From the NCBI GenBank assembly GCA_028821475.1, contig JAPPGB010000025.1, positions 1 through 64,000 on the forward strand: a stretch of DNA of 64,000 nucleotides. The letters are read 5' to 3'. Below, piece by piece: positions 1 to 64,000 of the stretch (position 1 is the first letter of the stretch; the number at the start of each line of letters is the position of its first letter). Source of the stretch: Spirochaetaceae bacterium. Lineage in GTDB: Bacteria > Spirochaetota > Spirochaetia > SZUA-6 > Bin103. The notes under the pieces are model-generated. The model was not told where the DNA came from. It ran no database searches and worked only from the letters and a program-made list of their open reading frames with translations. Position numbers and translations under genes: made by a program.

Positions 1-2
1 CG

Positions 3-2633
3 GCAAGGCCGGCCGCGGCGCCGGCATCGTCGCCGCCCGCGTCCCCGCCTCCCACACGCGTGGCGGCGGCACCGGCACGGGCCGCGGCGGAGTCGAGCCC
101 GCAGGTGGACGCCACAGTTGACGCAATCGCCATCGTGGGCATGGCGTGCCGCTTCCCGGGCGCGCCCGATCTTGCCGCCTTCGCCGGCCAGCTCGAGGCC
201 GCCCGCGACGCGGTTACTGACGGCCGGCCCGACGCGGATCCGGGGAGCGATGCCCCGGGACTCCCGGTCATTCGCAACGCGGCGTTCCGGCGGGGCGGAT
301 TCGTCACCGGGATAGACCGGTTCGACGCCCGCTTCTTCGGAGTCAGTCCGATCGAGGCTCGGATGATGGATCCGCGCCAGCGCATGCTCCTGGAGGCCAG
401 TTGGCAGGCGCTGGAGGACGCCGCGATCGACCCGGAGGGGTTGCGCGGCAGCCGGACCGGGGTATACGTCGGCGTATCCGCGAGCGAGTACCGCGACCTG
501 ATGACCGCCGGCAACGACATCGTCAGCTACCTCGGCACGGCCGGCAGCATGACCGTGGGACGCGTTTCGTTTCTGTTCGGCTTGGCGGGGCCGACCATGC
601 CGGTGGAGCTCAACTGCGCCTCGTCCCTGGTAGCGGTGCATCAAGCGGCCACGGGTCTGCACGCGGGTGAGGTTGACCTGGCCCTGGTCGGCGGCGTGCA
701 CGCGAACCTGTCCCCGGCCATTACCCTGGAGATGGCAGAGTTGGGCCTGTTGTCGCCGACCGGGAACTGCGCCGCCTTCTCGGCTGCCGCGGACGGCTTC
801 GTGCGTGGTGAGGGGTGCGGGCTGGTGGTGCTGAAGCGGCTGGCCGACGCGCGCGCGCACGGCGACCGCATCTGGGCCGTGATCCGGGGTTCGGCGGTCA
901 ACCAGAACGGCGCCAGCGCCGGCCCCACGGTCCCCAACGGACCGGCGCAGGAGCGGGTCATCGCGGAGGCCCTGGCACGCGCCGGCGTGGGTCCGGCGGA
1001 CGTGGACTACCTGGAGGCGCACGGCGCCGGCTCGAGTATGGGCGACGCCATCGAGGTGCAGGCGGCCGCGGCGGTATACGGGCGCGACCGCGCGGACGAA
1101 CGCCCGCTGCTGATCGGCTCGGTGAAGACCAACATCGGCCACCTGGAGCCGGCGGCGGGCATCGCGGGCCTGATCAGGGCGGTGCTGGCGATCAACCGGG
1201 GCGTGATACCGCCGCACCTGCACTTCCACGACCCGAGCCCGAGCCTCGACTGGGACCGGTTGCCGGTCCGGGTGTCCACCGAGCCGGTCTCGTGGCCGGC
1301 GAGCCGGGGTCGCCCGCGGCGGGCGGGGGTGAGCGCCCTGGGCATCTCCGGCGCCAACGCGCACGTCGTGGTGGAGGGGCACGATGGAGCCGCCGCCGCC
1401 GATGCCACCGCGCGCGCGGCGCTGGTGCCGGTCGGAAGCGCGCAGCCGGTGTCGGCTTCGTTGCCTGACTGGGCGCCCGGCGGACCCTCGGCGGAAGGGA
1501 GCCTCGTGCCGCGTCGCACCCGCCTGCTGCCAATGTCGGGCAAGTCGGGAGCGGCGCTGCGGGCGCTCGCCGAACGCTACCTGGGGTGGCTGGACGAGCG
1601 CGCCGATGAGCTTGCCGGCGGCAGCGCCGCGCAGGCGTTGCTCGCCGACGCGGCGTGGACCGCCGGTGTCGGACGCAGCCACTTCGCGCACCGGGCGGTG
1701 GTCCTGTTCCATGACCTCGGATCGCTGCGCGCCGGCCTGCAGGCGCTGGCCGGCGCGGACACGGCCACGGAAGCGGAGCCGCGCAAGGCTGCCAGGGCGG
1801 CTTTCGCATACTCGGGTCATGCCGGTCCGTGGCTGGCGGCGGCGCGGGTACTGTACGAGAGCGAGCCGGTGGTGCGCGCGGTACTCGACCGCTGCGAGGA
1901 GGCGCTGCCCGACGAAGGTGGCGCTTCCTTGCTGGAGGCGCTGTTCGAGTGGTCCGGAGCGACGGAGACGGTCCTTGACCGTGGAGCGTGGGCGCCGCCG
2001 GCGGTGTTTGCGTTGCAGTGCGCGCTGACCGCGCTGTGGTCAAGCGTGGGAATCCGTCCGGCCGCCGTGCTCGGCGAGCGGCTCGGGAGACTCGCGGCGG
2101 CGCAGGCGGCCGGCATGTTGGCCGGCGTGGAGGAGGGACTGCGGTTGGCGGCGTCCACGGAAGGCGACCGCACCTCGGCTGACGGCGCCGCGCCGGCGCC
2201 GGCGGAGGTTGTCCTCGGGCGAGGGGCGCTTCCCCTGATCAGTGCTGCCACCGGCCGCGTCGTCGAGTCGGGGACCAGGGTCAACGGCGCGCGGTGGCAC
2301 CGGCCGCCGGCCGAGCCGATCGCCGTTGACGCGTGTCTGCGAACCCTCGCCGACCTGGACATCGACGCGATCGTGGAGATTGCCCCGCGGGCGCTGCCGG
2401 GGTCACCGGCGGACGGCAGCGCAGTTCCGGTGATCCGGGCGGGTGCCGCCGCCACGGCCGGCGGCAGCGCTTCCGACCAGCCGAATGGTGCGTTCGCAGC
2501 AGCGGTAGCGGCCGCCTACGAGGCGGGACTCCCGGTGTCGTTCGCCGGGCTGTTCGCCGGCGAAGCGCGCCGCCGCATCTCGGTGCCGACGTATCCGTTC
2601 CAGCGCCGGCGCCATTGGATCCGGATGCGATAG
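3..2633 (+). CDS. Type I polyketide synthase C-terminal part: ketosynthase plus degenerate acyltransferase (5' partial)
   Basis: The reading frame is open to the left window edge, so the gene probably starts upstream; a GTG at 60 is the first possible start inside the window. An Ala/Pro-rich linker precedes a full ketosynthase (about residues 22-440 counted from the GTG). The KS has its active Cys in NCASS (186), EAHGAG (His321), Lys356 and NIGH (His361), so it should catalyse Claisen condensation on an acyl carrier protein. The KS-AT linker (about 485-570) is followed by an AT-like region that starts FAYSGHAGPW where FVFPGQGSQW is usual. The nucleophile motif GHSxG reads GERLG (672-676), and the roughly 150-residue stretch that should follow, with the catalytic His, is largely missing. 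The protein ends right after the post-AT linker YPFQRRR, with no DH, KR or ACP. The next gene is not PKS-related. The rest of the pathway presumably lies to the left. Confidence 0.88.
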   Translation, partial: ARPAAAPASSPPASPPPTRVAAAPARAAAESSPQVDATVDAIAIVGMACRFPGAPDLAAFAGQLEAARDAVTDGRPDADPGSDAPGLPVIRNAAFRRGGFVTGIDRFDARFFGVSPIEARMMDPRQRMLLEASWQALEDAAIDPEGLRGSRTGVYVGVSASEYRDLMTAGNDIVSYLGTAGSMTVGRVSFLFGLAGPTMPVELNCASSLVAVHQAATGLHAGEVDLALVGGVHANLSPAITLEMAELGLLSPTGNCAAFSAAADGFVRGEGCGLVVLKRLADARAHGDRIWAVIRGSAVNQNGASAGPTVPNGPAQERVIAEALARAGVGPADVDYLEAHGAGSSMGDAIEVQAAAAVYGRDRADERPLLIGSVKTNIGHLEPAAGIAGLIRAVLAINRGVIPPHLHFHDPSPSLDWDRLPVRVSTEPVSWPASRGRPRRAGVSALGISGANAHVVVEGHDGAAAADATARAALVPVGSAQPVSASLPDWAPGGPSAEGSLVPRRTRLLPMSGKSGAALRALAERYLGWLDERADELAGGSAAQALLADAAWTAGVGRSHFAHRAVVLFHDLGSLRAGLQALAGADTATEAEPRKAARAAFAYSGHAGPWLAAARVLYESEPVVRAVLDRCEEALPDEGGASLLEALFEWSGATETVLDRGAWAPPAVFALQCALTALWSSVGIRPAAVLGERLGRLAAAQAAGMLAGVEEGLRLAASTEGDRTSADGAAPAPAEVVLGRGALPLISAATGRVVESGTRVNGARWHRPPAEPIAVDACLRTLADLDIDAIVEIAPRALPGSPADGSAVPVIRAGAAATAGGSASDQPNGAFAAAVAAAYEAGLPVSFAGLFAGEARRRISVPTYPFQRRRHWIRMR

Positions 2634-2672
2634 CAATGCGCTTCGCATCGCTGCGCGGCTCCTGACCGCACC

Positions 2673-4442
2673 ATGGCCCACGCCGGCGCAGGCTCGCATT
2701 CGGGAATTCGCTACCAGCCGGACGAGCGGCCTCCGCCGCTGCTTGCCGTCGGGGTCGGAGTACAACTCGCCATACTCAATATCGCGGCGATCATGCTGAT
2801 CCCGGCGGTGGTGATGCGGGCCGGCGGCGCGAGCGAAGCCTACGCTTCATGGGCGGTGTTCGCCACCGTCGCGGTTTCCGGCCTTACCACGGCGCTGCAG
2901 GCGTTTCGCCTCGGGAGGTTCGGCGGCGGACACGTGTTGCTCATGGGCGCCTCCGCGGCGTTCATCTCGGTCAGCATCACGGCCGTGGCCGAGGGCGGGC
3001 CGGCGCTGCTGGCCACGCTGGTGGTCATCACCGCCGTGGTCCCGCTGCTGCTCTCCTGGCGGCTCGCGCAGGTGCAGCGCATCGTGACTCCGGCGGTCGC
3101 GGGCACCGTGATCATGCTGATCCCGATCACCGTACTGCCGGCGGTCGGCGACTTGCTGGCCAGCGTACCGGCCGGCAGCCCGGCCGCCGCCGCCCCGCTC
3201 AGTGCACTGGCCACGGGCGCCGTGATCACCGCCCTGACATTGAAGGCCCCGGGCGCATGGCGGCTGTGGGCGCCGGTCATCGGGGTGGGCGCCGGTGCGC
3301 TCGTCGGCGGCGGGTTCGGTCTGTACGACTCCGGCCGCGTCGCCGCGGCGGCGTGGGTCGATTTCCCACGGGGCCGGTGGCCCGGCTTCGATCTCTCCTT
3401 CGGCGCCTCGTTCTGGGCCCTGCTGCCGGCGTTCCTGCTGGTGGCGGTGATCGCCGCCGTACGCACCATGAGCAGCGCCGTCGCCGTGCAGCGCGTGTCG
3501 TGGCGCCGCTCGCGTGCAATCGACTACCGCGCCGTACAGGGCGCGGTCACCCTCGACGGCGTGGGCAACCTGCTGTCGGGACTCGCCGGCACGCTGCCCA
3601 ACACCACCTACTCGGTCAGCGCGCCGCTGATCTCGCTCACCGGAGTGGCGGCCCGCGGCGTCGGTATCGCCACCGGCGCGGTGTTCCTTGTCCTGGTGTT
3701 TCTGCCGAAGACGCTGGCGGTTATCCTGGCGGTGCCCGATCCGGTCTTTGCCGCCTACCTGCTGGTGCTGCTCGGGCTGCTGTTCCTGGTCGGCATCAAC
3801 ATCGTCGTGCAGGACGGCCTCGATGCCCGCAAGGGAATGATCGTGGGACTCGCGCTGCTGATCGGCGTCAGCGCGCACTACGGCATGATTTTCCCCGACC
3901 TGCTCGCCGAGTTCGCCGGTGGCCTGTTGGGCAACGGCATGAACGCCGGCGGGTACTCGGCGATCGTGATGACGCTGTTCGTGGCGCTCACCGAGTCGCG
4001 CCGCAGCCGCTTCCGGGCGGCGCGCTTCGATCGCTCGGTACTGCCCGACGTGGCAGCCTTCATTCGCGCGTTTGCCGCGCGCAACGGTTGGGACGAGGCG
4101 ACGGTGCAGCGGCTCGACGCCGCCGGCGAAGAAGCACTGCTGGCGCTGCTCGGCGATGGTGCAGGTCGCCGGCAAGGGCGCGGCCGGCACCTGCACCTGG
4201 CCGCGTACCGGGAGGAAGGCGGGGCGGTGCTCGAATTCGCGGTCGGTCCCGGCGGGCACAACCTGCAGGACCGGATCGCGCTGGTCGGCGAGCAGACCGA
4301 TGAGGCTGCGCCGGAGCGGGAAGTTACCCTGCGCCTGCTGCGCCATCTCGCCTCTTCGGTGCACCACCGGCAGTATCACGACACCGACGTCGTGACCGTT
4401 CGGGTGCAGGTGCCGGCGCCCGCCCGCGGCGCACGGACGTAG
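2673..4442 (+). CDS. NCS2-family xanthine/uracil permease with C-terminal HATPase-like domain
   Basis: The N-terminal two thirds (about residues 20-430) is a hydrophobic NCS2 (UraA/XanP-type) nucleobase:cation symporter, entered by the family-like segment GIRYQPDERPP and containing about a dozen membrane spans. The remaining roughly 150 residues are soluble. They resemble an RsbW-like HATPase_c fold: helix with GEEALLAL, a strand-rich middle, then a GLxLI-like LRLLRHLASS and a closing VVTVRV. The ATP-binding Asn box and glycine loops are not evident, so ATP binding is doubtful. The ATG at 2673 has no clear Shine-Dalgarno, but the N-terminus aligns with the family. The xanthine dehydrogenase and purine-catabolic genes nearby make a purine base the likely substrate (inference). 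Confidence 0.82.
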   Translation: MAHAGAGSHSGIRYQPDERPPPLLAVGVGVQLAILNIAAIMLIPAVVMRAGGASEAYASWAVFATVAVSGLTTALQAFRLGRFGGGHVLLMGASAAFISVSITAVAEGGPALLATLVVITAVVPLLLSWRLAQVQRIVTPAVAGTVIMLIPITVLPAVGDLLASVPAGSPAAAAPLSALATGAVITALTLKAPGAWRLWAPVIGVGAGALVGGGFGLYDSGRVAAAAWVDFPRGRWPGFDLSFGASFWALLPAFLLVAVIAAVRTMSSAVAVQRVSWRRSRAIDYRAVQGAVTLDGVGNLLSGLAGTLPNTTYSVSAPLISLTGVAARGVGIATGAVFLVLVFLPKTLAVILAVPDPVFAAYLLVLLGLLFLVGINIVVQDGLDARKGMIVGLALLIGVSAHYGMIFPDLLAEFAGGLLGNGMNAGGYSAIVMTLFVALTESRRSRFRAARFDRSVLPDVAAFIRAFAARNGWDEATVQRLDAAGEEALLALLGDGAGRRQGRGRHLHLAAYREEGGAVLEFAVGPGGHNLQDRIALVGEQTDEAAPEREVTLRLLRHLASSVHHRQYHDTDVVTVRVQVPAPARGART

Positions 4443-4492
4443 CGCCCCGAAACCGTCGCCGTGCGGCGCCGCTTCCGGCCGAGCCGGCTTGC
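4442..4492 (+). repeat. Dispersed intergenic repeat, copy A
   Basis: This roughly 50-base GC-rich unit begins GCGCCCCGAAACCG and contains GCGGCGCCGCTTCCGGCC. It lies directly after the permease stop and recurs with a few changes at 25961-26010, between ade and guaD. It can form a GC-rich hairpin. It looks like a REP-type intergenic element; only two copies are visible here. Confidence 0.5.
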
Positions 4493-4518
4493 TATGGTCT
4501 TCGTTCCGCCGCGGAGCG

Positions 4519-5445
4519 CTACGGCAGACCGTTCGATGCCAGGAAGTCCCGGATCAACGCCGCGCACTCGGCCGGTCTCTCCAGCGGAAACAGGTGTGTG
4601 GTCTCCGGCAGGAAGTCGTAGTCCACGTCCGCCATGTCGGCGAGGTCGAGCGTCGGCAGGTAGGCATAGGGCAGGGTGGGGTCGGACCCGATCACCTTGG
4701 TCGGGCACGCGAGCTGGCCGAGGTCCACGAGTACGCAGTAGATGCGGGTGTATTGCATGATCTGTGCCTCGTATTCGCGCGGGCAGCGCAGTTCGTAGTC
4801 CTGCCCGTTGGACGATCGGCGCAGCGTCGTGCGTGCCATCAGTTCGCGAACCCCCGGAACGACCCGTGCGAAGGCGGGAAAGAAGCTCAGCAGTTCGACG
4901 AAGGCGTCGCGGGACTGGAACCGGTACCCGCGCCGTCGGATCGCTTCCGCGGCGCGGGTGGCGGCCACCTCGAACTCCACTTGGCTGGTCCCCGGCTTGC
5001 AGAGCGTCGGATCCAACAGCACCTGGGCGGACAGCGGACGGCGGTCGTCGATCGCCCGGATCTGCGTCGTCGCCGACGACAGAAGCGCTATGAGAGCGGA
5101 GACGGAGTGATAGACGCCGACCTTGGGCTTGTCGCCGAAGTGCTGGTCGATCGCCTCCAGAATGTGCTCGTGGTCGTGGATCAGGGTCGGAATGTTGTGC
5201 CGGGCACGCGGGCCCACGGTGTTCCAGCCGTGGTTCCTGATGTCATACAGGATCAGGTCGAACTCGTCGGCCAGCAGTGACCAGAACGGGTAGTAGAGGT
5301 CGATCGCCAGGCCGTTGCCGTGGCCGAGCACGAGCCGCGAACCGTTCGGGTTGCCATGCCTGCGCAGCGCGATGACCGTGTCCTGGTCGAGGCGCACTTC
5401 GCGCACGGCGAGCGGATCGGGTATCTCCCACGCGGGTTCCATCAT
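4519..5445 (-). CDS. Alpha/beta hydrolase
   Basis: A 308-residue alpha/beta-hydrolase-fold protein. It has the HGNG oxyanion-type motif (VLGHGNGLAID), the DIRNHG strand and loop, a nucleophile elbow GVYHSVSA (Ser in a non-classical G-x-x-H-S-x-S setting) and a C-terminal His in ETTHLFPLE. These fit a serine esterase or lipase-like enzyme; the substrate is unknown. The frame extends upstream to a TTG at 5622, but similarity to hydrolases starts at the ATG pair 5445/5442 (MMEPAWEIP), so 5445 is preferred; no strong ribosome-binding site is seen. The gene is divergent from the PhyH gene across about 260 bases. Confidence 0.8.
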   Translation of the reverse strand: MMEPAWEIPDPLAVREVRLDQDTVIALRRHGNPNGSRLVLGHGNGLAIDLYYPFWSLLADEFDLILYDIRNHGWNTVGPRARHNIPTLIHDHEHILEAIDQHFGDKPKVGVYHSVSALIALLSSATTQIRAIDDRRPLSAQVLLDPTLCKPGTSQVEFEVAATRAAEAIRRRGYRFQSRDAFVELLSFFPAFARVVPGVRELMARTTLRRSSNGQDYELRCPREYEAQIMQYTRIYCVLVDLGQLACPTKVIGSDPTLPYAYLPTLDLADMADVDYDFLPETTHLFPLERPAECAALIRDFLASNGLP

Positions 5446-5709
5446 TCTGGGCAGTTCCAGCGCCCCGGAATCGCCGCTTTCGGCCCAACCGGCGGTCGAT
5501 TCAGCGACGGTGGCACGGGCGAAGAAGCTCTGGATTCCGGAAAGGTATCGGCGCGCCGACGTGTGGTCAACTTCCCGAACTGCCCATCGGCTCCCGCCGG
5601 CAAGCAGGCGAGCGGCAAGCAAGATGGTGACGCAACGTCCCGGAACAACCTAACATGCGCGGACAAGTCGAACGCCGGCTGCCGGGCAGCGGCGCATGGG
5701 GAGGCATCG

Positions 5710-6816
5710 ATGAGCGACGCGTATCTGGTCGAGGGTGAGCGACGGGCCGCTGAGCTCGGCAACCGCGGGCCGCTTCGATTCGACCGCGCCGGCAACCTGG
5801 AGCCGGACATACTCGAAGCCTACGGCCGCACCGGCTTCTACGTGTTCGAGGGACTGCTGCGCAACACGGAACTGGGCGAATTGCAGGCCGACTTCGAGCG
5901 CGTGCTGGAGCAGGCGCCGCTGTCGGGAGCGGCAGTGGTCGATTCGCGTGGACGGCCGGCGCTCGGCGTCGACCTCAAGCTGCCGCAATTCCACTTCGCC
6001 AAGCCGCTCAGCGATCCCATCGGCGGCACCACGCTCCTCGACGGACGCCACCCGGTGAAGATGGCCGAACCCGCCGCGCCGGACGACGCGCCGGGCAGGG
6101 TCTTGTACTACGTCGGCAACGGTGCGCTGCAGCTCATGGATGCCTATCTGCGGCTGTACGGCAACCCGGAGCTGCTGCACGTGGCCGAGCAGATCGCCGG
6201 ACCCGATTTCGTTCCGTGGTATGAGGCGGTCTTCGTGAAGCATGCCGGACTCGGCCCATCGACGGCATGGCATCAGGACGGCACCACCCATTGGGACAAT
6301 CCGGCGCTCGGCGCGGGCGCGCACGGGTTCAACGTGATGACCCAGCTCTATCCGACCACCCCCGCGAATGCGCTCTGGGTGGTTCCCGGCACCCACCTGG
6401 CCAAGGTCGACATCGTGGCGCGCGTTGCCGCCAACGGCGGTTCCGATCGTCTGCCCGGTGCGGTACCGATGCTGTGCAACCCGGGCGACGTGGCGATCAA
6501 CGACCGCCAGGTCCTGCATGGGGCATTCGCGAACGCATCCGACCGGCGGCGGGTGACGCTGGTATTCGGGTTCTACCCGCGCGCTTCCGTGCTCGGCGTG
6601 AAGCGGGGCAATCCGCCCCGGCTCTATGACGCTGCACGCATCCATGAGCGTTCGCGCATCGTCGCGTTGGCCATCGATGCCCGCCGGCAGCACTTCCCCG
6701 ACGAGGCCCCCTACATGTACCAGCCGCTGGCCGGCGAGTTGGACGCCAACCGCTGGAACGAGGACACGCGCGAGTCGATCCTGAAGAACTACGACCTCAA
6801 CACCATGTTCCTGTGA
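5710..6816 (+). CDS. Phytanoyl-CoA dioxygenase (PhyH) family protein
   Basis: A 368-residue Fe(II)/2-oxoglutarate-dependent oxygenase of the PhyH family. The iron ligands are visible as HxD in TAWHQDGT (His188, Asp190) and the distal His in VLHGAF (His270), followed by the Arg-containing RRRVTLVFGF strand expected to hold 2-oxoglutarate. The start is set by a GGGGAGG ribosome-binding site (5698-5704) five bases before the ATG; the open frame further upstream overlaps the divergent hydrolase gene and is not family-like. PhyH paralogues act on many lipids and secondary metabolites, so the substrate is open. The gene stands alone between the hydrolase and the aquaporin. Confidence 0.88.
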   Translation: MSDAYLVEGERRAAELGNRGPLRFDRAGNLEPDILEAYGRTGFYVFEGLLRNTELGELQADFERVLEQAPLSGAAVVDSRGRPALGVDLKLPQFHFAKPLSDPIGGTTLLDGRHPVKMAEPAAPDDAPGRVLYYVGNGALQLMDAYLRLYGNPELLHVAEQIAGPDFVPWYEAVFVKHAGLGPSTAWHQDGTTHWDNPALGAGAHGFNVMTQLYPTTPANALWVVPGTHLAKVDIVARVAANGGSDRLPGAVPMLCNPGDVAINDRQVLHGAFANASDRRRVTLVFGFYPRASVLGVKRGNPPRLYDAARIHERSRIVALAIDARRQHFPDEAPYMYQPLAGELDANRWNEDTRESILKNYDLNTMFL

Positions 6817-6854
6817 CCGGCCGCCGCCGTACCAGCCGCGGCCCGCGGGGCTGC

Positions 6855-7544
6855 TCAGTCGCGGTAGAGCAATCGGTAGAGGAGCAAGCCAAGAATCGCG
6901 CCCGCAAACGGACCGACGATGAATATCCACACGCCGGCCAGCGCCGCGCCACCCTGGACCAGTGCCGGGCCGAGGCTGCGCGCCGGGTTGAGGGAGGCAT
7001 CGCCGAGTTGCGCGCCCACCAGGTGAGCCACGAACAGGAAGCCGCCGATGGCGATGCCGGCCACCCCGGGGGCGGCGTCGTCGCGAGTTGCGCCCAGAAT
7101 CACTACCAGGAACAGAGCCGTCATCACCAATTCGAGCATCAGCAGCGAGAAGGCGCCCATCTGCCGGGGATTGCCGTTGGCCCCCAGGCCGTTGTTGCCC
7201 AACTCGTACCCGGGGATGCCGCTGACGATGACCAGCAACACCAGGCTGGCGACGAGCGCCCCCACTACCTGCACGACGATGTAGACCGCTGCCTTGCCGC
7301 CCTCGATCTTGCCGGCGATCAACATGGCGATGGTCACCGCGGGGTTGATGTGGCACCCGGATACCGGGCCGATCACCCAGACCAGCACCATGAGCGTGAA
7401 TCCGAAGGCGAACGAGATTCCGAGCCAGCCGGTGTCTCCGTAGCCGGGCAGGAACCCTTGCAGGGTGGCGACGCCGGTTCCGATGAACACCAGCGCGAAG
7501 GTACCCACCAACTCTCCAAGATAACTGCGTACGTTCGCTGGCAT
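6855..7544 (-). CDS. MIP-family aquaporin
   Basis: A 229-residue six-span major intrinsic protein. Both half-helix motifs are present: HINPAV (NPA 67-69) and SLNPARS (NPA 186-188). A Ser rather than Asp after the second NPAR points to a water channel (AqpZ-like) rather than a GlpF-type glycerol facilitator. The start is set by an AGGAGGAGGT ribosome-binding site six bases before the ATG at 7544. It lies downstream of the sulfatase on the same strand, separated by about 200 bases of locally AT-rich DNA (about 7610-7690) that probably carries its own promoter. Confidence 0.92.
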   Translation of the reverse strand: MPANVRSYLGELVGTFALVFIGTGVATLQGFLPGYGDTGWLGISFAFGFTLMVLVWVIGPVSGCHINPAVTIAMLIAGKIEGGKAAVYIVVQVVGALVASLVLLVIVSGIPGYELGNNGLGANGNPRQMGAFSLLMLELVMTALFLVVILGATRDDAAPGVAGIAIGGFLFVAHLVGAQLGDASLNPARSLGPALVQGGAALAGVWIFIVGPFAGAILGLLLYRLLYRD

Positions 7545-7747
7545 CTCTCTACCTCCTCCTGCGAGCGGCAATCGGTTGCCGGCCCTCAACGCTACTCCCG
7601 GCAACCAGCAAAGATAAAACTATGGTATCTGTTTCCATGTAAATGGGGTTTTTCAGATGAGTATCAGTAGACTTGCGTATTGTACCACTGATGCTGCTTT
7701 ATGCGTAGCGGCTGCCGAGGGCGTCGGTGGCGGCTCCGCGAGTGGCG

Positions 7748-9247
7748 TCAGCGCCGGTCGGTGACGCGTGGCACCACGTCGCAAGTCTCCTGGTACCAGC
7801 GCAGCATGCGCAGCCGCAGCGCCGCCAGCACGGCGCCGTAGCCCGGGTCGTCGATCACGTTGCGCTGTTCGCCGGGGTCGCGCACCAGGTCGTACAGCTC
7901 GTCGCTCTCGTACAAGCGCTGTACGTATTTGTGGGTCGCCGTACGGCACATGGCCGCCTTGCTGTGGTACGGCTCGTCGAGCTGGACCTGGAGCCCGATG
8001 CGCGGCGCATACAGACCGAGCGGGCCGCCGGCGCTCGTGCTCTCAAGCTCGGAGGCCTGCACCTCGCCGAGGCGCCGGCCACCTTCGCAGAACACCGCGT
8101 CGCGCCCGGCCGCCCCTGCAGCTCCGCTCAGCAAGGGCAGCAGGCTGTGGCCGAAGTGGTCGTAGCCGGGATCGATGCCGGTCAGGTCGTACACCGTCGC
8201 CGAGAAATCCACCAGTTCCACCAGGGCGTCGCAGACACGCGCCGTCACCGGCACTCCGGCCGGCGGCTTGACCACCAACGGCACCCGGGTCAGGCAATCC
8301 TCGAACGTGTTCTGTGTCTTCTCGACCAGCCCGTAGTCGCCGGTAAAGTCGCCGTGGTCCGAGAACAGGAAGATCGCCGCGTCGTCGTAGCGCCCGCGCT
8401 CCCGCAGGGCGTCGCACAACAGGCCGAACTGGTGATCGACGCGCGCGCACATGCCGTAGTACGTGGCGCGCAGCTCGGTCCAGCGCTTCTCGCTCCAGCC
8501 CTGCAGACGCTGGCCGCGGCGGATGCCCCCCAGCAGCGACGGCTTGCCGGTCTCGTCCGCGGGCGCCGGAATGCGCGGCGGCAGCGCGGCGCGGTCGGTG
8601 ACGCCGTACCACGGCTCCTCCACGCAGTAGGGCGGATGGGGGAAGGAGAGCGGCAGGTAGATGCACAGCGGCTGGTCGCCGCGGTAGTTGCGCAGGAAGT
8701 CGATGGCGCCGAGCACGTGTGCCCAGTCGCGGTCGCAGTAGAACGGATCGCCGCCGCGCTCCAGCCGGCCCTTGAAGAAGCTGTAGAAGTTGTCGCCCTC
8801 CGGGTCGCCGCGCCAGCCCAGGTCGCCGGCGTGGGTGCCTTCGCGCGGCGCGCATCCCCAGCGCCGGTAGTCCTCGTCCGTCGGCTCGAACTTGACGTCG
8901 CAGTAGGGCGACAGGTCGGCACCGCCGGGCACCAGGTCGTTCTTGCCGCCCCACCAGACGAAGTAGCCGTGCTCCTTGAGGATGCGCAGCAGGTTGGGTT
9001 CGTTCCACTCCGGGTGCAGCATGTGGTGCATGGTGCGGTGCCCGCGCACGTGCGGGTACCAGCCGGTCATGAAGCTGCAGCGGCTCGGCGTGCACACCGG
9101 GTTCTGGCAGAACGCGCGCGAGAAAGACACCCCGTCCTCGGCCACCATCCGGTCGATCGCCGGCGTCACCGCCGCACCGTTGCCCACGTGTCCGAGCACG
9201 TCCCCCCGCCACTGGTCGGGATTGAAGATGATAATGTCGGGTCGCAT
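7748..9247 (-). CDS. Sulfatase (arylsulfatase/alkaline phosphatase superfamily)
   Basis: A 499-residue type I sulfatase with the formylglycine signature CTPSR (Cys52) and the N-terminal metal-site segment NPDQWRGD. It needs conversion of Cys52 to formylglycine by a maturase that is not in the window. SDHGD and KPP motifs further in are typical of the family. No signal peptide is evident at the chosen ATG, so it may be cytoplasmic, as in many choline- or carbohydrate-sulfatase-like enzymes. The frame is open upstream to 9382, but family similarity begins at 9247 (MRPDIIIF). The natural substrate cannot be told from sequence. Confidence 0.9.
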   Translation of the reverse strand: MRPDIIIFNPDQWRGDVLGHVGNGAAVTPAIDRMVAEDGVSFSRAFCQNPVCTPSRCSFMTGWYPHVRGHRTMHHMLHPEWNEPNLLRILKEHGYFVWWGGKNDLVPGGADLSPYCDVKFEPTDEDYRRWGCAPREGTHAGDLGWRGDPEGDNFYSFFKGRLERGGDPFYCDRDWAHVLGAIDFLRNYRGDQPLCIYLPLSFPHPPYCVEEPWYGVTDRAALPPRIPAPADETGKPSLLGGIRRGQRLQGWSEKRWTELRATYYGMCARVDHQFGLLCDALRERGRYDDAAIFLFSDHGDFTGDYGLVEKTQNTFEDCLTRVPLVVKPPAGVPVTARVCDALVELVDFSATVYDLTGIDPGYDHFGHSLLPLLSGAAGAAGRDAVFCEGGRRLGEVQASELESTSAGGPLGLYAPRIGLQVQLDEPYHSKAAMCRTATHKYVQRLYESDELYDLVRDPGEQRNVIDDPGYGAVLAALRLRMLRWYQETCDVVPRVTDRR

Positions 9248-9398
9248 ATGGCCGCCAGGGTAGCAGAAAGCGGAGGGTGGGCCGATCACGGTATGAGCCG
9301 TGTAGTCGCGTTGGCGAGCGCGCGACCGCACACGGTGCAGCAGCGGACCGGCGACGCTGGGTAGACCTTGCCGTTTGGGCACAGTATGCTACCCCGTG

Positions 9399-9623
9399 AT
9401 GGGTCGCAAGGCACAACACGTCGTTCCCAGAGATGGAAAGTGGGCCGTACGCAAAACCGGCTCCGATCGCGTAACGAAACGTTACGATACTCAGCGTGAA
9501 GCCATTGAAGCCGCACGAAAACTGGCGCGAAAGCAGAAGACGGAGTTGTACATTCATGGAGAGGATGGACGAATTCGCGAACGGAACTCCTTCGGCGACG
9601 ACCCATTTCCACGCCGAGGGTAG
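9399..9623 (+). CDS. DUF2188 family protein
   Basis: A 74-residue small basic protein matching the DUF2188 pattern: HVVPRDGKWAVRK near the N-terminus, a central AIEAARKLARKQ helix and a C-terminal IHGEDGRIRERNSFGDDPFP. The function of this family is unknown. The ATG at 9399 is chosen because family similarity starts there; a GTG at 9396 and an ATG at 9375 are possible alternatives. It runs convergently into the TOPRIM-like gene with an eight-base gap and shares the lower G+C content of that patch. Confidence 0.75.
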   Translation: MGRKAQHVVPRDGKWAVRKTGSDRVTKRYDTQREAIEAARKLARKQKTELYIHGEDGRIRERNSFGDDPFPRRG

Positions 9624-9631
9624 GCGTCCAA

Positions 9632-10354
9632 TCAGTGGATGCTTACAAGCGCATCAACCAGATTTCGGTAGTGATAGCATTGGTTTTCCAGACGAGCGAA
9701 TCCGCCTGAGTGATTCATACAATAGCGACGTCTTCGGTCAGGACTCTTGTCAATTTGAGTGAATTCTTCGATCTGGCGGTTCTCAAACCGATGCAGAGCA
9801 GTCATGAATTCCCGACAGAGCGCAATTCCGGTAAGGGTTTCGGGATCAATAGAGTGTTGTCGGAATGCAGCGATACACCATGTTTCTGTTGACTCTACGG
9901 ACGGCGCGGGAATGTGTCGCCTCAAGTCGGTGATTGTAAGCTTCGCGAATTCACCTACTATCCCAATGATTTCAGTAATTTCCTTGCCGCGTTCGACTGG
10001 GTCTGGAGGATTTTCCACCGTATAGTCGCAGTGTTCTTTCGTCCAGCTCTGGAATCCCGAATCCGACAGTATATCGGTGTCCAACTGAAAGACCATAACA
10101 TCACATCGTTTAGCGGACAGATCGTCGTCAAACAGACCTCCATGGAAATAGGCCCTCGTCCTTGACCGAGGTGGGTTCTTCTCCAGCCAAAGAAGCACTG
10201 CACCCCACCCACCGTCATGTGGTCTCGTATTGTCCGTACCGGGTTGAATCGGAATAAAATCCAGTGTGATCCCGCGGTGGGTCAGTGACGCACGCAAAAA
10301 CCAACAAATCGCGTGAGCGTCCGTCGGACCTTCACAGACCACGCCTATACGCAC
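9632..10354 (-). CDS. TOPRIM-like nuclease-type protein (DUF4276-like), partner of the upstream AAA ATPase
   Basis: A 240-residue protein starting MRIGVVCEGPTDAH. The CEGPTD segment matches the conserved Glu of TOPRIM domains, and VFQLDTD (roughly residue 90) supplies a DxD-type metal motif, as in OLD-like nucleases and DUF4276 proteins. Family assignment is from motifs only. The start lies three bases downstream of the AAA ATPase stop, so the two are co-translated. AAA ATPase + TOPRIM pairs of this layout are known in phage defence (OLD, Gabija, PARIS, RloAB-like), and a defence role is inferred. The patch is visibly AT-richer than its neighbours, consistent with horizontal acquisition. Confidence 0.65.
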   Translation of the reverse strand: MRIGVVCEGPTDAHAICWFLRASLTHRGITLDFIPIQPGTDNTRPHDGGWGAVLLWLEKNPPRSRTRAYFHGGLFDDDLSAKRCDVMVFQLDTDILSDSGFQSWTKEHCDYTVENPPDPVERGKEITEIIGIVGEFAKLTITDLRRHIPAPSVESTETWCIAAFRQHSIDPETLTGIALCREFMTALHRFENRQIEEFTQIDKSPDRRRRYCMNHSGGFARLENQCYHYRNLVDALVSIH

Positions 10355-10357
10355 GGA

Positions 10358-11650
10358 TTATACGCTCTGCCCCAGAGCACCTCGGATCTCCCCGTCCAAC
10401 CACAGTTGGGAAAGATTGCGTCCGTTCTTGGCTTCTTCCCAGTCGTCTCTCGACATTTCCGGACTTGGCCGAAGCCGGTTCACGACGGTATGACCCATGT
10501 CATCTCTCTCGACAACAAAGACCCGCTGGTCATCGTCGAACAAGTCAAACGCGTCCAGCGACGTGGGATTGTGGCTGGTAAGGAATACTTGCCTGGGTCC
10601 GCACGGTAGGTCGTGAGAAAAAGCCCTTCGAGTAGTCTCGATCACGGTCTCAAGCAACGCTCTGGTCATTCGTGGATTCAAAGCACTGTGGACATTGTCC
10701 AAAGCGAATATCTTAGGAGACTCATCGTGCGAGAGTAGCACGGCGATAAAGAGAAGGAAGAGTGTTCCCTCACTACTGTCATACACGGATAGTGTGCGCC
10801 GCTTGGAATGCATGAACCTGTCGAGGAAGTAAACGGTGTCTTCGCCCGGATCCAGCAGTGCTCTTGATACCAAGTGTGTATCGATTCTACCTACACGAAC
10901 TCCCGATGCCCAGCGTGGCAGGTATGCCAAATCAAGTGCTTTCCGCTTAAGCCGCCACGACGAGCCTTGTTGAGGCCCAGATCTTGGATCTGATTCGGAC
11001 TCCTGCAGTTGCTTTATCTGTCTAATTAATCCACGAACAGCCTGAGGCAAACCCTCACCATGCAGACCGACGGGCTTAATGTCGACGGTCCCTGTCTGCA
11101 TGCCGCGAAGAAAATCGGTCTGCGGTGAGTATATCGCGAACTCCGAGAGTACATGAAATGCTTGCCTCACAGGAGCGGGAAACTTGTGACCCGTACGCAC
11201 TTGATCCCACATGCTTCGATCGACGTAGAGGTCCCCGTAGATACTCTCCCCTAGTACTTGGACGCCGTTCCTACCCTGACCAAACATCTTACGACCCTCG
11301 TACATACAACTCTCGGTAAAAAAAGCTAGCAGCGGATCGTCGTCCTTGCCTGTGAGGTTAATCTTGTAGGTGACGATGCTCTCGATCTCGGCGGTGAGTT
11401 GGAGTGTCTTCGGAAGTTCGTAGTACTTGAACGCCGACTTCATCAAAGCTGGGGGCGTGATGCGTACACCCTTTCTCACCAGATCGCTGTCTCCCAGACC
11501 GCGATAAGCTGAGGCGGACAAGACGCCTATCGCTTCGAGGATGTTCGACTTGCCGGCACCGTTACCCCCAATGAACAGGTTAACACGGCCAAACTCGAGG
11601 GCGGCGGAGCGGATTGACTTAAACCGATCTACTATAAGTTTCGTAACCAT
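10358..11650 (-). CDS. AAA family ATPase (RecF/OLD-like)
   Basis: A 430-residue SMC/RecF-type ATPase. Walker A is GGNGAGKS (28-35), an ABC-signature-like SSEGT lies before Walker B, and the switch histidine is in LTSHNP. Walker B reads FALDN (about 315-319), with Asn where the catalytic Glu is usual, so hydrolysis may be slow or the protein may be a nucleotide-gated sensor. The frame is open upstream to 11701, but the ATG at 11650 (MVTKLIVDRF) fits the usual start of the family. It is the first gene of a pair with the TOPRIM-like gene three bases downstream. Codon use is clearly less GC-biased than in flanking genes. Confidence 0.8.
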   Translation of the reverse strand: MVTKLIVDRFKSIRSAALEFGRVNLFIGGNGAGKSNILEAIGVLSASAYRGLGDSDLVRKGVRITPPALMKSAFKYYELPKTLQLTAEIESIVTYKINLTGKDDDPLLAFFTESCMYEGRKMFGQGRNGVQVLGESIYGDLYVDRSMWDQVRTGHKFPAPVRQAFHVLSEFAIYSPQTDFLRGMQTGTVDIKPVGLHGEGLPQAVRGLIRQIKQLQESESDPRSGPQQGSSWRLKRKALDLAYLPRWASGVRVGRIDTHLVSRALLDPGEDTVYFLDRFMHSKRRTLSVYDSSEGTLFLLFIAVLLSHDESPKIFALDNVHSALNPRMTRALLETVIETTRRAFSHDLPCGPRQVFLTSHNPTSLDAFDLFDDDQRVFVVERDDMGHTVVNRLRPSPEMSRDDWEEAKNGRNLSQLWLDGEIRGALGQSV

Positions 11651-12019
11651 CGCTACGCCATACGCTTCGCTAAGTCGCCATCCTGAAAGGGGACCACGCA
11701 CAATCTACAGCCTACAGCGCATCCAGGGATGACGATAGCGACTCTGGAGAGCGCCGAATCGACACATGGGTGGCACGGTCACCACCCGACAGCGATGTAA
11801 GAGTACCACAATCGAACCGCTCTATGCCAGAAGTGTGCGCCGAAGCGCGGATGCACGGATGAAAACGCGTAGAACGAAGGACGGTGGCCTCTGAGGTCGC
11901 TATTCAGATTAGGTCCAGTGGGTGGGTACTGGCCGAAGGCTTGTGTCAGGCGCTGCTTCGGGCGCGCACTCGTGCGTGGTAGTGTCGCGGATGGGGGGAT
12001 CGGATATCATGGGTGAGAG
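11651..12019. other. Divergent intergenic region between AAA ATPase and xdhC
   Basis: These 369 bases separate the divergent AAA ATPase and xanthine dehydrogenase operons and probably hold both promoters. No reading frame with recognisable similarity and no clear structured RNA is seen. The half near the ATPase gene is AT-richer than the half near xdhC. Confidence 0.5.
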
Positions 12020-12985
12020 ATGAGTGCGTTCTGGAAGCAGGTGGGCGGTCATCTGGAGCGGGGAGAGCGGGTGTTCGTGGCCTGCGTGGCCGAGAGCACG
12101 CGCGGCTCGCCCGGGACGGCAGGGGCGAAGCTGCTCGCGGCCGAGAGCGGAGAGCTGTTCGGGACGGTGGGCGGCGGCATGATGGAGCACCGGCTGGTGA
12201 AACAGGCGCGCGAGTTGCTGCGCGGCGGCGGGGCGCAGCCGAAGAAGCGCACGCTGGTGCACAGCGATACCGCGGCCGGGGAGCAGTCCGGTATGGTGTG
12301 CGAGGGCAGCCAGACCAACGTGTTCTGCGTGCTGGCCGGCGACCGCGACCGTGCCACCGTGGGCGCCATCGCCACCGCGGTGGGTGAGGACCGGCCAGCC
12401 TGGATGGCGATCGACGCGGACGGCCTGCGGCTCGTGGAGCGGGATGCGGACCTCGCCCGGCCGCCGTATGCGCTGACCGGGGAAGGGGAGGGCTGGCGCT
12501 ACGAGGAGGACCTGCTGAACCGGCGCCGGCTGGCGGTGATCGGCGGCGGCCACTGCGCGGTGGCTCTGGCCGAGGCGATGGCGCGGGTCGGCTACCGGTC
12601 GCAGATCTTCGACACCCGTACCGAGGTGGTGACCCACGACCGCGCCGCGGCGGTCGGGACGGTGACCCACGTCGCGGACTACGCGCAGGCGGCCCCGCTC
12701 ATTGTCTGGCACGAACTGACCGCCGTGGTGGTGATGACCGCGGACTACCTGACCGACGTGCGCGCGCTTCTGGGGACGGCGGGACTGCGGTTTCCCTTCG
12801 TCGGCCTGATGGGCGGCAGGCGCAAGATCGCCCGGATCTTCGCCCAGTTGCGGGAGGAGGGGATGGCGCAGGAGGCGCTTGACCGGGTGCACGCACCCGT
12901 CGGCCTGGACATCGGCAGCGATACTCCCGAAGAGATCGCCGTCAGCGTCGCCGCCCAGATCCTGCGCGAGCGCAACCGGGCCTGA
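12020..12985 (+). CDS. xdhC: XdhC/CoxI family molybdenum hydroxylase maturation protein
   Basis: A 321-residue XdhC-type accessory protein that binds and sulfurates the molybdenum cofactor and delivers it to xanthine dehydrogenase. The N-terminal XdhC/CoxI domain has TRGSPGTAGAKLL and GTVGGGMMEH. The C-terminal Rossmann-like domain has LAVIGGGHCAVALAE, a family-typical GLMGGRRK and the end segment LDIGSDTPEEIAVS. A GGTGAG ribosome-binding site precedes the ATG. It is the first gene of the operon; the FeS/FAD subunit starts four bases after its stop. Confidence 0.92.
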   Translation: MSAFWKQVGGHLERGERVFVACVAESTRGSPGTAGAKLLAAESGELFGTVGGGMMEHRLVKQARELLRGGGAQPKKRTLVHSDTAAGEQSGMVCEGSQTNVFCVLAGDRDRATVGAIATAVGEDRPAWMAIDADGLRLVERDADLARPPYALTGEGEGWRYEEDLLNRRRLAVIGGGHCAVALAEAMARVGYRSQIFDTRTEVVTHDRAAAVGTVTHVADYAQAAPLIVWHELTAVVVMTADYLTDVRALLGTAGLRFPFVGLMGGRRKIARIFAQLREEGMAQEALDRVHAPVGLDIGSDTPEEIAVSVAAQILRERNRA

Positions 12986-12989
12986 CGCG

Positions 12990-14825
12990 ATGCCGCCGAG
13001 CACGCGCTTCATCCTCAACGACCGGGAGGTGGAGAGCGCCGCTCCCGCGGGGTTGCTGGTGCTGGACTTCCTGCGCGACTGTGAGCGGCTGACCGGCACC
13101 AAGGAGGGCTGCAAGGAGGGCGACTGCGGCGCCTGCGCCATCCTGATCGGCGAGTTGGAAGGGGACGCGGTCCGCTACCAGCCGGTTACATCCTGCCTGG
13201 TGCCGCTGGCCGAGGTGCACCGCAAGCACGTGGTGACCATCGAGGGCTGCAACCAGGCCGGACTCAACCCGGTGCAGGAGGCGATCGTCGAATTCGGCGG
13301 CACGCAGTGCGGGTTCTGTACGCCCGGCATCGTGGTGTCCTTGCACGGTCTGCTGCTCGACGGCACCAAGGGCCTGTCGCTCGACGACGTCAAGTACGCT
13401 CTGAGCGGCCACCTGTGCCGGTGCACCGGCTACCGCTCGCTGAAGGACTGCGCCGCCACCCTCGATCGCGACCTCGGCAGCCGGCTGCAGGCCAACGGCG
13501 GTGCGAGCCGCGTGCCTGCGTTGACCGCCGCCGGCGCGCTGCCGGAGTACTTCGCCGCCATCCCCGAGCGGTTGCGAGCCCTGCGCGCGTCAAGCGGCGC
13601 CGAGGCCACGCTTGCCGAGGATGCTACTGCCCACCTTGAGCCGGCGTCGGATGCGGGCAAGGGCAGCGCGCCGCCGGTAGCGTCCGCGAGCCGCTCCGCG
13701 AGGACCTCGAAGCCGCCGCCGGGCACCGCCCCGGCACCGAGACCCGCAACCGTGGCGGAGCGACTGGACGACTCGCGGGCTGCCGCTTCGCTGTCGGATT
13801 CCTCGCGCGCGGCATCTGAGCGCGGCCTGCGCGCCGAACCGGGCCGCACTGCGCTGGCGACTGTCGCCTCCACGGCGTCCGAGCCGGAGCCGCCGGACCC
13901 GGCTGCGCCGGCGCGCACAACTCAAGTGGCAGCGCCGAGTTCAACCGTCCCGTCCGGCCCGCTTGCCGTGGCGGAGACAGAGGGCACCTACCCGCGTCCG
14001 CCGGTTCTGCTTATCGCGGGCGGCACCGACCTGTACGTGCAACAGGGCGAGGCGATCCCGGAGCGCCGTGTCACCGTGTTGGGGCAGCGTCCCGATCTGA
14101 GAGGGATCCGCCGCGTCGGTGGAGAATTCCGGGTCGGCGCGCTGACCATGTTCGAGGAGTTCGGCACCCATCCGGCGGTGACCGAAGCAATTCCGGCCAT
14201 CGCGTCGTTCAATCACCTGATCGCCTCGTGGCAGATCCGCAACCGCGCCACGTTGGCCGGCAACATCGTCAACGCCTCTCCCATCGGCGACTATTCCGTC
14301 CTGCTGCTGGCCCTGGATGCGCGGGTCGTGCTGGATCACGGTGACGCGCAACGGACGGTGTCTTTGAGGGAGTTCTACCGCGGCTACAAGCAGATCGACC
14401 TGCGGCCGGGTGAGCTGCTTACCGAGGTGGCGTTTGCCGACCCGGCCGGCGCGCGGGTCAACTTCGAGAAGGTTTCCAAGCGCACCTGCCTCGACATCGC
14501 CTCGGTCAACAGCGCCTGCTCGATCCGCGCAACCGGGGACATGATCGACCATGCTCACTTCAGTCTGGGCGGCGTGGCGCCGGTCCCGCTCTACCTGCAC
14601 GAAACGTCGCGGGCAGTGCTCGGCCGCAGCCTCGACCTGGAGACGGCATGGGAGGCGGTGCGCGTGTCACAGCAGGAGATTGCGCCGATCTCGGACGTGC
14701 GCGGGTCGGCCGAGTACAAGCGCCTGCTCGCGCGGCAGTTGCTCATCGCCCATTTCGTCACCCTGTTTCCGGATCGATTGCGTGCAGAAGCGTTTTACGC
14801 AGGAGAACGTCGGTGCGGGGAGTGA
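12990..14825 (+). CDS. xdhA: Xanthine dehydrogenase, fused [2Fe-2S]/FAD-binding subunit
   Basis: A 611-residue electron-transfer subunit. Residues 1-165 hold two [2Fe-2S] clusters: the plant-ferredoxin type (Cys41, 46, 49, 69) and the helical type (Cys107, 110, 143, 145). An unusually long Ala/Ser/Pro-rich linker of about 150 residues follows. The FAD domain of the CO-dehydrogenase flavoprotein type then begins at about residue 330, with LLIAGGTDLYVQ and the FAD-contacting RNRATLAGNIVNASPIGD. It passes electrons from the molybdenum site to NAD+ or another acceptor. The ATG at 12990 is four bases after the xdhC stop. The molybdopterin subunit follows after about 200 bases. Confidence 0.92.
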   Translation: MPPSTRFILNDREVESAAPAGLLVLDFLRDCERLTGTKEGCKEGDCGACAILIGELEGDAVRYQPVTSCLVPLAEVHRKHVVTIEGCNQAGLNPVQEAIVEFGGTQCGFCTPGIVVSLHGLLLDGTKGLSLDDVKYALSGHLCRCTGYRSLKDCAATLDRDLGSRLQANGGASRVPALTAAGALPEYFAAIPERLRALRASSGAEATLAEDATAHLEPASDAGKGSAPPVASASRSARTSKPPPGTAPAPRPATVAERLDDSRAAASLSDSSRAASERGLRAEPGRTALATVASTASEPEPPDPAAPARTTQVAAPSSTVPSGPLAVAETEGTYPRPPVLLIAGGTDLYVQQGEAIPERRVTVLGQRPDLRGIRRVGGEFRVGALTMFEEFGTHPAVTEAIPAIASFNHLIASWQIRNRATLAGNIVNASPIGDYSVLLLALDARVVLDHGDAQRTVSLREFYRGYKQIDLRPGELLTEVAFADPAGARVNFEKVSKRTCLDIASVNSACSIRATGDMIDHAHFSLGGVAPVPLYLHETSRAVLGRSLDLETAWEAVRVSQQEIAPISDVRGSAEYKRLLARQLLIAHFVTLFPDRLRAEAFYAGERRCGE

Positions 14826-15032
14826 GCGCATCCTTCACGGGATTGCCGTCGCGGGGTGGACGGCGGTGAGTAGCGCGCGGCGCGAGCGCCGAGCACGGCG
14901 CCGGCACCGGGCGCGTCTCGCTCAGGCGGCCGGAAAGTCGCGCGAGCCGATGAAACTGTCGGGCGCGATCGAGCGAATAATCGATCCGTACGTCGACGCC
15001 TCCCCCGGCGCCTGCCGCCGGCGGCGGTGCGC

Positions 15033-17375
15033 ATGGGCCGCAGAGCGAGAGTACGTGACGTGACGCGTCGGCACATCGACTCTCACCTGCACGTGCGCGG
15101 CGAATCGCAGTACGTGGACGACGTGCCGCCGCCGCCCGGCATGCTGCACGCCGCGGTGTTCGGCTCGCCCGTGGCACACGGTGTCGTTACCCGGCTGGAC
15201 GCCGGCGCGGCGCGTGCCGCCCGCGGTGTCGTGGCCGTGCTCACCGCGGACGACATCCCGGGCGTCAACCGATTCGGTCCGATCATCGAGGACGAGCAAC
15301 TGCTGGTGGAACGCGAGGTGTGCTTCATCGGCCACCCGATCGCGCTGGTGGTGGCGCATGGCGCGCACCAGGCGCGGCAGGCGCGTGAGCTGATCGAGGT
15401 GGAGATCGACGAGCTGCCGGTGGTGGTCGACCCGCGCGCGGCGTTCGCACGCGGCGACCTGATCCATCCGCCGCGCACCATGGCGGCCGGCGACGTGGCC
15501 GGCGCTTGGGACGACTGCGAAGTGGTGGTGGAGGGGCGCTGCGAGATCGGCGGCCAGGAGCACCTCTACCTGGAGACGCAGCGCGCCCGCGCCGTGCCCG
15601 GGGAGGATGGTGCCATGCGGGTGTTCTCCTCCACCCAGGGGCCGGCCGCCGTGCAGCACGTTACCGCGGCGGTGCTTGGCCTGCCGATGCACAAGGTGGA
15701 GGTGGACGTGAAGCGGCTCGGCGGCGGTTTCGGCGGCAAGGAGGACCAGGCCACCCACTGGGCGGCGATGGCCGCGCTGGCCGCGGCCCGCCTGGAGGCG
15801 CCGGTCGAGCTGGTCCTGAACCGGCTCGACGACATCCGGATGACCGGCAAGCGCCACCCCTACTCCGCCGACTTCAGGATCGGGCTGACCGCGGCCGGCA
15901 AGATCCTGGCCTACGAGGCCACCTTCTATCAGAACTCCGGCGCCTTCGCAGACCTGTCGGCGCCGGTGCTGGCGCGCACGCTGTTTCACGCCACGGGCGC
16001 CTATTTCGTCCCCAACGTGCGGGTGACGGCCGCCGCGTGCCGCACCAACCTGCAGCCGCACACCGCCTTCCGCGGCTTCGGCGGCCCGCAGGGGATGTAC
16101 GTGATCGAGGCCGCCATCAACAAGGCCGCCGACGCCATGGGCATCGACGCGGCCGCCATCCAGCGCGCCAACCTGCTGCGCGACGGCGACCGGTTCCACT
16201 ACGGCCAGGTGGCCGAGCGCTGCCGCGCCGAGCGTACGTGGGACGAACTGGAGTCCGCGTTCGGGGTGGATGGTATCCGGAAGCGGGTGGCCGAGCACAA
16301 CCGGCGCAACTTCGCCATCAAGAAGGGCTGCGCGCTGATGCCGGTGTGCTTCGGCATCTCGTTCACCAAGAGCCACCTCAACCAGGGCCACGCCCTGGTG
16401 CACGTGTACACCGACGGCAGCGTGAGCGTGACCACCGGCGGCATCGAGATGGGCCAGGGCATCAGCAGCAACGTCGCTTCGGTGGTGGCGCGCACCTTCG
16501 GCATCTCACGGCGCCGCGTACGTGTGGAGAGCACCAACACCACCCGCGTGGCCAACATGTCGCCGAGCGCGGCCAGCGCCACCACCGACCTGAACGGCAA
16601 CGCCGCCATCATCGCCGTCGAGACCATCATGGGGGGCATGCGTGAGGCGGCCGCCGCTGAACTCGGGGCAGTGGATCCGGCCACGGTGACCATCGCCGGA
16701 GAGCAGGTCCGTGTCGCCGGCCGGCCCGCCGGCATGAGTTGGACCGACGTGGTGAACCTCACCTACCACGCCCGCAGGCGGCTGTCGGCGCACGGCTACT
16801 ACGCCACGCCGGGCATCCATTACGACGAGGAGCGCGAGCACGGCCACCCGTTCGCCTACCACGTATACGGCACCGCCGTGTTCGAGGTCACGGTCGACTG
16901 CCTGCGCGGCACCTACGCGGTCGACCAAGTGAAGATCGTCCACGACCTCGGCCGCACTATCAATCCCACCGTCGACCGTGGCCAGGTGGAGGGCGGCCTC
17001 GCGCAGGGTATGGGCTGGATGACCATGGAGGACCTGCAGTGGGACGCGGACGGCCGTTGCCTGTCGCACGCCCTGTCCACCTACAAGGCCCCCGACGTCT
17101 ACTTCATGCCGGACGACATGGCGGTGAAGTTCCTGCAGCCGGAGGACAACCCCTACGGCCCGCTCGGCGCCAAGGCGGTCGGCGAGCCGCCGCTGATGTA
17201 CGGCATCGGCGTCTTCTTCGCCCTCCGCAACGCCATGAAGGCCTTCCGCCCCGCCGCCGACCTCACCCTCGACACTCCCATGACCCCGGAACGCCTCCTC
17301 CTCGCCCTGCACGGAGGCGCCGTAGCGGCACCGCGCAACACGAGCGATGTTACAGAAATGAGAATACGCCGCTGA
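15033..17375 (+). CDS. xdhB: Xanthine dehydrogenase, molybdopterin-binding subunit
   Basis: A 780-residue catalytic subunit of the aldehyde oxidase/xanthine dehydrogenase family that hydroxylates hypoxanthine and xanthine to urate. Diagnostic motifs are HVRGESQYVDDV at the N-terminus, GGGFGGKE, the Arg-containing TAFRGFGGPQG, the cofactor loop EMGQGISSNVAS and the catalytic Glu in AKAVGEPPL (Glu718). The ATG at 15033 is chosen; GTG codons at 15027 and 15060 are alternatives, since similarity begins only around residue 17. About 200 bases separate it from the FeS/FAD gene. An 80-base stretch of its 3' end is repeated at 18365-18442. Confidence 0.93.
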   Translation: MGRRARVRDVTRRHIDSHLHVRGESQYVDDVPPPPGMLHAAVFGSPVAHGVVTRLDAGAARAARGVVAVLTADDIPGVNRFGPIIEDEQLLVEREVCFIGHPIALVVAHGAHQARQARELIEVEIDELPVVVDPRAAFARGDLIHPPRTMAAGDVAGAWDDCEVVVEGRCEIGGQEHLYLETQRARAVPGEDGAMRVFSSTQGPAAVQHVTAAVLGLPMHKVEVDVKRLGGGFGGKEDQATHWAAMAALAAARLEAPVELVLNRLDDIRMTGKRHPYSADFRIGLTAAGKILAYEATFYQNSGAFADLSAPVLARTLFHATGAYFVPNVRVTAAACRTNLQPHTAFRGFGGPQGMYVIEAAINKAADAMGIDAAAIQRANLLRDGDRFHYGQVAERCRAERTWDELESAFGVDGIRKRVAEHNRRNFAIKKGCALMPVCFGISFTKSHLNQGHALVHVYTDGSVSVTTGGIEMGQGISSNVASVVARTFGISRRRVRVESTNTTRVANMSPSAASATTDLNGNAAIIAVETIMGGMREAAAAELGAVDPATVTIAGEQVRVAGRPAGMSWTDVVNLTYHARRRLSAHGYYATPGIHYDEEREHGHPFAYHVYGTAVFEVTVDCLRGTYAVDQVKIVHDLGRTINPTVDRGQVEGGLAQGMGWMTMEDLQWDADGRCLSHALSTYKAPDVYFMPDDMAVKFLQPEDNPYGPLGAKAVGEPPLMYGIGVFFALRNAMKAFRPAADLTLDTPMTPERLLLALHGGAVAAPRNTSDVTEMRIRR
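17238..17316 (+). repeat. Direct repeat, copy 1 (3' end of xdhB)
   Basis: This is the part of xdhB that encodes the C-terminal DLTLDTPMTPERLLLALHG segment. It is repeated with few changes at 18365-18442. The two copies flank the HepT/MNT module about 1.1 kb apart. Confidence 0.8.
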
Positions 17376-17453
17376 GGCGTATCTATCGCGAGTAGCTCGA
17401 CGGCTCCGCGTAGGGCGAGTTGATCGTCAGCCGATCCATCGTCGCACGAGGCA

Positions 17454-17795
17454 CTATTGGGGGCCCACGGATATGAGCGGCTCAATGAGCGTCAGCAGGT
17501 TCGGTACGACTCTGCTGAGAGGTGTTCCATACGACATCCATATCGATGTCGTCATACCCGTGAATCATCCGGTTGCGCATCCGGTCATCGAGCCCCAGGG
17601 GACTTCCGGATCACCTGCGCGGAACTCCGAAGACATCCGTCCCGCGGCCTCGCCGATAATCTCGAGACGGCGAATGACAGAGTCCTGGAGTGCCGTATCT
17701 CGGAGGAATTGCTCCCGTTCCACACCTTCCGCGTAGTTCACTATGAGTCGAGCCGACGAGACGATGTCGACGAGGTAGTCCGCATCACGACTCAT
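17454..17795 (-). pseudogene. HepT-like (DUF86) toxin, frameshifted
   Basis: The start MSRDADYLVDIV and the segment RRLEIIGEAAGRMS are typical of HepT-family minimal HEPN RNases. After PEVPWGSMTG the frame hits a stop at 17565. A one-base shift at the GGATG there restores MRNRMIHGYDDIDMDVVW, which carries the catalytic R-x4-H motif (RNRMIH). About 75 bases further a second, compensating shift returns to the first frame for VVPNLLTLIEPLISVG and a stop at 17454. Two indels thus remove the active site from the readable product. The start overlaps the MNT gene end by 11 bases, the usual arrangement of MntA/HepT pairs. Confidence 0.8.
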
Positions 17796-18102
17796 ATATG
17801 ACCTGTGCCGACTGCAAGATCGCCCTTCGACGACCTTGATTGCGGCTACTCTCGATGCCGCGCCGACTGACCAGATCCACATCGTGTCCGAATATCAATC
17901 GGAGATCTTCTTCCATCTGGTGCAGATCGAACAGTGTGTGCTCGGCCTTCTCGTCCAGCGTGACGAGCACATCTACAGCGCTCTCGGGGCCGAAATCATC
18001 GCGAAGCACCGAGCCAAACAGCGCAAGTTCGGAGACGTCCCAGCGCATGCAGAACTCGGCAACGTCTGCTTGGAGGGCTTTGATCTCCTCGTTCAGGGGC
18101 AA
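17785..18102 (-). CDS. MNT-type nucleotidyltransferase antitoxin (MntA-like), catalytic Asp replaced
   Basis: A 105-residue minimal nucleotidyltransferase, the antitoxin partner of HepT that normally AMPylates or otherwise neutralises the HEPN toxin. The fold motif is visible as LALFGSVLRDD followed by ESAVDVLV. Functional members read SDxDxLV, so the first metal-binding Asp is Ala here and catalysis is probably lost. The likely start is a TTG at 18102 with a GGAGG ribosome-binding site six bases upstream (18109-18113); an ATG at 18180 in the same frame lacks family similarity. With the frameshifted HepT gene downstream, the module looks decayed. Confidence 0.75.
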   Translation of the reverse strand: MPLNEEIKALQADVAEFCMRWDVSELALFGSVLRDDFGPESAVDVLVTLDEKAEHTLFDLHQMEEDLRLIFGHDVDLVSRRGIESSRNQGRRRAILQSAQVIYES

Positions 18103-18480
18103 GCTTTCCCTCCACGAGATCGTCGTTCGAACACGGAAGAATCGATAGTTCAAACCTGCCGAGTGAACGGGATTTCGCACACGCCACCCTCGACCACCAC
18201 GGTACGTTCCAGCGACTTCGGTGCTCCAGTTCTATAGGAAATTGCCAGCAGCGTCCATATGCCGCGCTGAGAGAACAGCAAGCGGACGCCGCAGGTGGGG
18301 CTTGAAAGGCAGGTGAGTAAGCCAGGAAGGGGGTGGCTAGTTGACTATCCCGGCGCAGCATCACAAGGCGTTCCGCCCGGCGCCGACCTTACCCTCGACG
18401 CCCCCATGACCCCGGAACGCCTCCTCCTCGCCCTGCACGGTCGGGAGGCGGGAGGCAGGTCCCGGAGCCAGGCGGCGGTG
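18103..18480. other. Intergenic region with repeat remnant
   Basis: No intact gene is seen. The part next to the MNT gene is moderately AT-rich and probably holds its promoter. At 18365-18442 lies a second copy of the xdhB 3' end, with a one-base deletion relative to copy 1 and no similarity upstream of it. It reads LTLDAPMTPERLLLALHG in the restored frame. Confidence 0.65.
18365..18442 (+). repeat. Direct repeat, copy 2 (remnant of an xdhB 3' end)
   Basis: It matches 17238-17316 over about 79 bases with several substitutions and one deleted base. It could stem from a duplication at insertion of the toxin-antitoxin module, or be the tail of a lost xdhB paralogue. Confidence 0.8.
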
Positions 18481-19998
18481 CTACTCGACCGCTTGCAGGC
18501 GGCCTTCCACTACGGGGGAGACGGAGCCGCGGGCGGCGATGTAGTCGATTACCTGGGAGGCCATCAGGGTGCCGGCGTAGGCATCCACGATGCGCACCTG
18601 GTCCTCGAGCACGTCGTAGCCGTCGCCGCCGCCGGCCATGTAGTCGTTGGTGGCCAGGGTGTAGGTGGCGTCCAGGTCGAGCGGGGCGCCGTCGCGGGTC
18701 ACCGCCAGCACGCGGTCGCCGGCCGCCCGCCCGGCGTCGAAGCGCACGCTGAGTCCGGCGACGTGCGGGAAGCGGCCGGCGCCGTCTTCGATCTTGCTGA
18801 AGCCGTTCTCCAGGGCCGCGACGATGTCGTGCCCGGTCAATTCCAGCACCACGGTCTTGTTGCCGAACGGCAGTTCGCTCAGGATGTCGCGCCGCGTCAG
18901 CGTGGTGCCCGGCTCGTAGATCCTGTTGGCGCGGATGCCGCCGCCGTTGGTCAGCGCGATCTCCGCCCCGGTTGCCGCCTGCATCGCGTCGGCGATCAGG
19001 TTGGCGATGGCGGCCTCCTTGCCGCGGATCGTCTCGCGGCGGCTGTCCAGCTCCGTTGCGGTGGTGCCGATTTCGACGTCGAGTTCGTCCGAAAGCTGGT
19101 CGAGGTAGACCTGGGCTGCGGCGGCCAGCTCCGCGTCCGGCGCAACACGGGCGGTGTTGATGATCCGGAACGCGGGGCTCCAGGTGAAGCGCATGCTGCC
19201 GCGGCTCTCTACCTCGTCGAGGGTAAGGTCGATCACCGTCACCCAGTCCGCCTGCTCGCCCGATTCGGCGAACAGCGTGTCGCCGCTGAAGTCGACGCGC
19301 AACTGGTGGTCGTCGCCGGACAGCAGCAGGTCGACCGCGCCCTGGCTCATCAGAGCGCGGTCCTCGCCGACGTCCGTGTGCGCCAGTGCGATCACCAGAT
19401 CGGCGCCCGCCTCGCGCAGCGCCGCACTCTGCTCCGCGGCAACCTCCTCTACGTCCCGGAAGGTGACCGAGCCGGGGCTCGACTTGACCGCGGTGCCGAG
19501 CGTGGTGAGCCCGAAGATGCCCACTTGAAATGGGCCGACGTCGACCAGGATCGACTCCTGCGCGCCGTCGATGATCTCGCCGTCGCTGTCGATGTTGTTG
19601 GCGCCGAGCATTGGGAAATCGGCTTCCGCGATGCGTTCCATGGCGACCGCCGGGCCGAAGTCGTACTCGTGGTTGCCGATCGCCATGGCGGTGAGGTCGA
19701 GCCGGTTGAGCAGTTCGATCATGTGCGCGCCCTGGTCGAAGCCGGACATCAGCGACGGCGAGATGGCGTCGCCGGCAAAGGTGACGATCACGTTGTCGTG
19801 CATGGCGCGCTCAGCGTTGATCACCGCCGCCAGCCGCGCGATGCCGCCCTGGCCGCCGCTCTCTTCCATGCGGTCCAGGTCGTTGAAGTGCACGATGGTC
19901 AGTTCGATCGGCGCGGCAAAGGCATGGCCGGCTGCCAGCAGCAACGCGGTCACGACCGCGGCCGTGACGGCTCTCGATATCTTCTGGATGGTGTTCAC
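18481..19998 (-). CDS. Secreted 5'-nucleotidase / 2',3'-cyclic phosphodiesterase family protein (UshA-like)
   Basis: A 505-residue UshA-type metallophosphatase that removes phosphate from extracellular nucleotides, feeding nucleosides to importers. A signal peptide (residues 1-27, ending HAFA) is followed by the metallophosphatase domain with FAGDAIS, the GNHEYD motif, LAHTD and SGDDHQ. The C-terminal nucleotide-binding domain has TNGGGIR, ELPFGNK and NDYMAGGGDGYDVL. The first metal motif reads HFNDLD, with Asp where E. coli UshA has His (NDxH); the GDDH is also a variant of GGHDH. The GTG at 19998 is chosen because of a GGAGG nine bases upstream and the signal peptide directly after it. Confidence 0.88.
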   Translation of the reverse strand: MNTIQKISRAVTAAVVTALLLAAGHAFAAPIELTIVHFNDLDRMEESGGQGGIARLAAVINAERAMHDNVIVTFAGDAISPSLMSGFDQGAHMIELLNRLDLTAMAIGNHEYDFGPAVAMERIAEADFPMLGANNIDSDGEIIDGAQESILVDVGPFQVGIFGLTTLGTAVKSSPGSVTFRDVEEVAAEQSAALREAGADLVIALAHTDVGEDRALMSQGAVDLLLSGDDHQLRVDFSGDTLFAESGEQADWVTVIDLTLDEVESRGSMRFTWSPAFRIINTARVAPDAELAAAAQVYLDQLSDELDVEIGTTATELDSRRETIRGKEAAIANLIADAMQAATGAEIALTNGGGIRANRIYEPGTTLTRRDILSELPFGNKTVVLELTGHDIVAALENGFSKIEDGAGRFPHVAGLSVRFDAGRAAGDRVLAVTRDGAPLDLDATYTLATNDYMAGGGDGYDVLEDQVRIVDAYAGTLMASQVIDYIAARGSVSPVVEGRLQAVE

Positions 19999-20131
19999 GT
20001 GATGGATCCTCCGTTTGTAGTCGGTGAGGTGGGAATGTCCGCAATCTACTGATTCGGACCCCGGTACGCAACCGGTCCCGGCGCGGTCCGGCACACGCCG
20101 CGCAGTTCGAAGCCTGACGCTCCGCGCGTGA

Positions 20132-20149
20132 GCACCGGGTGACCGGTGC
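20132..20149 (-). terminator. Possible hairpin downstream of znuB
   Basis: The inverted repeat GCACCGG-GTGA-CCGGTGC lies 31 bases beyond the znuB stop and before the 5'-nucleotidase gene. There is no T-run after it, so termination is uncertain. Confidence 0.35.
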
Positions 20150-20179
20150 GCGTGAGTTTCGGACAGCGGGGGCGCGCCC

Positions 20180-20971
20180 TCAGGACGGCGGGGGACGGCG
20201 GAAGCGGGTGACGGCGAACAGCAGCAGGGCGGCGACCACGATGGAGGGACCGGAGGGCGTGTCGAGCCGGGCCGACGCGAACAGGCCGCCGGCGATGGCG
20301 AGGATCCCGGCGGCGGCGGCGAGCAGGGCCATCTGCTCGGGGTTGACCGCGAAGCGGCGCGCGGTTGCGGGCGGGATGACCAGCAGTGCGACGATCAGCA
20401 GGATGCCGACAATCTTGATGGCCACGGCGATCACGGTGGCCATCAGCAGGCCGAAGATGAGGCGCGTCCGCTCCGGCCGCAGTCCGGCCACGGTGGCCAG
20501 GTCGACGTTGACGGTGGCGGCCAGCAGCGGCCGCCAGATGCGCGTCAGCACCGCCAGCACCAGCATGCCGCCGCCCCAGATCAGCGCCAGGTCGGTGCGC
20601 GACACGGCGAGGATGTCACCGAACAGCAGCGCCTGCAGGTCGATGCGGATATTGGGAAAGAACGCCATGATCACCAGTCCGGTGGCCAAGCCGCCGTGGG
20701 CGAGCAGGCCGAGCACGGTGTCCGCCGGCAGCGTGCCGCGCCCCTGCAGGTAGAACATCAGCAGGGTGACCAGACACGCGGACGCGAAGATGCCGAGCAC
20801 CAGGTCGATCTGCAGCACCAGGGCGAGCACTACGCCCAGCAGTGCCGAGTGGGCGATGGTCTCGCCGAAGTAGGCCAGGTGGCGCCACACGACGAAGCAA
20901 CCGGCCGGTCCGGTAACCAGTGCGAGTCCGACGCCGGCGAGCAAGGCGCGGATGAGGAAGTCGTCCAGCAC
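20180..20971 (-). CDS. znuB: Zinc ABC transporter permease ZnuB
   Basis: A 263-residue hydrophobic permease of the ABC-3 (ZnuB/TroC/MntB) family with about eight or nine spans. Family-typical segments include HLAYFGETIAHSALLGV near the N-terminus, GDILAVSRTDL in the middle and KIVGILLIVALLVIPPATA. The GTG at 20971 lies four bases after the znuC stop, which fits a coupled start; the frame extends a little further upstream to 21019 into znuC. It forms the membrane pore of the zinc importer with the adjacent ATPase. Confidence 0.88.
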   Translation of the reverse strand: MLDDFLIRALLAGVGLALVTGPAGCFVVWRHLAYFGETIAHSALLGVVLALVLQIDLVLGIFASACLVTLLMFYLQGRGTLPADTVLGLLAHGGLATGLVIMAFFPNIRIDLQALLFGDILAVSRTDLALIWGGGMLVLAVLTRIWRPLLAATVNVDLATVAGLRPERTRLIFGLLMATVIAVAIKIVGILLIVALLVIPPATARRFAVNPEQMALLAAAAGILAIAGGLFASARLDTPSGPSIVVAALLLFAVTRFRRPPPS

Positions 20972-20975
20972 CGCT

Positions 20976-21677
20976 TCAATCCGCCATCGGGCGCCCTTCA
21001 CCCGCGCTCGCCGGCGCACCCGCGGCTTCGCCTGCCGGCGGCTGGTCGTGTTCGTGCGGCAGCAGCACCACCACGTCGCAGTCGCTTCTCATGACCATCT
21101 GCAGGTCGTGCGAGATCAGCAGAATCCCGCAGCCCAGATCGCCGCGGATGCCCTCGATCAACTCGTGGAGCACGCCGGCGCCCGCCACGTCCACGCCCTG
21201 CGCGGGTTCGTCGAGCACCAGAAAGTCGGGCCGGTGGATCAGCGCGCGCGCCAGCAGGAGGCGCTGCAACTCGCCGCCCGACAGGGAGGTGACCGGTGGG
21301 TCGCCGAGCCGCTCCAGGCCCACGGCGGCCAGCGCGGCGTCGATCTCCCGCGCCGCGAAGCGACCGGTCAGCTTCATCAGCCGGCGCAGGCTCAAGGGCA
21401 GGGTATGGCTCACCGCCAGCCGCTGCGGAACGTAACCCACCGCCAACCCGGGAACCCGCTCGATGGTCCCCTCGTCGATGTCGATCAGGCCGAGGATCGC
21501 CTTCGCGCAGGTCGACTTGCCGGCTCCGTTGGCGCCGATCAGGTAGACCAGTTCGCCGCGCGGCACCTGCAGGTCGACGTGGCGGATCAGCCAGCGTTCG
21601 CCGCGCCGCACGCCGATGTCATGCGCCGCTACCAGTGGCCCCGCACCGGAGGAACCGGTATTGGTTGCGTTGATCAT
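20976..21677 (-). CDS. znuC: Zinc ABC transporter ATP-binding protein ZnuC
   Basis: A 233-residue ABC ATPase. Walker A is GANGAGKS (48-55), the signature is LSGGE (132-136), Walker B is FLVLDEP, and the H-loop is LLISHD. The C-terminus carries a His-containing tail (LLPHEHDQ) as in ZnuC proteins. The start at 21677 (MINATNTG) is the last ATG before family similarity; the open frame continues antisense through znuA and is not real there. It is divergent from znuA with a 91-base shared promoter region. Confidence 0.9.
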   Translation of the reverse strand: MINATNTGSSGAGPLVAAHDIGVRRGERWLIRHVDLQVPRGELVYLIGANGAGKSTCAKAILGLIDIDEGTIERVPGLAVGYVPQRLAVSHTLPLSLRRLMKLTGRFAAREIDAALAAVGLERLGDPPVTSLSGGELQRLLLARALIHRPDFLVLDEPAQGVDVAGAGVLHELIEGIRGDLGCGILLISHDLQMVMRSDCDVVVLLPHEHDQPPAGEAAGAPASAGEGRPMAD

Positions 21678-21768
21678 TTGACGCCGCCGCTGCTTTTCCT
21701 TAATTGTACCCGGGGTCCCCAGAACCCACGTCCACGGACCCACGTCCAAGAATTCACGGGTAAGGGCA
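21678..21768. promoter_or_regulatory. Shared divergent zinc-importer promoter region with direct repeat
   Basis: On the plus strand TTGACG (21678-21683), a 17-base spacer and TAATTG (21701-21706) make a candidate znuA promoter. On the minus strand TACAAT (complement of 21703-21708) is a candidate -10 for znuCB. Two copies of ACCCACGTCCA (21724-21734 and 21738-21748, 14-base period) lie in the predicted znuA leader and are candidate binding sites for a metal-responsive repressor. They do not match a Zur box that I can recognise. Confidence 0.4.
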
Positions 21769-22812
21769 ATGTATAAACGATTCCTGGAGTTGGTGCTCGG
21801 TTTCGCGGCGTTCGCGGTAGCCGCGGCGGGGGCATTCGCCGCGGGCGATGGAGAGGCGGGCGGCGACGGGCTTCCCGTGGTGGCGTCGATCAAGCCGGTG
21901 CACTCGCTGGTGAGCGCGGTCATGGCGGGCGTGGCGGAGCCGCACCTGGTCATTCGCGGGGCGCAGTCGCCGCACACCTTCAGCATGCGTCCTTCCGACG
22001 CCGCGGCGTTGTCGAAAGCCCGGGTCATCTTCCTGATCGACGAACACAAGGAGGTCGCGCTGGCCGGCCCCATCGGCAACCTCGGGGACGATGCCCTGGT
22101 GGTGCGGCTGGCAGGTTCGCAGGGCCTGCACCTCCTGCCGCTGCGCGACGGCGGGGCGTTCGAGGAGCACGACCACGGCGAGCACGACGACGCCGAGGCG
22201 GACCACGAGGACGACATGGACGGGCACGACCAGCGTGGCGACGACGGCCACGGCCACGGCCACGAACATGGCACTCACCCCGAGCATGGCGACGTCGACT
22301 TTCACGTCTGGCTCGACCCCGAAAACGCGGTACTGATGACCTACGAGATCATCGAGGCGCTGTCGCTGGCCGATCCCGACAACGCCGCAACCTACGAGAA
22401 CAACGGGTATGCGCTGATCGACCGCCTGGACGAGTTGATCGCCGAGCTCGACGCCGAACTCGCTCCGATTCGCGACAAGCCGTTCATCGTTCTGCACGAC
22501 GCCTATCGCTACTTCGAGCAACGCTTCGACCTGAACGCCGCCGGCTCCATCACCGTCAACCCGGAACGGGCGCCGGGCGCGCAACGGATCGCGGAGATTC
22601 GCGACAAGGTCCGCGAGCTCGGCGGCGTGTGCGTATTTGCCGAGCCACAGTTCGACTCCCGCGTCATCGACGTGGTCACCGAGGGCACGACGGCTGCCGC
22701 CGGGACGGTAGACCCGCTCGGCGCGGAAATCGACGATGGACCGGAGCTCTACTTCACGCTGCTGCGCAACCTCGCGGCGTCGTTCAAGGAGTGCATGTCC
22801 GGCATAGGGTAG
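21769..22812 (+). CDS. znuA: Zinc ABC transporter substrate-binding protein ZnuA
   Basis: A 347-residue cluster A-I binding protein with an N-terminal signal peptide (cleavage near AGAFA-AG). It has the conserved IKPVHSLVSAVMAGV and QSPHTFSMRPSDA (metal ligand His), a His/Asp-rich loop around residues 125-175 (HGHGHEHG) typical of zinc-specific ZnuA, and the HVWLDPENA and FIVLHDAYRYFE motifs. The His-rich loop indicates zinc rather than manganese. It is divergent from znuCB. Confidence 0.92.
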   Translation: MYKRFLELVLGFAAFAVAAAGAFAAGDGEAGGDGLPVVASIKPVHSLVSAVMAGVAEPHLVIRGAQSPHTFSMRPSDAAALSKARVIFLIDEHKEVALAGPIGNLGDDALVVRLAGSQGLHLLPLRDGGAFEEHDHGEHDDAEADHEDDMDGHDQRGDDGHGHGHEHGTHPEHGDVDFHVWLDPENAVLMTYEIIEALSLADPDNAATYENNGYALIDRLDELIAELDAELAPIRDKPFIVLHDAYRYFEQRFDLNAAGSITVNPERAPGAQRIAEIRDKVRELGGVCVFAEPQFDSRVIDVVTEGTTAAAGTVDPLGAEIDDGPELYFTLLRNLAASFKECMSGIG

Positions 22813-22846
22813 CGCCGCTTCGCGGCCGGACCTGCGGCTTCCACGG

Positions 22847-23194
22847 TCAACTGCCGCGGTAGGTGGCGTAGCTCCACGGCGAGACCAGCAGAGGCACGTG
22901 GTAGTGGGCGTCGGCGGCCATGCCGAACGCAACCGTGACCTGATCCAGGAACGGCGGCTCGGGCAGCGTCAGGCCCGCGCCCGCGAAGTACTCGCCGACG
23001 TGGAACACCAGTTCCCACTGCCCGGTGCGGAACGCTTCTCCCTGCAGCAGCGGCGCGGCGCAGCGCCCGTCGTCGTTGGTGCGCGCGGTCGCGGCCAGGC
23101 GGCGGCCGGGGCCGGCGGCGTACAACTCCACTCGGATGCCGGCCCCCGGCTTGCCTTGTGCGGTATCCAGCACGTGGGTGGTGAGCATGCCCAT
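22847..23194 (-). CDS. hiuH: 5-hydroxyisourate hydrolase (transthyretin-like)
   Basis: A 115-residue transthyretin-related protein that hydrolyses 5-hydroxyisourate to OHCU, the step after uricase. It begins MLTTHVLDT with His7, has the [13 protein letters not shown] core and ends in the diagnostic tetrapeptide YRGS. The ATG at 23194 overlaps the uricase stop by one base (TGATG), so the two are translationally coupled and probably last in the purine operon. Confidence 0.95.
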
Positions 23195-24045
23195 CACGGT
23201 CTCCTCATGGTGGCTTCGATCTGTCCGCTCGGCTCGCCGGTGGGCAGGAACAGCCGCCCGGTCGCGTCGCGTCCGAATGCCGACAGGTCGATCGGCAGGT
23301 AGTGCACGTTGGGCATGGCCAGGGTGATTTCGGAGATGTCGGGGACCGCGGCCAGGGCCGCCTCCCCCATGCGGTACATGCTGTCCTGCACCGAGTAGCT
23401 GTAGCTGGCGGCAAACACCCCGAGCAGGGCGGCTCGGATGGCGTCGGCGGCCGCCGCGTAGTCGGGCGGCCGGTCGGGACCGGCGTGCGCGAAGCGCCAG
23501 GTCGCGCACATCCGGGTGGCCAGGATGCGGTCGGTGGTGGCAGGCAGCGTGGTGTACTCATCCTGCACGTAGTCGACGAAACCCGACCCGGTGGTCTTCA
23601 TGATCGCCAGGTCGCGCACGCCGGCCACCACGTCGCGCGCCGCCCGCGTCACCGTGACGCGGGCGAACGGGGTGCCGCTCTCGGCGCGGACGAAGCCGTG
23701 ATCGTGCGGCTCGCCCCCGATCCGCATGCGGCTCCACACGGTCTCCTCAATCTCGACGCGGGCCTCTGCCACCTGGCGGTAGCGATCGAGCAGACACTCG
23801 GCAATGGCCAGCGCGAACAGTTCGTTGGCGGCATCCAGGTGTTCCAGGGCGAGCACGTTGACCAGATTCCTCATGGTGTCGGTGGGCACCACCAGGCTGT
23901 TGTCGGCCGCCGTGTAGGCGCGGGCGAAATCGCCGTCCACGGACACCTCGACACGCGCCTCGCGCACCTCGTGGCGGGCCGTCGCGCGCTGCACCCGCAG
24001 CACCCGCACGTTCGCCTTGCCATACCGCTGTCCTGCAAATGCCAT
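23194..24045 (-). CDS. pucL: Urate oxidase (uricase)
   Basis: A 283-residue cofactor-free uricase converting urate to 5-hydroxyisourate. It shows two T-fold halves with the family marks [12 protein letters not shown] (Lys10), [12 protein letters not shown] (Thr55-Asp56), MKTTGSGF and [12 protein letters not shown] (catalytic His). The length is typical. It is preceded by ade with a 21-base gap and overlaps hiuH by one base. Confidence 0.95.
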
Positions 24046-24066
24046 TCGAGATCCTTCCTTCGGAAC

Positions 24067-25860
24067 CTAATTTATTACCGGGATGTGGGCGAAGCGGGAG
24101 ACGTCGACCAGTCCGAGATCCGAGATGCGCAGCTCCGGGATCACTACCAGGGCGAGCAGGCTGAGCTGCATGTAGCCGTTGTTGAGGGTGCAGCCGCAGT
24201 CGCGCATCGCCTGCATCACCCGCGCCGACTTGTTGGCCACCACCTCCGCCCGCTCGTCGGACATCAGGCCGCCGACCGGCAGCTCCACCAGGGCGGCCAC
24301 CTCGCCGCCGCGCACCACCACCACACCGCCGCCGGTGCTGGCAAGGGTGTTCGCCGCCCGTGCCATCGACTCGCTATCCGTGCCCAAGACCAGCAGGTGG
24401 TGGCTGTCATGGGCCACGGTCGAGGCCACGGCGCAGTCGCCGTCGAACCCGAAGCCGTGCACGAAGCCGTTCACCACGGCGCCGCTGCCCCGGTGGCGTT
24501 CCACCAGGGCCAGCGGGAGCACGTCGTTGGCCGGGTCCGGCTGAACCGCGCCGCCGGCCACGGACAGCTCCGCGGTCAGGCGGCGAGTTGGGGCCTGGTT
24601 CTCCAGCACACCGATCACGTTGGCGGTGACCGTCCCGTCCACCGCGCCGGCGGGTACGACGAAGTCACCGGCGGACAGCCGGCGTGGGATGCGCACCGAT
24701 TGCCGGAAGCGTGGTTCGTGCGGCCAAGCCGGCAGGTTGAGCAGCAGCCGGCCGGCTTCGGCGGCCAGCTCACCGTTCGTTATCACGGTGCCGGCGGTGA
24801 AATCCTCCAAGCTGTCGGCCACCACCAGGTCGGCGTAGCGTCCCGGCGCCAGGCACCCGAGGTCGCGCTCCACGCCGAAGTGCTCGGCGGTGTTGATGGT
24901 CATCATCTGCAGCGCCACCAGCGGGTCGCAGCCCAGCCCGACCGCGTGGCGCAGCACCCGGTCCATGTGCCCCTCGCGCACCAGGGTGGCGGCGTGCACG
25001 TCGTCCGTGCACAGGATGAACCGGCGCGGGTCCAGGCCGCGCTCGGTCACGGCGGTGATCTGCGCGGCCACGTCGTGCCAGGCTGAGCCGAACCGCAGCA
25101 TCGGGCGCAGGCCGCGCCGGGCGCGCTCCACGGCGTCCACCTCGCGCATGTTCTCGTGATCGTCGGCGGGGCCGCCGGCCAGGTAGCCGTGGAAGCCGCG
25201 GCCCAGGTCGGGGCTGGCGTAGTGGCCGCCCACCGTCTTGCCGGCGCGCATGGTGGCCGCCACCTCGGCGTGCATCTGCGGGTCGTTGCCGGCCAAGCCG
25301 GGGAAGTTCATCATCTCGCCGAGCCCGATTACGCCCGGCCAGCTCATCGCCTCCTGCACCTCGCGCGCCGTGATCCGCGCCCCCGACGTCTCCAGGCCCG
25401 GCGCCGACGGCACGCAGGAGGGCACCTGCAGGAACACGTTGATCGGCATCGCGGCGGCCTCGGCGGCCATCATGCGCACGCCGTCGATGCCGAATACGTT
25501 GGCTATTTCATGCGGGTCGGCGAAGATCGCCGTGGTGCCGTGCGGCAGCACCGCGCGCACGTACTCGGTGATCGTGCACATGCTGCTCTCGACGTGCATG
25601 TGGGCGTCGGTCAGTCCGGGCACCAGGAAGCGTCCCTCGGCCTCGATCACCCGCGTGCCGGCGCCGGTGCAGTACGATGCGTCCTCCACGATACAGGCGA
25701 TGCGTCCGCTGCTGACGGCCATGTCGATGTCCGGCACCACCTCGCGGGTCAGCACGTTGACCCAGCGGCCGTGGCGAATCACCAGCTCGGCCGGCTCTCG
25801 CCCGGCGGCCACGTCCACGAGCCGGGTGGCTACCTCGTGCCACGGTCTGCGCTGCCGCAT
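24067..25860 (-). CDS. ade: Adenine deaminase
   Basis: A 597-residue amidohydrolase of the adenine deaminase (Ade) family that converts adenine to hypoxanthine. The metal motif is DAHMHVESSM. PHEIANVFG, the FILCTDDVHA segment with the catalytic Asp, and a C-terminal half with GGGVVVVRGG and LPVGGLMS are also diagnostic. The ATG at 25860 (MRQRRPWHE) gives the usual length; the frame stays open upstream but without similarity. A 180-base gap containing a repeat and a hairpin separates it from guaD, so it may have its own promoter. Confidence 0.93.
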   Translation of the reverse strand: MRQRRPWHEVATRLVDVAAGREPAELVIRHGRWVNVLTREVVPDIDMAVSSGRIACIVEDASYCTGAGTRVIEAEGRFLVPGLTDAHMHVESSMCTITEYVRAVLPHGTTAIFADPHEIANVFGIDGVRMMAAEAAAMPINVFLQVPSCVPSAPGLETSGARITAREVQEAMSWPGVIGLGEMMNFPGLAGNDPQMHAEVAATMRAGKTVGGHYASPDLGRGFHGYLAGGPADDHENMREVDAVERARRGLRPMLRFGSAWHDVAAQITAVTERGLDPRRFILCTDDVHAATLVREGHMDRVLRHAVGLGCDPLVALQMMTINTAEHFGVERDLGCLAPGRYADLVVADSLEDFTAGTVITNGELAAEAGRLLLNLPAWPHEPRFRQSVRIPRRLSAGDFVVPAGAVDGTVTANVIGVLENQAPTRRLTAELSVAGGAVQPDPANDVLPLALVERHRGSGAVVNGFVHGFGFDGDCAVASTVAHDSHHLLVLGTDSESMARAANTLASTGGGVVVVRGGEVAALVELPVGGLMSDERAEVVANKSARVMQAMRDCGCTLNNGYMQLSLLALVVIPELRISDLGLVDVSRFAHIPVIN

Positions 25861-25960
25861 CGTTGGAACGATTGTACCCTGAACACGGTCGCGAGGCATC
25901 GCCCGGCGCACGCAGCGCCTCGCCGCTCGAATGCAGCCGGTGTTTCGCCTCGGGCTGATA

Positions 25961-26010
25961 GCGCCCCGAAACCGCCGCCTGCGGCGCCGCTTCCGGCCCA
26001 ACCGGCCTGC
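25961..26010 (+). repeat. Dispersed intergenic repeat, copy B
   Basis: It matches 4442-4492 almost throughout (shared blocks GCGCCCCGAAACCG and GCGGCGCCGCTTCCGGCC). It lies in the ade-guaD gap next to an inverted repeat. Confidence 0.5.
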
Positions 26011-26013
26011 CTG

Positions 26014-26040
26014 GGAGCCTGTCGGAATCCGACAGCCTCC
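26014..26040 (-). terminator. Inverted repeat at the end of guaD
   Basis: GGAG-C-CTGTCGGA, one base, TCCGACAG-C-CTCC forms a strong hairpin starting at the last base of the guaD stop codon. No T-run follows. It could terminate or attenuate transcription, or protect the guaD mRNA end. Confidence 0.45.
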
Positions 26041-27431
26041 TAGGCGTGTCCCGCGGCCATCAGCGCCGACTCCGCGGCCTGTGCCGCCCGGTCGAACTGC
26101 CCGTTGGCGCCGGGCCTTGTCCACACCTTCCGGCCGGCTACGTAGGTGGCGCGGACCGCCCGGTCATCGCCCAGGATGGCCAGAGCAAACAGGGTGTCTT
26201 CCAGTTGCCTCGACAACGGCTGGCGTTCCTGCAGCACCGGGGTCGCGGCCGGATCGAGCACCACCAGGTCCGCCCAGCGGCCCGGCTCCAGACAGCCGAT
26301 CTCGTCGTCGAGCCCGAGCTGCACGGCGTTGCCGCGGGTGGCGAGGTGAAACAGGTCGTGGGCGCCGAGCGTGTGGCCGTGCAGCATCGCCACCTTGTAG
26401 GCCTCGCCCATGGTGTGCAGCATCGAGTAGCTGGTGCCGCCGGCGATGTCGGTGGCGATGCCGATGCCCACCGGGCGCCCGGCGTCCCTGAGGCGGCCGA
26501 TGTCGAACAGGCCGGAGCCGAGGAAGGTGTTGGAGGTGGGGCAGTGCACGACGGTGGCGCCGGCTTGCGACAGCCGCGTGCACTCCCGCTCCGACAGGTG
26601 GATACCGTGTGCGAGCAGGCTGCGCGGTCCGAGCAGGCCGCAGCGGTCGTAGACGTCGGTGTAGTCGCACGCCCACGGGAAGTCATGCCGCACCGCTGCG
26701 ATCTCGCGCTCGCTCTCGGCGAGGTGGGTGTGCACGTGGCAGTCCCGGTAGCGTGCGGCAAGCTCGCCGGCCGCACGAAGCTGCTCTTCGCTGGAGGTCA
26801 CCGCGAAGCGCACCGTGATGGCGTAGCGCAGGCGCCCGCGGCGGTGCCAGCGTTCGATCAGCTCCGCGCTGTCGCGCACGCCGGTGGCGGGATCGTCGCG
26901 CAGGGCCTCGGGGGCGTTGCGGTCCATCATCGTCTTGCCGGTCACCAGCGCCAGCCCGCGGCGCTCCGCCGCCGCCAGCAGAATCTCGGTCGCTTGGCGG
27001 TGAACCGTGGAGAACACCACGGCCGCGGTGGTGCCGTGCCGGAGCAGGCGGTCCAGGAACACCTCGGCCGCGGCGCTCGCATACGCCGGCGCGGCGTAGC
27101 GGCTCTCCTCGGGGAAGGTGAACCGCCTCAGCCAGTCGAGCAGGTCGCGGCCCGGCGCGGCGAGCATGCGATGCTGGGGATAGTGCGTGTGGGCGTCGAT
27201 GAATCCCGGCAGCAGCAGCGCCGTACCGTGGTCGTCCTTCGGCAGCGTGCGGAACCGGGCCGGCAGCCGCGCGGCGGGGCCGCGCCATGCGATGCGCCCG
27301 TCGCCGCCGACCGCCACGGCGCCGCGCAGGTGGTGGATTACGGCGCGCTCCGGTGCGACGCGCGCGGGATCGTCGCGGTACGTGAGCAGCGCGCCGCACA
27401 CCACCCGTCCCCGGCACTGCCGCACGCTCAC
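26040..27431 (-). CDS. guaD: Guanine deaminase
   Basis: A 463-residue amidohydrolase that deaminates guanine to xanthine. The zinc-binding motif of the guanine deaminase type is GFIDAHTHYPQ, with HTHLAES, LAHGIHLS, CPTSNTFLGSG and the Asp in GIATDIAGGTS. The start is a GTG at 27431 overlapping the uraD stop (GTGA); a GTG two codons further is an alternative. The coupling to uraD places it in the same operon. Confidence 0.93.
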   Translation of the reverse strand: MSVRQCRGRVVCGALLTYRDDPARVAPERAVIHHLRGAVAVGGDGRIAWRGPAARLPARFRTLPKDDHGTALLLPGFIDAHTHYPQHRMLAAPGRDLLDWLRRFTFPEESRYAAPAYASAAAEVFLDRLLRHGTTAAVVFSTVHRQATEILLAAAERRGLALVTGKTMMDRNAPEALRDDPATGVRDSAELIERWHRRGRLRYAITVRFAVTSSEEQLRAAGELAARYRDCHVHTHLAESEREIAAVRHDFPWACDYTDVYDRCGLLGPRSLLAHGIHLSERECTRLSQAGATVVHCPTSNTFLGSGLFDIGRLRDAGRPVGIGIATDIAGGTSYSMLHTMGEAYKVAMLHGHTLGAHDLFHLATRGNAVQLGLDDEIGCLEPGRWADLVVLDPAATPVLQERQPLSRQLEDTLFALAILGDDRAVRATYVAGRKVWTRPGANGQFDRAAQAAESALMAAGHA

Positions 27432-27952
27432 GACGCCACCCGGTCTTCGAGCCGGAACTGCAGGATGCGTTCCACGTTGGCCAGCGCCAGTGCGCGCTCG
27501 GTCGCGGCCGAGTTGGCGATCCGGCCTTCGAATGCGTTCAAGATCTCCTCCTTGGTCGCTCCCCTGACCGCGAAGATGAATGGAAACCCGAATCGTTCGC
27601 GGTAGCGGGTGTTGAGGTCGCCGAAGCGGGTGAACTCGGCGGGCGTGAGCCGGTCGAGGCCGGCACCGGCCTGCTCGCGCCGCGACTCGGCCGCGAGGTC
27701 GTCGCCGGCAATCGCCGCCCGGTTCGCCAGGTCGGGATGAGCGCGCAGCAGGGCGAGCTGGGCGTCCGGCGCGGCGCTGCGCACCGCCGCCGAGAACGCG
27801 GCTATCAGCGCCGCGCGGTCCGCGAAGGGGCGCGCGCGGAACGCGGCCGCCGCCACCCACGGCGAGTGTTCCGCGACATCGCCGAAGCGGGTGACGAATT
27901 CCGCCTCGCACAGACCATTGACGGCGTCGATCGACAGGGAGGTGGCTTGCAT
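27428..27952 (-). CDS. uraD: OHCU decarboxylase
   Basis: A 174-residue 2-oxo-4-hydroxy-4-carboxy-5-ureidoimidazoline decarboxylase, giving S-allantoin. It shows the catalytic His in LLRAHPDLA (His72), SRREQAGAGLDRL and FGFPFIFAVRG. The ATG at 27952 is preceded by an AGGAAG-like site. It heads the minus-strand purine operon and is divergent from the Liv-type importer operon across about 180 bases. Confidence 0.94.
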   Translation of the reverse strand: MQATSLSIDAVNGLCEAEFVTRFGDVAEHSPWVAAAAFRARPFADRAALIAAFSAAVRSAAPDAQLALLRAHPDLANRAAIAGDDLAAESRREQAGAGLDRLTPAEFTRFGDLNTRYRERFGFPFIFAVRGATKEEILNAFEGRIANSAATERALALANVERILQFRLEDRVAS

Positions 27953-28133
27953 GCTTCCTATTTCCTTATCGACACGGCACGCCCGCGAGCCGAGGCGGTG
28001 CCCGTCCGACACGAGCATCGCTTGACGAGCTTTCCCGTATTGGCGCAGCCTGACAGGGCGTCCGGCGACCCTCGGCGCGTCCGGCAGTTGTGTGCGGGCC
28101 GGATTCGTCGACCTGCTGGAGCTGGCGCTTAGC

Positions 28134-30359
28134 ATGACCACCTTCCACAACGAGATCACGCGGCCACCTGTCCGCCGTTCTCCCGCCGCCGGCGCGGCGT
28201 TGCGCCGCGGCATACGCGGCCGCGCGCCGTGCCTGCTGCTGGTCGCCGCGCTGTGCCTGCTGCCGCAGGACGGGTTCGCGCGCGTCGACGGCGATACCAT
28301 CGTGCTCGGTGCGGCGGTGTCGCTGACCGGCAAGTACACCACCGCCGGCAACCACACCCGCAAGGGATACGACCTGGCGGTGAAGGTGATCAACGAGCGC
28401 GGCGGCGTTCGCGTCGGCGGCCGCGGCTACCGGCTGGAGGTCCTGTACTACGACGACGAGTCGACGCCGGCGCGCGGCGCGCAGCTCGCCGAGCGGCTGA
28501 TCCGGCAGGACGGCGTCCGGTTCATGCTCGGCCCGTACAGCTCGGGCCTGACCAAGGCGATCGCGCCGGTTACCGAGCGCTACCGAGTGCCGATGGTGGA
28601 GGGCAACGGCGCCTCGCGGGAGCTGTTCAACAAGGGCTACCGCTACCTGTTCGCGGTCCTTTCCACCTCCGAGCAGTATCTGCAGGAGGCGATCAACCTC
28701 GCCGCCGAGCGGGCACGGGGGGACGGGCGCGATCCCACCTCGCTGACGATCGCCGTGGCCACCGAGAACGACCCTTTCTCTCAGGACGTACGCGACGGCG
28801 TGATCGACGACGCCGCCCGCCACGGCATGCGGGTGGTCATCGACGACAAGCTGCCGCGCGACCTGAACGACATGACCGCGACGCTGCTCAAGGTCAAGGC
28901 GCTGCGGCCCGACCTGCTGCTGGTGTCCGGCCACACCAAGGGCGCAGCGCTGCTGGTGCGCCAGGCCGACGAGTTGAGGGCCTCCGCGCCGATGGTCGCG
29001 ATCTCGCACTGCGAGTCTGCCGAGGTGACCGACGTGGAGCGCTTCGGAAACGCCGCCGAGGGCATTCTGTGCACCGGGCAATGGGCGCCCACCCTGACCT
29101 ACCGCGACGACCTGTTCGGCAGCGCCGCCGACTACGCCGCGCTGTTCGAACAGGAGTACGGCTACGTGCCGCCCTACCAGGCGGCGGAGTCAACGGCCGC
29201 GGTCATGGTGTGGGCGGACGCGCTGCAGCGCGCCGGATCGTTCGACACCGAGGCGGTGCGCGAGGCGCTGGCGGCGACCGACCTGCGCACCTTCTACGGC
29301 AACATCCGGTTCGACGCCACCGGCAAGAACATCGCCAAGCCGATGGTGCTGAGCCAGATCCAGGACGGCGAGTACCGGGTGGTGGCGCCGACCGCGTGGG
29401 CATCGCACGAGTTGCGCTTTCCCCGCCCCGGACCCACGGGCAGCGCCGCCGCGGCCGCCGGCCGGTCCGGCTCCCGCCTGCCGCGCTTCGGTCCGTTGAC
29501 GGTGCAGCTCCTCCTGGACGGGCTGCTGGTCGGCGCCATCTTCGCACTCGCCGCCTACGGGATGGCGCTGGTGTGGGGCGTGATGAACATCATCAACGTG
29601 TCGCAGGGGGAGCTGGTGATTCTGGGCGGGTTCCTGACCTGGTGGCTGACCACGCTCGGCATCCATCCCCTGTTCGGGATTCCGGTCGCCGGCGCCGTGC
29701 TGTTCGCGTTCGGCTGGCTGCTCTACCGGACGGTAGTGTACCGCCTGGTCGACCGCGACCTGTTCGTGTCGCTGCTGGCCACCTTCGGCCTGTCGATCCT
29801 GCTGCAGCAGTTGATGAACCAGGTGTTCGGCGCCGACATACGCACCGCCAATGCCGAGCTCGGCTCCACCTACCTGCTCGGCGACGGCGTGGTGCTGGCC
29901 AACATCAAGCTGGTGGCGTTCGCGGTGGCGCTGGCGGCGGCGGCGGGGCTGCTGCTGGTCCTGCGCCGCAGCCGCGCCGGCCGCGCCATCCGGGCGACCG
30001 CGCAGAACGCGCGCGCGGCGCGCCTGATGGGCGTGCGCACCGACCGCGTCTATGCGCTCGCCTTCGCCCTCAACGCCGCGGTGTGCGGCATCGCCGGCGC
30101 GTTGGTGGCGATGGTGTGGGTGGTGCACCCGTTCATCGGCATCACCTACACGGTGCGCTCGTTCGTGATCGTGGTGGTGGCGGGGCTGGGCAACATCGCG
30201 CCGGTGGTAGTCTCGGGCGCCGTCCTCGGTGACGCCGAGAACATCACCGGGTTCCTGCTCGGCGCCGAGTTCCAGACCGCGTTCGTGTTCTTGTTGCTGG
30301 TGGCGATCCTGTTGCTGCGCAGCTATGTCCTGGGCCGGCGACGGCAAGTACTGAAGTGA
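28134..30359 (+). CDS. Fusion of branched-chain-type substrate-binding protein and LivH-like ABC permease
   Basis: A single 741-residue frame joins two parts normally encoded separately. After an N-terminal signal-anchor (about 28-48) comes a Peripla_BP_6-type binding domain (about 54-430), with the typical VLGAAVSLTGKYTTAG, YDDES and GPYSSGLTKA. A short Pro/Ala/Ser-rich linker follows, then a LivH-type permease (about 453-738) with YGMALVWGVMNIINVSQGEL and ATAQNARAARLMGV. The fusion ties the receptor to the pore. The substrate is unknown; position next to uraD and guaD suggests a nitrogenous compound such as urea, an amide or a purine breakdown product. LivM, LivG and LivF follow. The ATG at 28134 is chosen. 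Confidence 0.88.
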   Translation: MTTFHNEITRPPVRRSPAAGAALRRGIRGRAPCLLLVAALCLLPQDGFARVDGDTIVLGAAVSLTGKYTTAGNHTRKGYDLAVKVINERGGVRVGGRGYRLEVLYYDDESTPARGAQLAERLIRQDGVRFMLGPYSSGLTKAIAPVTERYRVPMVEGNGASRELFNKGYRYLFAVLSTSEQYLQEAINLAAERARGDGRDPTSLTIAVATENDPFSQDVRDGVIDDAARHGMRVVIDDKLPRDLNDMTATLLKVKALRPDLLLVSGHTKGAALLVRQADELRASAPMVAISHCESAEVTDVERFGNAAEGILCTGQWAPTLTYRDDLFGSAADYAALFEQEYGYVPPYQAAESTAAVMVWADALQRAGSFDTEAVREALAATDLRTFYGNIRFDATGKNIAKPMVLSQIQDGEYRVVAPTAWASHELRFPRPGPTGSAAAAAGRSGSRLPRFGPLTVQLLLDGLLVGAIFALAAYGMALVWGVMNIINVSQGELVILGGFLTWWLTTLGIHPLFGIPVAGAVLFAFGWLLYRTVVYRLVDRDLFVSLLATFGLSILLQQLMNQVFGADIRTANAELGSTYLLGDGVVLANIKLVAFAVALAAAAGLLLVLRRSRAGRAIRATAQNARAARLMGVRTDRVYALAFALNAAVCGIAGALVAMVWVVHPFIGITYTVRSFVIVVVAGLGNIAPVVVSGAVLGDAENITGFLLGAEFQTAFVFLLLVAILLLRSYVLGRRRQVLK

Positions 30360-30438
30360 AGCCGACACTGCCGGACGTGCCACTGGCGGTAGTCCTGCTG
30401 CGGCGCAGCTACCTGCCGAGCCGCCGCCAGGTGCAGCG

Positions 30439-31515
30439 ATGAGTTCCGCCGCGAACACCACCCGGCAGGATGCGCCGCGCGGCGCCCCGCTGTCGGGAGC
30501 CGGGTCGCGCGGGCTGGCTCTGGTGGTGCTGGCCGTCGCGGCGGTCGCGGCACCGTTCGCCGCGCCGGGGCTGCAGTCGCAGATGGCGGTGCTGTGGGTG
30601 ATGGTGGTGCTGGCGCTGACCTGGGACGTGGTGGGCGGGCAGATGGGCTACAACTCGTTCGGCAACATCGTCTTCTTCGGGGCCGGCATGTACGCGAGCG
30701 CGGTGGTGCAGCGCGCCGTGTTGTTCAGCGCGCAGGATTACGCGGCCATCGCCGGCGGGGCGGCGGCGCACCTGGCGCCGGCGCAGTACCTGGGCGGGCT
30801 GGGGCTCGGGCTGGCGTGCGCGGCGCTGGTGGCGGTGCTGATCGCGCTGCCGCTCGGCGCCAGCATCCTGCGCCTGCGCGGTCACTACTTCGCCATCTGC
30901 ACGCTGGGCCTGGGCGTGGCGGCGGGCGAGATCGCCAGCGCCTGGGACTGGCTCGGTGCCGGGTCGGGGCTGGTCACGCCGCTGTTCCCGGAGCAACTGG
31001 GCAGCCGCAACCGATTCTTCTGCTTCTACTTCCTGGCGCTGGCCGGCGCCTGCTTCGCAGTACTGAAACTGCTGTACCGCTGCCGCTTCGGACTGCTGAT
31101 CAACGCCATCCGCGACGACGAGGACAAGGCGGAGGCGATGGGCCTGCCGACCACCCGCGCCAAGGTGGTGGCGTGGTCGGTGGCGGCGTTGTTCCTGGCC
31201 CTGGCCGGCGGCGCCTACGGCAACTTCATCGGTTTCATCGATCCGCTCGACATTGCGTTTTCCGGAGCCACGTTCGGGGTGTGGATGATCCTGATGGCAA
31301 TCATGGGCGGACGCGGCACGCTGTGGGGGCCGATACTGGGTGCGATGGTGTTCCACGTCACCCAGGAGCTGTTCTGGATCTTCCTGCTCGGCTGGCACCG
31401 GGTTGCCATGGGCCTGCTGATCGTCGTGATCGTCACTTTCCTGCCGGACGGCATTCTGGGCTGGTTCCGGGAACGGCGCGGCGCTGCATCGCTGGCGGAG
31501 GAGCGCGGCGCATGA
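30439..31515 (+). CDS. livM: Branched-chain-type ABC transporter permease LivM
   Basis: A 358-residue hydrophobic permease of the LivM family with family-typical LRLRGHYFAICTLGLGVA, AIRDDEDKAEAMGL and GGRGTLWGPILGA. It forms the pore heterodimer with the LivH-like part of the upstream fusion. It starts about 80 bases after the fusion gene and overlaps livG by ATGA. Confidence 0.9.
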   Translation: MSSAANTTRQDAPRGAPLSGAGSRGLALVVLAVAAVAAPFAAPGLQSQMAVLWVMVVLALTWDVVGGQMGYNSFGNIVFFGAGMYASAVVQRAVLFSAQDYAAIAGGAAAHLAPAQYLGGLGLGLACAALVAVLIALPLGASILRLRGHYFAICTLGLGVAAGEIASAWDWLGAGSGLVTPLFPEQLGSRNRFFCFYFLALAGACFAVLKLLYRCRFGLLINAIRDDEDKAEAMGLPTTRAKVVAWSVAALFLALAGGAYGNFIGFIDPLDIAFSGATFGVWMILMAIMGGRGTLWGPILGAMVFHVTQELFWIFLLGWHRVAMGLLIVVIVTFLPDGILGWFRERRGAASLAEERGA

Positions 31516-32255
31516 GCACGCTGCTGCAGGTCGACGGGGTCAGCAAGTCGTTCGGCGGCGTGACGGCCAACCGCGAGATCAGCCTGAGCGTCCCCGCGGG
31601 CGCCGTGCACGGCCTGATCGGCCCCAACGGCTCCGGCAAGACCACCCTGTTCAACAGCATCGTCGGTCACCACCCGGTGGACGCCGGTTCGGTGACGTTC
31701 GACGGCACCCGCATCGAGCGAATGACCGTGCCGCGCATCGCCCGTCTCGGACTGCTGCGCACGTTTCAGCAGACGCGCGTGTACGGCGCCATGAGCTGCG
31801 TCGAGAACATGCAGGTCAGCGCACCGCACCGCACCGCGCACGGCGGCGTGCTGCTGCGCCGGGTGCCGGCGGCGGTCACCGAGCGGGCGGAAGCGCTGCT
31901 GGAGTTCGTCGGCCTGCACGCGCTGCGCCACCATCGCGCCGGCCGCCTGTCGTTCGGGCAGCAGAAGCTGCTGGAGTTCGCCATGGCGCTGATGTTCCGG
32001 CCCCGGATGCTGCTGCTGGACGAGCCCACGGCGGGCATCAACCCCACCCTGATCAACGGCATGATCGACCGCCTGGTGCGAGCCAACGCCGAGTTGGGGG
32101 TCACCCTGTTGGTGATCGAGCACAACATGCGGGTGGTGATGAGCCTGGCCACCCACATCTACTGCCTCGCGCACGGACGTCTGCTGGCGGCGGGGACGCC
32201 CGCGGACGTGCGCAGCGACCCGCGCGTGGTCGAGGCGTACCTGGGAGGCGCCTGA
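31512..32255 (+). CDS. livG: Branched-chain-type ABC transporter ATPase LivG
   Basis: A 247-residue ABC ATPase with Walker A GPNGSGKT, the LivG-typical RTFQQTRVYG segment, signature LSFGQQ, Walker B LLLDEP followed by TAGINP, and LLVIEHNM as H-loop. The ATG overlaps the livM stop (ATGA), which sets the start despite an open frame upstream. Confidence 0.93.
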   Translation: MSTLLQVDGVSKSFGGVTANREISLSVPAGAVHGLIGPNGSGKTTLFNSIVGHHPVDAGSVTFDGTRIERMTVPRIARLGLLRTFQQTRVYGAMSCVENMQVSAPHRTAHGGVLLRRVPAAVTERAEALLEFVGLHALRHHRAGRLSFGQQKLLEFAMALMFRPRMLLLDEPTAGINPTLINGMIDRLVRANAELGVTLLVIEHNMRVVMSLATHIYCLAHGRLLAAGTPADVRSDPRVVEAYLGGA

Positions 32256-33121
32256 TGGCCGGCGAGGCGCCGGGCGGCGCCACTTCCGGCCACGGCGGCG
32301 GCGAGCTCGGCGCCGCCATCTCGGTGCAGCAGGTGGCGCGCGAGAGTGCGTCGCTGCTGCAGCGGGGCGTGCCGCGCGCGCGGCTGGCGGAGCTGGCCGG
32401 CGGCGACGACTACCTGCGCATCGACGGCCTGGAGGCCGGCTACGGACGCATGCAGATCGTGCACGGCATCGACCTGCAGGTGGGCCGCGGGCAGTCGCTG
32501 TGCCTGATCGGCCCCAACGGCGCCGGCAAGTCGACCGTGCTGCACGCCATCTACGGCCTGAACACGATCACCGGCGGCACCATCCGCAAGGACGGCCGCG
32601 ATATCACGCGCATGCACTCCGCCGACAAGCTCCGGCAGGCGGGCATCGCCTACATCCTGCAGGACAACTCGGTGTTCCCCGACATGACCGTGGAGGAGAA
32701 CCTGCAGATGGGCGCCTTCCTGATGCGCGACAAGGCCGCGGTGCGGGCCGCCGTTGCCGGGGTGCTGGAGCGCTACCCGCGCCTGGCCGAGCGCCGCGCG
32801 CAGCCGGCGCGGGTGCTGTCCGGCGGCGAGCGCCGCCTGCTGGAGATCTCCCGCGCCCTGGTGATGGATCCCGACGTGCTGCTGGTGGACGAGCCGTCGA
32901 TCGGCCTGGAGCCGCGCTACATCGACATGGTGTTCGAAATCCTGGTCGACCTGCGCGACCGCGAGCGCAAGACCATAGTCATGGTAGAGCAGAACGCGCG
33001 CAAGGGCCTGCAGTTCGCCGACCTCGGCTACGTGCTGGTGGCCGGCAACCTGGCCCTGGCCGGCAGCGGCGCCGAACTGCTCGACGACCCGCGCGTAGGC
33101 CGCCTGTTCCTCGGCGGCTGA
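32255..33121 (+). CDS. livF: Branched-chain-type ABC transporter ATPase LivF
   Basis: A 288-residue ABC ATPase with Walker A GPNGAGKS, signature LSGGE, Walker B LLVDEPS and IGLEPRYI, and VEQNARKGL. The ABC domain begins only around residue 52; the 50-residue N-terminal extension is longer than usual for LivF. The start is fixed by TGATG overlap with livG. It is the last gene of the importer operon. Confidence 0.92.
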   Translation: MAGEAPGGATSGHGGGELGAAISVQQVARESASLLQRGVPRARLAELAGGDDYLRIDGLEAGYGRMQIVHGIDLQVGRGQSLCLIGPNGAGKSTVLHAIYGLNTITGGTIRKDGRDITRMHSADKLRQAGIAYILQDNSVFPDMTVEENLQMGAFLMRDKAAVRAAVAGVLERYPRLAERRAQPARVLSGGERRLLEISRALVMDPDVLLVDEPSIGLEPRYIDMVFEILVDLRDRERKTIVMVEQNARKGLQFADLGYVLVAGNLALAGSGAELLDDPRVGRLFLGG

Positions 33122-33138
33122 GCCGACCGGGCAAGCAA

Positions 33139-33179
33139 AGACCCGCCACGGGCACCACGAGGGATGCCGCGGCGGGTCT
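33139..33179. terminator. Bidirectional terminator between convergent livF and BMP gene
   Basis: A perfect nine-base stem AGACCCGCC / GGCGGGTCT, with an inner GGCA/TGCC pairing, lies between two convergent operons. No T-run is obvious on either strand, but position and symmetry fit a shared terminator. Confidence 0.6.
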
Positions 33180-33205
33180 GCCTACGCAAGCGGGAGGTCT
33201 GTGCG

Positions 33206-34276
33206 TTACTCGGGCAGCTTGTCGTCGACGCCCTGCACGTACCAGTTCATGCCGAGCAGCGTGCCGTCGTCGAGCACCTCGCCCTCGCCGATCACCATGT
33301 CGCCGTCCTGGTTGTAGATCGGGCCCTTGAACGGGTGCAGTTCGCCGGAGGCGATCGCCGCTTCCGTCTCGCGCGCGAGCGCGGCCACTTCCTCGGGCAT
33401 GTTCAAGTACTCGGACATGCGCACCATGCCGGGCGCGATGCCGTCCCAGGTGTCGGTGGACTCCCAGGTACCGTCCAGCACCGCGCGGGTGCGTTCAACG
33501 TAGTAGGGCGCCCACTCGTCGATAATGGCGGTGAGCTGCGCGTTGGGGGCGAAGTGGTGCATGTCGGAGGCCTGGCCGAAGCCGACCACGCCCTGCTCCT
33601 CGGCGATCTGCAGCGGTGCGGTGGAGTCGGTGTGCTGGGTGATGATGTCGGCGCCCTGGCCGATCAGCACCTTGGCGGCGTCCGCCTCCTTGCCGGGATC
33701 GAACCAGGTGTTGACCCAGATCACCTTGATCTTGAAGTCGGGGTTGATGGTCTGCGCACCGAGCAGGAACGAGTTGATGCCGCGCACCACCTCGGGAATC
33801 GGGAACGACGCGATGTAGCCGGCGACGCCGCTCTCCGACATCTGCGCGGCGATCTGGCCGATGATGTAGCGGCCCTCGTAGAAGCGGGCCGAGTAGATCG
33901 ACACGTTGTCGGCGCGCTTGTAGCCGGTGGCGTGTTCGAACTTCACGTCCGGAAAGCGCTCGGCCACCTTGACGGTCGGGTCCATGAAGCCGAACGAGGT
34001 GGTGAAGATCAGGCCGGCGCCCTGGCGCGCGAGGCGGGTGATGGCGCGCTCGGCGTCGGGTCCCTCGGCGACGTTCTCGACGTACACCGTCTCCACGTGG
34101 TCGCCGAACTCCTCCTCCACGGCCAGCAGTCCCTGGTGGTGCTGGTAGGTCCAGCCGTGGTCGCCGATCGGGCCGACGTAGATGAAGCCGACTTTCAGTT
34201 CTTCGTCGCCGAAGGCGAAGGTCGAGACCGACAGCAGCAGCGCAAGGCTGACGATGAGTGCGAATACCTTTCTCAT
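33206..34276 (-). CDS. BMP family ABC transporter substrate-binding protein (PnrA/TmpC-like)
   Basis: A 356-residue basic-membrane-protein-family binding protein, known in related systems to bind purine nucleosides. It has a signal peptide (about 1-22), then LKVGFIYVGPIGDHGWTYQH, FTTSFGFMDPTVK, GYIASFPIPEVVRGIN and NTWFDPGKEADAA. An AAGGAG site eight bases before the ATG at 34276 sets the start. It is the last gene of a minus-strand importer operon with two permeases and a double ATPase; the 190-base gap upstream may give it separate high expression. Confidence 0.92.
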   Translation of the reverse strand: MRKVFALIVSLALLLSVSTFAFGDEELKVGFIYVGPIGDHGWTYQHHQGLLAVEEEFGDHVETVYVENVAEGPDAERAITRLARQGAGLIFTTSFGFMDPTVKVAERFPDVKFEHATGYKRADNVSIYSARFYEGRYIIGQIAAQMSESGVAGYIASFPIPEVVRGINSFLLGAQTINPDFKIKVIWVNTWFDPGKEADAAKVLIGQGADIITQHTDSTAPLQIAEEQGVVGFGQASDMHHFAPNAQLTAIIDEWAPYYVERTRAVLDGTWESTDTWDGIAPGMVRMSEYLNMPEEVAALARETEAAIASGELHPFKGPIYNQDGDMVIGEGEVLDDGTLLGMNWYVQGVDDKLPE

Positions 34277-34466
34277 GAGGTCACTCCTTTGGTGTGATGA
34301 TAGATGGTCGTGGCCGAACTCTCGGCGCCTGCGGGCCGGCGAGCGGACCAGGACGAATGACACCACGAGTATCCCGCTTGGTCAAGCCGCGCCGCACGGC
34401 GATGCTATTGGTGACAGAATGTCCAGAATCGAAGGGCGGCCGGTGGCGGCACGGGCCGCCAAGACG

Positions 34467-35396
34467 CTAACGGTCCGGCACGAACGGCAGCCCGAGGCAG
34501 GCCGGGGTATTCTTCCGGGTGAGCAGGCGGTTGCCGGAGATCAGTACCAGCGCGGCAATCGTGGCCAGGTAGGGCAGCGAGGAGAGCAGTTGCGGCGGGA
34601 TGCCGATGCCTACCCCCTGCGCATACAGGCCCATGATCCACACCGTGCCGAACAGGTAGGCGCCGATCGCGACGCGGCGCGGCGCCCAGGTGGAGAATAC
34701 CACCAGGGCCAGGGCGATCCAGCCGCGACCGGCGGTCATGTTCTCGATCCACTGCGGCGTGTACACCAGGGACAGGTAGCCGCCGGCCAGCCCGGCGCAG
34801 GCGCCGCCGAACGCGATGCAAGCATAGCGCACCGCGATCACGCGGTAACCGAGCGCGTGCGCGGAGTGGTGGTTGCCGCCGGTGGCGCGGATCACCAGCC
34901 CTACGCGCGTGCGCGCCAGCGTCCAGGCCACCAGCACCGTGATCGCCACCGAGGCGTACACCAGCGGATCCTGGCCGAACACGACCGGACCGATGAGTGG
35001 GATGTCGGACAACCCGGGGAGGTGCAGGCGCTGCATCTTCGCGGAGTCGGGCAGGGGCAGGCCGGTGAAGTTCTCGCCGATCATGCCGGACAGGCCCAAC
35101 CCGAACAGCGTCAACGCCAACCCGGTGGCGACCTGGTTGGTGACCAGCGTCTGGGTGAAGTACGCGAACAGCAACGCAACCGCCATCCCCATCACGATCG
35201 CCGCCGCCACGCCGGCCACGGCCGAGCCGAACGTGTAGGCGGCGCCGAAGCCGCTCACAGCGCCGATGATCATCATCCCCTCGACGCCGAGGTTCAGCAC
35301 CCCCGAACGCTCCGTCACCAGTTCCCCGATGGCCGCCAGCAGCAGCGGCGTCGCTGCCGTGATGATGGTCAGCAGCACCGCCTCCAGTGCGCTCAT
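34467..35396 (-). CDS. Nucleoside-type ABC transporter permease (YufQ/NupQ-like)
   Basis: A 309-residue permease of the BPD_transp_2 family with ERSGVLNLGVEGMMIIGAV, the family signature near the N-terminus, and ATGGNHHSAHALGY before the last spans. It partners the YufP-like permease at 37186-38244. Unusually, an AAA ATPase/TOPRIM pair lies between the two permease genes. Its ATG overlaps the stop of the TOPRIM gene (ATGA), and the AGGA ribosome-binding site lies inside that gene's last codons. Confidence 0.9.
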   Translation of the reverse strand: MSALEAVLLTIITAATPLLLAAIGELVTERSGVLNLGVEGMMIIGAVSGFGAAYTFGSAVAGVAAAIVMGMAVALLFAYFTQTLVTNQVATGLALTLFGLGLSGMIGENFTGLPLPDSAKMQRLHLPGLSDIPLIGPVVFGQDPLVYASVAITVLVAWTLARTRVGLVIRATGGNHHSAHALGYRVIAVRYACIAFGGACAGLAGGYLSLVYTPQWIENMTAGRGWIALALVVFSTWAPRRVAIGAYLFGTVWIMGLYAQGVGIGIPPQLLSSLPYLATIAALVLISGNRLLTRKNTPACLGLPFVPDR

Positions 35397-36073
35397 CGTC
35401 GTTTTCCTGGACCGCGGGAGTCTTCCTCTGGCTCGATTCTCGCGGGTTCTGGTGCGCTGGGTGCGCCCTGCAGATTCGTCAGAAACCTGCGTATTTCGGC
35501 AAAGGCGTCATGCTCCGCATCCCAGTTCCCCCGCTCTGCTGCGACTCCAACCGACCCATGCGGCTTGGACTTCGAGGCCAAGTAAGCTTGTATCCGTGCC
35601 TTGTCTCGACGCGTAACCCGAATGTCGCCCAGATCCAGACACCCCAGGAACTCGTTAGCACACCGAGCTTCAGACGTGTCCTCAATGCTTCGCCAGAGTA
35701 GCGATTCCAGATTCCCCTGATCCGTGCCGTTGGGCAGCACGAACACCGAGACGAATGGGTTCCCTGGCGTCGAGTTTTCCCTAAGAGACCGATATGAGAG
35801 CCCAACACTACGCAATGTATTCTGGACACTCTCAAGTGCCGATTTAGCGGAAGTTTCGGCGTCTCGAATGATCCCGAGATTCCTGACCCTACGGAATCCG
35901 TCAGTCCTTGCGAAAGTCTCAAGATATGGTCGCAGATTCTCATTGTTGCCGAAATCATGGATCTCGACATCGGATACACCCCACGACTCACAGAACACAC
36001 GAAAGACCCTTTTGGGGTTGATCCCTTCGACAAGCAGTTGAGTTGATGACTTCAGTTCTCTTGGAGACGCCAT
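35393..36073 (-). CDS. DUF3226 (TOPRIM-like) protein, partner of AAA ATPase
   Basis: A 226-residue protein matching DUF3226: LLVEGINPKRVF (TOPRIM Glu16), GIIRDAE (Asp71, Glu73 metal motif) and a C-terminal VLPNGTDQGNLESLLW. DUF3226/TOPRIM proteins are predicted nucleases that pair with OLD/RecF-like ATPases. It starts four bases after the ATPase stop and overlaps the downstream transporter permease by ATGA. Base composition is AT-richer than the surrounding importer genes, pointing to insertion of a two-gene cassette. Confidence 0.75.
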   Translation of the reverse strand: MASPRELKSSTQLLVEGINPKRVFRVFCESWGVSDVEIHDFGNNENLRPYLETFARTDGFRRVRNLGIIRDAETSAKSALESVQNTLRSVGLSYRSLRENSTPGNPFVSVFVLPNGTDQGNLESLLWRSIEDTSEARCANEFLGCLDLGDIRVTRRDKARIQAYLASKSKPHGSVGVAAERGNWDAEHDAFAEIRRFLTNLQGAPSAPEPARIEPEEDSRGPGKRR

Positions 36074-36077
36074 CGCG

Positions 36078-37121
36078 TCAGCGAACCTCCAGACTGTGGC
36101 GTACGGCAGTGTCTATGTGCTCGCGATGGTAGCTGAAGCAACGGTGACCTTCCTCCGACGCTTCCAACCGGTGTAACATGAGATCATCGCTGTGCAAAGA
36201 CTGCGCTGCTTGAACGCACTCGTAGCTATGCGTCGTGGCAAATACCTGTACGTCCAACTCCCGAACGACATCCAGAATGAAACGCCATATGTCGGCAGCA
36301 ATTGAGTGATGGATCCCATTTTCTATTTCGTCCACGAGCAATACTCCGCCTCGCGCAAGCACCATGCACATCGCTAACCGGGAGACACGTACCATCCCTT
36401 CTCCGACCGTCGGTAGAGGAACCAGCTCGGACAATCCCATATCAGCCCAGATCATGGGAGATCCTGTTTGTGAAATGACTTCGAGACTGGTAAGAGAGGG
36501 ATCAACAATGCGCAACGCGTCCACTACTCGATGTGCTTGTTTTTGCTTTTTCAATGCGTCAAGACACTCGGCGTCCGAGCGCAAATCCCCAAGCCCTGAG
36601 GGAACAATCCAGGCGGGGAAAAGGACGGGGCGATGTCGGCGCTCCATGTGGATTTCCTTGTCCGTGACCTGAATTCGTCGTTGCCAATCTTCATCATCGC
36701 TACGGATCGTGGCCAGCAGCTTCGGATCCTGTAGCTCCTCCCCCAGTAACACCTCGTTGGAGGCAGTGAGTGATGTTTTCACGATCTCGTCACGCTCCAT
36801 TTCGACCGTCATGCTAAGGGATCCACCTGACTCGTGCTTGGCGCTGATCTCTATTGGGGTCCTGAAATCGAACGACTTAAACATCTGCCTCCAGTAGATC
36901 GACGGAATTGCTGCCGGTGGCAAACGTTCCGATTTCATCCCACGGATGATGGCGGTGTGCATCGTGATTTCCGGGTGTCCTGCAGACAACAGCAAGAGAG
37001 CTTCGAGCAGGGTCGTCTTGCCGGAGTTGTTGCGGCCGCTGATGAGATTGATGCGGCTCAACTCATCAATTCCAAGTTTATGGAAGGCGCGGTAGTTCGA
37101 GATTCTTAGGCTCTTCAGCAT
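36078..37121 (-). CDS. AAA family ATPase (RecF/OLD-like), second copy-type in window
   Basis: A 347-residue ATPase starting MLKSLRISNYRAF. Walker A is GRNNSGKT (29-36), Walker B LLVDEIENG (Asp264-Glu265) and the switch His is in ATTHSYECV. Walker B is intact, unlike in the ATPase at 10358. An AAGGAG site upstream sets the ATG at 37121. It is not a close relative of the first ATPase. The ATPase and the DUF3226 gene form a cassette between two permease genes of one importer, on the same strand. Confidence 0.82.
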   Translation of the reverse strand: MLKSLRISNYRAFHKLGIDELSRINLISGRNNSGKTTLLEALLLLSAGHPEITMHTAIIRGMKSERLPPAAIPSIYWRQMFKSFDFRTPIEISAKHESGGSLSMTVEMERDEIVKTSLTASNEVLLGEELQDPKLLATIRSDDEDWQRRIQVTDKEIHMERRHRPVLFPAWIVPSGLGDLRSDAECLDALKKQKQAHRVVDALRIVDPSLTSLEVISQTGSPMIWADMGLSELVPLPTVGEGMVRVSRLAMCMVLARGGVLLVDEIENGIHHSIAADIWRFILDVVRELDVQVFATTHSYECVQAAQSLHSDDLMLHRLEASEEGHRCFSYHREHIDTAVRHSLEVR

Positions 37122-37152
37122 TGATCCGATCTCCTTGAACGCGTGGCCAGGT

Positions 37153-37166
37153 CGAGGGTACCCTCG
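37153..37166. repeat. 14-base perfect palindrome at the cassette's upstream edge
   Basis: CGAGGGTACCCTCG lies in the 64-base gap between the YufP-like permease stop and the AAA ATPase start, next to tandem GGTAC repeats. It could be an operator for the cassette or mark the insertion junction. Confidence 0.45.
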
Positions 37167-37185
37167 CCGGCGGTACGGTACGGTA

Positions 37186-38244
37186 TCATTTCTGTACCAC
37201 ACGCACCCGGTAGCGGATCAGGGTGTCGCTGGCGAGGATGAAGAACAGCAGGGTGCCCTGGAACACCTGCGCGGTCTTGTCGGACAGGCCGAGTTCGATC
37301 TGCGCACCTTCGCCGCCCAGGTAGCTGATCGCCAGGATGATGCCGGCGAACAGGACGCCGACCGGGTTGAGCCGGCCGAGGAAGGCCACGATGATGGCGG
37401 TGAAGCCGTAGCCGGGCGAGATCACCGGCTGCAGCTGCCCGACCGGGCCGGCGATCTCGCCGATGCCCGCCAGCCCGGCCAGGCCGCCGGACAACACCAG
37501 GCAGAACCACACGGTGCGCGGGCGCGAGAAGCCGCCGAAGCCGCTGGCGCGCGGCGCGGCGCCGCTCACCTCGATCTCGAACCCCTTGAGGGTGCGCGCC
37601 ATGAACAGGAACAGCACCAGCACCGCCAGCACCGCGAACGCGCCGCCCAGGTGCACCCGGCTGTAGCCGAGCGTCGGCAGGAGCTGGAGCCCCTCCAGCG
37701 CCACCGACTCCGGGAAGTTGTAGCCCTCCGGATCGCGCCACGGCCCGCGCACAAGCCAGTCGAGCAGGAGCTGCGCCACGTACACGAGCATCAGGCTGGT
37801 AAGGATCTCGTTGGCGCCGAAGCGGTTGCGCAGCAGCGCCGGAATCGCCGCCCAGGCGATGCCGCCGGCCATGCCGAGCAGCATCATCAGCGGCAGCGCC
37901 AGCGGCGACTGCCACTGGTTGGCCAGGATCGGGATGGCGGCGCCGGCGACGGCGCCGAGCGTGAGCTGGCCCTCGGCGCCGATGTTCCAGACGTTGGCGC
38001 GGAAGCACACCGCCAGCCCGACGCCGATCAGCACCAGCGGCGTGGCCTTGACCACCAGCTCCTCGATCGACCACAGGCTGGCCACCGGCTCGATGAAGTA
38101 GACGTACAGCCCGCGCCACGGATCGACGCCGCGCGCCGCGAACAGTATGGCGCCCACGATCACCATGAGCAGGATCGCCAGTAGGGGGGAAACCACGGTC
38201 ATCACCCGGCTCGGCTGCGGGCGCTGCTCGAACAGCAGCTTCAC
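37186..38244 (-). CDS. Nucleoside-type ABC transporter permease (YufP/NupP-like)
   Basis: A 352-residue permease of the BPD_transp_2 family with FRANVWNIGAEGQLTLGA, the family signature, and FGANEILTSLMLVYVA. The start is a GTG at 38244 that overlaps the stop of a 42-codon mini-frame (GTGA), the product of a local tandem duplication. It belongs to the BMP-type importer together with the permease at 34467-35396. Confidence 0.9.
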   Translation of the reverse strand: MKLLFEQRPQPSRVMTVVSPLLAILLMVIVGAILFAARGVDPWRGLYVYFIEPVASLWSIEELVVKATPLVLIGVGLAVCFRANVWNIGAEGQLTLGAVAGAAIPILANQWQSPLALPLMMLLGMAGGIAWAAIPALLRNRFGANEILTSLMLVYVAQLLLDWLVRGPWRDPEGYNFPESVALEGLQLLPTLGYSRVHLGGAFAVLAVLVLFLFMARTLKGFEIEVSGAAPRASGFGGFSRPRTVWFCLVLSGGLAGLAGIGEIAGPVGQLQPVISPGYGFTAIIVAFLGRLNPVGVLFAGIILAISYLGGEGAQIELGLSDKTAQVFQGTLLFFILASDTLIRYRVRVVQK

Positions 38245-38365
38245 GCCGGGACCCCCGGGACCCCCGGGTCCGCCGGGACCTCCCGGTTGCCTGTGCTTTC
38301 GTGGGCGCCTGCCATCAAGAGGCCGATCCGGCGGCTCGGCGGAGGGCGTTGCGTGAACAACAGCT

Positions 38366-38369
<4 letters not shown>
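38241..38369 (-). repeat. Tandem duplication of the ATPase/permease junction, forming a 42-codon linking frame
   Basis: The 125-base unit spanning the ATPase end and permease start is present twice with changes, including a run of GGGACCCCC-like nonamers at 38248-38285. The intervening copy encodes a frame that starts at a GTG overlapping the ATPase stop (GTGA, 38369-38366), reads KLLF, then RIGLLMAGAHESTG (a copy of the ATPase C-terminus) and a Pro/Gly/Val tail. It stops at a TGA overlapping the permease GTG (38244-38241). Ribosome re-initiation could thus pass from ATPase to permease through it. Whether a stable peptide is made is unknown. Confidence 0.75.
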
Positions 38370-39919
<1,550 letters not shown>

Positions 39920-39976
39920 CGTTCCTCCTCCACTGAGCCGGTGTGCCGGTCGGGAACCGCGCCCTCCGCCAGCGGA

Positions 39977-40831
39977 TCAGGCGCCTGCGGCGTCGCGGCG
40001 AAATGCCCACCCGGTGAGGCGCCGCTCGAGCCAAGCGAAGGCAGCATACATGCCGATCCCCTCCGCGGCCAGCGCGAACAGGCCCGCGAACACCAGCGGC
40101 ACCTCGAAGTTGGCCTGCGCGATCAGCATCATGTGGCCGATGCCGACGTTGGCGGCAACGGTCTCGGCCACCACCGAGCCGACGAACGCCAGCGTGATCG
40201 CCACCTTGAGCGAGCCGAAGAAGTAGGGCAGGGCGCGCGGTATGCCCACCTTCAGCATGATGTCGCGCTTGTGCGCCCCGAGCGCGCGCAGCACGTCCTC
40301 CAGTTCCGGCTCCAGCGTCGCCAGGCCGGTGGCCACGTTCACCACGATCGGGAAGAACGAGATCAGGAACGCGGTCAGGATGGCCGGCGGCGAGCCGATG
40401 CCGAACCACAGCACCAGGATCGGCACCACGGCAACCTTGGGCACGCAGTTGAAGCCGATCATCATCGGATAGAGGCCGTTGTAGATGGTCTTCGACCAGC
40501 CGATGATCAGCCCGAGCAGCAGGCCGAATCCTACCGCGATGCCGAATCCCGCCAGCGTCGTCCACAGGGTCTGGATCGAGTTGACCACGAGCGCGCGGCG
40601 AAACTCGACGAAGGTGGCGAGAATCACGGAGGGGGTCGGCAGCACGTAGGAGGGAATTCGGAACACCCGGCACACCGCCTCCCAGAGCAGGAAGCCGCCA
40701 AGCGTCATCAGCCAGGGCGACAGCCGCTCCCGCCAGCGCGCCTGTCCCGCCGCCGTCGGCGGAGCGGGAGCCCCGGCCTGCGCCTCGACAGGTTCGGTCA
40801 TGGCGCGGTCGGTCATGTCACCCGGAGTCAT
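39977..40831 (-). CDS. NMT1/SsuC-type ABC transporter permease
   Basis: A 284-residue permease of the SsuC/TauC/ThiX (BPD_transp_1) family, with about six spans and the EAA loop visible as LEDVLRALGAHKRDIMLKVGIPRALP. The ATG at 40831 overlaps the ATPase stop (ATGA). It forms an importer with the ATPase and the binding protein immediately upstream. The neighbouring genes suggest a pyrimidine- or purine-like substrate. Confidence 0.9.
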   Translation of the reverse strand: MTPGDMTDRAMTEPVEAQAGAPAPPTAAGQARWRERLSPWLMTLGGFLLWEAVCRVFRIPSYVLPTPSVILATFVEFRRALVVNSIQTLWTTLAGFGIAVGFGLLLGLIIGWSKTIYNGLYPMMIGFNCVPKVAVVPILVLWFGIGSPPAILTAFLISFFPIVVNVATGLATLEPELEDVLRALGAHKRDIMLKVGIPRALPYFFGSLKVAITLAFVGSVVAETVAANVGIGHMMLIAQANFEVPLVFAGLFALAAEGIGMYAAFAWLERRLTGWAFRRDAAGA

Positions 40832-41646
40832 ATCACCCGAAACTGTGCGATGTGGTCGCGCAGTTCCTGCACGATGGCGACGAACTCGGGCGAGTAGCAG
40901 TCGTCGGGCTCGCGCGGGCGCGGCAGGTCGATCGCCCGGGTCACCTCGATGCGGCCCGGGCGTGCGCTCATCACGTGCACGGTGTCGGCCAGGAACACCG
41001 CCTCGCGCAGGTCGTGGGTAACCAGGATCACGGTGAATCCCTTGCGTTGCCACAGGTCGCGCAGCACGCACCACAACTCCTCGCGCGTGAACGCGTCCAG
41101 CGCCGCGAACGGCTCGTCGAGCATCAGCAGCGCGGGCTCGTGAATCAGCGCCCGGCACAGCGATGCCCGCTGTTGCATGCCGCCGGAGAGCTGCCACGGG
41201 TAGTGGCCGCCGTAGCCGGACAGGCCCACCAGCGCCAGCAGCTCCTCCGCGGCCGCTTCGTACGCGGCGCGCCGCGCGCGCAGCCGGCGCCGGTGCGGCT
41301 GCACGATTTCCAGCGGCAGCAGGACGTTGTCCAGGGTCGACCGCCACAGCAGCAGGGTCGGGTTCTGGAACGCCATGCCGACGATCTTCAGCGGGCCGGT
41401 CACCGCCTGACCGGCCACGATGGTGTCTCCGGTGCGGGCCGGGAGCAGGCCCGACATCAGCTTCATCAGCGTCGACTTGCCGCACCCGCTCGGCCCGACC
41501 ACGGCGGCGAACTCGCCACGCCGCACCTGCAGGTCCAGACCCTGCAGCACCAGTGCGGCGGACGCGTCGCCGCCGTAGGTCAGGCTGACATCGCGCAACT
41601 CGACGAAAGCTTCCGCCTGCGCGCTCCCCGTGTCGCCCGCACCCAC
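40828..41646 (-). CDS. NMT1/SsuB-type ABC transporter ATPase
   Basis: A 272-residue ABC ATPase with Walker A GPSGCGKS, Q-loop FQNPTLLLW, signature LSGGMQQR, Walker B LLMLDEPF and LVTHDLREA. It matches the SsuB/TauB/ThiZ group. The GTG at 41646 lies seven bases after the binding-protein stop; the stop overlaps the permease start. Confidence 0.9.
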   Translation of the reverse strand: MGAGDTGSAQAEAFVELRDVSLTYGGDASAALVLQGLDLQVRRGEFAAVVGPSGCGKSTLMKLMSGLLPARTGDTIVAGQAVTGPLKIVGMAFQNPTLLLWRSTLDNVLLPLEIVQPHRRRLRARRAAYEAAAEELLALVGLSGYGGHYPWQLSGGMQQRASLCRALIHEPALLMLDEPFAALDAFTREELWCVLRDLWQRKGFTVILVTHDLREAVFLADTVHVMSARPGRIEVTRAIDLPRPREPDDCYSPEFVAIVQELRDHIAQFRVI

Positions 41647-41653
41647 AACGGTG

Positions 41654-42685
41654 CTACTGTAGCATACGCTCCGCGGCTGCCGGCAGGTACTCGTTGGTGA
41701 ACACGTCCTCGGGCGCCGGCGGCGTACCGCTGAACTCGTAGGTCACGCCGATCTGCTCGATCGAAGAGGCCAGCCGCGCCAGGTCGACGCTCCCGAACCC
41801 GTGCTCCTGCACGTAGGCGGTGTTCACGTTGTCGGCAATGCTCATCTCCAGGCGCTCCAACTCGACCGGCTCACGCGCCACCAGGTTGCGATCCAGCACG
41901 TGCTTCACGGCGGCGGCCGGATCCGCGACCACGTCCTGCCAGCCCCTGATGATGGCGCGCACGAAGCCGGACACGGCGTCCGGGTTCTCGGCGGCGAATT
42001 CGGGGTTGACGATGACCGTGTTGCCGTACAGTTCGAGGCCGTAATCGGACATCAGGAACACGCGGATGTCCTCCGGCGCCACGCCCTTGGACTTGAGGTT
42101 CAGGAACGACGAGAACGAGAAGCCGGTGATCGCATCCACCTGGCCCGCCACCAGCATCGGCTCGCGCACCGGGAAGCCCACGTTCTCGATGGTCACCTTG
42201 CTGGCGTCGATGCCGTTCGCCTTGACGAACGCCTTCCACTGCGCGTAGGCGCCGTCGGGAGCGGGCGCGCCGAGAATGCGCCCTTCCAGGTCCTTCGGCG
42301 TCTCGATGCCGGTCCTGGCGAGCGTCACGATCGCGAACGGCGGCGCGTCGTACACCATCAGAATGCCCTTGATGCCCACGTCCGGATTCTTGTCGTGGAA
42401 CTTGATCAACGAGTTGATGTCGGCGAAGCCGAACTGGTAGACGCCGCTGGCCACGCGCGGAATCGCCTCCAGCGAACCCTGGCCGGTGTCGATGGTGACG
42501 TCCAGCCCCTCGTCGGCAAAGTAGCCCTTGTCGTCGGCCAGCAGGTAGGCCGCCGCCGGACCTTCGAACTTCCAGTCGAGCGAGAATTTGACGTCGAGCT
42601 GGTCCGCGCTCACCGCGGCTGCGCCGAGCAACGATGCGCAGGCGATGGCCAGAAAGCCGAGCACCGCGCGCTGAAATGTGTGCAT
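41654..42685 (-). CDS. NMT1/THI5-like ABC transporter substrate-binding protein
   Basis: A 343-residue binding protein with a signal peptide (about 1-27, ending VSA-DQ). NMT1/THI5 family marks are [31 protein letters not shown] and [10 protein letters not shown]. Members bind hydroxymethylpyrimidine, riboflavin, sulfonates or related compounds; the ligand here is not assignable from sequence. An AGGAGG site six bases before the ATG at 42685 sets the start. It is the first gene of a three-gene importer operon. Confidence 0.9.
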
Positions 42686-42704
42686 GAGAATCCTCCTGTG
42701 CAGC

Positions 42705-42710
42705 ATTATG
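42705..42710 (-). promoter_or_regulatory. Candidate -10 element for the NMT1-type importer
   Basis: CATAAT on the minus strand, about 20 bases upstream of the start codon in the divergent gap. No good -35 element is seen at the proper distance. Confidence 0.25.
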
Positions 42711-42803
42711 CAAGATGCGCGCCAATTGGGAAGCCGGCTGCGGCCACTGGAACCGTGTCGCGGCACCGTGCAAGAATGCCGGCGCAACAGTGGAGAGCGC
42801 ACA

Positions 42804-43694
42804 ATGGCACACGCTTCGATAACTATGCTCAACTCGATGGCGGACCGCGACTTCGAGACCGCCCTGGACCGCCACGTGGCGTGGGGGCTGCGCCACCTCG
42901 ATGTGAAGGACTCCGTGTTCGGCAAGCGCGTGGCCGACCTGAGCGACGCCGAGGCCCACTGCGCCGCGGAGCTGATCGATGCCCGCGGGCTTTCCGTGTA
43001 CTGCATGTCCACGCAACTCTTCCACGGCGACGTGGAGGTGGGCGAGGCGGCGTTCCGCAAGGCGCACCTGGAGCCGCTGGAGCGCGCCATCTCGGTTGCC
43101 CGGATTCTGCGTCCGAACCTGTTCCGGCTGCTGTCGGCGCGCACCACCCGGCGCGGGCAGGTCGACAACAGCATCGCCTGGCTGCGCGCCGAGCATCCGT
43201 GGGTCATCGCCTGCTACCGCGAGGCGGTCGAGCGGCTGGCGGCGGTGGGGCTGCGCGTGACCATCGAGAACGAGTGCCACGCCAACATCCTCGCGACCCC
43301 GGACGAGGTCACCGGCTTCTTCGCCGAGTTGGACTGCGGCGACGCGGTCAACCTGACCTGGGACGTGCAGAACATGTGGCAGATGGGCACCTTCCCCACG
43401 ATGGAGGTGTACGGCGAGTTGCGCCCGCTGCTTGCCTACTACCACTTGAAGGGCGGTCAGGCGGCGGCGGGCGGCGACGCCCTGCACTGGAAGTCGAGCC
43501 TCGAGGACGCCTCCTGGCCGGTGCGGGAGATAACCCGGCAGGTGGTGGCGGACGGCGTCAGCCCGGTGATCTGCCTGAACGGCTCGCACGGACAGCGCAA
43601 GCCGGGGTACCCCTACGACGACGTGCTCGCGCGCGACCTTGCGTTCGCAAGGGAAATCGCCGGCGGCGTCGAGACCGCGGGAGGCGAACGGTGA
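42804..43694 (+). CDS. Sugar phosphate isomerase/epimerase family protein (xylose isomerase-like TIM barrel)
   Basis: A 296-residue AP_endonuclease_2-type TIM barrel. It has the Glu of TIENECHAN and the late-barrel segment [13 protein letters not shown] with Asp as likely metal ligand, followed by YYHLKGGQ. The exact reaction is unknown. A GGAGAG site before the ATG at 42804 sets the start. The stop overlaps the next gene's GTG (GTGA), so it acts with a Gfo/Idh/MocA dehydrogenase, a frequent pair in inositol or sugar-derivative breakdown. Confidence 0.8.
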
Positions 43695-44728
43695 GCTATC
43701 AGCGCGAATTCGAGCGGCGCCTCAATGTCGGCGTGGTGGGCGTGGGGTCCCACTCCTACCGCAACCTGCTGCCCACGATGCACTTTCTGCCGGTGCGGCT
43801 GGCCGCGTTCTGCGACCGAAACCTGGAGCTGGCCGAGCGCACCGCCGCAGAGTACGGCGTATCGGCCTGCTACGCCGACAGCGCCGAGATGTACCGCAAC
43901 GAGGACTTGGACGCCGTGTTCATCTGCGTGTCTCCGCGCGTGCACTCGGAGCTCGCCTGCGAGGCGCTGGACGCGGGCGTGCACGTGTGGATGGAGAAGC
44001 CGCCGTCGATCAACCCGGCACAGGTGGAGACGATGATCGAGCACCGCGGCGACCGCGTCGCAGTGGTGGGATTCAAGAAGGCGTTCCTGCCCGCCACCCG
44101 CAAGGTGATCGAGATCATGGCGCGCGACGATGCCGGACCCCTGCAGGGGATGACCGCCGAATACCGGCTGCAGTTTCCCGAGGGCGGCGCCGAGGTACTC
44201 ACCGGCCCGGGGCTGCGCAATTCGTTCGGCGACGCCGTCCACCCGATGGCGATGATGCTTGCCGTTGGCGGCGAAGTCGCGGCGGTGACGGCGCACCCCA
44301 CCCCGACCCGGGTGGGCGTCTGCGTGCTGGAGTTCGCCAGCGGGGCGGTGGGCACCTTCAGCCTGGTGTCGGCGCGCACCATGCCGCTGGAGCGCTACGC
44401 GTTCTGGGGCAACTGGCACGTCAGCGTCGACAACGGCAGCCGCATCACGGTGCGGCGCGGCATTCCCTTCGCCTACGGGCGCACCACCAGCTTCGCCCCG
44501 GACGGGATCGACTCCGGCGCGGTGGTGTGGGAGCCGCAGAACACCCTGGCCACCCTGGAGAACAAGTCGCTGTTCATCCAGGGCTTCTACAACGAGATGC
44601 GATACTTCTGCGACTGCGTGCTGGAGGGCCGCCCGGCGCGGCAGGGTTCGCTCGAGTTCGCGCTCGCCCTGATGCGCACCTACGAGGCAGCGCTGCACTC
44701 CGAGGGCCGCCGCATCGAGCTCGCCTGA
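43691..44728 (+). CDS. Gfo/Idh/MocA family oxidoreductase
   Basis: A 345-residue NAD(P)-dependent dehydrogenase. The N-terminal Rossmann motif is [28 protein letters not shown] and HVWMEKPPS (catalytic Lys of EKP) follow, and the C-terminal half is the typical alpha/beta sheet domain. The substrate is probably a polyol or amino sugar. The GTG at 43691 overlaps the isomerase stop. Confidence 0.87.
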
Positions 44729-44734
44729 CCGGCC

Positions 44735-44934
44735 CGTGCACGCCCCGCGGCCGGGGTCTGGCGATCGACAACCACTGCGCGGTCGCGTTCGCCGGCGACG
44801 GCTGCCGCGTAATCTCCGCGGCTCCCTGCGCCGGAGCCTACGCGCTGACGGCGCACGGGGGCCGGGTCACCGAACGCCGGCTCCCCGCTACGCAGGATTA
44901 CCGTCCTGCAAGCAAGTTGTACGGGAGCGGGTAG
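44735..44934 (+). pseudogene. C-terminal remnant of an S51 peptidase / glutamine amidotransferase-like gene
   Basis: In this gap the frame reads GLAIDNHCAVAFAGD, then CRVISAAPCAGAYALTAHGGRV and a stop at 44932-44934. The pattern resembles the C-terminal end of peptidase E-like (S51) proteins. No start or upstream domain exists, since the frame runs out of phase into the dehydrogenase gene. It looks like the tail of a deleted gene. Confidence 0.5.
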
Positions 44935-45354
44935 TCAGCCTTCGAGCAGGTGTTTGAGGGCGGCGAGCTGGCCGCTATCGGCCTTGCGGATGGCCATTCG
45001 GATCAGCGGCGCCAGGAACCGCCACGGACCCTGCATGCGGCAGTCGGCGGTAAGGGTGACGCGCGTGCTGTCGGCGCCGGATGCTTCGATGGCGTACTCG
45101 TAGTCGGCGGTCACGCCACCGTGCTCGGAGCGCAGGACGAACGACCGGCCCGGCTGCCATGCAGCGATGGTGGAGGTACGGTCCTGCCCGCGGGACCGGA
45201 AGGTGATGCGCGTCCCCACGGCTGCCTCGCCCTCCGCCTTCAGCCAGTCGACGCCGGCCATCCAGCGGTGGGCGCTGCTCCAGTCCGTCAGGGCCTGCCA
45301 CACCTCGTCCGCGGGTCTGGCTATGGTCGCCTCCACAGCGAACACTCTCGGCAT
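44935..45354 (-). CDS. SRPBCC family protein
   Basis: A 139-residue START/Bet v1-like (polyketide cyclase/dehydrase type) protein with ARPADEVWQALTDWSSAHRWMAGV at the N-terminus, the usual lid-helix entry, and a terminal amphipathic helix. Such proteins bind small hydrophobic ligands; no function can be given. A GGAGG site seven bases before the ATG at 45354 sets the start. It is divergent from the metal-importer operon and convergent with the peptidase remnant. Confidence 0.8.
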   Translation of the reverse strand: MPRVFAVEATIARPADEVWQALTDWSSAHRWMAGVDWLKAEGEAAVGTRITFRSRGQDRTSTIAAWQPGRSFVLRSEHGGVTADYEYAIEASGADSTRVTLTADCRMQGPWRFLAPLIRMAIRKADSGQLAALKHLLEG

Positions 45355-45460
45355 CGTAATCCTCCCTTGCATCGGCGCTACGGCAGAATGCCACGTCCGC
45401 CGGGGCGCAGCATACACCACGAGAGCCCCGTCGGGGCCGAGCGCAAGCGCTTCTTTTCGC

Positions 45461-45489
45461 TTGACCCGGATGGCTGGCACGATTACTCT
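45461..45489 (+). promoter_or_regulatory. Sigma-70-like promoter of the metal importer operon
   Basis: TTGACC (45461-45466), a 17-base spacer and TACTCT (45484-45489) put the start site near 45496, right at the palindromic operator. The same hexamers (TTGACT, N17, TACTCT) occur upstream of the Phd/PIN pair at 60141. Confidence 0.5.
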
Positions 45490-45496
45490 AACTCTG

Positions 45497-45516
45497 AATT
45501 TTGAGTAATCAAAATT
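45497..45516. promoter_or_regulatory. Palindromic operator of the metal importer operon
   Basis: A perfect inverted repeat AATTTTGA-GTAA-TCAAAATT overlaps the predicted transcription start. A second inverted repeat GATTACTC (45481-45488) / GAGTAATC (45503-45510) is interleaved with it. The AT-rich, dyad-symmetric site fits a DtxR/MntR- or Fur-family metal-responsive repressor. No such free-standing repressor is encoded in the window. Confidence 0.65.
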
Positions 45517-45528
45517 GGGATTTTCTCA

Positions 45529-46608
45529 ATGCGAAAGAAGAGTCGTGGCCAGCACGGCACATTGGCATGGGCACGGGCGCTGTTGGGGTGTACCCTGGCG
45601 GCGGCGGTGCTCGTTTCCTGCGGCGCAACCAAAGAAGGCGGCGGCGCCCCGGAGGCAGGGCAGGCGGCCAGCCCGGCTTCCGATGCCGCAGCCGGCGCGG
45701 GCTCGCCCGACCATCCGTATCGCATCGCCGCCACCATCGGCATGGTGGCCGACATCGTACGGCAGGTTGCCGGTGACCGGGGCGAGGTGACGGCGATCAT
45801 CGGGGAGGGGGTCGACCCGCACCTGTACGTGCCCACGCGCAGCGACGTGGCGGCGCTGATGGAGGCGGACATCGTGTTCTACTCCGGGCTGCTGCTGGAG
45901 GGGAAGATGACCGATACGCTGGTCAGGGTGGCACGCGGCGGGCGCCCGGTGCACGCGGTCACCGAGCTGGTGGACGAGTCGGTGCTGCTCGCGCCGGAGG
46001 AGTTTGCCGGTCACTACGATCCTCACCTGTGGATGGACGTGTCCGGCTGGATGCAGGCGGTCGACGCGGTGACCGGGGCGCTGGCCGAGTTCGATCCCGC
46101 CGGGCGGGAGGGCTACCGGCAGCGCGCGGCGGACTACCGCGCCACGCTCGCCGAGTTGCACGACTACGCCCTGCACGTCATCGGCTCGATTCCCGAGCGG
46201 CAGCGCATCCTGGTTACCGCCCACGATGCGTTCAACTACTTCGGGCGCGCCTACGGCCTGGAGGTGCAGGGCATCCAGGGCATGTCGACCGAGTCGGAGG
46301 CGGGCCTGGACCGCATCAACCGGCTGGTGGACCTGCTGGTGACGCGGCAGGTCGGGGCGGTGTTCGTGGAAACCACCATCGCAGACCGTAACGTGCGCGC
46401 GTTGATCGAAGGCGCCGCGGCGCGTGGTCACGAGGTGGCGGTGGGCGGCGAGCTGTTCTCCGACGCCATGGGCCGACCCGGCACCTACGAGGGCACCTAC
46501 GTGGGCATGCTGGACCACAACGTCACCACCGTGGCCCGCGCTCTGGGCGGAGATGCTCCGGAGCGCGGCTTCCAGGGCAAGTTGTCGCATGCGGTGGCGG
46601 CGCCATGA
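45529..46608 (+). CDS. Metal ABC transporter substrate-binding lipoprotein (TroA/MntC-like)
   Basis: A 359-residue cluster A-I binding protein with a lipoprotein signal (LVSC, Cys31). Metal-site segments are EGVDPHLYVPTRSDV, HYDPHLWMDV, FVETTIADRNV and GGELFSDAMG, the four-ligand set of TroA/PsaA/MntC proteins. It lacks the His-rich loop of ZnuA, which favours manganese (or iron/zinc). It heads a four-gene operon with strong promoter and operator signals; the stop overlaps the ATPase start by ATGA. Confidence 0.9.
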   Translation: MRKKSRGQHGTLAWARALLGCTLAAAVLVSCGATKEGGGAPEAGQAASPASDAAAGAGSPDHPYRIAATIGMVADIVRQVAGDRGEVTAIIGEGVDPHLYVPTRSDVAALMEADIVFYSGLLLEGKMTDTLVRVARGGRPVHAVTELVDESVLLAPEEFAGHYDPHLWMDVSGWMQAVDAVTGALAEFDPAGREGYRQRAADYRATLAELHDYALHVIGSIPERQRILVTAHDAFNYFGRAYGLEVQGIQGMSTESEAGLDRINRLVDLLVTRQVGAVFVETTIADRNVRALIEGAAARGHEVAVGGELFSDAMGRPGTYEGTYVGMLDHNVTTVARALGGDAPERGFQGKLSHAVAAP

Positions 46609-47765
46609 GCGGGCCGGCGAAACAGGCCCGCCCGCCACTGGCGGCGGGCGATGAGAGGCTACGGCGGGTACGCGCTCGCGGATCACTGTTGGTTGCGTCG
46701 CGGGCGCGGTCGCTCCGCTACGCCAAGGGCGACGCAGTCGCAGGCACGGGCACCACAACCGGGTCGCGACTCACGGACCAGGCTCCGGCAGCACCGCCGG
46801 CACGAGACCGCAGCGGTGTGCCGGCTGCCGGATCGCTTGCGGTGCGCGACGATCCGGGCCGGCCCGCCGCCGAGCCGGCACGACGTGGCGATGGCAGACC
46901 TCGTCACGGCGGCCCGGGCGCCCAACGTGGCGGCGACCACCCGAAGGCGGCGACCGCTCCCCATCCGGTCGCGGCGGCGTCCGGCCCCGCGCGCAGTCCG
47001 CTGGTGGTGCGCGACCTGACCATCGCGTACCGGCGCCGGCCGGTGTTGTGGGACGTGGACCTGGCGGCGACCGACGGCGTCATTACCGGCATCGTCGGCC
47101 CCAACGGCGCCGGCAAGAGCACCCTGCTGAAGGGCGTGCTCGACCTGGTGCCGCGCGTGTCCGGCTCAGTGAGCATCTACGGCAGGCCCTACCGCCAGCA
47201 GCGGCGCGTGGTGGCCTACGTCCCGCAACGCGAGAGCGTGGATTGGGACTACCCGGTGAGTGCCCTCGAGCTGGTGGCGATGGGGCTGTACCGGTCGCTC
47301 GGCTGGCTGCGCCCGGTGCGCCGTGCCACCCGCGAGGCGGCGCGCGCCGTCATGGACCTGGTCGGCATGGCCGACTACGCCGGGCGGCAGATCTCGGAGC
47401 TGTCCGGCGGACAGCAGCAGCGGTTGTTCCTGGCGCGGGCGCTGGCTCAGGATGCGCAGATCTACTTCATGGACGAGCCGTTCGCCGGTGTCGACGCCGC
47501 CACCGAGCGCGCCATCGTCGAGTTGCTGCAGCGCCTGCGACGCGCCGGCAAGAGCGTGTTCGTGGTGCACCACGACCTGCAGACCGTGAGCAGCTACTTC
47601 GACGACCTGCTGATGCTGAATCTGCGCGTGGTGGCGCACGGACCGGTGGCGGAGGTGTTCACCGACGACAACCTGCAGAAGACCTACGGCGGACGGCTCA
47701 CGCTGCTCGACCGGGCGGTGGACGCCCTCGGACGGGGCCCGGGCGGGCGGGGACGCGACGGGTGA
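46605..47765 (+). CDS. Metal ABC transporter ATPase (TroB/MntB-like) with long N-terminal extension
   Basis: A 386-residue protein whose ABC domain (about 132-370) has Walker A GPNGAGKS, signature LSGGQQQR, Walker B FMDEPFAGVD and VVHHDLQTV. The first 130 residues are a low-complexity Arg/Ala/Gly/Pro-rich stretch not found in TroB relatives. The ATG at 46605 is set by overlap with the binding-protein stop; an internal start nearer the ABC domain cannot be ruled out. The stop overlaps the first permease start (GTGA). Confidence 0.9.
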   Translation: MSGPAKQARPPLAAGDERLRRVRARGSLLVASRARSLRYAKGDAVAGTGTTTGSRLTDQAPAAPPARDRSGVPAAGSLAVRDDPGRPAAEPARRGDGRPRHGGPGAQRGGDHPKAATAPHPVAAASGPARSPLVVRDLTIAYRRRPVLWDVDLAATDGVITGIVGPNGAGKSTLLKGVLDLVPRVSGSVSIYGRPYRQQRRVVAYVPQRESVDWDYPVSALELVAMGLYRSLGWLRPVRRATREAARAVMDLVGMADYAGRQISELSGGQQQRLFLARALAQDAQIYFMDEPFAGVDAATERAIVELLQRLRRAGKSVFVVHHDLQTVSSYFDDLLMLNLRVVAHGPVAEVFTDDNLQKTYGGRLTLLDRAVDALGRGPGGRGRDG

Positions 47766-49186
47766 GCTACCTGCCCTCCTGGGAGCAGGTGGTGCGGGTG
47801 CTGCTCCTGAGCGACTTCAACACGCGCGTGGTGGTGCTGGGCGTCGCCCTGCTCGGGATGGCGGCGGGCATCGTCGGCACCTTTACCCTGCTGCGCAAGC
47901 GCGCGCTGGTGTCGGACGCGGTCAGCCACGCCACGCTGCCCGGCATCGCCGCGGCATGGCTGGTGATGGTCGCGCTCGGTGGCACCGGCAAGTGGTTTCC
48001 GGGTCTGCTGCTTGGCGCCGCGGCCGGCGGCCTGGTCGCCGTCGGCGCCGTCCTGACCCTGCGCAGCGTGTTGCGTCTGCACGAGGATGCGGCCCTGGGC
48101 GTCGTGCTGTCGGTGTCGTTCGGCATCGGCGTAGCGCTGCTCGGGTTGATCCAGCAGATGCGCCGCGGCTCCGCCGCCGGCCTGGACTCCTTCATTTACG
48201 GCAAGACCGCCTCGATGTTGTCCGCCGACGCGTTGTTGATAGCCGTCATCTCGCTGGTCCTGGTAGTCGCCGCGGTGCTGCTGTTCAAGGAGTTGAACCT
48301 GCTTTGCTTCGACGCTCCCTACGCGGCGACGCAGGGCTTTCCGGTGGCGTTCCTGGACGCACTGATGCTCGCCCTGGTGGTCGCGGTCACGGTGATCGGA
48401 CTGCAGGCGGTGGGGCTGATCCTGATCGTCGCCCTGTTGATAACCCCGGCTGCCGCGGCGCGCTTCTGGACCCACGACCTGCGTGCGATGACGGTCCTGG
48501 CCGCGCTGCTCGGCGCGTCGGGCGGATTCGTCGGCGCCGGACTGTCGGCCCTTGTGCCGCGCCTTCCGGCGGGTGCGGTGATCGTGGTCACCACCTCGGT
48601 CGGGTTCATGATCAGCGTGCTGTTCGGAACCCGCCGCGGCCTGCTGCGCGTGCTCGTGGAGCGGCATCGCGGCGACCGCCGCATCCGGCGCGAGCACCTG
48701 CTGCGCGCGCTGTTCGAGCAGTTGGAGGGTCAGCTCGGGGCCATGCCCGGAGTGCGCGAACTGGCTGCCATGCCCGTGAGCCGCGGGCAGCTTGCGCGTC
48801 GGCGCGGCTGGAGCCGGGCCGAGCTGGTGTCCGCGCTGCGCGGTGCCCGCCGCGAAGGCTGGCTGCGCCCGGAGAGCGCGACGCGGCAGGATCTGCGGCT
48901 GTCCGCCGCCGGTGCCGAACGGGCGCTCCAGGTAGTGCGCAACCATCGGCTGTGGGAGCTCTACCTGATCCGGTATGCGGACGTGGCCACCAGCCGCGTG
49001 GACCGCGGCGCCGACCGCATCGAGCACGTGCTCGGTCCGGAACTGGTCGCGGAACTGGAGGAGCAGCTCGACCGGCAGAGCGACCGCGCCGCCGTGGCCG
49101 CCAGCCCGCACGAGTTGGCCGGCGCTGCGCCGCCGCTCCCCGGGGTTGCCGCCGGAGCGCCGGCAGGGTTGACGCGCCCGTCATGA
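47762..49186 (+). CDS. Metal ABC transporter permease (TroC-like) fused to a DtxR-like C-terminal domain
   Basis: A 474-residue protein. Residues 1-280 form the ABC-3 permease with KRALVSDAVSHATLPG and AVGLILIVALLITPAAAA. Residues about 300-450 are soluble and resemble a winged-helix plus metal-binding/dimerisation domain of the DtxR/MntR family, seen in NHRLWELYLIRYADV and DRIEHVLGPELVAELEE. The start is a GTG overlapping the ATPase stop. The attached domain may sense cytoplasmic metal and gate the pore or touch DNA; this is inference. Confidence 0.85.
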   Translation: MSYLPSWEQVVRVLLLSDFNTRVVVLGVALLGMAAGIVGTFTLLRKRALVSDAVSHATLPGIAAAWLVMVALGGTGKWFPGLLLGAAAGGLVAVGAVLTLRSVLRLHEDAALGVVLSVSFGIGVALLGLIQQMRRGSAAGLDSFIYGKTASMLSADALLIAVISLVLVVAAVLLFKELNLLCFDAPYAATQGFPVAFLDALMLALVVAVTVIGLQAVGLILIVALLITPAAAARFWTHDLRAMTVLAALLGASGGFVGAGLSALVPRLPAGAVIVVTTSVGFMISVLFGTRRGLLRVLVERHRGDRRIRREHLLRALFEQLEGQLGAMPGVRELAAMPVSRGQLARRRGWSRAELVSALRGARREGWLRPESATRQDLRLSAAGAERALQVVRNHRLWELYLIRYADVATSRVDRGADRIEHVLGPELVAELEEQLDRQSDRAAVAASPHELAGAAPPLPGVAAGAPAGLTRPS

Positions 49187-50532
49187 CCTGGACCGCTCTG
49201 GACACCGGCATCGTGGTGGTTGCGGCGGTCGGCGCCATGGCGTGCGCGTTGATCGGCAGCTTCCTGGTGCTGCGCCGCATGAGCATGATGGGCGATGCCA
49301 TCAGCCACGCCGTGCTGCCGGGCATCGCCGCCGCCTTCCTGGTCACGCTGAGCCGCGACACCGCGGTCATCCTGGCGGGGGCGGCGCTCGCCGGCGTGCT
49401 CACCGCGGCGTTCACGCAGCTCATCCACCAGGCCGGCAACGTCGACCGCGGCGCAGCGATGGGCGTGGTGTTCACCACCATGTTCGCGCTCGGCCTCATC
49501 CTGATCGTGCGCAGTGCGGATGCGGTGCACATCGACGTGCACACCGTGTTCTACGGCGCCGTGGAGTTGGCGCCGCTGAACGACGTTGCGGTCGGCGGCG
49601 TCCGGCTTCCGCGCGCGCTGTTGATCCTCGGCCCGGTGTTCGCGGCCGACGTCGCCTTCGTGCTGCTGCTGTACAAGGAGCTCAACCTCACCTCGTTCGA
49701 CGGCGAGTTCGCACGCGCCATCGGCTTCAACGCCCGGCTCATCCACTACGCGTTGATGGTGATGGTGGCGGTGACCATCGTGGCCGCGTTCGAGAGCGTC
49801 GGCAGCATCCTGGTGATCGCCATGCTGATCGTGCCCGGCGTGGTCGCCGGCCTGTTCACCAGGCGGCTGTGGTCGCTGCTGCTGTTCGGCCAGGCGGTGG
49901 CGCTGGTGTGCGCCGTCGGCGGCCACCTGGGCGCCATTACCGTGCCGCGCTGGTTCGGACTCTCCGACACCAGCACCGCCGGGATGATGACGGTGACCGC
50001 CGGCGTGGTGGTGGCGGTTGCACTCGTGGCAGCCCCGCAACGCGGACTGGCCGCGCGCGTGCTGCACCGCGTTCGGGTTGCGGTCGGCGTGGGCCGCGAG
50101 GACCTGTTGGTGGAACTGTTGCGCGGCGAAGAGCGCGACAGTCCCGGCGCCCGCGGTCGTGACCTGGTGCGCGAAGAGTCCTCGCGCATCGCCGGCCGCT
50201 CGACGCGCGTCGACCGTACCTTGGCGTTGCTGGCCGAGCGCATGCGCGGCCGGGTGCGGCGCGCCGGCGACGGCTACCGGCTCACCGCCGCAGGGCGCCG
50301 GCTGGCGACCGGGCTGCTGCGCAGCCACCGGCTGTGGGAAAGCTACCTGTTCGCCGAGGGCGACACGGATGTCGGCGAGGTGCACTTCGCCGCCCACCAG
50401 TTGGAGCACGTGACCTCGGCCGGCATGCGCGCCGACCTGGCCCGCGGCGCCGGCGCCACCGATCCCCACGGTCGTCCGATTCCCGAGGCGCCGCCCGCCG
50501 ATCCGGGCGCCCGCCGGCCGGCCGACGGCTGA
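49183..50532 (+). CDS. Second metal ABC transporter permease (TroD-like) fused to a DtxR-like C-terminal domain
   Basis: A 449-residue paralogue of the previous gene. The ABC-3 permease half has RRMSMMGDAISHAVLPG and SVGSILVIAMLIVPGVVAG. The soluble C-terminal part shows the DtxR-family marks LRSHRLWESYLF, HFAAHQLEHVTS and DPHGRPIPE, the last being the typical metal-site/turn motif of MntR-like regulators. The ATG overlaps the preceding stop (ATGA). The two permeases probably form a heterodimeric pore, each half carrying a sensor-like domain. Confidence 0.87.
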   Translation: MTWTALDTGIVVVAAVGAMACALIGSFLVLRRMSMMGDAISHAVLPGIAAAFLVTLSRDTAVILAGAALAGVLTAAFTQLIHQAGNVDRGAAMGVVFTTMFALGLILIVRSADAVHIDVHTVFYGAVELAPLNDVAVGGVRLPRALLILGPVFAADVAFVLLLYKELNLTSFDGEFARAIGFNARLIHYALMVMVAVTIVAAFESVGSILVIAMLIVPGVVAGLFTRRLWSLLLFGQAVALVCAVGGHLGAITVPRWFGLSDTSTAGMMTVTAGVVVAVALVAAPQRGLAARVLHRVRVAVGVGREDLLVELLRGEERDSPGARGRDLVREESSRIAGRSTRVDRTLALLAERMRGRVRRAGDGYRLTAAGRRLATGLLRSHRLWESYLFAEGDTDVGEVHFAAHQLEHVTSAGMRADLARGAGATDPHGRPIPEAPPADPGARRPADG

Positions 50533-50533
50533 C

Positions 50534-51811
50534 GTGACCACACCCCTGGCGGCGGACTCCCGGACTCCGCGGGACAGCGCGCGGGACGTACCGGCCAGGT
50601 ACCACGGGTTGGACGGGCTGCGCGCTCTGGCCATGCTGCTCGGCATCGTGCTGCACGCGACGCTGCCGTACTTCGCACGGATTGCCGACATCGAGCTGAT
50701 GTGGCCGGCGGACGACGACCAGTCGCTGGCGCTGCTGGTGTTGTTCGACTTCATCCACCTGTGGCGCATGCCGGTGTTCTTCCTGCTGGCCGGCTTCTTC
50801 GCGCACCTGGTGCTGGAGCGCCGCTCCATCGCAGCCTTCATACGCGACCGGTTGCGGCGCATCGCCGTGCCGCTTGTCTTGTTCACCGTCGTGATGGCGC
50901 TGATCCTGCCGGTGTTGTGGAACTACGGCTGGAAGGGAGAATACGCGGTCGACCTCGGCGTGCTCGATCCGCTCAAGTGGCCGTATTTTGCCTCACAACC
51001 CACCCCGCTGGCGCACCTCTGGTTCCTCTGGCACCTGCTGATCATGTATGCAGTGCTGCTCGTGCTGCGCCGTGTCGGTGCGACCCGGCTTGGTCTGGCT
51101 GTCCGCACCGTGCCGCCCGTTGCGTCGTTGGCGCGGCGCTCGGTCGCCGCCGTGTACGCGCGAGCGCCGCTGGCGCTGATGGCGGCGGCGGCGCTCCTGC
51201 TTGCGTGGCGCGGCGGCGACGAGTCGAAACCGATCTTTCCGCCCAATGTCCCCGACCTGCTGTACGGAGCGCTCTTCTTCTTCTACGGCTACGGGCTGTG
51301 GACCCGGCGCGCGTCGATCCGGAACCTGACGCACCATGGAGTCCTGGCCGTCCTGTGGGCGTCGGCGTTCGCCGTCTACGCCCTGCACCTGGCCATGCTC
51401 GGTGCTCTGCAAGTTGCGGACGGCGCCGGTTCGAGCGGCGTGGCCGCTACGCTGGCACTCGTGGAGGTGCTCGCGCAAGGCTGCGCGGTGGTGCTGCTGA
51501 CGCTGGCGCTGGTGGGCAGTTGCGAGGCGCTGTTGAGGGCGCCGCAGCCGTGGGTGCGGTGGACGGCAGACGCGTCCTACTGGATCTACCTGATGCACCT
51601 GCCGGTCGTCGCATGGCTCACCTTCTGGCTCGCGCACCTCGACCGGTCCGGACGTCTCACCGCGTTGACCGGGTTCGCCTGGGGCGCCGGACTGAAGTTT
51701 CTGGCCGCCAGCATCGTCACCACGGCGGTGGGTCTGGCGAGCTACCGGTACCTCGTCCGCTACACCCCGCTCGGCTCGCTCCTGAACGGCAAGCGAAGCC
51801 GCCGACATTGA
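50534..51811 (+). CDS. Acyltransferase family 3 membrane protein (OpgC-like)
   Basis: A 425-residue integral membrane protein of the Acyl_transf_3 family with about ten spans. The N-terminal GLDGLRALAMLLGIVLHATLPY carries the conserved Arg and His, and WRMPVFFLLAGFFAHLV is also family-typical. Members acylate glucans, polysaccharides or antibiotics using acyl-CoA or succinyl-CoA. The GTG lies one base after the preceding stop, so it may be read with the metal-importer operon although no functional link is evident. Confidence 0.83.
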   Translation: MTTPLAADSRTPRDSARDVPARYHGLDGLRALAMLLGIVLHATLPYFARIADIELMWPADDDQSLALLVLFDFIHLWRMPVFFLLAGFFAHLVLERRSIAAFIRDRLRRIAVPLVLFTVVMALILPVLWNYGWKGEYAVDLGVLDPLKWPYFASQPTPLAHLWFLWHLLIMYAVLLVLRRVGATRLGLAVRTVPPVASLARRSVAAVYARAPLALMAAAALLLAWRGGDESKPIFPPNVPDLLYGALFFFYGYGLWTRRASIRNLTHHGVLAVLWASAFAVYALHLAMLGALQVADGAGSSGVAATLALVEVLAQGCAVVLLTLALVGSCEALLRAPQPWVRWTADASYWIYLMHLPVVAWLTFWLAHLDRSGRLTALTGFAWGAGLKFLAASIVTTAVGLASYRYLVRYTPLGSLLNGKRSRRH

Positions 51812-51930
51812 TCGCAGCTACGCGTGTGGAAGCACGCAGCACGACGCAGGGCCGTCTACGGGGCGTAACGCGAGATCAGGGTTGCTCATCTTCGGTTGCC
51901 CCTACCAGGTCCGGTTGGTAAGGTCGATCC

Positions 51931-52824
51931 ATGGCGGATCGGATCGACTTTCGCCGCTGGAATGTCACCCGCGTGGGGATGGAGGCGTGGCGTAACTTCA
52001 GTCGGCAGACGGAGATCAAGCTGCGCGGTCGCACTTTCTTCGTCGGTCCTAACGCCTCCGGCAAGTCGAATATTTTGGATGCGCTCCGTTTCTTGCGCGA
52101 CGTTGCCGGGTCGGGACTCGACGAAGCGGTGGCGTTGCGCGGCGGCATGCGTGAGGTGCGGTCCCTCCATGCCCGGCAGTTTCCGGGCGTCCGAATCGCC
52201 GTCGACGTGGGGCCGCGCGACGGCAGCGCCAAGTGGTCGTACGAGTTGCACTTCCGCAATCATCCGAACCGGCACCGCCCGGTCGTTGAGCGCGAGTGCG
52301 TGCGTCTGGATGGCAAGGCCATCGTTGACAGACCAGACAAGCGAGATCGGCAGGATGCGGAGCGCCTCACTCAGACCCATCTCGAACAGGTCAGCGAGAA
52401 TCAGGCTTTCTGGCGCGCGCACGGCGCCAAGCAGAGCGAGGCGGCATTCTCTGATGGTACTCTACGGCTGTTGGGACTGTTCTGGGCGCTGGCGGAGAGT
52501 GGCGGGCCGCTGTTGTTGGAGGAGCCGGAGCTGAGTTTGCATGACGCCCTGGTTTCGCGCTTGGCAACCTTGATGGCTCGCATGAACCGCAAGTCCGGCC
52601 GCCAGGTGCTGGTGACCACCCACTCGGCTGCGCTGCTCGGAGACAAAGGGATTGACTTGGCCGAAGTGTATCTGCTGGTACCGGGAGAGGAGGGCACGAA
52701 CGTGTTGTGCGCGGCAGACCTGGACGACGTACGGTCGCTGGTTGAGGGAGACCTCACACCCGGCGAGGCAATAATGCCGCGGGCGGCGCCGAAGGACGTC
52801 CACCAATTGTCATTCGACTTCTGA
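51931..52824 (+). CDS. AAA family ATPase, short form
   Basis: A 297-residue AAA_21-type ATPase with Walker A VGPNASGKS (38-46), signature FSDGTLRL (about 173-180), Walker B LLLEEPELSLH and switch His in VTTHSAALL. Relatives of this kind are usually longer; here only about a dozen residues join the N-terminal lobe (ending SENQAF) to the signature region, so a central block of perhaps 80-100 residues seems deleted. Function is unknown and a partner gene is absent. No good ribosome-binding site precedes the ATG. Confidence 0.7.
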   Translation: MADRIDFRRWNVTRVGMEAWRNFSRQTEIKLRGRTFFVGPNASGKSNILDALRFLRDVAGSGLDEAVALRGGMREVRSLHARQFPGVRIAVDVGPRDGSAKWSYELHFRNHPNRHRPVVERECVRLDGKAIVDRPDKRDRQDAERLTQTHLEQVSENQAFWRAHGAKQSEAAFSDGTLRLLGLFWALAESGGPLLLEEPELSLHDALVSRLATLMARMNRKSGRQVLVTTHSAALLGDKGIDLAEVYLLVPGEEGTNVLCAADLDDVRSLVEGDLTPGEAIMPRAAPKDVHQLSFDF

Positions 52825-53155
52825 AATGGAAGTAGCGCCGAGCCGGGCGGTGCGGGAGGGACTCGTACCCGCGGAAGGGGACTCTCGCAGGGTCGGACCC
52901 GAGTACACGTTGCTGATGAGCGAGTATGCCCGCGAGAGGTGGAACCCGTTGCGAGCGGCCGACAGGTCGCCGAGCCTGCAGCGGGCAATGGTGTGCTTTG
53001 CGAAACTTTGCTGAGGGTGGCCGCTGGTAGCGACGGGGACGGACCCTTAAAAGAATAAAGGCAGATGTTGATTTTATTGAGGGGAGTGGCGACACTGCCG
53101 CGGTGGTCTTGATGCGGAAGGTGTCGAAAGGCGTAGGGCGGTCGCCGGTAGGCGC
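52825..53155. other. Intergenic region, no gene recognised
   Basis: About 330 bases without a recognisable gene. A short AT-rich stretch at 53046-53085 probably contains the promoter for the exporter operon. A T-arm-like sequence on the minus strand near 52855-52880 was examined and not accepted as tRNA. Confidence 0.5.
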
Positions 53156-53953
53156 ATGCGGTTTCTGACCGGTGCAGCGAGTGCGCTGTTCGCTCCGGAC
53201 CGGGCTTTTGCGTTTCGGGTGGCTTCCGGGGTCTCGCTGTTTGCATTGCTGGCCCTGGAGCTGGCATCCGTGGTTGCCGGCGAAACGATGATCCTGTGGC
53301 GGACGAGCGGACCCGAATTGCGGCGGATCGCCCTGGTGGAGTCGCTGCACGTGGCCGAGCAGCGCAGCACCTCGTTTGCGGAGCCTGAGGAGGTGGACCG
53401 GCGGCGGGCGGCGGCCTACCGCCGGCTCACCGCTCCCACCGGCCCCGTTGCCAAGACCGTTGCGGTCCTGCTCTCGGGCCTCGTTCTGCCGGCCGCCGTC
53501 GTCCTCACGTGGTTGGCGCTGCTCGTGCTGGCGCAATTCCTCGGCGGCGAGGAACCGCGCAGCCCGGGCCGCCCGCGTGCCTCCATCAGACTGGTCGCGG
53601 TGGCATTCGCCCCGCTGGCCCTGCGCCGGCTGGCTTCGGGCGCCGTGACCCTGGCGGCGGTCGACCCGGCCGCCGCCGCTGCCGGTGCCACCACGGTCGC
53701 GACCTACCGCGAGCGCGCAACGGTACGCTTCGATCTGGCGGCGCTGGCTGACGCACCAGCCGGCGTCGTCGAGCGAGCCGCCGTGTTGCTCACCGACCCG
53801 TTCGGCCTGTGGGCGCTGGCCGTGCTCGCCTCCGGCGCCGCCGCGCTGCTGCGCCTGCCGGCGCTGCGCGCCCTGGTGCTGACCGCGGTGATCGCCGCGC
53901 TGTGGACGCTGTTCGACACCGTGGCGGGCGGCCGCTGGGCGCTGCTGGCATGA
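53156..53953 (+). CDS. Membrane protein, Yip1-like topology
   Basis: A 265-residue integral membrane protein with about five or six spans (around 25-45, 105-130, 145-170, 215-235, 240-260). The overall layout resembles YIP1-family bacterial proteins, but no decisive motif is seen. It overlaps the adaptor gene start by ATGA and so belongs to the MacAB-like exporter operon, perhaps as an accessory or regulator. Confidence 0.6.
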   Translation: MRFLTGAASALFAPDRAFAFRVASGVSLFALLALELASVVAGETMILWRTSGPELRRIALVESLHVAEQRSTSFAEPEEVDRRRAAAYRRLTAPTGPVAKTVAVLLSGLVLPAAVVLTWLALLVLAQFLGGEEPRSPGRPRASIRLVAVAFAPLALRRLASGAVTLAAVDPAAAAAGATTVATYRERATVRFDLAALADAPAGVVERAAVLLTDPFGLWALAVLASGAAALLRLPALRALVLTAVIAALWTLFDTVAGGRWALLA

Positions 53954-55461
53954 AGCGGCGTACCACCCGCCTGCTGCGGGCGGGCATCGCTGTCGTGGTG
54001 CTGCTCGGCGCCGGTGCCGCGCTGTGGCGGTTGTTCGCCGGCGACCCGGCGGCGGACGCCGTCCCGGTGACGGTGGAGGCTGCGCGCACCGCCACCCTGC
54101 GGGCGCGCGTGGTAGGGAGCTGCACGTTCCGGCCGCGGCGCAGCGTCACGGTGCTCAGCGAAACGGGCGGCCGCGCCGTGGCGATTCACGCCGCGGTAGG
54201 TGACGCCGTCAGCGAGGGTCAGGAGCTGGTGGCGCTCGACGACCGTGAGCTGCGACTCGCACTGCGGCGCGCCGAGGCGGCGCGGCAGGACGCCGAGGAC
54301 GGCGTACGCGGCAATCTGCTTACGCTGCGCTCCAACCTGCGCGCCGCCGAGGCGGGCTGGCAGCGGGCGCGCGATGCCCTGGAGCGCGACCGAAAGCTGC
54401 ATGCAGCCGGCGGCGCGACGCAGGCGCAGGTGGATGCGGCGCTGCATGCCGAGCGCGATGCCGCCGAAGCGCTCCGCGGTGCGCGCGAGCAGCTCAACCT
54501 CGGCGCCGGACGCGAGCCCGGCGCGCAGCCGGCGCTCGACCCGGCGGACGACGGCGCCATCGTCGCGGCGGACGCCGGCGTGCTCCAGGCTCGGCTTGCG
54601 GCGCAGCAGGCGGCGCACGACCTGGAGCAAGCGATCCTGGCCGCCCCGCTGGCCGGTACCCTGACCGCACTGGAGGCGACACTCGGCAATCACTTGGCTC
54701 CCGGAGCGGCGGTTGCGACCGTCGCCACCCTGGACGACATCCTGGCCGAGGTGCAGATCGACGAGGTGGATATCGGCAAGCTGCAGGTGGGTCAGGAGGT
54801 GGTGCTGACCACCGACAGCGTGCGCGACGTCGAGCTTGCCGGCCGTATCGCGCTCATCCCGCCCGCGATGACCGACCACCGGGTCGCGGTGGACGTGGAG
54901 GTGGACCAGAGCGGCCTGCCCGCGGGCGCGGTGTTGCGCGCCGGCGCATCCTGCCGCGCGCGCATCGAGGCGGAGTTGAAGCGCGACGTGACGGTGGTGC
55001 CGTTTGCCGCGCTGCTGGAGCGTCCGGGCGGCAGCGTGGCGTTCGTGGCGGTACCCGACGCCGCCGAAGCCGCGGGCGCGGCCGGTGCGGACGCCGGCGG
55101 TGCGTCCGAGACCGGCCCCGCAGCCGACGCGCCCGAGAGCGGCGACCGCGGCGCTGCCGCCGGCCCCGGCACCGCAACCGGCGATGTCGGCGCAACCGGC
55201 GGTGTCGCTGATACCGGCGGTGCCACCGGTCCGGCACCGCGCTTGTACCGGCTGGAGCGGCGCGAAGTGGAGTTGGGCGCATCGAGCGTCAGCGACGTGG
55301 AGGTGACCGCGGGAGTGGAGAAGGGTGAGCTGGTGGTGGTGGGCAACCTGTCACTGCTGCGCGACGGGCTGCTGGTCAGCCGGGACAGCGGCGACCTTGA
55401 CGGCAAGGAGGACGACGAGAGTGGTGGGCGGTTCGGCCGGCGGCAGGACGACGAGCAGTGA
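53950..55461 (+). CDS. HlyD/MacA-type efflux adaptor protein
   Basis: A 503-residue membrane-fusion protein with an N-terminal anchor (about 8-29), a lipoyl half-motif ([19 protein letters not shown]), a coiled-coil hairpin (about 100-215), the second lipoyl half and a beta-barrel ([15 protein letters not shown]). A low-complexity Ala/Gly insert (about 375-435) interrupts the membrane-proximal domain. It links the ABC exporter to the outside or to an outer-membrane channel; no TolC-like gene is present. The ATG overlaps the previous stop, and the stop overlaps the ATPase GTG. Confidence 0.88.
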
Positions 55462-56153
55462 TTCGGCTCGCCGGGATCACCAAGGAATACCACATGGGCG
55501 AAGACGTGACGGTGAACGCCCTCGCCGGGGTCGACCTGGAGATCGGCGCGCGCGAATTCATCGCGGTGATGGGGCCGTCCGGCTCCGGCAAGTCGACGCT
55601 GATGAATATCATCGGCTGCCTGGACCGCCCCAGCGGCGGCCGCTACACCCTCGATGGCATCGACGTGGCGCGCATGAGCGACCGGGAATTGGCGCAGGTG
55701 CGCAACGCGCGCATCGGCTTCGTGTTCCAGACCTTCAACCTGCTGCCGCGCATGACCGCCCTGCGCAACGTCGAGCTGCCGCTGGTCTATGCCGGCGTGG
55801 CGCGCGGCGCACGCCAACGGCGAGCCACTGCGGCCCTGGTGCGCGTCGGCTTGGCCGACCGCACGCGGCACCGCCCCAACCAGCTCTCCGGCGGCCAGCG
55901 GCAACGCGTCGCCATCGCCCGCGCCCTGGTCAACAACCCCTCCATCGTGTTCGCCGACGAGCCCACCGGCAACCTGGACACCACCACCGGCAGCGAGATC
56001 ATGGACCTGCTGGCCGACCTGCACGACGCCGGCGCCACCATCATCCTGGTCACCCACGAGGCCGACGTCGCCGCCTACGCCGGCCGCGTCATCCACCTGC
56101 GCGATGGACGCGTGACCGGCGACGAGGCGCGCACGGCGGCGCCGGCCGATTAG
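55458..56153 (+). CDS. MacB-type ABC exporter ATPase
   Basis: A 231-residue LolD/MacB-type ATPase with Walker [28 protein letters not shown], signature LSGGQRQR, Walker [12 protein letters not shown] and LVTHEADVA. It drives mechanotransmission through the two permeases that follow. The GTG overlaps the adaptor stop. Confidence 0.93.
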
Positions 56154-56174
56154 CGGGAGGCGTCAGGAAGCACC

Positions 56175-57389
56175 ATGCGCGTCACCGAGGGACTGCGCGA
56201 GGCGTTCGACACCGTGCGCCACAACAAGCTGCGCACCGCGCTGACCATCCTCAGCATCGTGATCGGCGTCGCCTCGGTAATCGCGGTGATGGCGATCGGG
56301 ATCATGGGCCGGCGCGCGATCATGGGCGACCTGGCAGCGCTCGGCGGCGCGCTGTACTGGATCGAGGCGGAGGAAGGCGGATCGGAAGACGGTCGCCGCG
56401 ACCAGCACCTGCGTATCGAGCACCTGGAGGCGATATCCGAGCTGGTCGCCGACACCAGTTGGGTGAGTCCGATCCTGCGCGGCGGCGCCGAGCTGCGCTT
56501 CCGCGACAAGCAGGTGCAGGCGTCGTTGTTCGGCGTCGGTGCGCAGTACTCGGAACTGTGGCCGCTGCCGGTGCAGGCGGGGCGCTTTCTCGAACCGGAA
56601 GAGGTGTCGCAACGGCGCAAGGTGATCGTGCTCGGCGACCGCGTCGCGCACGGGCTGTTCGACGACGCCGAACGAGCGCTTGGCAGCGTGGTGAGCGCCG
56701 GCGGGCTGCAGCTCCAGGTAGTCGGCGTGATGGCGGCGGATTTCCGCGCCGCCGGCGACGGTTCCGACGACCGCACCTGCTACCTGCCACACGAACTGTA
56801 TCGCAGCATCTACCGGTGGGATCCGGGCATCGGCCCGCACGTGCCCGACGTGACGCTGCGTGCGCGCGACGCCGCGCGGCTCGGCGAATCGATGACACTC
56901 GTGCAGCGCTTCCTCGACCGCGTGCTGCCCGGTTCGCCGTCGGTGCGGCCGTTCGTGGTGGAAACCGACCAGGCACGGCTTGAGACCGAAGCGGAGGTGC
57001 TGCGCGTGATCAGCATGGTGGTGACCCTGGTGGCAGGCATCTCGCTGCTGGTCGGCGGCCTGGGAATCATGAACATCATGCTGGTGAGCGTCAGCGAGCG
57101 CACCGTCGAGATCGGCCTGCGCAAGGCGGTGGGCGCCCGCGACGGCGACATTCTGGGCCAGTTCCTGATCGAGTCGATGGTGATCTGCCTGCTGGGCGGG
57201 GTATGCGGCGTGGTGCTGGGGTTCGGCGGCACGCTGGCGGTGGCGCTGGCGCTGGGCTGGAACCTGATCCTGCCCGAGGTGGCCGCCGTCGGCCTGGGCG
57301 TGGCGGTGGCCACCGGCCTGTTCTTCGGCGTCTACCCGGCAACCAAGGCGGCGCGGCTGCCGCCGGTGGTCGCCCTGAGCCGCAACTGA
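56175..57389 (+). CDS. MacB/FtsX-type ABC exporter permease, first
   Basis: A 404-residue permease with one N-terminal span (LTILSIVIGVASVIAVMAIG), a large extracytoplasmic MacB_PCD domain and three C-terminal spans with NIMLVSVSERTVEIGLRKAVGA, the FtsX signature. It starts 21 bases after the ATPase gene. It pairs with the next gene, giving a heterodimeric exporter. Confidence 0.9.
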   Translation: MRVTEGLREAFDTVRHNKLRTALTILSIVIGVASVIAVMAIGIMGRRAIMGDLAALGGALYWIEAEEGGSEDGRRDQHLRIEHLEAISELVADTSWVSPILRGGAELRFRDKQVQASLFGVGAQYSELWPLPVQAGRFLEPEEVSQRRKVIVLGDRVAHGLFDDAERALGSVVSAGGLQLQVVGVMAADFRAAGDGSDDRTCYLPHELYRSIYRWDPGIGPHVPDVTLRARDAARLGESMTLVQRFLDRVLPGSPSVRPFVVETDQARLETEAEVLRVISMVVTLVAGISLLVGGLGIMNIMLVSVSERTVEIGLRKAVGARDGDILGQFLIESMVICLLGGVCGVVLGFGGTLAVALALGWNLILPEVAAVGLGVAVATGLFFGVYPATKAARLPPVVALSRN

Positions 57390-57397
57390 GCGCACCG

Positions 57398-58633
57398 GTG
57401 GGTATCGGAGCCCTGATCATGGCCGCGCTGGCAGCGGTCGCGGACAATCGATTTCGCGCCAGCCTGGCACTGCTCGGCATCACCATCGGCGTCGGCTCGG
57501 TGATCGCTATCGTCGGTCTCGGCGACGGCGCCAAGCTGGTGGTACGCGACGCGATTTCGCGCTTCGGCGCCGGCTCGCTGATGGTGCTGCCCAACTACCA
57601 GGTAATCGAGGCCAGCGACGGCCGCTACGAATGGCCGTCGATCACGCGCGAGGACATCGCACAGATCAACGCCGGGGCGGACGCGGTGCGGGCGGTGACC
57701 CCGCAGGCCAACTGGAGCGGCTTCTCCGCCCGCCGCGCCGGCCGCGCCCGCGAGGTGGAGATATTCGGCACCCTGCACTATTTCCTGGCGGTGAACTCTT
57801 CCACGCGCCTGGCGCGCGGACGTTTCCTGCACCCCGAGGACGACCGCCTGCAGCGCAAGGTGGCGGTACTCGGGGCGGACGTCGCCGCCGACCTGTTCCC
57901 CGAACAGGAGGCTCTCGGCAAGTTGATTTCGATCGAAGACTGGTTCGAGCTGGAGGTGATCGGCGTCCTTGCTCCCGAGGAGGACTCGTTGCTCGAAGTG
58001 GGCGAGGAGTTCACCGTCGATGACCGCGTGTTCGTGCCAATCTCGACCCTGGAGCGCGTCACCCGATTCGACGACGTGGTGTCGATCCTGTGGGGCGAAG
58101 CGGTCAGCCTGCGGGCGATCGAGGCGGCGAAACAGCAGATCGTGGCGATCCTGGACGCCAACCACGGCCGTTTCGACGGCATCCATCACAAGTTCGTGGT
58201 GCACGACTGGGCGCAGCTTCTGTCCACCATCGAGTCCTCCACCGGCACGATCACCGCGCTGGTCTCCGTGCTGGGGATCATCTCGCTGGTGGTGGCCGGC
58301 ATCGGAGTGATGAACATCATGCTGGTGTCGGTGCGCGAGCGCACCCGCGAGATCGGCACCCGCAAGGCGCTCGGCGCGCAGCCGGCCGCGATCCTCAACC
58401 AGTTCATGGTGGAGGCGGTGCTGGTGTGCGGCGGCGGCGGTCTGGCCGGCGTCGGCCTGGCGGCTGCCGTCGTCTCGGTGATCGCCGAGGCCACCGGCTG
58501 GCCCGGCCTGGTGTCGTGGCCGACGATCCGGCTGGCGTTCCTGCTGTCGTTCGGCACCGGCCTGGTATTCGGCCTCTACCCCGCCAGCCGCGCCGCCCGC
58601 CTGCCCCCGGTCGAAGCCCTCCGCCACGACTGA
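57398..58633 (+). CDS. MacB/FtsX-type ABC exporter permease, second
   Basis: A 411-residue paralogue of the preceding permease: LALLGITIGVGSVIAIVGLG, periplasmic domain, then NIMLVSVRERTREIGTRKALGA and three spans. The GTG at 57398 makes the N-terminus match its neighbour in length; an ATG at 57419 has a better ribosome-binding site (GGAG) and is a fair alternative. It is the last gene of the exporter operon. The cargo is unknown. Confidence 0.9.
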   Translation: MGIGALIMAALAAVADNRFRASLALLGITIGVGSVIAIVGLGDGAKLVVRDAISRFGAGSLMVLPNYQVIEASDGRYEWPSITREDIAQINAGADAVRAVTPQANWSGFSARRAGRAREVEIFGTLHYFLAVNSSTRLARGRFLHPEDDRLQRKVAVLGADVAADLFPEQEALGKLISIEDWFELEVIGVLAPEEDSLLEVGEEFTVDDRVFVPISTLERVTRFDDVVSILWGEAVSLRAIEAAKQQIVAILDANHGRFDGIHHKFVVHDWAQLLSTIESSTGTITALVSVLGIISLVVAGIGVMNIMLVSVRERTREIGTRKALGAQPAAILNQFMVEAVLVCGGGGLAGVGLAAAVVSVIAEATGWPGLVSWPTIRLAFLLSFGTGLVFGLYPASRAARLPPVEALRHD

Positions 58634-58673
58634 CCGGATCCGGCTGGCGGAGAGCGGCGTCAGCGCGAGGCGG

Positions 58674-59906
58674 TCAGCGGGGGCCGGAGGGGGCTACCGT
58701 GGCGAGCGGGTCGCCGGCGGAGTCGAGGGCGGCGGCACGGGCGCGCGCGGCGGCGGAGCGTTGCGGCAGGTCGTCCTGCGACAGCACCGGCGGGTATGCG
58801 GTGGGCGGCAGGGGCGTGTCGTACTGGTAGCCGGGTTCCTGCTGCTGCCGCTTCCAGATGGCCAGGATCTCGCGCCACGAGCCGAGCAGCGTGCGCGGCG
58901 CCGGCACGTCGTCGCGGATCACCCGGTACAGGCGGGCGAGGTTGTAGCACGGTACGCCGGCGTACATGTGGTGTTCGGTGTGCCAGTTCATGCCCCAGTA
59001 CAGGAACTGCGAGATCGGGTCGAGGGTGTTGCTGCGCACGCACAGGCGGAAGTCGGGCACGTTGTCGCGCAGGCCGGCGTGCATCGGCCCGCCCACCAGC
59101 CAGCGCAGCCAGTGGCCGATGGCCAGGTGCGCGGTCAGCAGCAGGGCCAGGATCGGTACGCCCAGGGCGATGGGGACGGCGACCGCCGCCGCCAGCGAGA
59201 GCAGGATGAAGCGCGCCGCCCACACCGCCCGGCGCCGCATGGCCGGCGCGTCGCGGTAGATCGCCCGCATCCACTCGCCGTCCCAGTCGCCGCCGGCGCC
59301 GGTGGCGGCCGGGTAGCGGTTCAGCGCGGTGATCACGTGCAGGCGCAGCACCGGCCACAGCCCGGCGGACTGGTAGCCGCCGGTGATGTTGACCGTGCAC
59401 AACTGCAGCAGATAGAGGAACCGCCAGGTGGGGTTCTGCGGCAGCACCACCTCTCGGTCGCCCTCCGGGTGCAGGGTGTAGCGGTGGTGGTAGCTGTGAC
59501 TCACCTTGAAGTCGTAGATGTTGACGAACCCGAACAAGCAGAACACGCGCGTGAACAGCCCGTTCAGCCACTTGGTCCGGAACACGGTGCCGTGTCCGAG
59601 CTCGTGGATCGCCGCGCCCTTGAAGAACGATCCCACCACCCCGTGCGCCATCAGCGCCAGCGCAAACAGCGGCCACAACTGCGACGCGAACAGCCACCAG
59701 ACCAGGCCGCCGGTGGCGCCCCACAGCAGCAGGTGACCGATGCTGTGCAGGCCGCCGCGCCAGTCGCTGCGCCGCATCAGCTCGCGCAGCAGCGCCGGCT
59801 CCACCGGCGAACGGTACCACTTGACCCGAAAGTCGCGCCGCACCTCCGCCATCGGCCGGAACTCGCCGGCCGCGGCGCTCACCGTCCCTCTGGTCGTCGA
59901 AGCCAT
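58674..59906 (-). CDS. Fatty acid desaturase family protein
   Basis: A 410-residue membrane di-iron enzyme with the three His boxes HELGH, HSYHH and HTEHH at the expected spacing and four or more membrane spans between them. This set fits acyl-lipid desaturases, beta-carotene hydroxylase-like or related hydroxylases; the fatty acid desaturase family is the safest call. It is a single gene, convergent with the exporter operon. Confidence 0.87.
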   Translation of the reverse strand: MASTTRGTVSAAAGEFRPMAEVRRDFRVKWYRSPVEPALLRELMRRSDWRGGLHSIGHLLLWGATGGLVWWLFASQLWPLFALALMAHGVVGSFFKGAAIHELGHGTVFRTKWLNGLFTRVFCLFGFVNIYDFKVSHSYHHRYTLHPEGDREVVLPQNPTWRFLYLLQLCTVNITGGYQSAGLWPVLRLHVITALNRYPAATGAGGDWDGEWMRAIYRDAPAMRRRAVWAARFILLSLAAAVAVPIALGVPILALLLTAHLAIGHWLRWLVGGPMHAGLRDNVPDFRLCVRSNTLDPISQFLYWGMNWHTEHHMYAGVPCYNLARLYRVIRDDVPAPRTLLGSWREILAIWKRQQQEPGYQYDTPLPPTAYPPVLSQDDLPQRSAAARARAAALDSAGDPLATVAPSGPR

Positions 59907-60140
59907 GATTCCTGATCCTCTACCAATACACCGTCCACGGTCGATTGGCTACCCCGCGCCCCCCCGCGCCCGCGTAGACCGGATAAGCGCCACTACTCCG
60001 CTCCGCGTGGTTCATTTGAGCTTCATGCCGCGTCCTCGACGCCTCGTCAACCGGTGTTGCCGACAGCGCCGATGGGACGAACGAGAGGCTGGCTGCCAGA
60101 CCTGAGTCAAATCCACGGCTGCGTTCCGCCGGGCCCGTAC

Positions 60141-60169
60141 TTGACTAGTCAACGGACTAAGTCTACTCT
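60141..60169 (+). promoter_or_regulatory. Promoter with palindromic operator upstream of Phd/PIN pair
   Basis: TTGACT (60141-60146), 17 bases, TACTCT (60164-60169). The -35 box is part of the perfect palindrome TTGACTAGTCAA (60141-60152), followed by a related GACTAAGTC, likely autoregulation sites. The predicted start site falls on the ATG/GTG at 60173-60178, so the mRNA may be leaderless. Confidence 0.5.
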
Positions 60170-60172
60170 GTC

Positions 60173-60409
60173 ATGGTGACCACGGTGAACATACACGAGG
60201 CAAAGACCCATCTCTCGCGGCTGCTGAAGCGGGTAGCCGTTGGCGAGCAGATCGTCATCGCCAGGGCCGGCACGCCGATCGCCCGGCTCACTCCGTACCA
60301 GGAACAGGGCCGAGCACGCGTTGCCGGACGAGACCGCGGCCTGTTCACCGTTCCCGATGACTTCAACGCGCCGCTCCCGGACGAAGCAATCGAGTCGTTC
60401 TACCAGTGA
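60173..60409 (+). CDS. Phd/YefM-type antitoxin
   Basis: A 78-residue type II antitoxin. The N-terminal DNA-binding part is VNIHEAKTHLSRLLKRVAVGE and IVIARAGTPIARL; the C-terminal tail (LPDEAIESFYQ) would wrap the toxin. It should bind the palindrome upstream and neutralise the PIN RNase. No ribosome-binding site precedes the ATG (a GTG follows directly). The stop overlaps the toxin GTG (GTGA). Confidence 0.88.
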   Translation: MVTTVNIHEAKTHLSRLLKRVAVGEQIVIARAGTPIARLTPYQEQGRARVAGRDRGLFTVPDDFNAPLPDEAIESFYQ

Positions 60410-60795
60410 CGCTGCTGATCGACACCCATTGCTGGCTCTGGTGGTTGACCGAGCCCGGGAGACTGCGAGCGCCGGCCTTGAGCCTCCTGAACGAAGCCGG
60501 GACAAGGATCCTGCTGTCGGCAGCATCATCATGGGAGATTGCGATCAAGTACTCGCTCGGAAAGCTCGACCTCCCCGAGCATCCGGAGGAGTTCATTCCC
60601 GCTCGCCTGCAACGCGATCGGATCGAGCCGCTCCCCATTGAGCACTCGCATGCGTTGAAGACCGCGGAATTGCCTTACCACCATCGCGATCCGTTCGACC
60701 GGCTTCTCATCGCGCAGGCGATGGTCCTGGACATCCCCATCATGACCGCGGATCCGGCCTTCGACGCCTACGAAGTCGAAGTGATCGCCAGCTAG
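60406..60795 (+). CDS. PIN-domain toxin (VapC-like)
   Basis: A 129-residue PIN-domain ribonuclease. Acidic residues expected for the metal site are all present: Asp6 (LLIDTHCWLWW), Glu44 (SSWEIAIK), Asp95/Asp98 (HRDPFDRLL) and Asp116 (TADPAF). The sequence belongs to the PilT N-terminus-like VapC group that pairs with Phd antitoxins. The module appears intact, unlike the HepT/MNT module. Confidence 0.9.
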   Translation: MTLLIDTHCWLWWLTEPGRLRAPALSLLNEAGTRILLSAASSWEIAIKYSLGKLDLPEHPEEFIPARLQRDRIEPLPIEHSHALKTAELPYHHRDPFDRLLIAQAMVLDIPIMTADPAFDAYEVEVIAS

Positions 60796-60854
60796 CGTAC
60801 CGCTCGATTTCGCCGAATTGCCGGCGTGTTTCGTCCGTGCTACTGTGCGCATCG

Positions 60855-63650
60855 ATGCAGATCGCGGCGATCAGGTCTCGTCCGTTGCTTGCCGGCGCCG
60901 CCGCCAAGCGCCGCGTCGCGGGCGTCGCGCTGCTGCTGGTCATCCTGGTGCCGTTTGCGGCGCTGAACCGGCTCCCCAAGCTGGATACGGTGCGCGAGGA
61001 TCTGCGCGCCGCGCTCGCCCCCACCGCGCAGTGTTTTCAGGGGTTCTGCATCGAAGATCCCGAGCGGGCGGGCGAACGGAGTGGCTTCCTCGACCGTTGG
61101 TGGCGATTCTCCGTGACCTACCTGCAGCTCGTTGCCGTCGGGATGTTGTTCGCGTTTGCGGCCGCCGCCATCGCCGAGGCGTTCCTGGTCGCCGACGTGA
61201 CGGTGCGTGCAGGCCCCGCTACCGCGGCCGCTGGACCCGGGCGCTGGCGGCGCATCCTGAAGGGCGTCGGTCTCGGTCCCGTGCTCAACCTCTGTTCGGC
61301 CTGCATCGCTCCGGTGTCCAGCACGCTGCGGCGCGGCGGCATGGGAGTGGAGGGCGCGCTCGCGCTGGTGCACGGATCGGCCACGCTGAACGTGCCGTCG
61401 CTGCTGATGATCGCCGTGGTGTTCACGCCCCTGCTCGGGGCGAGCCGGCTCGTTCTCGGGCTGGTCGCCGCGCTGTCGCTGGGGCCCCTGGTCGCGTGGG
61501 CGGTGCGTCGGCGCGGCGCGCGCCTGGACGACCGCGCCGGCGCCGAGGTCGCGTGCGAGCTACCGGTGGTGGCAGCGGAGGCGGCGACCTGGTCGGAGGT
61601 GCTGCGCACCGGCGGCGCGGCGTGGCTGCGCTCGTTCGTCCGGCTGGTGCGGCGCATGTTGCCGCTCATGATCGTGGCCGGCTTCGCCAGCGGCGCGGCG
61701 ATCCAGGCGCTGCAGCCACAGACCGTTACCGCCTACCTCGGCGACAGCCTGCTGGGGATCCTCATTGCGGCGACGCTCGGGGTGCTGATCAACGTGCCGT
61801 TGCTGTTCGAGATCCCGCTCGTCGCGCTGCTGCTGATCCTCGGCGCCGGCACGGCGCCGGCCGCGGCCCTGCTGTTCGCCGCCGCCGCCGCCGGGCCGGT
61901 CACCTTCCTCGCGCTTGCCAAGGCCCTCGGTCGGCGCGGCGTCGCCGTGTACGCCGGCGGCACCTGGGCCATCGCCGTGCTCGGGGGATGCGCGGTGCTG
62001 CTGGTGGGGGCGCTGCTGGGGCCGGAGCGGGCGGCGCTGCGACTCGACGGTGGTGCAGCTACCGAGCGCGCCGGCCACGTCGGCGCGGTGCCCAACGCCA
62101 TCGTGCTGGCCACGTGCGCCGGCGAGCCGGCGCTGTGCCCCGAGCAGAGCGGACTCCGATGGCCGCACACCCCTACCATCCATGGGCACTCCGTGACCAG
62201 TGCCGGCGGCGCCGTCGGCGACTTCGACCGGGACGGTTGGCAGGACCTGTTCGTGCCGTCCGGCGGCACCTCGCCCGACCGGCTGTACATGAACAACGGC
62301 GACGGCACGTTCACCGATCGCGCCGCCGAGGCCGGCATCGCGGTCCGCCATCACGGCTACGGCGCGGCCGTGGGGGACGTGGACGGCGACGGTTGGCTCG
62401 ACATCTTCGTCATCAGCTATGGCTCGGTAGACCAGCGCTTTACCATGCCCGGCAACCACCTCCTCTACCGCAACAACGGCGACGGCACGTTCACCGACAT
62501 CGCCGCCCGCGCGGGGGTGGCCACCACCAGCCTCAAGCAGCCGACCGGCACCGGGGCCAGCTTCGGCGACTACGACCTCGACGGCGACCTGGACCTGGCC
62601 GTGGCCTCGTGGTTCTACGGCGAGGGGGGCAACGCGCTGTTCCGGAACAACGGCGACGGGACGTTCCAGAACGTGACCGCGCTGCTGCCATTCGGTGGCA
62701 AGCGTGCTCCGATGGGGTATACGCCGCTGTTCGCCGACATGGATGGCGACCGCTACCCCGAGCTGCTGTGGGCCGCCGACTACTTCACCAGCAGCTACCT
62801 CCGCAACGACGGCGGCGGCGGCTTCACCGACATCACCGAGCAATCGCAAACCGGGCTGGACGCCAACGGCATGGGCGCAACGGCAGCGGATCTCGACAAC
62901 GACGGCAGGCTCGACTGGTTCGTCACCTCGATAAGCACACGGTATGCGGTCGACAAGGCGCCGGGTACCGGGAACTTCCTGTACCGCAACCAGGGCGGCC
63001 ATCGCTACGAGTCGGTCGGCGCCCGCGCGGGTGTCAAGGAGGGCGGCTGGGGATGGGGTGCCGTGGCGGTGGACCTGGACCACGACGGCTGGCTCGACCT
63101 CGTGCAGACCAACGGCTGGGAGGGGCCCAACGGCCGGGACGATGCCGAGTGGGCGTCCGAGACGACCAGGGTGTTCCGCAACCTCAGCGCCGTCTCGTCC
63201 GAGCTGACCTTCGCCGACGTCGCCGAACAGGCGGGCCTCGTGCACCGCGGCCAGGGCCGCGGAGTGGTTCACCTCGACTACGACAACGACGGCGACCAGG
63301 ACCTGGTGATCTTCAACAACGGAGGCCTACCCACGTTGGTGCGCAACGAGCTCGACCCGGACAGCGACGGCAGCGGGCGCTGGCTGCGCGTGTTCCTGGA
63401 CACGGCAGCGCGTGCGGACCTGGCGCCCGACGGGTTCGGCAGCCTGGTTGCGGTGCGCGCCGGCGATGTTCGCCAGGTGCGCTACGTCGGCGCGGCGGCC
63501 GGCTACCTTGGTCCGTCCGAGCTGTCGGCCCACTTCGGTGTCGGCGCCGCGCCGGTGGTCGACGAGCTGCAGGTGCACTGGCCCGACGGCAGCACCTCCA
63601 CCTACCACCAGGTACCCACCAACCGCACCCTCACCATCACTGCGCGATGA
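60855..63650 (+). CDS. Fusion of DUF318/ArsP-type permease and FG-GAP/UnbV ectodomain
   Basis: A 931-residue protein. Residues about 15-400 are a multispan permease of the DUF318 (ArsP_1, COG0701) type with NLCSACIAPVSSTLRRGG and GSATLNVPSLLMI in the first half and a repeat-like LGVLINVPLLFEIPL in the second. The rest is a CRTAC1/UnbV-like ectodomain: at least six FG-GAP/VCBS-type Ca-binding repeats (GDFDRDGWQDLF, GDVDGDGWLDIF, GDYDLDGDLDLA, LDYDNDGDQDLV) ending in an ASPIC/UnbV segment VDELQVHWPDGS. The permease may export a metalloid or small solute with a surface beta-propeller attached. A GTG at 60837 is an alternative start. Confidence 0.82.
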   Translation: MQIAAIRSRPLLAGAAAKRRVAGVALLLVILVPFAALNRLPKLDTVREDLRAALAPTAQCFQGFCIEDPERAGERSGFLDRWWRFSVTYLQLVAVGMLFAFAAAAIAEAFLVADVTVRAGPATAAAGPGRWRRILKGVGLGPVLNLCSACIAPVSSTLRRGGMGVEGALALVHGSATLNVPSLLMIAVVFTPLLGASRLVLGLVAALSLGPLVAWAVRRRGARLDDRAGAEVACELPVVAAEAATWSEVLRTGGAAWLRSFVRLVRRMLPLMIVAGFASGAAIQALQPQTVTAYLGDSLLGILIAATLGVLINVPLLFEIPLVALLLILGAGTAPAAALLFAAAAAGPVTFLALAKALGRRGVAVYAGGTWAIAVLGGCAVLLVGALLGPERAALRLDGGAATERAGHVGAVPNAIVLATCAGEPALCPEQSGLRWPHTPTIHGHSVTSAGGAVGDFDRDGWQDLFVPSGGTSPDRLYMNNGDGTFTDRAAEAGIAVRHHGYGAAVGDVDGDGWLDIFVISYGSVDQRFTMPGNHLLYRNNGDGTFTDIAARAGVATTSLKQPTGTGASFGDYDLDGDLDLAVASWFYGEGGNALFRNNGDGTFQNVTALLPFGGKRAPMGYTPLFADMDGDRYPELLWAADYFTSSYLRNDGGGGFTDITEQSQTGLDANGMGATAADLDNDGRLDWFVTSISTRYAVDKAPGTGNFLYRNQGGHRYESVGARAGVKEGGWGWGAVAVDLDHDGWLDLVQTNGWEGPNGRDDAEWASETTRVFRNLSAVSSELTFADVAEQAGLVHRGQGRGVVHLDYDNDGDQDLVIFNNGGLPTLVRNELDPDSDGSGRWLRVFLDTAARADLAPDGFGSLVAVRAGDVRQVRYVGAAAGYLGPSELSAHFGVGAAPVVDELQVHWPDGSTSTYHQVPTNRTLTITAR

Positions 63651-63859
63651 CCCGAGGGCTAACCGGCGAGCAGACGCTGCATCAACTCCGGCAGATTCAG
63701 GAACCGTGTACTGTGGGCAGCACGTGGCGAACCAGGATCCGGCGCCGGCGCGCGCCGGCCGCCTCCGCGGCTTGGAATAGCTGGTACCCGGGAAGGCTGC
63801 CGGCGGCGGGTGGTCGGCACTGGTCATAATTTCCGCCTGGTCGTATTATATGACTACTT
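63651..63859. other. Intergenic region before a partial antitoxin gene
   Basis: About 210 bases with no recognised gene. The last 25 bases are AT-rich (TATTATATG) and likely hold the promoter of the following antitoxin gene. Confidence 0.4.
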
Positions 63860-64000
63860 ATGAACACGCGGACGATCGGTGCAGCGAAATTCAAGGAGCA
63901 GTGCCTGGCGCTTCTCGACGCCCTCCCCAGTGACGGCCTGATCGTTACCAAACACGGCAAGCCGGTGGCACGGGTTGTGCGCTATCCAGTGCAACCGCGC
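63860..64000 (+). CDS. Phd/YefM-type antitoxin, 3' truncated by window end
   Basis: From the ATG at 63860 the frame stays open for 47 codons to the window end: IGAAKFKEQCLALLD, then LIVTKHGKPVARVV. This is the N-terminal DNA-binding half of a Phd/YefM antitoxin, distinct from the one at 60173. A PIN toxin gene would be expected just beyond the window. Confidence 0.75.
   Translation, partial: MNTRTIGAAKFKEQCLALLDALPSDGLIVTKHGKPVARVVRYPVQPR

Follow-up and report, generated by a model that had tools for sequence, protein, structure and literature searches.

A two-gene cassette, encoding an ABC ATPase of the OLD/PtuA/Rad50 type and a Toprim-like protein of the DUF3226 family, separates the two permease genes of an importer operon in a spirochaete genome. 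We consider it likely that the cassette is a horizontally acquired split-OLD pair of the PDC-M38 type that was inserted at the permease-permease junction, took over the translational overlap of the host genes, rides on the importer transcript and has a role in defense. Throughout, the window denotes the entire stretch of 64,000 nucleotides that was analyzed; the features discussed are collected in Table 1.

Table 1. Features of the window that are discussed in the text
Feature	Coordinates	Strand	Remarks
Other AAA ATPase + small gene pair	9632-11701	-	PDC-M31A/B, a different candidate defense family; also AT-rich
BMP-family (PnrA-like) substrate-binding protein	33206..34366	-	PF02608, 7e-55
Downstream permease (BPD_transp_2)	34467..35396	-	Pfam; dN/dS 0.07 vs G001
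ATGA overlap	35393..35396	-	DUF3226 stop + downstream permease start (ATG at 35396)
DUF3226 Toprim-like gene	35393..36073	-	226 aa; PDC-M38B; predicted nuclease effector
DUF3226 C-terminal tail	35396..35470	-	25 codons, residues 202-226; family-atypical; carries AGGA motif
OLD/PtuA/Rad50-type ABC ATPase gene	36078..37121	-	347 aa; ATG at 37121, stop at 36078; PDC-M38A/AbiLi-like; predicted sensor-scaffold
Spacer, upstream permease stop to ATPase start	37122..37185	-	64 nt; AAGGAG site
Upstream permease (BPD_transp_2)	37186..38244	-	Pfam
Importer ATPase, two ABC_tran domains	38366..39919	-	Pfam

The layout of the locus is compact. The ATPase gene begins 64 nt after the end of the upstream permease gene (37186) and has an AAGGAG motif 9 nt upstream of its ATG; the DUF3226 gene starts at 36073, 4 nt past the end of the ATPase gene, and its stop codon overlaps the start codon of the downstream permease gene as ATGA, with an AGGA motif 8 nt ahead of the permease ATG, inside the last DUF3226 codons. 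The cassette boundaries, the gap and the overlap were given correctly in the preliminary description of this DNA, as was the location of the permease ribosome-binding site within the final codons of the putative nuclease gene. The cassette was also rightly described there as AT-richer than its flanks: its GC content is 0.54-0.55, compared with 0.66-0.72 in the four importer genes, and the difference widens at third codon positions (GC3 of 0.62 in the ATPase gene and 0.56 in the DUF3226 gene vs 0.92-0.96). Most of the 80 related loci show the same bias relative to their flanks, and because low GC is common in the PDC-M38-type family, composition alone is no proof of recent arrival. The substrate of the importer can be suggested from the BMP (PnrA-like) family of its binding protein. 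Between the window and a genome of the same genus (G001), the importer genes show dN/dS values of 0.07-0.20, which span the whole divergence of the two genomes and not just the time after the insertion.

The evidence for insertion comes from the comparison of the junction in one genome of the window's species (G000) with ten other genomes from several families of the order: G001, a genome of the same family (G003), and eight further genomes of the same order. The importer operon of G001 is 87-93% identical to that of the window at the DNA level and has no cassette; its two permease genes overlap by ATGA (...GGAGGTGGCGCGATGACGGGG). The cassette is likewise absent from G003, where the overlap is GTGA. 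In the eight order-level genomes, the permease genes are directly adjacent and the junction is unbroken: the spacing is 2-3 nt in five of these and, in the other three, for which the script found no start codon, the frames run on and leave no room for a gene. Thus, the search for an empty site that the preliminary description had called for favors insertion and, with ten empty junctions against one filled, the simple reading is that it occurred in the G000 lineage. The window's assembly consists of 183 contigs, and the junctions are those of the assembled sequence. That the cassette was instead part of the ancestral operon and disappeared from the relatives appears extremely improbable: although a single genome represents the species and a deletion could leave a clean junction too, all ten other genomes lack the cassette, its GC3 is foreign to the operon, and a search across the order recovered no close homologue of the pair. 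The outgroups already disfavor such a history, and sequence comparison supports a lineage-specific insertion at the permease-permease junction.

Alignment of the window with G001 allows the junction to be rebuilt. Downstream, the break coincides with the permease ATG. Upstream, identity stops near RYR[V/I]RV, after which the permease of the window ends with VQK and a stop codon and that of G001 runs on through QRDAAGASEVAR; the C-terminus RYRVRVVQK is accordingly shorter than its counterpart RYRIRVQRDAAGASEVAR in G001. At the upstream permease gene, the insertion would have replaced roughly 10 terminal codons. The DUF3226 protein, for its part, is unusually long at this end, with 29 residues after F197, the last strongly conserved phenylalanine, compared with a median of 5 and no more than 14 in 67 relatives. 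These extra codons bear both the AGGA motif and the stop codon of the ATGA overlap; their GC content is 0.65 and their GC3 0.48. A displaced permease tail was considered as their source and ruled out by this GC3, given the 0.92-0.96 of the host genes; because the value is unlike host coding sequence, the tail was probably carried in with the cassette as DNA that had formerly lain downstream of it. Through the tail, the frame of the nuclease gene now reaches the permease start, so that, judging from the aligned genomes, the ATGA overlap that once joined the two permease genes has come to join nuclease and permease.

The spacer contains a perfect 14-nt palindrome, CGAGGGTACCCTCG (37153-37166), along with TACCG direct repeats. 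A transposon-like insertion was rejected: neither terminal inverted repeats nor a target-site duplication was recognized at the cassette ends, and the spacer and its palindrome each occur once in the window's assembly. A scan limited to sigma-70-type sites found no such promoter in 34300-38400, so that the cassette is likely to be co-transcribed with the importer. As for the earlier proposal that permease expression is translationally coupled to the nuclease gene, the sequence-level part of it stands, in the form of the ATGA overlap and the AGGA motif, and the coupling itself is a prediction from these.

Both cassette proteins show the features expected of an OLD-like system. The ATPase matches Pfam AAA_21 (2e-23; also AAA_15) and, among the PADLOC models, AbiLi (6e-58), PDC-M38A (4e-57) and AriA. 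It has Walker A (GRNNSGKTT) and Walker B (DEIENGIH) motifs and a T297/H298 motif; the positions that are invariant in 47 ATPase sequences (G29, G34, K35, E40, D264-H271, T297 and H298) are all intact. The top PDB matches of its AF2 model (pLDDT 88.8) are the heads of Rad50, PtuA, GajA and SMC, which identifies it as an OLD/Rad50-type ABC ATPase. The DUF3226 protein matches PF11536 (2e-25); its only matches to defense models are a modest one to PDC-M38B (1e-11) and a weak one to RT_UG9. E16, D71 and G120, invariant in 42 DUF3226 sequences, are present; of 68 sequences, 56 have D and 11 have E at position 73. The first Foldseek matches of its AF2 model (pLDDT 91.3) are OLD Toprim domains (E 5e-4). 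The structure of the OLD Toprim domain 6nk8 aligns with Z 10.2 (161 residues, 4.3 A), a score to be read against the Z of 9-10 that unrelated Rossmann-like folds reach. Taken with the alignment, the predicted structure indicates a Toprim-like fold with a conserved acidic motif.

By analogy with known systems, the two-gene module is probably anti-phage. As in PARIS and OLD systems, the ATPase may sense infection and meanwhile restrain the DUF3226 protein; the Toprim nuclease, once released or activated, would then cut nucleic acid and halt phage growth, as its fold, active-site residues and partnership suggest. The literature that was searched contained no match for DUF3226 and no reported function for the cassette family. 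A housekeeping or DNA-repair role for the pair is the main alternative. It would fit the Rad50/SMC-like head of the ATPase, the stable position of the pair in some Chloroflexota and cyanobacteria, and a DUF3226 signal in Methanocaldococcus jannaschii among the controls, and OLD-family ATPases with a cell-cycle role have been reported in an archaeon (PMC12796447). However, the pair is patchily distributed, being found in 35 of the 393 genomes from the phylum, has low GC, and includes broken copies; furthermore, independent exchange of both genes at a fixed site (see below) is unusual for housekeeping genes. We therefore regard such a role as unlikely and the defense role as the preferred reading.

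The partnership of the two genes is robust: across phyla, DUF3226 adjoins the ATPase in 80 of the 81 loci compared (the window plus 80 relatives), mostly with the genes overlapping or a few nucleotides apart. The neighbors, conversely, vary. The co-directional ones named by Pfam include Thy1, HisG, a sugar-isomerase-like protein, PPK2, GatB, a fumarase-type lyase, a peptidase with a BPD_transp_1 permease, and the restriction-type HsdR, DUF1156 and HerA. Restriction-type neighbors (DUF1156 proteins, a HerA-like ATPase, HsdR and a NOV_C protein) were seen at four loci (L118, 91-6290; L114, 2579-9641; L061, 6703-9675; L076, 6853-9969).

The preliminary description had suggested that nucleoside uptake and nuclease immunity could be functionally linked. 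As a conserved association, such a link found no support: when the four importer proteins were compared by tblastn with the 80 related loci and with shorter loci from the phylum and from viruses, no importer neighbors recurred, and the only hits were a partial BMP-like match on the reverse strand and a distant ABC match. The tight coupling to the downstream permease, in one genome, would be expected if the cassette altered or sensed nucleotide salvage, but with other cassettes adjoining Thy1, HisG, GatB, fumarase, PPK2 or restriction-type genes, a tie to nucleoside uptake is very unlikely.

The idea that the family generally favors operon interiors was also rejected. Among the 62 loci in which our own gene caller found both cassette genes (the window being among the loci omitted), co-directional neighbors on both sides were found in 31, compared with an expectation of about 48%, given that 69% of other neighboring pairs are on the same strand. 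Co-directional neighbors closer than 100 nt on both sides are uncommon (6/62), and the tight embedding of the cassette in the window is a local event. As regards vehicles, ATPase relatives were detected in 13 IMG/VR loci, although tblastn of the DUF3226 protein against phages and plasmids gave no match, and a phage or plasmid vehicle was rejected.

In 18 Chloroflexota loci from many separate assemblies (L073, L078, L081, L083, L086, L089, L090, L093, L094, L098, L101, L103, L105, L112, L115, L117, L120 and L121; at about 3850-8300 in most), the pair sits at a single site, flanked by a gene for what its sequence suggests is TsaD and by the gene for a membrane-like protein of about 456 aa that has no Pfam match. 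Pairwise identities of the two flanks agree (Mantel r 0.47, p 0.0005), whereas neither the ATPase nor DUF3226 agrees with the flanks (r 0.00-0.13), and between the ATPase and DUF3226 there is no clear concordance (r 0.165, p 0.05). By AU tests, the ATPase tree is incompatible with the main DUF3226 group (p 2e-5) and the DUF3226 tree with the main ATPase group (p 8e-6); these p-values are optimistic because the groups were picked after the identities had been seen, which does not apply to the Mantel tests. Independent exchange of the ATPase and DUF3226 at a fixed site fits diversification of the immune type. A second apparently fixed site was noticed in several cyanobacteria (L113, L119, L124, L125, L126 and L134), where a gene for a 213-aa protein (of the histidine phosphatase family in L113) is found downstream of the pair and, in most cases, an open reading frame of about 825 aa upstream.

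Further copies occur in this and in related genomes. Elsewhere in the window's genome (L012, G000:C72), two fragmentary ATPase/DUF3226 copies, at about 3400-4020 (+) and 10500-11480 (-), appear to have decayed by internal deletions. G001 carries a divergent pair in a place other than the empty site (L157, G001:C58, 1405-3681, -), in which the ATPase frame spans 551 aa, and G014 has another pair. The preliminary description was mistaken in counting the cassette as the second of its kind in the window: in the other pair, both genes match PDC-M31, and the small one, without any Pfam match, is not DUF3226.

From these observations, we tentatively venture a broader proposal, to which we give rather less than even odds: PDC-M38-type cassettes might be sensor-effector pairs that are minimal and movable yet have no mobile-element vehicle themselves, entering host operons with translational coupling kept and exchanging ATPase and DUF3226 independently at fixed sites, so that immunity would evolve by the shuffling of parts. 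The present case documents, with empty sites, the capture of a defense-type cassette in a conserved housekeeping operon, and the passing of reading-frame coupling from a host gene to a cassette gene. Because ATPase and nuclease are exchanged independently in Chloroflexota, the compatibility of sensor and effector can be tested directly.

Among known systems, the closest is PDC-M38, a two-gene phage defense candidate of PADLOC-DB: both models, A and B, are matched by adjacent genes in the A-B order. The cassette of the window differs in its place within a transport operon, in the atypical C-terminal tail of the B protein and in the modest B match. The nearest solved structure to the DUF3226 protein is PH0156 (PDB 2p62; Z 13.5 over 187 residues, 3.2 A; profile E 2.5e-6), the entry title of which is that of a hypothetical archaeal protein. 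AbiLi is the best model of the ATPase, as would be the case in AbiL, but the DUF3226 partner has no AbiLii match. In OLD family nucleases and Gabija GajA, the ABC ATPase is fused to Toprim (PMC10568477); the cassette has the same two folds, according to the predicted structures, but in separate genes, and the pair is adjoined by importer genes, not by a UvrD-like GajB helicase. PARIS combines the ABC ATPase AriA with AriB, a Toprim/DUF4435 protein (PMC9122126, PMC12409363), and AriA keeps AriB until a phage trigger frees it (PMC12409363); the sequestering ATPase of PARIS is a hexamer. The cassette resembles PARIS in its separate genes for an ABC ATPase sensor and a Toprim-type nuclease and in the match of the ATPase to AriA models, and differs in its DUF3226 effector, for which the models gave no match to AriB or DUF4435; the DUF3226 profile matches AriB weakly (8ux9_A, E 0.66). 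The architecture is thus split-OLD and PARIS-like, neither PARIS nor AbiL by partner, and the cassette is a member of the known candidate family PDC-M38 in a new place.
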